Of a stretch of DNA of 27,906 bases, positions 1-27,906 are shown in pieces (within the stretch, counting starts at the first letter, position 1; every line of letters begins with the position of its first letter). The DNA comes from a virus. A program made the position numbers and the translations under genes. The stretch covers positions 1 to 27,906 of IMG/VR virus record IMGVR_UViG_3300030090_003865; one strand, written 5' to 3'. The notes under the pieces were generated by a model. It saw only the letters and a list, made by a program, of their open reading frames with translations. It did no database searches and was not told the DNA's origin.

Positions 1-107
1 ATGCTCTGCCCCTGGCTGATCTTAGACCAGCCTTCGGTTCTGATTAGCTTATCTTACGACTTAGCCTTCCAGCTTAATTCCTCGATTTAACGCTGCCAAT
101 TTTATCT
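1..107 (-). ncRNA. Candidate group I intron, 5' part, cut by the window edge
   Basis: Directly after 18 codons of a capsid-like reading frame the frame meets stop codons in all three phases, and the RNA instead looks like the start of a self-splicing group I intron. The end of the exon, CGCUGCU followed by A, pairs with UGGCAGCG eight bases further on. That gives an 8-bp P1 helix with a U-G wobble exactly at the proposed splice point, the hallmark of group I introns. Next comes AAAUCGAGGAA, which resembles the conserved P element, and a strong 8-bp hairpin (GGCUGGUC, loop UAA, GAUCAGCC, positions 16-34). The remaining core and any homing endonuclease lie outside the window. This is inference from pairing; no covariance search was possible. 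Confidence 0.5.
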
Positions 108-161
108 AGCAGCGGTGGTAGTGGTAACCGATGCGCCAGCAAAATTTTCTGATAATGCCAT
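108..161 (-). CDS. Major capsid protein, exon 1 (partial)
   Basis: A short reading frame begins MALSENFAGASVTTTTAA 21 bases after the scaffold gene, the place where the major capsid gene is expected in this gene order. From memory, N-termini with a run of threonines before a FIPE/W-type segment occur in HK97-fold capsid proteins of similar phages. The frame would stop one codon later (R, then TAA) if translated unspliced. The end at 108 is the proposed 5' splice site. A GGAAAG lies 12 bases upstream of the ATG, which is a weak ribosome site. The capsid identity rests on position and N-terminal flavour only; the alternative is a meaningless 19-codon frame. Confidence 0.45.
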
Positions 162-182
162 AGTGGTTATCTACTTTCCACG

Positions 183-713
183 CTATTTTTTAGCGTAATT
201 TGAAAGAACCTTACCCCAATTCCTCTGCCTCTCGTCTTTGTTCATTTCCGCGAACGGATTGACAGAGCGATCTGGCATTGGTGTAGAATATGATTCATTC
301 GTTTTAACTTTCTGATTAAATGATCGAGTTACGAATTTCTGCAACTTTTCAGTTGGTAGATCAATCGCAAATTCTCGATCCTCGTCAGATAACTGATTAA
401 GAAGGTCTTTTCGTACAGATTCTTTAATCTGCTGACCTTCTTCCGCCTGAGATTTGTACTCGTCTCGTTCTGACTTGTACTTGGTAGCTAGATCCTGCCA
501 CTCGTTGTTCTTCTGCATCTCTGCTTCGGCTTTTGCATCGAGTTGATCTTGCAATTCCTTTACCTTTGCTTCAGCTTCCTGGCGCTGGTGTCTGTATTTT
601 TTCGCATCTGCGATAAGCTGTCCAACATCAGCGCTGCTGTCGGTACTTTCTTGAACATTACCTTGTTCTACAGGTTGCTCTTCCTGAGCGACTACTTTAG
701 AGTCCGTTTCCAT
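183..713 (-). CDS. Phage head scaffolding protein
   Basis: This 176-residue protein is very acidic and glutamine-rich at the N-terminus, then forms a long charged coiled coil (about residues 35-95, rich in K, E, Q and heptad L/A). It ends with a basic tail (NYAKK). That build is typical of scaffolding proteins, which template capsid assembly and leave before DNA fills the head, with the basic C-terminus contacting the coat protein. It sits just before the capsid start and after portal and Mu-F-like genes, the classical position. ATG start is preceded by AGGAGA. It has no visible protease domain. Function is inferred from architecture and context. Confidence 0.75.
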   Translation of the reverse strand: METDSKVVAQEEQPVEQGNVQESTDSSADVGQLIADAKKYRHQRQEAEAKVKELQDQLDAKAEAEMQKNNEWQDLATKYKSERDEYKSQAEEGQQIKESVRKDLLNQLSDEDREFAIDLPTEKLQKFVTRSFNQKVKTNESYSTPMPDRSVNPFAEMNKDERQRNWGKVLSNYAKK

Positions 714-721
714 AATTTCTC

Positions 722-1219
722 CTATATGGTGTATACCTTATAACCCATGCCGTTCCTTCTTAATTCCTTAGTAAAGCTTTTGACTACTTCTTGTGCCATT
801 TCTTTACCAATCATCTTTTGCTCGGCAGGGGGCGTAGGGCTTTTTTTGGTTGTTGTAAATCTTCGTGCAAAACTACCGTCTTTTCTTTGCTTTTTTCTGT
901 CTCCTTGAAAATCCATACGCTCTGCCATAGAACCTTTGCGTGTTTCATCTCCTTTTATTCCATATTTAAATCCATTTTTATCTGCACTTATAAACTCAAA
1001 TGATCTTTTCATCTCTCCTGATAAAGTCAAATTGACATTTGCACTACCACCTTGCTTCATTTTTTGTTTTTTGTAGGCTGGTGTATACGCTTTAAATGGC
1101 CTACCATGTTGGTCTAGTCCTTTTTTAAAGATAGAACGCTTATGTCTTTTTGCTACACTTTTACCTAATGCAGTAAAAAACTCCTTACTAAAAGAAAATG
1201 CTTTTTGAAAATTAATCAT
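722..1219 (-). CDS. gpG/GpS-like virion morphogenesis protein (putative)
   Basis: A 165-residue, strongly basic protein. Around residues 38-75 it carries the pattern HGRPFKAYTPAYKK followed by LTLSGEMKRSF, which resembles Mu gpG / P2 GpS virion-morphogenesis or tail-completion proteins (a GxPFxxLxxxY segment, then LxxSGxLxxS). Those proteins act at the head-tail junction. Its ATG overlaps the stop of the Mu-F-like gene by four bases (ATGA), so translation is probably coupled. Finding it between the Mu-F-like and scaffold genes rather than with the neck genes is slightly unusual. Family assignment is by remembered motif only. Confidence 0.5.
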   Translation of the reverse strand: MINFQKAFSFSKEFFTALGKSVAKRHKRSIFKKGLDQHGRPFKAYTPAYKKQKMKQGGSANVNLTLSGEMKRSFEFISADKNGFKYGIKGDETRKGSMAERMDFQGDRKKQRKDGSFARRFTTTKKSPTPPAEQKMIGKEMAQEVVKSFTKELRRNGMGYKVYTI

Positions 1220-2013
1220 CCGTAATACTCTTCTAATGTTTTTGGCACTTTGAATGCCCTGCCTTTCTTCTTTGCCTTATCCTGCATACCTTGATAGGCT
1301 ACTTTAGCTCTTTGCTGTATGTCCTTATTTTGCGTTTTAGGTGACAATGCGACCCATTGATGCCTACAATTAAAGCCACCACCATCTCGTAAAGCGCCTG
1401 GATATTTGGATTCTACTTGTTTTTGTGTCATCCCACCTTCTTTCAACATTCGAATACAGACAGGTCTGGTCTTAGAATCCATTGGGCCTTGATAAATCAG
1501 GCGTTGCTCTGGATTATCCTCTAACTGTAAAAGCGTAAGCGACCTAGAGTAAGTAGCCATTGAGGTCGTGATAATCGTGTCTACTTGATACGGTTTGATC
1601 GATAGGTCTCGCAGTAGCATTGCCCTAATGTCTTTTTGAGGCATTCTTTGTAGAACGCCTTGCACTAGAGATAACCTGACCCTTTCTCCAATATCATTTG
1701 CGTATCTTAAAATAGATGCCTGCTGCATTCTGCGAAGCGCTACTAATTGTGGTTCTGATACTTGACCGAAGAAGACTGCATCGTCAAGTAGTGTGTCGAA
1801 TGACATCATTAAGCGATTGACCGCTTTTTGCATCTGGAGGTCAATTAACCAGTAATCAACCATAGTGATACCGCCTAGAATAATCAGTATCTCTTCTGTG
1901 GATAGCCCCTGCTCCCTTAAATTTTCTACATCTTCTGTGAATTGGTTTTGAGCCTCGGTAAGTCTTGACTCAAAATCCGCGACCGCTTGGTCGATCGTGC
2001 TGGATAAGGGCAT
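1216..2013 (-). CDS. Phage head morphogenesis protein, Mu F / SPP1 gp7 type
   Basis: This 265-residue protein has the C-terminal signature of the Mu-F-like minor head family: DSKTRPVCIRM, then YPGALRDGGGFNCRHQW. The Cys and CRH residues may form a metal site. The N-terminal two thirds are helical. Members are minor head proteins, present in few copies and often needed for DNA ejection or correct head assembly. The family is usually encoded directly downstream of portal, as here. The ATG overlaps the portal stop (TAATG), indicating coupling. Length is somewhat short, because only the core domain is present. Confidence 0.8.
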   Translation of the reverse strand: MPLSSTIDQAVADFESRLTEAQNQFTEDVENLREQGLSTEEILIILGGITMVDYWLIDLQMQKAVNRLMMSFDTLLDDAVFFGQVSEPQLVALRRMQQASILRYANDIGERVRLSLVQGVLQRMPQKDIRAMLLRDLSIKPYQVDTIITTSMATYSRSLTLLQLEDNPEQRLIYQGPMDSKTRPVCIRMLKEGGMTQKQVESKYPGALRDGGGFNCRHQWVALSPKTQNKDIQQRAKVAYQGMQDKAKKKGRAFKVPKTLEEYYG

Positions 2014-3335
2014 TAGCTTTGCAGTCTATCTAAAAGCCTATTCCCTGATCCTTCGGAGTCGTCTACTTCTTCGAGTAGCTTTTCAGCATCCTCTGGTAGC
2101 ATATCTGGATTCTTTAACATAAGATACGACTTGCGCGTAGCGAGCTTGTTCTGGAATAACCAGGAAAACATTTCGCGTTCTTCTGACGGTGATAGAATTT
2201 GTGGCTCTTCAAAGTCTACTAGATAGTCTGCACTTAATTTTTGACCTGTCTGCACTTCAATGATCCTGCGGTCAATATCATAGCGCTTATGCTCCCATGC
2301 TCTCCAAGTGTCTTCAATATTAGCTTGCACTTCGGAGTAGTTGTCAATCTCTTGTACTCTCAAAGCTTCTGCTGATTCTGCGTTACCATGAGAATCAATA
2401 AACTTTACCCTTAGTTGATTGTTGTTTAGGGTGGTTTCTACAAGATATTTAGCACCTTTGATCAAATCCTCAATACTAGCGCTCGGTCCTGTGACACCAA
2501 AGTTAGCGCCCTCTGGTAAATAAAGTATCTTATCGACACCCATAGAAATGCGTGAGCGATCATCTACGCCAGTTACAAACTTGACACCAATAGCACCCAG
2601 CCTAATGCACAACGATATTTCCATAGCTGCTACTGAAAGCGCTAGGTCAGCATTGACCACATCACTAGCATCTCCAACCCAAAAGTCTCGGATTGGAGAG
2701 TAGCGATGGCAGAAGGATACTGGTAAAATGCCGTAGGGATTGACATCCCCTTCATTAAATGAAAACTTGTCGCCATGAGAATCAATACCAAAGTGTTTAC
2801 CAGGCATACCATCTCTGTCGGCTGTCCAGACAATAAATTCTTGTTTTGTGAGTTTAGACATTCCCTCGTTCTCGATTGCATAGATCACACCAAAAGGTTC
2901 TTTTTCTCCTGGCAGGAACAACGGTTCAAAGAATGGGAGTAATTCGTACTCGACCTTATTGCGCTTGTCGTTCCATAGACTACGGTAGGCCATCGTGCCT
3001 AATAAAAATGTAGTCTGCTCTAATTGCCTACGCTTAGAATTAAGGTCTTGTAGGTCGGCAAGTTCATTATAGCGTGGGTCTGCGCTAATACGAGGTGGTC
3101 GTTTATAGGCCTGTCCTCTAGCCTTGCATACGCGCCTTGTTAAGTTCTGCGTGTACGTTGGAACTTGCTGTAGGCTTTCTGAGCCAAAGTATTCTCCTAC
3201 ATAGTCCTTAATGTTAAACCCTTCGTAAAAATCCAAAAGGTACTCACGCTCTTTGGTGCGCCTTGTTTCTATATTGTTTAGATAATCTGCTAAACTATCT
3301 ATTATAAGCTGTTCTGAAAGATCTTGTATTATCAC
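2013..3335 (-). CDS. Portal protein
   Basis: A 440-residue portal: the dodecameric ring at the capsid vertex through which DNA enters and leaves, and on which the terminase docks. Support comes from position between large terminase and the Mu-F-like head protein, from length, and from features typical of SPP1/HK97-like portals. These are an N-terminal YLLDFYEGF region, a central mixed alpha/beta body and a long C-terminal helix region with an acidic end (EKLLEEVDDSEGSG). The start is GTG, overlapping the terminase stop as GTGA. No intact catalytic motifs are expected. The subfamily is uncertain. Confidence 0.85.
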   Translation of the reverse strand: MIIQDLSEQLIIDSLADYLNNIETRRTKEREYLLDFYEGFNIKDYVGEYFGSESLQQVPTYTQNLTRRVCKARGQAYKRPPRISADPRYNELADLQDLNSKRRQLEQTTFLLGTMAYRSLWNDKRNKVEYELLPFFEPLFLPGEKEPFGVIYAIENEGMSKLTKQEFIVWTADRDGMPGKHFGIDSHGDKFSFNEGDVNPYGILPVSFCHRYSPIRDFWVGDASDVVNADLALSVAAMEISLCIRLGAIGVKFVTGVDDRSRISMGVDKILYLPEGANFGVTGPSASIEDLIKGAKYLVETTLNNNQLRVKFIDSHGNAESAEALRVQEIDNYSEVQANIEDTWRAWEHKRYDIDRRIIEVQTGQKLSADYLVDFEEPQILSPSEEREMFSWLFQNKLATRKSYLMLKNPDMLPEDAEKLLEEVDDSEGSGNRLLDRLQS

Positions 3336-4672
3336 CAGTCTATTACTCCTGCGGTTCTACTTTTAATTGGAAAAAGATTACACCAGAAATATCTACTGGC
3401 ATCGCAGGCGTGGTCATTCAGTCCATCTTTTAGAGGTTCTTCTTTAAGTCTTTGGTCTTTCTTCTTCTCTGGGTAGCGGTAATTCTCGTAGCTCGAAATA
3501 AACTTTTCTGCTCTAGGGTCTGCGTAAAAGTGGGTATTTCCAGCAGCATCCTCAAACCAAGTACGCATATGACTAATGCCGTTTGGAATGTTACGAGAGA
3601 CCTTATCTCTTCTGTAATCGACATTGATTCCTTTCTTTCTAAAAATCTCTATATCTCCGATTCCGCTCTGTGCTTGCACTCCCCCTCCTGCTGGATCGCC
3701 AAAATATCGGATAATTGGGTAGCTTTTTGCTCTAATCTTGTCTGCAAAGTCTTCGGTTTTGATGTTTTCTTCCCAAACTTCATCTATGAGGAATACTTTA
3801 TCTTTATTTGGGTGTTGTTCGACTTGAAAAAATCCTGCTGCACTTGTGCGGTATCCAAAGTCGATACCCACATAGGTAGGAAGATCTGGGTTATACTTGA
3901 GTTTTTGGATGTGTATGGTGCGATCAAACGGAAACACCCTCCCTGAAAAGCTGGTGAATTGCGCTCCGAACTCTTGTTGCCATGTTTCATAAGTTAATGT
4001 CTTCTTTAATTCTTCAATGTCATCTTTGAAATACGGAGACTCCCAGCTTGGGTGCTGCCAGGAATCCCAGTCTGGGAACTCTTCTGACTTTCCGCGTTGC
4101 CATAAATCATATATCCAGTTGTATCCTTCTGGTGTTGTGGTAAAGAGCGCCCAGCCTTGTTTGTCGGCTAGTGTTGGTCTGAGATACTGCTCCCATACGA
4201 TTTTCCTTATCTTTGCTGCTTCTTCTACTACTAAGTGGTCTATGCCATCTCCTACTAATGACTCAGGCCTGTCTGCTGACTTGACCGATACTTCGCTGTT
4301 TAAACCAGCTAGTTTCATATAATGTACCGCACCGCTAATCTCTTTCTTGTATGCGATCGGAAGTCTAAGCTTTGTAATAACGTCAACCTTGATTTCTCGC
4401 ATGATTTTATCTGCTAAATCAAGTGTTGGACCAACTATCCATGTCCGAGTATTCGGAGTCAATATGTATGGCAAAACTTCTTTAGCCGCAGAATAACTTT
4501 TTCCTGATCTTCGGCCTTGCACATTCACCCTAAACCTTGCGGACGAATTATGCACCGATAACTGATTAGGGCTAGGCGAGTATTCTAGGGCTTTCCAAAG
4601 CTTCTGTTTGTTTAATACTTTTCTTTTCAATGGGTGAATCTTCGTAGCCACATTCTTTGAGTAATCCCTCAA
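3332..4672 (-). CDS. terL: Terminase large subunit (packaging ATPase/nuclease)
   Basis: The 446-residue motor that pumps DNA into the prohead and cuts it. Walker A is GRRSGKS at residues 53-59 and Walker B is LVVEEA at 147-152. A coupling motif, FTTTPEG, is near 175-183. The C-terminal RNase-H-like nuclease shows the acidic residues in VGIDFGYR, YFGDPAGGG and DHACDASRYF. Length is normal for the family. The start used is TTG, giving a 101-bp overlap with the small subunit; no ATG exists upstream of Walker A, and a shorter GTG start at codon 8 is possible. A weak AGG precedes the TTG. The overlap suggests coupled translation of the two subunits. Confidence 0.93.
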   Translation of the reverse strand: MRDYSKNVATKIHPLKRKVLNKQKLWKALEYSPSPNQLSVHNSSARFRVNVQGRRSGKSYSAAKEVLPYILTPNTRTWIVGPTLDLADKIMREIKVDVITKLRLPIAYKKEISGAVHYMKLAGLNSEVSVKSADRPESLVGDGIDHLVVEEAAKIRKIVWEQYLRPTLADKQGWALFTTTPEGYNWIYDLWQRGKSEEFPDWDSWQHPSWESPYFKDDIEELKKTLTYETWQQEFGAQFTSFSGRVFPFDRTIHIQKLKYNPDLPTYVGIDFGYRTSAAGFFQVEQHPNKDKVFLIDEVWEENIKTEDFADKIRAKSYPIIRYFGDPAGGGVQAQSGIGDIEIFRKKGINVDYRRDKVSRNIPNGISHMRTWFEDAAGNTHFYADPRAEKFISSYENYRYPEKKKDQRLKEEPLKDGLNDHACDASRYFWCNLFPIKSRTAGVIDW

Positions 4673-4970
4673 GATTGCCTACTAGTTCCAGTTCATTACG
4701 GTCTGATTGACCTAAATATTGTTTTCCTAAAAATATTAACATTGCATTTGAGCCTTGCTCGGCAGTCTTCCATTGAAGCTGACGTAGCTTGATCTTCATG
4801 CTTTCTCTACCGCGCTCAAGCTCTGGCTTGAAGCGTGTGCGAATGGTTTGTTCATCGCAATTATGAAGCTTTGCTATTTCTACTGTAGAACAACCGAAGC
4901 TTGCAAGCATTTCTACTTTTTCAGCATCGATGTCTAGCTTGGGTCTGCCTCGTTTTTTCTTTTTATCCAT
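4572..4970 (-). CDS. terS: Terminase small subunit (putative)
   Basis: The gene directly upstream of the large terminase. The protein begins with a basic AT-hook-like stretch (KKKKRGRPKLD), followed by a helix-turn-helix (about residues 20-50: EMLASFGCSTVEIAKLHNC, then EQTIRTRF). After this come helical oligomerisation segments. That is the usual plan of small terminase subunits, which recognise the packaging site. I chose the ATG at 4970 (132 residues) because AGGA lies five bases upstream; a TTG at 4991 adds seven residues without a better site. Function is inferred from position plus HTH. Confidence 0.75.
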   Translation of the reverse strand: MDKKKKRGRPKLDIDAEKVEMLASFGCSTVEIAKLHNCDEQTIRTRFKPELERGRESMKIKLRQLQWKTAEQGSNAMLIFLGKQYLGQSDRNELELVGNLEGLLKECGYEDSPIEKKSIKQTEALESPRILA

Positions 4971-5001
4971 AAGATTCCTATAGTCTTTCAAAAACTATTG
5001 A

Positions 5002-5313
5002 TTAGACTACATCAAATAGAACCCAGCACTTGCGTATGGCTCTACGCCAGTAGGTTTTGGCTGATGATTCAGATATTTCCAGGTTTTCTGCTATGAGTGG
5101 AAAGCTATGCGATTTTAAGCGCATCTTGAAGACCTGAAGTTCACGCTCGGATAGACTGTCGTAGGCCTCATGGGCTGAAAGCTGCCAATGGCGCATATGT
5201 GGCTCGATGAGTCCAGAGCGGAAGATTGCTAGTTTGCGAAAGAACTCGTCACCGAGGTCGATGGATTCGATCAGTCTTTCGTAGTCATCTTCGGTGATTA
5301 TTGGCCAGTCCAT
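5002..5313 (-). CDS. HTH protein of sigma-70 region 4 / LuxR type
   Basis: A 103-residue protein whose second half (about residues 54-95: LSERELQVFKMRL, then EISESSAKTYWRRAIRK) matches the helix-turn-helix of LuxR or sigma-70 region 4 proteins. It is the first gene of the packaging/head operon, so it may act as a late-gene transcription activator, in the manner of the ArpU or RinA proteins of other phages, or as a small packaging factor. There is no clear Shine-Dalgarno, and a perfect 12-bp palindrome lies 6-17 bases before the ATG. The DNA-binding fold is fairly secure; the role is inference. Confidence 0.65.
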   Translation of the reverse strand: MDWPIITEDDYERLIESIDLGDEFFRKLAIFRSGLIEPHMRHWQLSAHEAYDSLSERELQVFKMRLKSHSFPLIAENLEISESSAKTYWRRAIRKCWVLFDVV

Positions 5314-5660
5314 TATTGTAACATATGTTAGTGCTTAAAAATAAAAAAAAATTTTACACGCGAAGTATGTCGCAAGCAAAAATCTGTCCTTGTGGTTCGG
5401 CTTTATTGTGATTAAAAAGGCCAGATTTAATTTCAAATAGAATAATTTGTTCGCATACCATTGAGATAAATGTATTGTATCGGTATTTAATAGGCAATTT
5501 TAAACGTAAAAATCGTAAATACATTTAAATCGGTTAACTACATTTGATCGGACGCGCTCAAAAAAAACATATATAAAAGGTATTATATATAATTAATGTA
5601 TAAATAATTGTTGCATATATTAATAATATTGTTTAATATTTAACCATCATGCACAATTAA
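5314..5660. promoter_or_regulatory. Divergent intergenic region between late operon and plus-strand block
   Basis: This 347-bp AT-rich stretch without a gene separates two divergent operons and should hold promoters for both. Visible elements are a palindrome at 5319-5330 and a possible sigma-70 box for the plus strand (TTGAGA 5461-5466, 17-bp spacer, TATTTA 5484-5489). There is also a direct repeat, TACATTTAAATCGG (5520-5533) against TACATTTGATCGG (5539-5551), and an inverted pair TAAATGTAT (5467-5475) / ATACATTTA (5519-5527). These suggest regulator binding but none is proven. Confidence 0.5.
5319..5330. promoter_or_regulatory. 12-bp palindrome, possible operator
   Basis: TAACATATGTTA is a perfect palindrome just upstream of the HTH gene start at 5313. 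Related sequence (ACATATG with nearby TTGTAA) recurs at the start of the repressor-like gene near 14713, so one regulator could bind both places. Confidence 0.4.
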
Positions 5661-5675
5661 ATGAAAGGAATTAAC

Positions 5676-6557
5676 ATGAGGAAAGTATTAAAAAATCATT
5701 CTGAAGTGGCGCATTTCTGGGCCAATCAAGTCCAAGCGGAAGGCAGGGCTAGTCGTATGTTTTACGAAAATGGTACTATATATAGTTATGGTTACCATTT
5801 TCCAATAGCAAGGCATATAGATGATAATATAATACTATTTACTACTAGGGATTATTCAAATTCTACAAGCAAACATATTTCATACACTAAACAAGCTATT
5901 CCAAGCTATAATAATGTTATTTACGCTGATGATATTGAAATAAGATTAAAATCACCTAGCAACCATCTTCCAAATAAAACAATTCACGCCAATAATGTAT
6001 TATCAATGTTAAATACCATTAAAAATAATCTTGATAAATCAACCAGAGCAAGATCAAATAAAAAGTTTTATTTGGCTGATGCTTCAAGCAATATAAATAA
6101 TATGGTTAAATACATTGATTTATTTAAATGTAAATCAATTTTACCATATAAAACAAAAAAGCTAGTTAATGAGATATTAAACGGCAATCAATATTGTTTA
6201 TTGGAATTAGCAGAAAAAGAACGCAAGGCTTTAAAACAAAAACAAGCGCTTTTAAAGAAAAAGGCTTTAAAGGACCTTAAAAAATGGCGTAATGGTGAAA
6301 TATATGATTTACCATTTGGATTAAATAAGCGTTATTTAAGACTAGTCAATAATGAAGTGGAAACAAGTGGCCATATTAAGATAAGTGCTGAATTGTTTTT
6401 GGAATATTACAAGCGCTTAAAATCAGGATTTGATCTTACTGGGTTAAAAATAAGTCATTACAGAATTGACAAACAAACGGAAAAATCACTAAAAATTGGC
6501 TGTCATTCGATAGATATTGACGAAATTGAAAACATAGCAAGATTGTTAATTAATTAA
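5676..6557 (+). CDS. Conserved phage protein of unknown function
   Basis: A 293-residue protein of unknown function. Its N-terminal third reads HFWANQ, then SRMFYENGTIYSYGYHFPIAR and NIILFTTRDYS. I recall similar WANQ / IYSYGxHFPIA / FTTRxYS proteins in many unrelated phages, so this is a widespread phage family without a known role. The middle has a lysine-rich helix (about residues 195-215) and the end is alpha-helical. I chose the ATG at 5676 because AAAGGA lies just upstream, like the other genes in this block; the ATG at 5661 has no site. It is the first and largest gene of the AT-rich plus-strand block, opposite to nearly all other genes, so it may be an early or accessory (moron-like) gene. 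Confidence 0.75.
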   Translation: MRKVLKNHSEVAHFWANQVQAEGRASRMFYENGTIYSYGYHFPIARHIDDNIILFTTRDYSNSTSKHISYTKQAIPSYNNVIYADDIEIRLKSPSNHLPNKTIHANNVLSMLNTIKNNLDKSTRARSNKKFYLADASSNINNMVKYIDLFKCKSILPYKTKKLVNEILNGNQYCLLELAEKERKALKQKQALLKKKALKDLKKWRNGEIYDLPFGLNKRYLRLVNNEVETSGHIKISAELFLEYYKRLKSGFDLTGLKISHYRIDKQTEKSLKIGCHSIDIDEIENIARLLIN

Positions 6558-6574
6558 ATAAAAGGAAAGTAAAT

Positions 6575-6718
6575 ATGAAAAAATACTATAAAACACTAGC
6601 GCAAGCTAAAAAAGCTATTAAATTTTTTGGAAGTGGCTATAATATTTATGATTTAGGCAAGCATAGAAAGATAAAAAGGTTTTTTATAGGCACTCATTTT
6701 GATTGGTTAAATTTATAA
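6575..6718 (+). CDS. Small hypothetical protein, 47 aa
   Basis: This short basic frame starts at an ATG with a good AAAGGA site (aaaggaaagtaaatATG), the same leader found before other genes in the block. The protein begins MKKYYKTLAQAKKAIKFFG and contains many lysines and aromatic residues. No family is recognised. It follows the 293-aa gene by 17 bases, so it is probably co-transcribed. The repeated, well-spaced ribosome site is the main reason to believe it is real. Confidence 0.6.
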   Translation: MKKYYKTLAQAKKAIKFFGSGYNIYDLGKHRKIKRFFIGTHFDWLNL

Positions 6719-6740
6719 ATATAAATAAAAGGAAAGTAAA

Positions 6741-6830
6741 ATGGACAAATTTAGACTATTTCAAGAGTTTATTACGCTAGTATTTATTATATGTACATGG
6801 CTATTTATAATGGTTTTTTTCAACATTTAA
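6741..6830 (+). CDS. Small single-pass membrane peptide, 29 aa
   Basis: A 29-residue frame with a strong ribosome site (aaaggaaagtaaaATG). Residues 10-28 form one hydrophobic membrane helix (FITLVFIICTWLFIMVFF). It belongs to the same plus-strand series as its neighbours. Function unknown; a membrane-acting early peptide is possible but only a guess. Confidence 0.5.
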   Translation: MDKFRLFQEFITLVFIICTWLFIMVFFNI

Positions 6831-6842
6831 ACAAGAACCTAT

Positions 6843-6947
6843 ATGCGATTATTTATTATAAAACTATTAATTAAAATACTATATCCAAGAGCTAAGAATA
6901 TTACTATTGCTTGGAATAATGGCTTAAAAGTTAAAACCTATTATTAA
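6843..6947 (+). CDS. Small hypothetical peptide, 34 aa
   Basis: A 34-residue, basic, partly hydrophobic frame (MRLFIIKLLIKILYP at the start) closely following the previous gene. Its ribosome site is poor, so translation may depend on coupling. It ends inside the first copy of the 33-bp repeat. Least certain of the three tiny genes here. Confidence 0.35.
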   Translation: MRLFIIKLLIKILYPRAKNITIAWNNGLKVKTYY

Positions 6948-7030
6948 TAACTGATCTTTATATTATTTAACAAAGGGTAATAACTGATCTTTATATTATT
7001 TAACAAAGGGTAATAACTGATCTTTATATT
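6945..7030. repeat. 33-bp direct tandem repeat (2 full copies plus a 20-bp partial)
   Basis: A 33-bp unit beginning TAATAACTGATCTTTATA is present exactly at 6945-6977 and 6978-7010, and its first 20 bases recur at 7011-7030. The unit contains one copy of the CTTTATATTA...AAGGG element that is scattered to 8240. The two copies are identical, pointing to recent duplication or functional selection. It lies in the roughly 160-bp gap before the gene at 7105. Confidence 0.9.
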
Positions 7031-7104
7031 TAAGATGGCAGGGTCATTTATATTTTTACTGACAGGGCCAAAAGATTTTAATAACAACGAAAGGAAAAAG
7101 TAAA

Positions 7105-7293
7105 ATGAGTAAAGTAAAAGAAGATATTAATCTAGTTGCTGATTGGATAGTAAATGATTGCCATGAAACTATTGACGAGGTTCGTTGGCTTTTAAAAGAA
7201 ATATTTATTAATGGAGATTTAATCGGAACTAAAGAATCAATTAGATCTGTTTATGATGGCGTATTTGAGTATAAAGAAAGTGAGGTGGAGTGA
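7105..7293 (+). CDS. Small acidic hypothetical protein, 62 aa
   Basis: A 62-residue, strongly acidic protein (MSKVKEDINLVADWIVNDC at the start), mostly helical, with no recognised family. The ATG has a good AAAGGAAAAAG ribosome site. Its last codons (ESEVE) and the bases that follow contain the ribosome site of the next gene, and the same segment is repeated at the end of the next gene. It opens a three-gene set with tightly overlapping ends. Acidic small early phage proteins often act on host or phage regulators, but nothing shows that here. Confidence 0.6.
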   Translation: MSKVKEDINLVADWIVNDCHETIDEVRWLLKEIFINGDLIGTKESIRSVYDGVFEYKESEVE

Positions 7294-7529
7294 TGGCTTT
7301 TAGTAAAATATTGACAAATTATGATGCTACAATTTATGGAATGATATTATCTATTCTTGCACCTAGTGATAGAGATGGTAAAAAAGCAATAGCAATAGCT
7401 GAAGAAATAGCTAATAGATGCACTGAAGAAGAGATTGATAGAGCTAAGTACCTAGTATCCAATATAATGGAGTTAGTGCAAATTGAAACTGCGAGGGTAA
7501 AGAATAACAAAGAAAGTGAGGTGGAGTAA
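7293..7529 (+). CDS. Small hypothetical protein, 78 aa
   Basis: Starts at the ATG that overlaps the previous stop (TGATG), with GAGGTGGAG upstream; a GTG one codon earlier is less likely. The 78-residue product (MAFSKILTNYDATIYGMIL at the start) is helical, with a middle rich in Ala, Ile and Glu (AIAIAEEIANRCTEEEID), and ends KESEVE like its neighbour. No family recognised. The overlap implies coupled translation with the genes on both sides. Confidence 0.6.
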   Translation: MAFSKILTNYDATIYGMILSILAPSDRDGKKAIAIAEEIANRCTEEEIDRAKYLVSNIMELVQIETARVKNNKESEVE

Positions 7530-7783
7530 TGGAATTACATAATTCGTTTTTTGTAAAAGCCTATTTTGACATGACATCAAAGAGTGCGCTTGATGTAGTA
7601 AGTAATGCTAAATCAACAATTAAATATTTCGAAAAATTACATGAAATACTTGAAAAATGTGATAGTTATGATTGGAATGGTGAAGATAGTCAATGGATTC
7701 ATGTATATGCTAATACTGATCATAAAAAGTTGAAAAAGATCTTAATTGAAAAATACTATTTTCAAGAGGAAGATGAGGTGTAG
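7529..7783 (+). CDS. Small hypothetical protein, 84 aa
   Basis: Starts at an ATG overlapping the previous stop (TAATG) behind the same GAGGTGGAG site. The 84-residue protein (MELHNSFFVKAYFDMTSKS at the start) looks mixed alpha/beta with an acidic end (EEDEV). No family recognised. It ends the plus-strand block; a repeat copy and an 8-bp hairpin (7780-7787 with 7793-7800) follow its stop, then a gene on the other strand, so the hairpin may help end transcription. Confidence 0.6.
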   Translation: MELHNSFFVKAYFDMTSKSALDVVSNAKSTIKYFEKLHEILEKCDSYDWNGEDSQWIHVYANTDHKKLKKILIEKYYFQEEDEV

Positions 7784-7808
7784 TAATCTTATATTACTAC
7801 CAAAAGGG

Positions 7809-8156
7809 TTATTTTCTCTTAACTTTTTTATAATTAGCACCCTTAAAATTCCCCTTGCGCCTACGATTCGCTTCAGCCAACTTATGCTCATACTTCATAA
7901 GCAAGAAGCACTTGCGCAAACCCTCAACCTGAAGATGCTTGGACCAATTTAAGATAGCACCACATAAGAGCTTATCATTTTCATCTTTATAAGCCAACAT
8001 ACAATAATAATCAAGCTCTGGCCTACCTAAATTGCATTGATTATGATGATATTTATCGCTTAGATACTCTTTTATATTATCTGACAAAGGGTCAGTTAGT
8101 TTGAGATCTAACTTGTCTATAATACTACTCAAAGGGTCTTTTATATTATCTTTCAC
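7809..8156 (-). CDS. Hypothetical protein with repeat-derived N-terminus
   Basis: A 115-residue basic protein of unknown function. The start is a GTG (8156) with no visible ribosome site, so the real start may be internal. The first 35 residues contain the echoing pieces DNIKDPLSS and TDPLSDNIKEYLS, because this DNA consists of copies of the dispersed repeat read in the reverse direction. The rest has a Cys/Trp-containing middle (LLCGAILNW) and a very basic tail (RRRKGNFKG to the end), suggesting nucleic-acid binding. It converges with the plus-strand block. A real gene is likely from the C-terminal half; the N-terminus is doubtful. Confidence 0.5.
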   Translation of the reverse strand: MKDNIKDPLSSIIDKLDLKLTDPLSDNIKEYLSDKYHHNQCNLGRPELDYYCMLAYKDENDKLLCGAILNWSKHLQVEGLRKCFLLMKYEHKLAEANRRRKGNFKGANYKKVKRK

Positions 8157-8340
8157 ATGGTGTCTTTATATTTATATCAAAAGGGTTATGGTAATGATAG
8201 TTTGAATGATAGTTTTCCTTTATATTACTACCAAAAGGGTGAAAAATAGGGAGTGAAGGGGGTTTATTATTGATAGTATTGATAGTTTCAAGCCCCAAAC
8301 TATCAAAACTATCAAAACTATCACGCCCTCCCCCAAACGC
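8157..8340. other. Repeat-rich intergenic zone, candidate replication origin
   Basis: A 184-bp stretch with no gene, between the helicase stop and the 115-aa gene. It holds repeat copies at 8164 and 8218 and seven TGATAGT heptamers: forward at 8195, 8207, 8271 and 8280, reverse at 8299, 8308 and 8317. Clustered heptamers at 9-bp steps, next to a helicase gene, resemble iterons of a replication origin. They could equally be regulator sites or part of a terminator. Confidence 0.5.
8270..8315. repeat. Long inverted repeat / hairpin built of TGATAGT units
   Basis: TTGATAGTATTGATAGTTT at 8270-8288 is followed by the 8-base loop CAAGCCCC and its reverse complement at 8297-8315 with one mismatch, giving a 19-bp stem. 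No T-run follows on either side that would make it a classic terminator. Each arm contains two TGATAGT heptamers. Confidence 0.85.
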
Positions 8341-9453
8341 TTATTCTGTCTCATAAAAGGTCATTTTAGTCTTTTTATAGCGCCCATGAGACAACTTTTT
8401 CACTATCCCAACCGACACCATCTCCCCCAACCACCGATGCGCTGTAACTTCTGACACATTGTCACCCTGGGTATCTCCACAAACATTAAGCCACTCGTAA
8501 GTCTCAAAATCATTGGCCATTCTATCCAGGTGTTGTTCCCACTTCGTCTTACGAGGCTCTGGCACAACCAAACCCTTGATCTTATCGCTAGAAACCAACC
8601 CACCGCAGACCACCGCCACGCCACCTTGTGGCTGATCGTTTATCTCTATACCATAAATACCAGGGTTCTTCGATCCCATGCGACTTTTACCCACCGCATA
8701 CAAACTAAAGTCGGCATTCGTCTTGCAAACCATCGAACAATATTCATACCACCAGTTAATCACACTTGACCCTGCCATTCTCTCTTCGGTTACTCCCTGA
8801 TCCTGTGTATTTTTGTTAAAGTGATGAATAACCACCAGCGCAGCATCGCTCTGCCCTTTTAACTTCTCTATCTTACGCAACAAAGGCTTGATCTTATCCG
8901 CATCCGATATATTGCTTGCCCCAGAAAGCTGATATAAATTATCAATAATAATCACCTCTGGCTTTTGTATCTCCACCTGCGCCTCAATCAACGGAAATAC
9001 CTCTTCAAAATCACCTGGCTTAGTAATTAACGTAAAATTCTCAGCGCACTTGAATTTATCAATAGCATGACCCACCGTCAGCTTCATAATCCTTGAGCGT
9101 GTTTCATCAATACCATTCTCAAGGTCCACATACAGCACCTTACGCATCTTCGGTATCTCAAATCCAATATACCCAGTCTTTCCTGCTGCGATCGACAACG
9201 CTGCCCCCAGGTATAAATAACTCTTCCCTGCCTCAAAATCACCGACAGCTATCGTCTTCTTGCGCATCGGAATCATATCCTTTACCGCCCATTCGACCTC
9301 ACGATAAGGTGCATCCCAAATATCAAGGCCTTTTAGCACGCTTGTGCCGTTTTTAACCACCTTGTCATCGGTTACTTCGCCATTTCGTTGTAAAAAATCG
9401 GTCAAATCTTCCCCATTCTTCAATTCTATATCCGATTTTCTAGCTTTGGCCAT
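8341..9453 (-). CDS. RepA-like replicative helicase (RecA-fold ATPase)
   Basis: A 370-residue ATPase of the RepA/AAA_25 type, hexameric helicases that unwind DNA at phage and plasmid origins. Walker A is GDFEAGKS (residues 71-78) and Walker B is VIIIDNLY (D171). The typical VVIHHFNK and a GSSVINWWYE segment follow. The last 70 residues look like a winged helix (AHRWLGEMVSVGIVKKL), which would suit DNA binding. The gene overlaps the primase gene by 14 bp, so the pair forms a helicase-primase unit. The iteron-like heptamers lie immediately after its stop. RadA/DnaB-like ATPases are the alternative, but the motif set fits RepA best. Confidence 0.85.
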   Translation of the reverse strand: MAKARKSDIELKNGEDLTDFLQRNGEVTDDKVVKNGTSVLKGLDIWDAPYREVEWAVKDMIPMRKKTIAVGDFEAGKSYLYLGAALSIAAGKTGYIGFEIPKMRKVLYVDLENGIDETRSRIMKLTVGHAIDKFKCAENFTLITKPGDFEEVFPLIEAQVEIQKPEVIIIDNLYQLSGASNISDADKIKPLLRKIEKLKGQSDAALVVIHHFNKNTQDQGVTEERMAGSSVINWWYEYCSMVCKTNADFSLYAVGKSRMGSKNPGIYGIEINDQPQGGVAVVCGGLVSSDKIKGLVVPEPRKTKWEQHLDRMANDFETYEWLNVCGDTQGDNVSEVTAHRWLGEMVSVGIVKKLSHGRYKKTKMTFYETE

Positions 9454-10180
9454 TTAAAAGCCCTATCATCTTAACTTCAGCCCTCTTGCCTGCCTCATCA
9501 TCATCAAAAATAACCGAAATATCGCTAAATTTACTCGTGATTACACCAATCAAGTCACTTGAGGGCGTACAATTTGCCCCATTATTGAAAGAAATCGCCT
9601 GCCTACCGCTACTGATCATCGAAATACAATCTTTTTCCCCTTCCACAACGTACAATGTCCGATTCCCCTTATATTTATGCAGCATATGCCAATACGGATA
9701 CACAAATGTCTGCGCATGGCCTTTGACCTGCATACGTTTATGCCATTTTATATTCACCAGATCACCAACCGCATCAAAATATGGAAAAACAAAGCCATTA
9801 TCCCAACCGATAAACAATTTTTTCACAATATCCTTATTCCAGGGGAGATCCTTGCAATATTTATCATAATTGAGTAGTAATTCGTCCATCGCAGCGTTGA
9901 TCACATCAAAATATTTGATTGGCAATGAAGTCGGTGCTTGCCATGTCTTTTTCTTAATAACGACCTTATTGGCTAAATTTGGGGCTTTTTCTCCGACCAT
10001 TTCTGCAAATTTCCTTATATTTCCCTTAACATTGCAGGCATGACAATAAAATACACCATCATCCCTAAAACTAAAACTTGGCTTTGTATCATCGTGAAAA
10101 GGACAAATGCCCTTATATTCTCCATTAGAACCACGCTTGATTCCTTGAACATGGCGCTCAAATAAATCAAAAGAGTTCAT
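9440..10180 (-). CDS. DNA primase, CHC2 zinc finger plus TOPRIM
   Basis: A 246-residue primase that makes RNA primers for replication. The N-terminal zinc ribbon uses C26, H29, C46 and C49 (CPFHDDTKPSF, then YCHAC), the CHC2 type. A TOPRIM catalytic domain follows: the glutamate is in LYVVEGEKDC (about residue 178) and the metal-binding aspartates are in VIFDDDEAGK near the C-terminus. It is shorter than DnaG and lacks the helicase-binding domain, as is common in phages with a separate helicase. It overlaps both the helicase and the methyltransferase genes by 14 bp. Confidence 0.9.
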   Translation of the reverse strand: MNSFDLFERHVQGIKRGSNGEYKGICPFHDDTKPSFSFRDDGVFYCHACNVKGNIRKFAEMVGEKAPNLANKVVIKKKTWQAPTSLPIKYFDVINAAMDELLLNYDKYCKDLPWNKDIVKKLFIGWDNGFVFPYFDAVGDLVNIKWHKRMQVKGHAQTFVYPYWHMLHKYKGNRTLYVVEGEKDCISMISSGRQAISFNNGANCTPSSDLIGVITSKFSDISVIFDDDEAGKRAEVKMIGLLNGQS

Positions 10181-11006
10181 GCTGCTTAAATCTTTTCTCA
10201 GCTAATTTTATATACTCTGGATTTAATTCAATTCCAATCCACTTTCGGCCTAATTTCTGCGCCACCCAACCTGTAGTTCCGCTTCCAAAAAACAGATCAA
10301 GAACAATATCTCCTTCTCTGCTCCCTGCTTTTATACAAAGCTCTGGCAGCTCTGGAGGAAAAGTAGCAAAATGAGCGCCTTTGTAGGGTTTCGTAGTAAT
10401 TTCCCACACCGATTTGCGATTAGCCATATTACTTTGCCAATCTTTACCACTAACTGCTTTCATATTGCCATTAGATTTGCTCGGAGTTGTAGAGCCTTTT
10501 TGATTCTCTATATCTTGTATCAGCCTTCTCATCGACTCATCTTTAAGTGGAGTCTTGATCGCATCTGCATCATAAAAATATTTAGCTGATTTACTTAATA
10601 AAAAAATGTATTCGTGTGCCTTTGTGCAACGATCTTTCACGCTTTCTGGCATAGGATTAGGCTTATGCCAGATAATATCTTGCCTTAAATACCATCCATC
10701 AGCTTGCAAGGCCAGAGCAGCTCTCCAGGGAATACCCACCAACTGCTTAGAGTTTGTGTAACTATCCCCCAAATTCAACCACACCGTTCCATCGTCTTTA
10801 AGCACTCGCCTGACTTCACGAAAAACCTTAACTAAATTCTCTACATATTCTTCTGGAGTGTCCTCTAAGCCAAGCTGTCCGTCAACATTGTAATTACGAA
10901 GTCCGTAATATGGCGGAGAAGTAACCACGCATTGAACAGATCCGTCATTCAAGTCTTTCAATCTATCCATAACATCACCTTGATATATACAATTACTCTC
11001 CAGCAT
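10167..11006 (-). CDS. DNA methyltransferase, beta class (N4-cytosine or N6-adenine)
   Basis: A 279-residue amino-methyltransferase. The catalytic motif TSPPY is N-terminal (residues 29-33) and the AdoMet-binding motif (DLFFGSGTTG) is near the C-terminus, the order that defines the beta class. The target recognition part is between them. No restriction enzyme gene is adjacent, so this is an orphan enzyme, probably protecting phage DNA from host restriction or marking it for replication. SPPY is compatible with either C or A as target. AGGAG precedes the ATG. Confidence 0.9.
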   Translation of the reverse strand: MLESNCIYQGDVMDRLKDLNDGSVQCVVTSPPYYGLRNYNVDGQLGLEDTPEEYVENLVKVFREVRRVLKDDGTVWLNLGDSYTNSKQLVGIPWRAALALQADGWYLRQDIIWHKPNPMPESVKDRCTKAHEYIFLLSKSAKYFYDADAIKTPLKDESMRRLIQDIENQKGSTTPSKSNGNMKAVSGKDWQSNMANRKSVWEITTKPYKGAHFATFPPELPELCIKAGSREGDIVLDLFFGSGTTGWVAQKLGRKWIGIELNPEYIKLAEKRFKQHELF

Positions 11007-11112
11007 TGCGCCTCTCCTTGCGCTCTCTTCTTTTCTTTGCTTTATATTGCTTTATCTCTAACGTCTTTTTGCGTTTTAAACGCTTACGATTCTTGGCCTC
11101 TTTATTTGGCAC
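10993..11112 (-). CDS. Small lysine/arginine-rich protein, 39 aa
   Basis: This frame starts at a GTG that overlaps the preceding stop (TAGTG) behind a GAAGGA site, and ends 14 bases inside the methyltransferase gene. The product (VPNKEAKNRKRLKRKKTLEI at the start) is over 45 percent Lys/Arg and would be a single basic helix able to bind nucleic acid. The ribosome site and the exact filling of the gap between two genes support it. Function unknown. Confidence 0.5.
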   Translation of the reverse strand: MPNKEAKNRKRLKRKKTLEIKQYKAKKRRERKERRNAGE

Positions 11113-11759
11113 TATATTTCCTTCTGTAACTTATCAAGCTCCATACAACACTCAAATACTCTCCATCCCCAATCAAGCTGCGATTTCCCTACAAAGTGAT
11201 GCGAGAATGCACCAGAGTTCTTATCAAGCTTGAGTATCATAGCCGACTCAATCTTCGCTTTAGGCTGCAATTCCAGATACATCTTCCGATAAGCTGCAAG
11301 TTGCGCTGTCATCTCTGGGTAAATCCCCTTACTTGTCTTAAAATCTCCTAAAACCAATGCGCCATTAATTCTGGCTATAAAGTCCGCAGTACCCCCTACC
11401 CTATATTTTTCCGACACCATCTTTAATTCAATGGCCTCATACTTAGGCTTAGTCATCTTCTCCCACTCAAGATAACCTAAAAAAGCATTCTCAGCCTTTT
11501 CTATTTGCTCTGCGGAATAATCATCTAGCTCAGGCTTTTCACCTTTAATATGGCTTTCGCACAAATAATGAGCTAGTGTACCAATAGCACCTGCTTCTTT
11601 CAGTACCGCATCAGGATCTTCACCTGCCAGAGCGGTCCTTCTCGCCCAAGCCACCAATATATTTTTATTCCATCCTAAGTTATTTAGAATAGTTGTGACA
11701 CCTTTTGCCCTTGTGCCGTCTTTTAGCTTATACGCTGTGTGTGCTTTTGTCTTTGCCAT
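11112..11759 (-). CDS. RecB/Cas4-like PD-(D/E)XK nuclease
   Basis: A 215-residue nuclease with the RecB-family motif set: GTLAHYLCE (H64), E111, GGTADFI (D126), LVLGDFKTS (D139 and K141) and QLAAY (about residues 153-157). These residues bind metal and cut DNA. No Cys cluster for an iron-sulfur centre is seen, so it is not a typical Cas4. In phage replication operons such enzymes act as exonucleases in recombination or host DNA turnover. The ATG lacks a good ribosome site, which suggests coupling to the short gene that overlaps it. Confidence 0.8.
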   Translation of the reverse strand: MAKTKAHTAYKLKDGTRAKGVTTILNNLGWNKNILVAWARRTALAGEDPDAVLKEAGAIGTLAHYLCESHIKGEKPELDDYSAEQIEKAENAFLGYLEWEKMTKPKYEAIELKMVSEKYRVGGTADFIARINGALVLGDFKTSKGIYPEMTAQLAAYRKMYLELQPKAKIESAMILKLDKNSGAFSHHFVGKSQLDWGWRVFECCMELDKLQKEI

Positions 11760-11883
11760 TTACCATTATAGTCAGCAACCGTTTTTTAAGTCGCAGGCTA
11801 TCCTTTCCTTCTTCTGTTCTTTTTTTGATTAAATTCTTATAGACCTCTACAATTTGATAGTATCTAACTAGCTTGGTTTCCAA
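11728..11883 (-). CDS. Small basic helical protein, 51 aa
   Basis: An open frame fills the gap between the GIY-YIG and RecB-like genes. It starts at a TTG with AGGTGG upstream and overlaps both neighbours (20 and 32 bp). The product (METKLVRYYQIVEVYKNLI at the start) is helical and basic, with no known family. Support is the ribosome site and gap filling; the TTG start makes it less certain. Confidence 0.4.
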   Translation of the reverse strand: METKLVRYYQIVEVYKNLIKKRTEEGKDSLRLKKRLLTIMVNGKDKSTHSV

Positions 11884-12268
11884 TTTCCACCCACCTTTTT
11901 AGTTGTTCACGCAATGCCTCATTCACAATGTCCGCAACTGATTTGTCTTTGATCGCGTGCTTAATTTTTATTGCTTTCCATACGTCAAGCTCTAATTGAC
12001 AGGAAAATGCCTTTGTTTCCACATCAGGCCTGATAAAATCTTTATTAAAACTAGGTGTAAGTCTTCTGATTAGTTTTTCTTCAAGAGCTTTGGCTTGGTT
12101 GTGGTCATCAATTTTTTTATACTTTGCAAGATCATAGCTGATCTCATGCTTCTTTAGCCGACTAGGCACACTTGTAGAATAACCGATATAGATCAATTCA
12201 TGGTCTAAGTAAAGTGCATAAATACCTGTAAAATTAACTTTTATCTTTGGATTAAACTTTCTCCACAT
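11864..12268 (-). CDS. GIY-YIG endonuclease-like protein with ribbon-helix-helix-like tail
   Basis: A 134-residue protein in two parts. Residues 10-80 are a compact GIY-YIG nuclease fold: GIY at 15-17, YIG at 27-29, R37, H41 and a glutamate in ALEEKLIRRL (about 62-63), then the usual TPSFN. Residues 88-125 (FSCQLELDVWKAIKIKHAIK, then SVADIVNEALREQL) look like a ribbon-helix-helix DNA-binding domain, a strand followed by two helices. A nuclease with its own DNA-binding tail could be a homing or junction-cutting enzyme. It lies in the replication operon, with its start overlapping the next gene upstream by one base. Confidence 0.7.
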   Translation of the reverse strand: MWRKFNPKIKVNFTGIYALYLDHELIYIGYSTSVPSRLKKHEISYDLAKYKKIDDHNQAKALEEKLIRRLTPSFNKDFIRPDVETKAFSCQLELDVWKAIKIKHAIKDKSVADIVNEALREQLKRWVEIGNQAS

Positions 12269-12630
12269 TATTTCCCCCAGATTTGTTCTTTCACAAGTGT
12301 GGCCATAATACCATAATTGCTTAAATCTAAGAACGCATCTTCCAAAGGCTCATCATCAACGGCAGAACTACCTTTCCGCATAATTAAGTTCTTTGCTCGT
12401 TCTATTTTATCATTCATACGAAACCATATACCAGATAGCGCCATATGCACCTCTTCTGCTGTCTCTAGGTTCGTACCTACGGAAATATTACCGCTACCAT
12501 AATCGTGTTGCTTTCTACAGAACAATTCGTACTGCTCTCGCTGTAGCTGCTTAAATCGCTTGGTCATTGCAGGATATTCTTTTTCCATCTTTTCTGTAAT
12601 TTTTATCTTTTGTAAAGTTTCATCAGCCAT
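12268..12630 (-). CDS. DUF1599 / nucleotide-modification-associated-like protein
   Basis: A 120-residue protein with the pattern ELFCRKQHDYGSGNI, then GIWFRMNDKIERAKNLIM, and at the end EPLEDAFLDLSNYGIMATLV. This is the order of conserved segments in DUF1599 (Nmad1), an all-alpha family related in style to MazG nucleotide hydrolases and often encoded by phages with DNA-modification or nucleotide genes. Acidic residues in the segments could bind metal. ATG follows GGAG at eight bases. Activity is not proven for the family as far as I recall. Confidence 0.6.
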   Translation of the reverse strand: MADETLQKIKITEKMEKEYPAMTKRFKQLQREQYELFCRKQHDYGSGNISVGTNLETAEEVHMALSGIWFRMNDKIERAKNLIMRKGSSAVDDEPLEDAFLDLSNYGIMATLVKEQIWGK

Positions 12631-12763
12631 TCAAATATCTCCATATTCTTAATAATGTTTTATTACCATTGACCCTTAAAAACCAATCCATGTTTTCTTT
12701 CTGCTTATCGCTGCGACCATCTCTGAAATAACGGTACAGGTATACAAAGAACCATCGTGTCAT
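12623..12763 (-). CDS. Small hypothetical protein, 46 aa
   Basis: This frame starts at an ATG overlapping the stop of the gene before it (ATGA) and ends eight bases inside the next gene, so it exactly fills the gap. The product is basic and aromatic-rich (MTRWFFVYLYRYFRDGRSDK at the start), with a short amphipathic N-terminus. No family recognised. A different 77-residue frame through the same DNA was rejected because it has no such coupling. Confidence 0.55.
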   Translation of the reverse strand: MTRWFFVYLYRYFRDGRSDKQKENMDWFLRVNGNKTLLRIWRYLNG

Positions 12764-13041
12764 AAGTCATCCCCATAAACCTCTGGTATATCCGCTCCGC
12801 AGCTTTCGCATTCCCAACGGTCGGTTCTGTAATCATACCCATCCCATAAGTGAACAAGTGTTTTATGGCGGCAAGTTTTAGAAGTATGCGACACTTTATC
12901 TGAAGGTGTATTCCGAGGTATAAATGAAAGGATAGCATCGCACACTTCTATTAATACATAGGCGAGAAAATCAACAAGCCTTTGCCAAACCCAGCCTATC
13001 TTCTTTTTCTTCTTCTCGCCTTTTTCAGTTTCAGACCACAT
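12760..13041 (-). CDS. Small zinc-finger-like protein
   Basis: The C-terminal third (HTSKTCRHKTLVHLWDG, then WECESCGADIPEVYGDDL) has a C-H pair and a CxxC pair spaced like a zinc finger. The N-terminus is lysine-rich, followed by a helix (RLVDFLAYVLIEVCDAIL) that could be membrane-associated or a packing helix. I chose the ATG at 13041 (93 residues), because the upstream ATG at 13086 has no ribosome site and would overlap another short frame more heavily. Role unknown; possibly binding nucleic acid or protein in the replication operon. Confidence 0.6.
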   Translation of the reverse strand: MWSETEKGEKKKKKIGWVWQRLVDFLAYVLIEVCDAILSFIPRNTPSDKVSHTSKTCRHKTLVHLWDGYDYRTDRWECESCGADIPEVYGDDL

Positions 13042-13160
13042 ACGGTTAATTCCGAAACCAAATTGGGATGTGTGGCAAATCCACATCGTAATCTTTTTTG
13101 TTCATCGTATCCTGCATAGGGGCATCTTTTATTTTCTATAAGCGGACATTTTTCAAACAT
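12996..13160 (-). CDS. Small cysteine-rich basic protein, 54 aa
   Basis: An ATG frame overlapping the end of the resolvase gene by 25 bp. The product starts MFEKCPLIENKRCPYAGYDE and has further cysteines (RLRCGF, TVCG) and a tail of Lys/Arg. C5, C13, C26 and C41 could form a zinc site. Similar short zinc-ribbon frames are common in phage replication operons. The ribosome site is weak (GGGTAG), so the evidence is composition plus gap filling. Confidence 0.4.
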   Translation of the reverse strand: MFEKCPLIENKRCPYAGYDEQKRLRCGFATHPNLVSELTVCGLKLKKARRRKRR

Positions 13161-13516
13161 TCTACCCAATCATCAAAAGTCATACACACAAAAGTGATGC
13201 CCCTGTCTTCACGAAACATCACCACATCACAATTACCTAAAGAGAGCCATTTAGGGATCGTTTTACGTCTTTTAGCTTGCACCAATATATCATCCGCTTT
13301 GATATCGACATCAGGCGACTCCCCAAAACTGCGCCCATCCGATCCCCAGGCTCTTTTAACATCTTTAAAGCCAGCTTCTAGTAGCTTTTTTACAAGTTCG
13401 TTCTCATATCCTGTACCTTTTGCTTTGCTATTCACTTCTTCATCCCACTCTTGTTGTAGTTTTTGAATATGTAACTTGTTTTTACCGTCAAGTTTAGAAC
13501 GGTAGATCTTCTTCAT
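13136..13516 (-). CDS. Hjc-like Holliday junction resolvase (PD-(D/E)XK)
   Basis: A 126-residue protein whose residues 33-85 follow the archaeal Hjc pattern: KGTGYENELVKKLLEAGF, then WGSDGRS, SPDVDI (D69) and ILVQAKRRK (Q80, K82). The catalytic set is the N-terminal Glu, D69 and the Q/E-x-K. Such enzymes cut four-way DNA junctions, which phages must resolve before packaging. A Gln in place of the usual Glu before the Lys is a known variation in the fold but deserves note. It overlaps the SSB gene by 23 bp. Confidence 0.7.
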   Translation of the reverse strand: MKKIYRSKLDGKNKLHIQKLQQEWDEEVNSKAKGTGYENELVKKLLEAGFKDVKRAWGSDGRSFGESPDVDIKADDILVQAKRRKTIPKWLSLGNCDVVMFREDRGITFVCMTFDDWVECLKNVRL

Positions 13517-14081
13517 TATCTGACTCTTGCTTAGATTCTGTATGCTTGTTTACACCTTGCCCAAACTGAGGTTCTTTCTGTATTCTTTCAAATGTAGCCG
13601 ATGATCCACTATCCTTTTTTTCTATTTGTATTTGATTAAGGTATACACTAACTGATGGAGTGTCGCCTTTATCAATAACCTTTGGCCTTACATATAGATT
13701 GACCTCATCTCCGCTCCAGGGATCATCCATAGTTCGCTGGCCATCTTTATCAAATACGTCTGGAAAACGCTCTATGCCCTCTAATACAAATAGCTTATTT
13801 TTAAAGGTTACATATTCTGGCCCATCTTTTAAATCACACCTTTTAATTTTACCACCAATTTCTTTTTTAAGGCCATTAACCTTATCTACGCCAGACTGTT
13901 TAACAATCTCATTAAACATTTTTTGCAATTCCTTAGTCCATTCCACCATAACACTATGACCAGAATTATAAACTAAATCTGGCTTTGTAATATGTGAATA
14001 TTTAACTACTAAATTATCAAGTTTCATTGTCTGAAACTTTACAGGGTTTTTCATTGTACCTGTTTTCTTATTTACGGCCAT
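13494..14081 (-). CDS. Single-stranded DNA-binding protein
   Basis: A 195-residue protein that ends in EEDLPF after an acidic, flexible tail, the signature with which bacterial and phage SSBs recruit partner proteins. The body is beta-rich (YVTFKNKLFVLEG, EVNLYVRPKVID, SVSVYLNQIQIE), fitting an OB fold of the phage SSB / DUF2815-like type. It would protect single strands for the helicase, primase and nucleases encoded downstream in the same operon. The ATG follows AGGAG at seven bases. Confidence 0.75.
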   Translation of the reverse strand: MAVNKKTGTMKNPVKFQTMKLDNLVVKYSHITKPDLVYNSGHSVMVEWTKELQKMFNEIVKQSGVDKVNGLKKEIGGKIKRCDLKDGPEYVTFKNKLFVLEGIERFPDVFDKDGQRTMDDPWSGDEVNLYVRPKVIDKGDTPSVSVYLNQIQIEKKDSGSSATFERIQKEPQFGQGVNKHTESKQESDNEEDLPF

Positions 14082-14176
14082 ACTATACTCCTATTGTTAA
14101 TTAAAACCATTACTAGCATTGCAATAATTATTATTTCTACGCAATACTCTCTTAAATACCAAAAAAAATCTTTCAA
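14072..14176 (-). CDS. Small single-pass membrane peptide, 34 aa
   Basis: A TTG frame overlapping the previous stop (TTGA), with the strong GAGGTGA site seven bases upstream and ending inside the SSB start. The peptide (MKDFFWYLREYCVEIIIIAM at the start) has one membrane helix from about residue 11 to 26. It fills the gap between two genes. Function unknown. Confidence 0.5.
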   Translation of the reverse strand: MKDFFWYLREYCVEIIIIAMLVMVLINNRSIVWP

Positions 14177-14397
14177 TCGATCACCTCATATTCTACGTTC
14201 ATTGTATCAAGCTTTCTACATATCTCAGTTATAATATGGTATCTATGTACTTCTGATTGGGTAATGATGTCGAAAGCATCAGATGACATAGGGTCAGAAG
14301 GCTTTGTATGACGAAAGGAAGCGCCTAGTGACCCTATGTAGGAGAGAACGTCTTTTTTACTAAAATGTTTATTCTTGATTAGCTTGACTTGGCTCAT
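14173..14397 (-). CDS. Hypothetical protein, 74 aa
   Basis: A 74-residue protein (MSQVKLIKNKHFSKKDVLSY at the start), probably mixed alpha/beta, first in the replication operon after the regulator. No family is recognised. Its stop region carries the ribosome site for the following membrane peptide. As the first early gene it may be regulatory, but nothing in its sequence shows that. Confidence 0.55.
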   Translation of the reverse strand: MSQVKLIKNKHFSKKDVLSYIGSLGASFRHTKPSDPMSSDAFDIITQSEVHRYHIITEICRKLDTMNVEYEVID

Positions 14398-14446
14398 GGT
14401 ATGTGGAGTACCTCATGTTATAAGTTAAAATTCAATTCTATATAGA

Positions 14447-14686
14447 TCAAATAAATACCTCATCGCGAGTGACATCTATATTAAATTTTCGCAACGTAAA
14501 GAAAATCTTGTCGGCCTGATAATCTTGTAACCTACGCTTACCATTTACAATTTGATGTAGTAGCGTATGGTTAATGTCTGTTTGCCTTGCCAGCCAAAAT
14601 AATGAGCGTTGGACATTAGGCCTTGTTAAAACCTCTTTAATCTTCGTTTGAGGTTGAATTGGTGTGTTAATTTTAGGTCTTCCCAT
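14447..14686 (-). CDS. Cro/CI-type helix-turn-helix regulator
   Basis: A 79-residue protein with one helix-turn-helix of the HTH_3 kind (SLFWLARQTDINHTLLHQIV, then NGKRRLQ). I chose the ATG at 14686, eight bases after AGGA. The ATG at 14713 would add nine residues but has no ribosome site and lies in a candidate operator. It stands between the integrase (divergent) and the early operon (same direction), so it may be a Cro-like regulator or a short repressor. It has no cleavage or dimer domain. Confidence 0.7.
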   Translation of the reverse strand: MGRPKINTPIQPQTKIKEVLTRPNVQRSLFWLARQTDINHTLLHQIVNGKRRLQDYQADKIFFTLRKFNIDVTRDEVFI

Positions 14687-14711
14687 TAATATATGTTCCT
14701 GTTTTGGTTGC

Positions 14712-14793
14712 ATATGTTATTACAATTATTATTTAAATGCAAATGCTTTTTTTACAAAAATATAACTTGCATAAATGTAATATGTGTTATTAC
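14712..14793. promoter_or_regulatory. Candidate operators between regulator and integrase
   Basis: GTAATA-TGTGT-TATTAC at 14777-14793 is a perfect inverted repeat with a 5-bp centre. ATATGTTATTAC at 14712-14723 shares its right half and overlaps the upstream ATG of the regulator gene. Two related sites in a divergent promoter region fit binding by the adjacent HTH protein. No convincing -35/-10 pair could be fixed for either gene. Confidence 0.45.
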
Positions 14794-14827
14794 TTTTTAA
14801 TATGAAAGATGAAAGGATTTAAATAAA

Positions 14828-15925
14828 ATGGCAACAATCACCAAATTAGACAGCGATAAATACTTAATTAAATACATTCCAGAGGGATACAGGGATCTGT
14901 ATAAGAATCCCTATAGGTCTATAACTATTATTGGCAAGGATCAGGCCAATATTATATATAGAGATGCGCTATTGGTGGAAGAAAGAGACAGGATTAACAG
15001 CAGGCTTAATGGAAAGATTAGTTCTGTCAATATTATTATACCAGAACTTAGCATCGGCACTCTATTTAAGGCCTTTACAATTAACGCGATACCCTATAAG
15101 CAATACGCAACTAGAACAATTAAGCGCTATATCGCATTAATGAAAAAACTACAAGATGATTTAGGTAGTGATTTTCATTTTAGTAAAATTGATTATGAGT
15201 TTTATTATAAGCGCTACGGTAATCCAAATAAAAAGAATTCTGGTATAACTGCACTTCGATGCTTAAATCACATAGGCAACTGGGCTAGAGAACAGGTTTC
15301 TGAGGGCAAAATTAAGGGTACAATCAACGCAAAACCGATTAAGCTACCTAAGACTATAAAAAGCAAAAAGAACGCCTTAAAACAGCATCAATTAGATCGT
15401 ATATTTAGTCACCCAGACATCTGCCCTATTACTAAAAATATTATTGAATTGTATATATTGACTGGATGTCGGATAAGTGAGTTGTGTAGGCCTGATTTCA
15501 CTTGGCAGCAAATAGATGAGATAGAGGAAGTTGCTTATATAAAGAACAAAGGGCATAAGCGTGAGTTTGATGAACCGCTTGAGATTCCGTTCCTTAAAAA
15601 CCATCATTTAAAGCTGTTAAGAAAAATCAATGATCATTTTAAGCTTATACATGATGAAGCTGACGTATATCCCATCCCTATCAGTCAAACGCGCATTCGC
15701 AGTAGAATAACTGTAGCGAGTAAAGTATCTGAAATACCATTTACACCTCACGACCTTAGAGATACCTCTGCAACTATATTATTAAGGGAATCAGGAAATA
15801 TCTATGCGGTTAAAGAGCATTTAGGCCATGCGAATGTAAAAGATACGGAAAATGCCTATGCAGATTGGATTAGAGATGATAAGAAGAAATCATCAGAGAT
15901 GATCGTTAATTCATTCTATAGTTAG
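14828..15925 (+). CDS. int: Tyrosine recombinase (phage integrase)
   Basis: A 365-residue integrase that would insert the phage genome at a host attachment site. The catalytic residues of the family are all visible: R215 (TGCRISEL), a lysine near 240, H308 and R311 (HDLR), H334 (LGHAN) and nucleophile Y344 (AYADW). The N-terminal 180 residues form the arm- and core-binding domains. ATG has AAAGGA upstream. It is transcribed opposite to the regulator and converges on the tail genes, with ends overlapping by four bases. Attachment sites were not identified. Confidence 0.93.
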   Translation: MATITKLDSDKYLIKYIPEGYRDLYKNPYRSITIIGKDQANIIYRDALLVEERDRINSRLNGKISSVNIIIPELSIGTLFKAFTINAIPYKQYATRTIKRYIALMKKLQDDLGSDFHFSKIDYEFYYKRYGNPNKKNSGITALRCLNHIGNWAREQVSEGKIKGTINAKPIKLPKTIKSKKNALKQHQLDRIFSHPDICPITKNIIELYILTGCRISELCRPDFTWQQIDEIEEVAYIKNKGHKREFDEPLEIPFLKNHHLKLLRKINDHFKLIHDEADVYPIPISQTRIRSRITVASKVSEIPFTPHDLRDTSATILLRESGNIYAVKEHLGHANVKDTENAYADWIRDDKKKSSEMIVNSFYS

Positions 15926-16707
15926 CTTAACTGCTCTGTAAGTTTAATTGTAGTATCGTAAACACCATAGGCAATCTCTTTAAACCGTAGGCTATCATCA
16001 CTCATCCGCACATAATTATAAGAAGATCCATCGTAATATAAAAACTTATAATGTGCGCCATCGACTGCCTCGCGCATTGCCTCAAGGCTTGTTTTATACG
16101 TTGAACTACAATGCCCCAGGCTAAAGTTCCAAAACTTCTTACCACCATGTCTTTGATTAGAGAACTCATTGCCACCGTGACTGATCATCAGGTCATTGCC
16201 GTAGTTTATACCCTCAGCGCCAGTTAGCTTAACATTGGTTAGGTCAAGTTTTGTACCTAAGATAACCTCAGTAAGTGTATTATTAGCACCAGCGCTTTGT
16301 CGCATATAGTAATAGCGAGTCGCTGGGGAAGAACTGCTGACGGTTACACCAGTCCTAACGGTCCACCCAGCACTTACCGTAGCCATACTAGAGCCTGTAA
16401 TACCTGTATTATACGCATTTGAAGTAGCGCTATCGCTAGCATACCAATCTAAATCATCAGCATCTTCGGCTGTGCTGTATACAGCTATACTATCAATCGT
16501 ATTACCAGAGGCCGTTAAGTCAAATTGTACGGTGTCGTATTGCGCTGGCATTCCTGCTGCGGTAGCGATTGAAACATCGGTTAGTCTAGTCTCATTGGTT
16601 GCGGAAGTTGCATCAGCAGCAAAGTCGTTAGTACCACCAGTCTGATCGCCCCCTACTGGGTCTGCTGAATAAAGATTTGCGTTTGGATAGATAAAATATT
16701 TGGCCAT
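15922..16707 (-). CDS. Putative distal/minor tail protein
   Basis: A 261-residue protein rich in Ser, Thr, Ala and Gly, with alternating beta pattern and little charge, typical of phage tail-tip, spike or fibre-associated proteins. The C-terminal part (FKEIAYGVYDTTIKLTEQL) is a strand-rich end. It follows the hub gene, its start sharing one base with the stop of that gene, and is the last gene of the tail operon. No family was recognised, so a host-binding role is inferred from place and composition only. Confidence 0.6.
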   Translation of the reverse strand: MAKYFIYPNANLYSADPVGGDQTGGTNDFAADATSATNETRLTDVSIATAAGMPAQYDTVQFDLTASGNTIDSIAVYSTAEDADDLDWYASDSATSNAYNTGITGSSMATVSAGWTVRTGVTVSSSSPATRYYYMRQSAGANNTLTEVILGTKLDLTNVKLTGAEGINYGNDLMISHGGNEFSNQRHGGKKFWNFSLGHCSSTYKTSLEAMREAVDGAHYKFLYYDGSSYNYVRMSDDSLRFKEIAYGVYDTTIKLTEQLS

Positions 16708-19022
16708 TAGGATACCTTTATAATTTCCATTTTTGTATTATTTGGATGTTTTTCAATTTTTGTTACCATATAGTAATCAGTTCCCATTGCTGTGCCATAT
16801 ATTTTAATATTTGAATCCCAATTTGAAAACTTTACTATATCACCAATCTCAAGGTGATTGTATTTAGGCCTAGAGCATTTAAAATCAATAACAACTTTAC
16901 GGTCTTTCATTAAGTATAAATAAGCTTCAGCAAGTTTTGTAGCCGTTGTAGAATCTAATATTTCATTAGCATCAAGCATAAGTTTTAACGTATCGTTAAA
17001 ACCATTAACAGTCGTTCCTTGTGACGTAGAGTCTGTAGCTGTAGCTGTCGATTTATTACTTTTACCAGCATAATCGTGATTGTATTTTATTTCTATTGAA
17101 TTTTTTACGCTACCTATAGATGTTTGAGATATGTTGCCTAAAACAATATCATTAAAATCAATAATTTGATCTTGGGAGGAGTAATCATCTTTTTGTCGTA
17201 ATGTCTTAATTTTAATCTTACTATCGCCTGATATAAATATATAGGAAAAGCATAAAGAACCTAAATGTTCAATTAAATCCTTAGATGGTATAAATTTATG
17301 CTGTGAAAAAGCAAATTTAATATCACCGACCGCATCTGCAAAATATTCTCCTATATATCCATTAGATGTGTTCCCTGATGTATCAAAACTATCATAATCT
17401 ATTTCACTACTTGTTAGAGATAGCTCGCTACGCAAAATATCTTCAATCATAAATACAGGATTTTCAATTAAATCATTTTCATTATAACCTTGATTTCTTG
17501 AATTAGCATCTATCCAAGATCCATACTTTCTACCTTTACCGCTATAATAAACATAGTCAATCTTAGCAGGAGTGCTATAAGTAGCTGTTCTTACTTTCAT
17601 TGTAGACTTTGCAGGAACAGAAGTTTGTATAGGTGGCCCATGAGGTTGTATTACATATCCGCTTGTTGGATAAAAATGTTCATATTCTTCCACTACATCG
17701 TATTGTTCAATTTCTTCAGATGTTATGTCTATTACAAGCCCAGCTTCATATATTTGAGCAGAGTGATTTGTGTTGTCTGAGCCACTTCTAAGGCTAAATT
17801 GTATTGGACCTTCAAAGTCAAATGTAGTTGTTTTGCCGCTATATAAACTACCAACTGCGGTTTTTGTTACTGAGTTATCACTAATTGTATCATGGTCTTC
17901 GTTTACTGAATTAGCTGTATACCTAAAAGTTTCTCCATTATCTCCTTCAAAATCAGAATTTGTACCCCATTTAACTAACACCGAGACAGCGCTATAAGTG
18001 CCTATACTATTTACTTTAGGCACAGCAAATGTCATTGTTGCTACAGAGTTATTTGTAGTTCCGCTATTAGCAGCCCATGAAGCGTAGTTAGAAAAAGATC
18101 CATCTCCAATCCTTTCTTCATCAGAAACAGCATAACTACCAGAGCCGCTTTCAGATGCAATATTAGAAGTGCTAATTGGAACATAAAATGATGCCCCTGC
18201 TCCAGAAAACTCAATAACAGGATTTCTACCAGTAGCATTTACCGTTCCTGTCATAGTAGCATAAGTATTGTTTGAATAAATATACACATTTTCATTGTCT
18301 AGCGTATGTATAGCCTGGCTATCTACTGCTGCTTCAACGGCAGCCTCTTGAACATCAAATTTGTCAGTTATTATTGCTGGAAAAGCACCTTTGTAAAAAT
18401 TATAATAGCTATCAAAATGTGTTGTAGGAATTGTGCCTATATCTGTTTTTTCATAAAAATCACCATAAGCCATTGGTATCGGCTTACCTATATTGTTTTC
18501 TGGTGCATTTGTATAAGTTCCTGCTGCAACTGTGTTTTTAGGAATTAGATTATGATATTTTGAAGAATTATCAAATAAAGTTATTGAAACTAATCGATCA
18601 TCGTAACTGATATTACCAGCTATGATTCCGCTACCGATCATCCTTTCTGCATCATCATAATTATTTACAGAGTCAGGTTCATTAGTATTTAAAAACAATT
18701 CCCATTTTCTATTTGAAAAGTTTTTAGTAGCAAATAAATCAGAAAACCTACCGTTGTTAATAGTTCTATCGGTATTTATTAACTTTAGGGATATGTTTGA
18801 AGTAGATGTATGAAAATTAAAAAAATCTAAAGATTGTATATGTTTTCCCCATGAAGATACTATGCCATAATATTCATCTGATCCATCAATCCTTGTAACA
18901 TCACTTACCCCTATAAAATTAGAAGCGCTAGTATCATCGTTGTAATAAAGTTTTAGCACCCAAAAGGCTGTCGTACTAGCTTTATTTAACCTTGTAGTTA
19001 ATTCGTCATCAAAATTAAGCAT
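16707..19022 (-). CDS. Tail hub / baseplate protein (putative)
   Basis: A 771-residue protein directly after the tape measure gene, the usual place of the tail hub or baseplate protein at the tail tip. It is strand-rich throughout. The C-terminal 200 residues (EIKYNHDYAG, then TKLAEAYLYLMKDRKVVIDF and LEIGDIVKFSN) look like the hub domain in which a beta-barrel GDxV segment follows an alpha/beta unit. The middle is Ser/Thr-rich and may carry host-facing domains. Its ATG overlaps the tape measure stop by eight bases. Exact subfamily is not known. Confidence 0.65.
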   Translation of the reverse strand: MLNFDDELTTRLNKASTTAFWVLKLYYNDDTSASNFIGVSDVTRIDGSDEYYGIVSSWGKHIQSLDFFNFHTSTSNISLKLINTDRTINNGRFSDLFATKNFSNRKWELFLNTNEPDSVNNYDDAERMIGSGIIAGNISYDDRLVSITLFDNSSKYHNLIPKNTVAAGTYTNAPENNIGKPIPMAYGDFYEKTDIGTIPTTHFDSYYNFYKGAFPAIITDKFDVQEAAVEAAVDSQAIHTLDNENVYIYSNNTYATMTGTVNATGRNPVIEFSGAGASFYVPISTSNIASESGSGSYAVSDEERIGDGSFSNYASWAANSGTTNNSVATMTFAVPKVNSIGTYSAVSVLVKWGTNSDFEGDNGETFRYTANSVNEDHDTISDNSVTKTAVGSLYSGKTTTFDFEGPIQFSLRSGSDNTNHSAQIYEAGLVIDITSEEIEQYDVVEEYEHFYPTSGYVIQPHGPPIQTSVPAKSTMKVRTATYSTPAKIDYVYYSGKGRKYGSWIDANSRNQGYNENDLIENPVFMIEDILRSELSLTSSEIDYDSFDTSGNTSNGYIGEYFADAVGDIKFAFSQHKFIPSKDLIEHLGSLCFSYIFISGDSKIKIKTLRQKDDYSSQDQIIDFNDIVLGNISQTSIGSVKNSIEIKYNHDYAGKSNKSTATATDSTSQGTTVNGFNDTLKLMLDANEILDSTTATKLAEAYLYLMKDRKVVIDFKCSRPKYNHLEIGDIVKFSNWDSNIKIYGTAMGTDYYMVTKIEKHPNNTKMEIIKVS

Positions 19023-20877
19023 TAATTCTTGCGCCTGACGTTAGTGCGGTGTTAATAGCAGGGATTAATTCATTTCTTACATAATCATCCTGAACTACTC
19101 CACCATTTATATTAACTATCACGCTTGATGCTTGGCCTGACTCATTCATTTGCGTAAGCGCATCAAGACCTATAGATTGAGCAGAATCTCTTTTTATAAT
19201 AAACTCTCCAGCCTGGGCTAATATCGGTACGTTATCCCTGCCATGCACAACACCACCACCAGCAAACTTTTGTACTGGGCCACCATCGTGTGCAATTTTT
19301 GGAAATAATCCAGCTAGTAAATCAAAGCCAAGCTTTCCTGCGCTAAGTTTATTAGGTGAAAATAACTGCAATATAGCAAAAGAAGCGGCTTGCGCGGTTA
19401 ACTCTGCTGCTATAGCTCTTAAAGAATTTGTTACTGCTGTTCCTAATGACTGTCCATCAACAACGGCTCTAGCTAGTTGATCACTAAATCTTCTAAAAGC
19501 TTTAGCTCTAGCGTGTATAGCATCAAGCTCTATACTGTTTCTTTCTTTCTCTGCTTCACCGTTTGTTTTTGTTAAATTTGCTTCTTCTTTTTTTAAGCCT
19601 ATAAGAGTTTTTAAAATTTCAATTTGTGCTAAAATAAACTCCCTGTTTTGCTCATTGATTTCCATACTAAAAAGATTATCTTCATTTGCTTTTTTTGTTT
19701 TTTCACCAAAATCTTCTAATGCTGTAGTTGCTGTATTTATTGACAGCGCTGTTTCTAATAGGTCTTTTGATGTTCCTCCTGATATTTCTTTTAAAGTAAT
19801 CATGCCATCTGAGGTTTTATCTATGTCACCTGTAAGATGTATTATTTCTATACCAACTGTTTTTGCAGAGTCACTAAATGCTTCTACTTCTTTTGTCATA
19901 GTTAGAGCTGTAGGCGCGGTAGCTTTTAATTGTTTTTGCAATTCTTTTAGCTTATCTGAAAGTTGTTTTACGTCAAAATCCTTAATGCTTTCTTGAAACT
20001 TAGCCATTGGGGCTTCAAGCAAACCCTCAATACTTTGCTTAAACTCAGGTGAGTCAAATTCTCCTTTAAGTTCTTTTAAAAATCTCGTTGCAGCTTTAGC
20101 TAAGTTTCCTATTCCCTCAGTTGCTCTTTTTATAGAAGGCATTAAAGTATCACCAATTTCAACAGAAAGAAGTGTAACTGCATCCTTCATGTTGCTAAAT
20201 GCGCCTTCAAAAGTTTGAGACAGCCTATCGGTACTTCCTGCAATACCAACAGTAGGATCTTGTAATGATTTAATTAATGCTTCTCTAAACTCTGGCAATG
20301 TGGTTTTTGATAGGTCTGCAAGACCTTGAGAATCTTTAATAATATTTAAGATTCCACGCTCTCTTAGAATATCGGCTGCTCCAGCGCCTCCAGCGAACGC
20401 TCTTCCGAAAGAGTTTGCAGCTTCGGTAGCTGTCGTACCCATAAATGCTGCAAGGTCGGTGATTTCTTTTAACAGCATTTGTGAATTTGCACCAAAAGCT
20501 TCTAACTGCGCTCCAGCATTAACTACGTCATCTAATGTAAATGGTGTGGTTGCAGCTACATCGTTAAACTTGCTAAAAGCTTGCTCTGCCTTTTGAACCG
20601 AGCCTGTTAAACCCACAAGCCTTGTTTTTACAGACTCAAATTTTGATGCGTCTCTTATAAATTTTCCAGTAACCTTACCAGCAGCACCTATTGCAAATGT
20701 ATAAAGAAGTATATTATTTCTTAACGCACCTATTTGCCTTCTTAAACCAGATGTAGTACCTCTAAGTTTTTGATTAGACTTCTCATAGCCCCTAGTGGCC
20801 TTATCAGCTCTTTGAAGTTGCTGTTCTAGGTTCGTAAACCCCTTAGCTCTGACTTCTATTACAAATTTATTTGCCAT
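19015..20877 (-). CDS. Tape measure protein
   Basis: A 620-residue tape measure that sets tail length and enters the cell with the DNA. The N-terminal half holds the family signature (ATTPFTLDDVVNAGAQLEAF, then MGTTATEAANSFGRAFAGG). Long helical segments follow (about residues 290-460), and a glycine-rich C-terminus (DGGPVQKFAGGGVV, then EFIIKRDSAQ) is typical of lambda-like tape measures. It follows the tail chaperone gene, overlapping the frameshift extension by 11 bp. At about 620 residues a short tail of some 90 nm would be expected by the usual 1.5 Angstrom per residue rule. Confidence 0.88.
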   Translation of the reverse strand: MANKFVIEVRAKGFTNLEQQLQRADKATRGYEKSNQKLRGTTSGLRRQIGALRNNILLYTFAIGAAGKVTGKFIRDASKFESVKTRLVGLTGSVQKAEQAFSKFNDVAATTPFTLDDVVNAGAQLEAFGANSQMLLKEITDLAAFMGTTATEAANSFGRAFAGGAGAADILRERGILNIIKDSQGLADLSKTTLPEFREALIKSLQDPTVGIAGSTDRLSQTFEGAFSNMKDAVTLLSVEIGDTLMPSIKRATEGIGNLAKAATRFLKELKGEFDSPEFKQSIEGLLEAPMAKFQESIKDFDVKQLSDKLKELQKQLKATAPTALTMTKEVEAFSDSAKTVGIEIIHLTGDIDKTSDGMITLKEISGGTSKDLLETALSINTATTALEDFGEKTKKANEDNLFSMEINEQNREFILAQIEILKTLIGLKKEEANLTKTNGEAEKERNSIELDAIHARAKAFRRFSDQLARAVVDGQSLGTAVTNSLRAIAAELTAQAASFAILQLFSPNKLSAGKLGFDLLAGLFPKIAHDGGPVQKFAGGGVVHGRDNVPILAQAGEFIIKRDSAQSIGLDALTQMNESGQASSVIVNINGGVVQDDYVRNELIPAINTALTSGARINA

Positions 20878-21540
20878 TATTCATTTCCCTTGATCTTTTT
20901 TCACAAGCGGTAAGCTCTTCACTAATAACACGAAAGATGTCAATCGTTTTTGCATCGGCATTATATAGGGTGTCTGATAGCGGTAAGTTAAATTTATTAG
21001 AAACAAAGTAATCGTCTATATAGCCCTCTATCTCATTGTCTAAAAAGAACTTAGGGTTGCAAAAGAAATTAAGGTTGTAGTAAAGATTTTGACCAATAGA
21101 GAACTTATTATGCTTGTCCTCTGCTATAATACGAGCGCACTCATCCCATATCTCATCTTCTGTAAATGTGATTATCTTGCCCAGAGTAGGGCTTTGAGCT
21201 TCGTAGGTAGTGACTTTAGTAGGATAGAGGCTATTCCCCCATCCAAAAAAGTTAGCCCAAGTTGAAATTCTTACTTTGCAGTTTTTTTTTGATCTAAACC
21301 CTTATAGTGCATATAGACATCATTTAATACCTCGTCTATCTGTGCATCATCTAATTTTTCTAGGGTTTCTTCTGGATTGGAAAAGGCTTTTTCCATACAC
21401 CAGTTTAACAGATCAAAATAAGCGTCTTTTTCGATGGTGTTTTCATCCCAAAACACCTTCATCTCCAAACGATGAAGTTCTCTACGCTCACCAAAAGTGA
21501 TAGGGCGAATCTCAAATTCACCATGCTTTGTTTTTATCAT
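20867..21540 (-). CDS. Tail assembly chaperone, long form by -1 frameshift (gpGT-like)
   Basis: The 89-residue chaperone gene is followed by 138 codons of open frame in the -1 phase that have no start of their own and end 11 bases inside the tape measure gene. Slipping at A AAA AAA (positions 21283-21289) joins them into a 224-residue protein: 86 residues, then NCKVRISTWANFFGWG and so on. This is the gpG/gpGT arrangement of lambda and many siphophages, where both forms chaperone the tape measure during tail assembly. The extension has a normal composition (acidic and aromatic) and no stop codon, as checked base by base. Confidence 0.85.
21271..21540 (-). CDS. Tail assembly chaperone, short form (gpG-like)
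   Basis: An 89-residue mostly helical protein (MIKTKHGEFEIRPITFGERR at the start), ending KKTAK. It sits between the tail tube and tape measure genes, where the short chaperone is always found. It is the unshifted product of the frameshift pair. Several hundred copies per cell are normal for this form in lambda, while the long form is rarer. Confidence 0.85.
   Translation of the reverse strand: MIKTKHGEFEIRPITFGERRELHRLEMKVFWDENTIEKDAYFDLLNWCMEKAFSNPEETLEKLDDAQIDEVLNDVYMHYKGLDQKKTAK
21282..21290 (-). promoter_or_regulatory. Programmed -1 frameshift slippery site
   Basis: Nine consecutive A's in the mRNA (CAAAAAAAAAC) are read as CAA AAA AAA ACT in the first frame. The heptamer A AAA AAA lets both tRNAs slip back one base; the next codon then is AAC. 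The short form stops ten bases later (TAA), so the signal is well placed. Confidence 0.8.
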
Positions 21541-21546
21541 ATTTTA

Positions 21547-22554
21547 TCAGGTTCTAATAGCGAGCATAGCATTTGTTGAAGATGCACCAAATTTAACGGA
21601 TACATCATACATCATTGCATTGGCCTCGTTATAGGATACATTGGTAATCTTACCATAGCTTCCTATAAAAGCAAAACTAGAGGCACTTCCTATCGTTGCG
21701 TGATTAGCAAGGTTTGATATAACCGTAGTTCCAGCTTTCATTGTCGTTGGAAATTCTGCGGTTTGATTATCGTACTTGACAGTTGCATCTAGTGTTGCAG
21801 CTAACTCTGGTACTGCTCTTACAATCGCTTCTGGGTTTCCGTTGGCATCTCCTTGACCAACGTACTCAGAAGGATTTTCTAAATTAAGTGAAAAGCTTTG
21901 AATCACACAGTCTTCAGCGCCAGCAATCGTCTTTTTTGCTGTTCCTGCTAAAGTTGCTAGTGAATAATAGCTTGTTCCGTATGCGGAAGGGGAGGATGGT
22001 GCTGCTTGGGTAAAGCTTGAGATAAAGCCAGTACGCGCTGTAGCTGTAAAGCGCAAGCGACCTGATTCATTGGCCATATCGCCTGAGATAGATAAAGAAG
22101 TGATCGTACATCCTGGGAAAATGATTGATCTGTTTCCACCAGAAGTTGCTGGTGCTATTACTGCGATGGTAATTGTTTTTTGAATAGCAGAAGATGCTGC
22201 GGTTTCTAATTCTGGCGGTGTGTAGTTATAAGGAACAGTTACTACATCACTTGACTCTGCTATTCCTGCACAGTTTTGCACAAGTAATGGAGCTACTGTC
22301 GTATCAAACACTCCAGAAAATGTTATTTCTTTAGTAACACCTTTCTCATCAATATGTGCATCATCAACATCAAAAACCCTACCACTTGAGCCGCTTCTGG
22401 TTTCAAGCACTTGGGTCAGATTAAAATTAGGCATTTCAACGCTGTCTACATTGACAAGTTGCATTGAACTTACTACTGCTGTTCCAATGTTCGATTCTGC
22501 TACAATCGCTAACTGAAACTCTTTCGGTGAATAGGCTGCTCCGTCTAAAGCCAT
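21547..22554 (-). CDS. Major tail (tube) protein
   Basis: A 335-residue, strand-rich, nearly neutral protein rich in Ala, Ser and Thr (MALDGAAYSPKEFQLAIVAE at the start). It precedes the tail chaperone gene, the standard place of the tail tube protein, whose hexamers stack to make the tail. The pattern PNFNLTQVLETRSGSSGRVF followed by TKEITFSGVFDT matches the loop and strands of tube proteins in similar phages, as far as I recall. Its ATG overlaps the previous stop (TAATG). Confidence 0.8.
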   Translation of the reverse strand: MALDGAAYSPKEFQLAIVAESNIGTAVVSSMQLVNVDSVEMPNFNLTQVLETRSGSSGRVFDVDDAHIDEKGVTKEITFSGVFDTTVAPLLVQNCAGIAESSDVVTVPYNYTPPELETAASSAIQKTITIAVIAPATSGGNRSIIFPGCTITSLSISGDMANESGRLRFTATARTGFISSFTQAAPSSPSAYGTSYYSLATLAGTAKKTIAGAEDCVIQSFSLNLENPSEYVGQGDANGNPEAIVRAVPELAATLDATVKYDNQTAEFPTTMKAGTTVISNLANHATIGSASSFAFIGSYGKITNVSYNEANAMMYDVSVKFGASSTNAMLAIRT

Positions 22555-22730
22555 TACTTAGACTCCTTCTTACTGGATGTTACTTTTTCTAAAAAATCTT
22601 TTGCTGCTTCTGGCACTTTATCAAGTTCAACTGTTTCTCCTCGGTTAAAAGCTTCCCAGTCTTCTCTAGCTAAACCCTTGTAACTGTCGAACTGATCTAT
22701 AAATTTATTTGACTTATATTTTGCCATCAT
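22554..22730 (-). CDS. Small acidic/basic hypothetical tail-region protein, 58 aa
   Basis: A short gene between tail terminator and tail tube. It starts ATG ATG (22730 or 22727) and overlaps the tube gene by one base (TAATG). The product (MAKYKSNKFIDQFDSYKGLA, then REDWEAFNRGE) is hydrophilic and helical. Small genes of this kind are common at this place in marine and other siphophages. The coupling makes it a real gene; its role is unknown. Confidence 0.65.
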   Translation of the reverse strand: MMAKYKSNKFIDQFDSYKGLAREDWEAFNRGETVELDKVPEAAKDFLEKVTSSKKESK

Positions 22731-22745
22731 TAATACCTTAATCGT

Positions 22746-23333
22746 TTACGCATATACTTCTTCAACTACACATAAGAACTCCATACTACTTGAGAGGTAA
22801 TTAGAGTTCTCTCTTTCTAAATCATAGTTTACAGATTGCAATCTAGCATTATGCCACTCGTAGCTATAATCAGCAGGATACGTTGTAAACGCTTTACTAT
22901 CTGAAGTAATAAAAAACTGATCGGTGCTAGTGATTAAAATAGGTCTTTTTAAAATACGCAATTCTTCCGAGTCGCTAGTTAAGAAATTATTACCACCAGA
23001 ATCGACAAAGTATAGAAAATCATCAATGCTTGCTACATTTACCCTAATAATTTCCTTTAGTCTCTCTACAATGTTAATACGGCTGTCTAAACTGCGATTT
23101 TTGACGTATCTACCGCGTTCTTTTTCATTATAGGTGATAAGTATCGAGTATTCACGAATCGCGCCATCTGAGCGTAATTCAATGATTTCATCCCTTCTAG
23201 GCGTTAAATGAAAGAACGAGTTTCCTCTGTACACACTATCATAGCGTATAGGAATATTGCGAAATTCTTGAGCAATCAATAGTCTCAAGTTATCCAATAC
23301 GTTTTGATTAAATGTTTTATTGTAGCTGATCAT
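22746..23333 (-). CDS. Tail terminator/completion-like protein, second copy
   Basis: A 195-residue protein similar to its upstream neighbour: a shared helix at the start (LDNLRLLIAQEF), a strand pair (IPIRYDSVYRGNSFFHLTP) and an ending NARLQSVNYDLERENSNY. The neighbour has matching NDAVITFVNYEPELEDAENAY. It carries an insert of about 45 residues (around residues 95-145) missing in the other copy. Proteins here close the tail tube and join it to the head. Its ATG overlaps the preceding stop by four bases. Confidence 0.6.
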   Translation of the reverse strand: MISYNKTFNQNVLDNLRLLIAQEFRNIPIRYDSVYRGNSFFHLTPRRDEIIELRSDGAIREYSILITYNEKERGRYVKNRSLDSRINIVERLKEIIRVNVASIDDFLYFVDSGGNNFLTSDSEELRILKRPILITSTDQFFITSDSKAFTTYPADYSYEWHNARLQSVNYDLERENSNYLSSSMEFLCVVEEVYA

Positions 23334-23773
23334 ATCAATACATTGCAGTTAAATAAAAGTTCTACCACTTGATATGCGTTCTCTGCATCTTCAAGCTCTG
23401 GCTCATAATTAACAAAAGTGATGACAGCATCATTCCATTTATAGCTAGATGAGGGGCTGTAGTTTGAATTATTGCCAACCAGTCGCTTTATTCTATCTGA
23501 GTAATTCATTAATTGTTCTAAATTGTTTCTGCGTGAGTAGATTCCAGGCGTACGTCTGTATATTCGCATAAGTACACCGTATAATCTAATCTGGTCTTCT
23601 GTGGTAGGTTGATCTAGTTCGTCTTGTACTGGGATAAATCGCAAAAAGAAATTTCCACGATTCTTGAAATCAATGTCATAAAATACAGGTAGCTTATTGA
23701 ACTCACCCTTAATTAGTGATTCAAGTGGGTCAATAACATTGTCTTTAATAACTGCGGTGTATTGGGTAGCCAC
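23330..23773 (-). CDS. Tail terminator/completion-like protein, first copy
   Basis: A 147-residue protein between the head-tail connector genes and the tail tube, the position of the tail terminator (lambda gpU class). It has an N-terminal helix (LESLIKGEF), a beta core (NRGNFFLRFIP, RLYGVLMRIYRR) and the ending NYEPELEDAENAYQVVELLF, all echoed in the next gene. The two genes look like a tandem duplication. Which of the two is the true terminator cannot be said. Confidence 0.6.
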   Translation of the reverse strand: MATQYTAVIKDNVIDPLESLIKGEFNKLPVFYDIDFKNRGNFFLRFIPVQDELDQPTTEDQIRLYGVLMRIYRRTPGIYSRRNNLEQLMNYSDRIKRLVGNNSNYSPSSSYKWNDAVITFVNYEPELEDAENAYQVVELLFNCNVLI

Positions 23774-23779
23774 AAAACT

Positions 23780-23860
23780 CTACTTACGCCTTTTAACGCG
23801 CACTTTCTTTTTCTTTTTCTTCTTCTTTGTAGCGTAACCGTAACCTTTGCCTTTTGGCAT
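23780..23860 (-). CDS. Tiny lysine-rich protein, 26 aa
   Basis: Begins MPKGKGYGYATKKKKK and ends in a basic stretch, so nearly two thirds of it is Lys or Arg. AGGAG lies eight bases before the ATG. I recall similar MPKGKGYG peptides in the structural regions of several siphophages. It may bind DNA in the virion or the neck, but that is a guess. It sits just after the connector gene. Confidence 0.6.
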   Translation of the reverse strand: MPKGKGYGYATKKKKKKKKVRVKRRK

Positions 23861-23863
23861 ATC

Positions 23864-24841
23864 TTATCTCCTAGAAATTTGTTCTGATTTTACTTCGCCA
23901 TGCTCTTCTGGTAAGCCCATGACTATAATGCTCCACGCATCGTTGGTCGTATAGACTCCTTCGCCAAAACGTATATACATTCCGTAGGCCAAGCCTTGAT
24001 AATCGCCATTGATTTCTTCTGACTGTATCACTTCTTCCATCGCTAGTCCTTTGTCGTTCTTAACAAAGACACTATACTTAACGCTGGTGTTTTCTGTTCC
24101 TGCTGTAAACGTACCGCCTGCGGTGATCTTGACACGAACATCGTCATAGTCTACGGCTGGTAGCGCGATTGACTTTGTGTCTAAAATACCACCAGTAGTA
24201 TTGGCATTAACAGCTACAGGTACAATTCTGCCTTCATTCTTTTCATAGCTAGACTCATGCCATAGTGCATATTCGCCTCGTTTTAATAAGTCAAGCATAC
24301 CATCACCATCAGGTGAGATATAGCGCTGCTCTACTTCTAAAGCTCTTTCAGGATCTACAGGTCGCATCAATTCAGCGCAAGCTAGTCCTGCATTAGCGCT
24401 AATCAATACAAAATCATAATCTCTGCTTGCAGCACCCTGGTCTTCTGATTTTGTACGTTTAAATATTGGTCTATTGATATATGAGCGAATACGATCTGCC
24501 TGCTCATTTACTACGCGCTGTTTGACTGTAGCCCAGTCTTCTCCTGCTTCATAGGTTAGGTTATCTGGGTCTACTGAGCTGTATACATACAGAGCATCTT
24601 GCGCAGAGTCGTAGTACGCATCATCTGAAGAGTCTACAGCTCCAAGTGATGTCTGCATATTCATCTCTTTACCGTCAACATAACTCATACTTACATAGCC
24701 TGAGTTATAAGCAGCGTATACGTTTGTTGAATAGCTTTGAAAGTTTTGTATTAATCTTTTTCGATCGTAGTTATCAATATTTGGTTCAACACCTTGAAGG
24801 TCGGTATTAATATTACAAAAAGCCTCAAGTCTGGTAGCCAT
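23864..24841 (-). CDS. Head-tail connector protein (putative)
   Basis: A 325-residue protein. Its N-terminal 200 residues are mostly helical (RLEAFCNINTDLQG, then RVVNEQADRIRSYINRPIF and ALEVEQRYISPDGDGMLDLL), as in the gp6/DUF1320-like adaptor that docks under the portal. The last 115 residues are strand-rich (DDVRVKITAGGTFTAG, YSVFVKNDKG), perhaps an added domain on the neck surface. It precedes the tail terminator genes, which fits. Length is about twice that of simple adaptors. The start overlaps the preceding stop by one base. Confidence 0.6.
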   Translation of the reverse strand: MATRLEAFCNINTDLQGVEPNIDNYDRKRLIQNFQSYSTNVYAAYNSGYVSMSYVDGKEMNMQTSLGAVDSSDDAYYDSAQDALYVYSSVDPDNLTYEAGEDWATVKQRVVNEQADRIRSYINRPIFKRTKSEDQGAASRDYDFVLISANAGLACAELMRPVDPERALEVEQRYISPDGDGMLDLLKRGEYALWHESSYEKNEGRIVPVAVNANTTGGILDTKSIALPAVDYDDVRVKITAGGTFTAGTENTSVKYSVFVKNDKGLAMEEVIQSEEINGDYQGLAYGMYIRFGEGVYTTNDAWSIIVMGLPEEHGEVKSEQISRR

Positions 24842-25071
24842 TATGCAAGTCCACTTTGTTTACTGTTAATAAGTTCTTGTTCCTCTACGGATTCAAACGA
24901 ACAGACAATCTCTGGCACATCTAATGTATCGATCATCGCCAGTAGGTTTGCAAGTTTTTTAAGCGCTTTGATGGATGTTTCGGTTTCAAAGTCTTTTTGT
25001 ATTGACCTGCTCAATAATCTTATTGCACGAACCTCATCCATCATTATTTGCATTCTTTCCGCTAAATCCAT
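24841..25071 (-). CDS. Hypothetical protein, 76 aa
   Basis: A 76-residue helical protein (MDLAERMQIMMDEVRAIRLL at the start) with a likely coiled coil in its first half. It lies between the lysin-like gene and the connector gene and overlaps the latter by one base. No family recognised. It could be a small neck or capsid-associated component. Confidence 0.55.
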   Translation of the reverse strand: MDLAERMQIMMDEVRAIRLLSRSIQKDFETETSIKALKKLANLLAMIDTLDVPEIVCSFESVEEQELINSKQSGLA

Positions 25072-25093
25072 TACTTAAACCCTTTTCGACTAC

Positions 25094-25579
25094 TTAGCGT
25101 AGCCATTTAGTGACTTGTTCGACAAACTCATCTGCATCGCCTTTACCACCAGCGTTGTAATAATCTTTCCAGTAATGCGACATTCCTTCTACGCTGCTAG
25201 GCATACGTTTAGGTACTCTCCAGTATTTAATACGACAATGCACTATGCCTGCTGCAATATTCTTTTCTAATATCTCAGCCCAAACCTTATTATCGTAAGT
25301 TTGCCAATACTTCATATCAACCAAACTGGCATCAGCGCATTTTTGCATTAACTTTGGCCTATGTTTTAAGTAGTGCATACAATTATCTACGGCTGTGGCT
25401 GGCTCTACTTGAAAGAATGATTTAGCTGGACCATCATTCATTTGTGTAATGTATTCATAACGCGACTCTATTATGCCTGTGGCTAGTACCATATCTACGG
25501 CACTATCTGAAGCATACTTCTTACCCATTGCGTTACAAGTGCGCTGTATAATTGAGCGCATTTGCTTTATGCTAACCAT
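25094..25579 (-). CDS. Transglycosylase-like endolysin or virion lysin (putative)
   Basis: A 161-residue protein whose first 75 residues resemble a lysozyme-like transglycosylase: LATGIIESRYEYITQM with the likely catalytic Glu in GIIES, then GPAKSFFQVEPATAVDN. The Q-x-E-P-A-T segment after the Glu is common in a family of short phage proteins I recall as lytic. It would cut cell-wall peptidoglycan. The neighbouring small membrane proteins fit a lysis role. No signal peptide is visible, so export would depend on a holin. Confidence 0.6.
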   Translation of the reverse strand: MVSIKQMRSIIQRTCNAMGKKYASDSAVDMVLATGIIESRYEYITQMNDGPAKSFFQVEPATAVDNCMHYLKHRPKLMQKCADASLVDMKYWQTYDNKVWAEILEKNIAAGIVHCRIKYWRVPKRMPSSVEGMSHYWKDYYNAGGKGDADEFVEQVTKWLR

Positions 25580-25735
25580 TTAAAAGTTGTTTTCAATAAA
25601 TGGCTTTACTTCATCGTTCCATATTTTGTCATCGTCTTTGCCTCTGCTTTGCTTGACTGCAAAGTCACCAATCATAATCATAAGCTTCTTCATGCCATGT
25701 TTTCTTACAAGTCTACCTACTAATCGTTTAAGCAT
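25580..25735 (-). CDS. Small hypothetical protein, 51 aa
   Basis: A frame with AGGT eight bases before the ATG that ends right next to the lysin start, so it fills the gap. The product (MLKRLVGRLVRKHGMKKLMI at the start) has a basic amphipathic N-terminal half and an acidic C-terminal half. No family recognised. It may act with the lysin or holin, judged only from place. Confidence 0.6.
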   Translation of the reverse strand: MLKRLVGRLVRKHGMKKLMIMIGDFAVKQSRGKDDDKIWNDEVKPFIENNF

Positions 25736-25736
25736 A

Positions 25737-25880
25737 TTATTTACCTGCTACTTTCTTGATACTAGACCATACGACATCTAATAGAATATCGTCTTTGTCT
25801 GTAGGGCTTAGTTTTACTAATTTTTCACATACCATAAATCCTAGCAAAAACCATTCCCAATGTTGTGTAAAGAATTCCAT
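25737..25880 (-). CDS. Small membrane-associated protein, 47 aa
   Basis: Begins MEFFTQHWEWFLLGFMVCEK, one hydrophobic helix (about residues 7-20), followed by LSPTDKDDILLDVV. I recall similar QHWEW...LTPTKKDD peptides in lysis or tail regions of other phages. It starts three bases after the previous stop. A pinholin- or holin-helper role is possible but unproven. Confidence 0.6.
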   Translation of the reverse strand: MEFFTQHWEWFLLGFMVCEKLVKLSPTDKDDILLDVVWSSIKKVAGK

Positions 25881-25882
25881 AA

Positions 25883-26107
25883 TTAACTCACTCCTTTTAA
25901 CCATGCAAAAAGACTACTAAAAACAAAAGTAATCGTGGCCAGTATCCCTGCAAACCAAGATTGTTTATTCTCTAAAGCTCGCACTCTGCCATTTTGCGCT
26001 TTTATGTCTACTCTAATTTCTTTTGTAACCTCAAAATGAGCCTGGTGCTTTTCTTCCAGTCTCGTTAAACGGTCAAGCATTTCATCGCGATACGCATCTA
26101 GTTTCAT
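25883..26107 (-). CDS. XhlA-like coiled-coil membrane protein (holin candidate)
   Basis: A 74-residue protein with an N-terminal coiled coil (about residues 8-50: MLDRLTRLEEKHQAHFEVTK) and a C-terminal membrane helix (WFAGILATITFVFSSLFAWL). That layout matches XhlA-type hemolysin/holin partners. Its ATG overlaps the preceding stop by four bases. With the lysin three genes downstream, it is the best holin candidate in the window. Confidence 0.6.
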   Translation of the reverse strand: MKLDAYRDEMLDRLTRLEEKHQAHFEVTKEIRVDIKAQNGRVRALENKQSWFAGILATITFVFSSLFAWLKGVS

Positions 26108-26361
26108 TTTGTTGACTTTCTACGCTGCTTAGAACCGCGACCGTTACCAAGTTTTGCCTCAATATAATTTAATTGATCTGTAAGTTCGTCATTTAACTCT
26201 GCAAACTTTTCAATCATTAAATTCTTAGAATCAATAAGTTTTATAATGATTTGATGTAAGTCATCAATCTTTTTATTTAACTCAGATGTCATCCATTTGA
26301 ATGTCATCCATAATATTCCTGCTGCTAATCCAGCAAAACCTACTTCGGTCCAATTTTCCAC
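26104..26361 (-). CDS. Membrane helix plus coiled-coil protein, 85 aa
   Basis: GTG start with AAGAG upstream. Residues 8-25 (GFAGLAAGILWMTFKWM) form a membrane helix, followed by a coiled coil (about 28-70: LNKKIDDLHQIIIKLIDSKN) and a basic end. The order is opposite to the XhlA-like neighbour. It is the first gene after an intrinsic terminator. Possible holin or spanin-related role by context. Confidence 0.55.
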   Translation of the reverse strand: MENWTEVGFAGLAAGILWMTFKWMTSELNKKIDDLHQIIIKLIDSKNLMIEKFAELNDELTDQLNYIEAKLGNGRGSKQRRKSTK

Positions 26362-26381
26362 TATATCTCTTTTCTAAAAAC

Positions 26382-26405
26382 AAGGGGGAGACTAAGCTCC
26401 CCCTT
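26382..26405 (-). terminator. Intrinsic terminator, minus strand
   Basis: AAGGGGGAG, loop of six, then CTCCCCCTT form a 9-bp GC-rich stem; on the minus strand it is followed by GTTTTT. It lies just after the gene at 26413 and separates the upstream small genes from the lysin/tail genes. Confidence 0.8.
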
Positions 26406-26412
26406 TAGGTTG

Positions 26413-26631
26413 TTATGCTTCTTCAGTTTCTAAACTATTTTTTAAGCTAGAAACGAAGCTTTGTCTACCCATTTCCATCTGCTGTAGATTGAACTTTGCG
26501 TTGTCAACCTTGCGATTAAGGTCATTGATATGAGCGACCATTACCTTTTCTTCGTCTTTCATATCATTGATCTTATACTCTTTTTCATCGAGTACAAGAG
26601 TTGGTTCGTTTTGTTTCTCTTTTTTAGCCAT
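26413..26631 (-). CDS. Small coiled-coil hypothetical protein, 72 aa
   Basis: A 72-residue hydrophilic protein (MAKKEKQNEPTLVLDEKEYK at the start) with a coiled coil in its second half (VAHINDLNRKVDNAKFNLQQ). The strand pair VLDEKEYKI at the start resembles small phage proteins with DUF6447-like ends, though I am not sure of the family. AGGAG lies upstream of the ATG. It is the last gene before the terminator. Confidence 0.6.
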   Translation of the reverse strand: MAKKEKQNEPTLVLDEKEYKINDMKDEEKVMVAHINDLNRKVDNAKFNLQQMEMGRQSFVSSLKNSLETEEA

Positions 26632-26650
26632 TTTAAACTCCTGTTTATTG

Positions 26651-26908
26651 TTATTTGAAAATGTTTACTTTTTCCATTAGAGTTTTATTTTTTTCCTCTA
26701 ATTCTTGTGTACGCTTCGCTTCTATTGCACTAATACGACCATTTAGGTCGCCTATATCTTTTTCAATTATTTCTATATGTCTTTGGTTATCTGCCATACG
26801 CTTCTGGGCTTGGTAATAACTGCCGACAATAATTGTAACCAGCACCACAATCTGCACGAGCCATTTAATATTAATCGTGATAGCAAGGTCATCATTCAGG
26901 TTTGCCAT
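26651..26908 (-). CDS. Membrane helix plus coiled-coil protein, 85 aa
   Basis: Residues 14-32 (IKWLVQIVVLVTIIVGSYY) are a membrane helix, followed by a coiled coil to the end (HIEIIEKDIGDLNGRISAIE). Same plan as the genes at 26104 and 27053, so the three may be distant paralogues. GGAG lies ten bases before the ATG. Possibly a lysis-related or membrane-anchored tail-entry protein; unknown. Confidence 0.55.
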   Translation of the reverse strand: MANLNDDLAITINIKWLVQIVVLVTIIVGSYYQAQKRMADNQRHIEIIEKDIGDLNGRISAIEAKRTQELEEKNKTLMEKVNIFK

Positions 26909-27056
26909 TTATATTAAACTCCGTTGTGTCTGGTGGTAATTCTGTTTTAATTCCAATTCTTTCTTCAAACTTATTTACAGCAGGTTCTAGCGTGCCTTTT
27001 GCATCCGCAATTACAATCACAATCGCAGTCGCGCATAATGTATAAAACCATGTCAT
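26892..27056 (-). CDS. Small membrane protein, 54 aa
   Basis: Starts at an ATG overlapping the previous stop by four bases (ATGA) and ends 17 bases inside the next gene. The product has an N-terminal hydrophobic segment (WFYTLCATAIVIVIADA) and a hydrophilic end (EERIGIKTELPPDTTEF). It could be a signal anchor. Coupling and gap filling support it. Confidence 0.6.
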   Translation of the reverse strand: MTWFYTLCATAIVIVIADAKGTLEPAVNKFEERIGIKTELPPDTTEFNINGKPE

Positions 27057-27328
27057 TTCTTTCCATCTCTTAATCTCATAATCTCTTCTTCAATTCTTCT
27101 AATTTTTTCATCTTGTCTAACATCACTTGGTATTGGTAAGTCTTGCATCGCTTTCATTTCTTCAATAGAGGTCTCATTCCCTTGCGCTTGATGCTCTAAA
27201 AAACTAATTCTAGTATTTAGCTGTCCATAGCCCCAGACCATTGCAGAAATAAAACCCACCGCTTGTATTAACATTGGAAGACTAATATTGAAACTAGAAT
27301 TTTCTCCTATAGGTTGCTTATTTGTCAT
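27053..27328 (-). CDS. Membrane helix plus coiled-coil protein, about 91 aa
   Basis: Begins MTNKQPIGENSSFNISLPML. A membrane helix (LIQAVGFISAMVWGYG) is followed by a coiled coil (LNTRISFLEHQAQG), ending in an Arg/Glu-rich helix. I chose the ATG at 27328 because the alternative GTG at 27364 would read through another short coupled gene. Third member of the same architectural group; role unknown. Confidence 0.55.
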   Translation of the reverse strand: MTNKQPIGENSSFNISLPMLIQAVGFISAMVWGYGQLNTRISFLEHQAQGNETSIEEMKAMQDLPIPSDVRQDEKIRRIEEEIMRLRDGKK

Positions 27329-27398
27329 AATAACACATAAAATAAATAGCAGTCGCAAACACACAAAGTGCTATTGCCTGTAAAGCTATTTCATTCAT
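27318..27398 (-). CDS. Tiny membrane peptide, 26 aa
   Basis: MNEIALQAIALCVFATAIYF with a short polar end: almost entirely one membrane helix. It overlaps the previous stop and the next start (8 and 11 bp), which suggests translational coupling. No clear ribosome site of its own. Confidence 0.45.
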   Translation of the reverse strand: MNEIALQAIALCVFATAIYFMCYYDK

Positions 27399-27675
27399 TT
27401 TTTGGTCTTGGTCTTGGCTTTGGCTTTTTATTAATAACAATACTTTTAGTATAAACAGGTTTTATATGCGGTCTTGTTTCCCAATATCTATAATCATCTG
27501 TATTCCAGCCAATCGCTATTGCATTTGGATAATATCTATGTGCAAAAGCATCTGATCTGTACACCTTGATCACCCTGCCGCTATCAGAATAAGTTATAAT
27601 CTCAGATGGTATAGGTTCGCCCATATCGCCACTAAGAGCATAGCCTAAAATCAATCCTAGCATAAACTGTATCAT
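27391..27675 (-). CDS. Hypothetical membrane-anchored protein, 94 aa
   Basis: The first 15 residues (MIQFMLGLILGYALS) are a hydrophobic anchor or signal. The rest is soluble, with an aromatic-rich middle (HRYYPNAIAIGWNTDDYRYW) and a basic, proline-rich tail (KKPKPRPRPK). That proline-rich tail is seen in some spanins, but no lipobox or pair is proven. ATG overlaps the preceding stop. Confidence 0.55.
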   Translation of the reverse strand: MIQFMLGLILGYALSGDMGEPIPSEIITYSDSGRVIKVYRSDAFAHRYYPNAIAIGWNTDDYRYWETRPHIKPVYTKSIVINKKPKPRPRPKNE

Positions 27676-27902
27676 TAATTACTACCGTTGTTTATGCGTT
27701 GTGCGTCTATATAGAGCTTATTAAAATCCATTGCAGTAGAATCAAGTTGTAGCTGAATCAGTTTAAATAAGCTATCCACTTCAAATGCGTTTCTTGTTAC
27801 CTCTGCATTTAATTCATCTCTGGTTTTACCAAAGTAAAATTCATCTGCACAACTAATAGCTGTAAAGACAAAAGCAAGAGTAAATGCAATAATTACCAGC
27901 AC
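27675..27902 (-). CDS. Exported or lipoprotein-like small protein, possibly partial
   Basis: 75 residues. The N-terminus (LVIIAFTLAFVFTAISCADE) resembles a signal peptide with a lipobox-like AISC, followed by a helical region (VDSLFKLIQLQLDSTAMDF). The start used is a GTG at 27902; the frame is still open to the window edge, so the true start may lie outside. A Rz1/spanin-like role is conceivable given the lysis context, but not shown. Confidence 0.5.
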   Translation of the reverse strand: MLVIIAFTLAFVFTAISCADEFYFGKTRDELNAEVTRNAFEVDSLFKLIQLQLDSTAMDFNKLYIDAQRINNGSN

Positions 27903-27906
27903 ATTG

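Follow-up and report, generated by a model that had tools for sequence, protein, structure and literature searches.

A polar 22-bp element beside the replication genes

The virus record IMGVR_UViG_3300030090_003865, a stretch of 27,906 nt that was analysed whole and is called the window below, carries ten copies of an asymmetric 22-bp motif, all on the + strand, between 6957 and 8240. The element most likely binds a viral protein that initiates DNA copying or regulates genes nearby. In the more specific reading that we favor, to which we give slightly less than an even chance, the copies would be the sites of a single phage protein, forming an iteron-type origin at a core cluster and reused as operators where extra copies occur. 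An uncultivated phage family thereby gains a candidate origin. The window is a complete virus record and encodes a terminase, an integrase, and a tape-measure protein.

Both strands of the entire window were scanned with the pattern TTTATATT-N7-AAAGGGT, allowing at most 2 mismatches over the 15 fixed positions. The scan yielded exactly ten copies of 22 bp each, all +, and zero copies on either strand outside 6957-8240, which bears out the preliminary description of about ten copies in one orientation within an AT-rich zone and none elsewhere in the window. That description gave the size as 22-25 bp with a variable centre. The lower figure is correct for what is a rigid 22-mer, whereas the upper one probably reflects the 23-25 bp pitch between neighbours; the centre does hold six to seven unconstrained bases, but its length is fixed. 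Dinucleotide shuffles of the window gave a mean of 0.26 copies (maximum 2 in 300 shuffles) and shuffles of the AT-rich 2 kb a mean of 0.05 (maximum 2 in 2000), compared with the ten observed. Composition therefore does not explain the array, and chance or AT-richness can be excluded as its source. An equal density, which the preliminary description had suggested looking for, was found neither in the rest of the genome nor in shuffled sequence, and the array stands out from both.

Half of the ten copies match the element exactly. In the left array, copies 1 and 2 (6957-6978 and 6990-7011, both exact) belong to successive 33-bp tandem units, the second of which is a tandem duplication missing from a relative (G001), and copies 3 and 4 (7023-7044 and 7047-7068) are GGCAGGGT and GACAGGGC variants. 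This array stops 36 bp ahead of the ATG at 7105, where three small + strand genes begin (7105-7783) that vary between relatives. Copy 5 (7788-7809) sits where the last + gene meets the end of a convergent, conserved 115-aa gene (C0; 7809-8156, − strand). Copies 6 (8071-8092, exact) and 7 (8116-8137) lie within the 115-aa gene, 45 bp apart and with the same spacing in relatives; copy 8 (8140-8161) spans its start codon, and copies 9 (8165-8186) and 10 (8219-8240), both exact, lie upstream of it.

Across 131 distinct copies from the window and its relatives the consensus is YTTTATA(T/A)TW-N6-A(A/C)AGGGT, with positions 4-6 and the A preceding GGG invariant, T or A at position 7, and A or C at position 17. 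TTATAWT and AMAGGGT are separated by 7 nt at 64 forward and 0 reverse sites, and gaps of other lengths are almost never seen. Family-wide, the pitch between neighbouring distinct copies is mostly 23-25, 33, or 45 bp.

The element is confined to one phage family

Relatives were collected through the helicase, which gave 16 virus contigs with proteins 65-100% identical and more by profile search, and through the 115-aa gene at identities down to 53%. All 24 related contigs examined carry the element, with hits of 151 vs 1 and 92 vs 0 on one strand and the other; a reversed control pattern gave 12 and 3 hits in the same contigs. All of these contigs are metagenomic, and some searches may have run without records very close to the window. 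An unbiased search of 2.9 million viral contigs for a two-copy DNA pattern matched only members of this phage family, so the array is family-specific, and the element provides a signal for recognising members without gene similarity. In G001, a 35-kb terminally redundant genome, a single 2.6-kb zone next to the primase-helicase genes holds all the copies, and those of a 36-kb relative (G014) are likewise restricted to one zone. Independent contigs from different samples bear the element, which excludes an assembly artefact, and a CRISPR or known RNA was excluded with no Rfam match. The ends of G001 overlap by 262 bases with 2 mismatches, inside the left array, giving a genome of ~35.0 kb; contigs may break at the repeats.

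No nucleotide match to a named relative was found among 50,697 phage records, nor did the 115-aa protein match any named phage record; named relatives are limited to distant helicase and terminase matches. In bacterial genomes the helicase had a single match, at 24% identity, to a gene on a Melioribacter MAG contig. The motif is absent from that contig, and a repeat search downstream of the helicase-like gene found nothing similar.

Selection on the motif within a conserved gene

In every relative, 3-7 copies form a core within the 115-aa gene and upstream of it. The 18 contigs that span this core all have 1-2 sites in the 5′ part of the gene and 1-5 from there to the helicase stop; the copies left of the core number from 2 to 9 in the same contigs. 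The gene was compared among 15 sequences. Where a codon has its third base in the motif (GAC, CCT, AAT/ATT, ATA), 815 comparisons gave 0 synonymous differences; since the sequences are related, these comparisons are not independent events. The control is the set of spacer codons in the same copies, which differed synonymously at 45%, and the remainder of the gene differed at 41%. By codon, 10 of 10 motif codons are frozen, those of copy 6 included, vs 7 of 87 others. Selection thus acts on the nucleic-acid sequence, that is, on the motif itself within the 115-aa gene, a clear case of a DNA signal dictating the codons, and even a repeated peptide, of a conserved gene. The in-gene copies (8071-8137) oblige the 115-aa protein to repeat a peptide, DPLSxxI..., at a distance of 15 residues. 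The protein itself has no family, PDB, or fold match, and its AlphaFold model was uninformative (pLDDT 45).

The comparative evidence favors an array bound by protein at the DNA level. Of the natures considered in the preliminary description, it leaves an origin, for the core cluster, and a regulator array, for the extra copies at operon heads and gene starts, as the leading readings. The third, an unknown small element, is weakened in its mobile form by core copies that occupy equivalent positions in every relative and by the purifying selection inside the gene.

A candidate origin at the core

The core cluster directly adjoins an AAA_25 replicative helicase-type gene (8341-9453, −), followed by a DnaG-type primase with a CHC2 zinc finger and a Toprim domain (9440-10180, −). 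Both belong to a leftward replication operon that also encodes an annealing/SSB protein, RusA, an exonuclease, and a DNA methyltransferase. Between the core and the helicase gene is a hairpin of 9-bp repeats (8270-8324), in which two TTGATAGTA-type units stand opposite three ACTATCAAA-type units. It covaries in relatives, where the unit GATAGT becomes GAGAGT or GTTAGT with the partner arm changing too; five pairs have double changes, and the covariation score is reached by 0 of 500 shuffles and not by slid controls. This second repeat also occurs, as TGATAGTTT, in two free-standing direct copies (8195-8203 and 8207-8215, +) between copies 9 and 10. These change in step with the hairpin between relatives, pointing to protein recognition or concerted evolution in addition to simple pairing. 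Together, the hairpin and the free-standing repeats may provide another site for a protein to bind, or a primase or terminator structure.

The origin reading follows from the fixed length of the bipartite site, its polarity regardless of gene direction, the universal cluster beside the primase and helicase, the AT-rich surroundings, and the hairpin. The rigid motif, its polarity, its confinement to this zone, the conserved core, the codon-level constraint, and the covarying hairpin are observed, whereas protein binding, origin and operator function, and the identity of the binder are inferred. Each 22-bp asymmetric element would be bound by one DNA-binding protein, probably phage-encoded. The universal core, with the AT-rich DNA beside it and the covarying hairpin of 9-bp repeats, would most likely be the replication origin, where an initiator assembling on the core copies as iterons would lead to loading of the helicase and primase from the neighbouring operon. 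The copies that head the variable + operon or overlie ribosome-binding sites could be the same sites serving as operators, so that the bound protein would tie expression of the small genes to the same factor.

Iteron repeats are able to serve in regulation as well as in replication. In the published layout, an iteron origin consists of direct repeats for an initiator next to an AT-rich stretch, and the origins of lambda (ori in gene O) and of plasmids P1, R6K, and RK2 resemble the present array in having ~20-bp asymmetric direct repeats next to replication genes and AT-rich DNA (PMC5043065). As in lambda, where the iterons lie within a gene, some of the core copies are in coding sequence. The array thus shares with iteron origins multiple direct repeats of a fixed-length asymmetric site, with replication genes and AT-rich DNA adjacent, conserved in relatives. 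It differs in that the motif extends 1-3 kb into accessory genes and also overlies ribosome-binding sites, in the adjoining 9-bp-repeat hairpin, and in a spacing that is out of helical phase. The best period of the centre-to-centre spacings is 10.4 bp, which is suggestive only, as a few spacings dominate the data, and neighbours are offset by ~0.28 turn; helical phasing of iterons is general but not absolute in the literature. Family, PDB, and fold comparisons of the 115-aa protein recognised no initiator. The 115-aa product is a candidate binder only by position, its gene lying where that of an autoregulated initiator would be expected. In the window, GC skew is dominated by gene direction and locates no origin. 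Counting against an origin as the entire explanation are the copies over the ribosome-binding sites of ~17 swapped small genes, which it leaves unexplained. A single polar motif might couple the two functions, marking the origin and placing swapped-in small genes under the initiator. We consider this dual role fairly unlikely; if it holds, it would show how phages bring new small genes under existing control through a control site fused with a ribosome-binding site.

Alternative roles of the array

The array could instead act in the manner of stoperators, with a phage regulator on all copies blocking or attenuating rightward transcription. The small + genes would then be silenced and the leftward replication operon shielded from antisense transcripts, the polarity being the direction to be stopped. 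We regard this as the main alternative and as possible, if on the unlikely side. Every copy points along + gene transcription, the copies lie at operon heads, at gene starts, and at the + to − junction and beyond, and the single polarity is explained as well as it is by an origin. The stoperators of cluster A mycobacteriophages such as L5 are likewise asymmetric repeated sites of one polarity that are active in a single orientation; the protein on them binds as a monomer through two DNA-binding domains, which would suit a bipartite site (PMC9283540). They are, however, 13 bp long and genome-wide with an orientation that tracks local transcription, and the present element does not flip for leftward genes such as the 115-aa gene. 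A conserved lambda-repressor-like HTH protein is encoded beside the integrase (XRE/lambda-repressor-like, 79 aa; 14450-14686, −). Pfam does not recognise it, and its fold assignment comes from Foldseek matches with E-values only of 0.04 and up at a probability of 1.00; it was found in 11 of 14 contigs searched and is conserved in all 11. Yet no element lies near this gene, at the promoter-like TTGCAT-N17-TAATAT before the first + genes, or in the rest of the genome. In addition, the densest and only universal cluster sits past the last + gene, in and upstream of a leftward gene.

Homology for gene swapping, promoters, and translation signals each explain only parts of the data. Repeats that serve mainly as short homologies for exchanging small-gene cassettes are an improbable explanation, although the variable zone offers several observations of this kind. 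The small + genes differ widely among relatives, where a left array of 2-7 copies heads the second + operon of small genes. The preliminary description had asked whether related phages keep the repeats but not the genes, and they do: a 384-bp left-array segment (~6725-7108) is ~97% identical between the window (G000) and G001, the window having an extra 33-bp unit, and the genes differ on both sides. Pairs of copies with their ribosome-binding site recur ahead of different genes as ~55-bp modules common to otherwise unrelated contexts, and another relative, G003, has the appearance of a G001-like arrangement in which two pair modules have undergone exchange. However, the breakpoints that lie near elements coincide with gene borders, which confounds the association, and gene swapping leaves unexplained the frozen codons of the 115-aa gene, the invariant 7-nt spacer, and the single polarity, none of which similarity among copies would by itself require. 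T4-type mobile regulatory cassettes (PeSL) are small regulatory modules, consisting of an early promoter and a stem-loop, that recur between genes in a gene-swapping region. The modules described here similarly recur amid swapped genes, but the element contains no such stem-loop or recognised promoter.

We find it quite improbable that the copies are promoters for a phage sigma factor or single-subunit RNA polymerase, with TATA(T/A)T as a −10-like box and AAAGGGT as the start region. TATAAT or TATATT is suitably distant from gene starts in start-associated copies, and the window has a gene for a sigma region-4/GerE-like HTH protein (5002-5313). But about half of the copies lack a downstream + gene and are directed antisense to the helicase, and arrays run to 7 tandem copies at a pitch of 23-25 bp. 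None of the window ORFs tested was recognised as a polymerase gene, a sigma-70 scan showed no promoter excess, and of the −35 and −10 boxes with 16-18 nt spacing that define a sigma-70 promoter only the −10-like TATAWT is present.

At ~17 of the 131 distinct sites, as single copies or 25-bp pairs, AAAGGG doubles as the ribosome-binding site, with the ATG 5-6 nt downstream. The closest parallel is the SAS/ESAS of cluster K mycobacteriophages, a short asymmetric repeat in nearly all cases in one orientation, which is confined to non-structural genes and overlaps the ribosome-binding sites of genes from different families (PMC3203893). SAS is the 13-bp GGGATAGGAGCCC, to which the present consensus is unrelated; virtually all SAS lie directly upstream of start codons, and they are spread over half a genome rather than 1-3 kb. 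That the element marks translation starts at the RNA level, the role first proposed for SAS, is very improbable here and cannot be general, since most copies are away from gene starts, many have no + gene behind them, and the most constrained ones are antisense within the 115-aa gene.

Two further site types were considered. Integrase arm sites are disfavored by the 6.6-kb distance to the integrase and by the length and bipartite form of the element. For a partition centromere array, no ParA/ParM/TubZ-type partner was found among the annotated ORFs.

The variable gene zone

In the region 5661-8000, small, rapidly swapped + genes are flanked by two conserved anchors, the sigma-4-like gene and the 115-aa gene. 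Genes in this variable zone were called mechanically, and functions in related phages are taken from families. This zone is likely an accessory or anti-defence island. Several relatives also have a copy at the junction of their last + gene with the 115-aa gene. The promoter-like sequence ahead of the first + genes of the zone (~5615-5655, +) is conserved. On its left, the 103-aa sigma-70 region 4/GerE-like protein (5002-5313, −), which adjoins the terminase genes and is likely a late-gene regulator, is extremely conserved among relatives.
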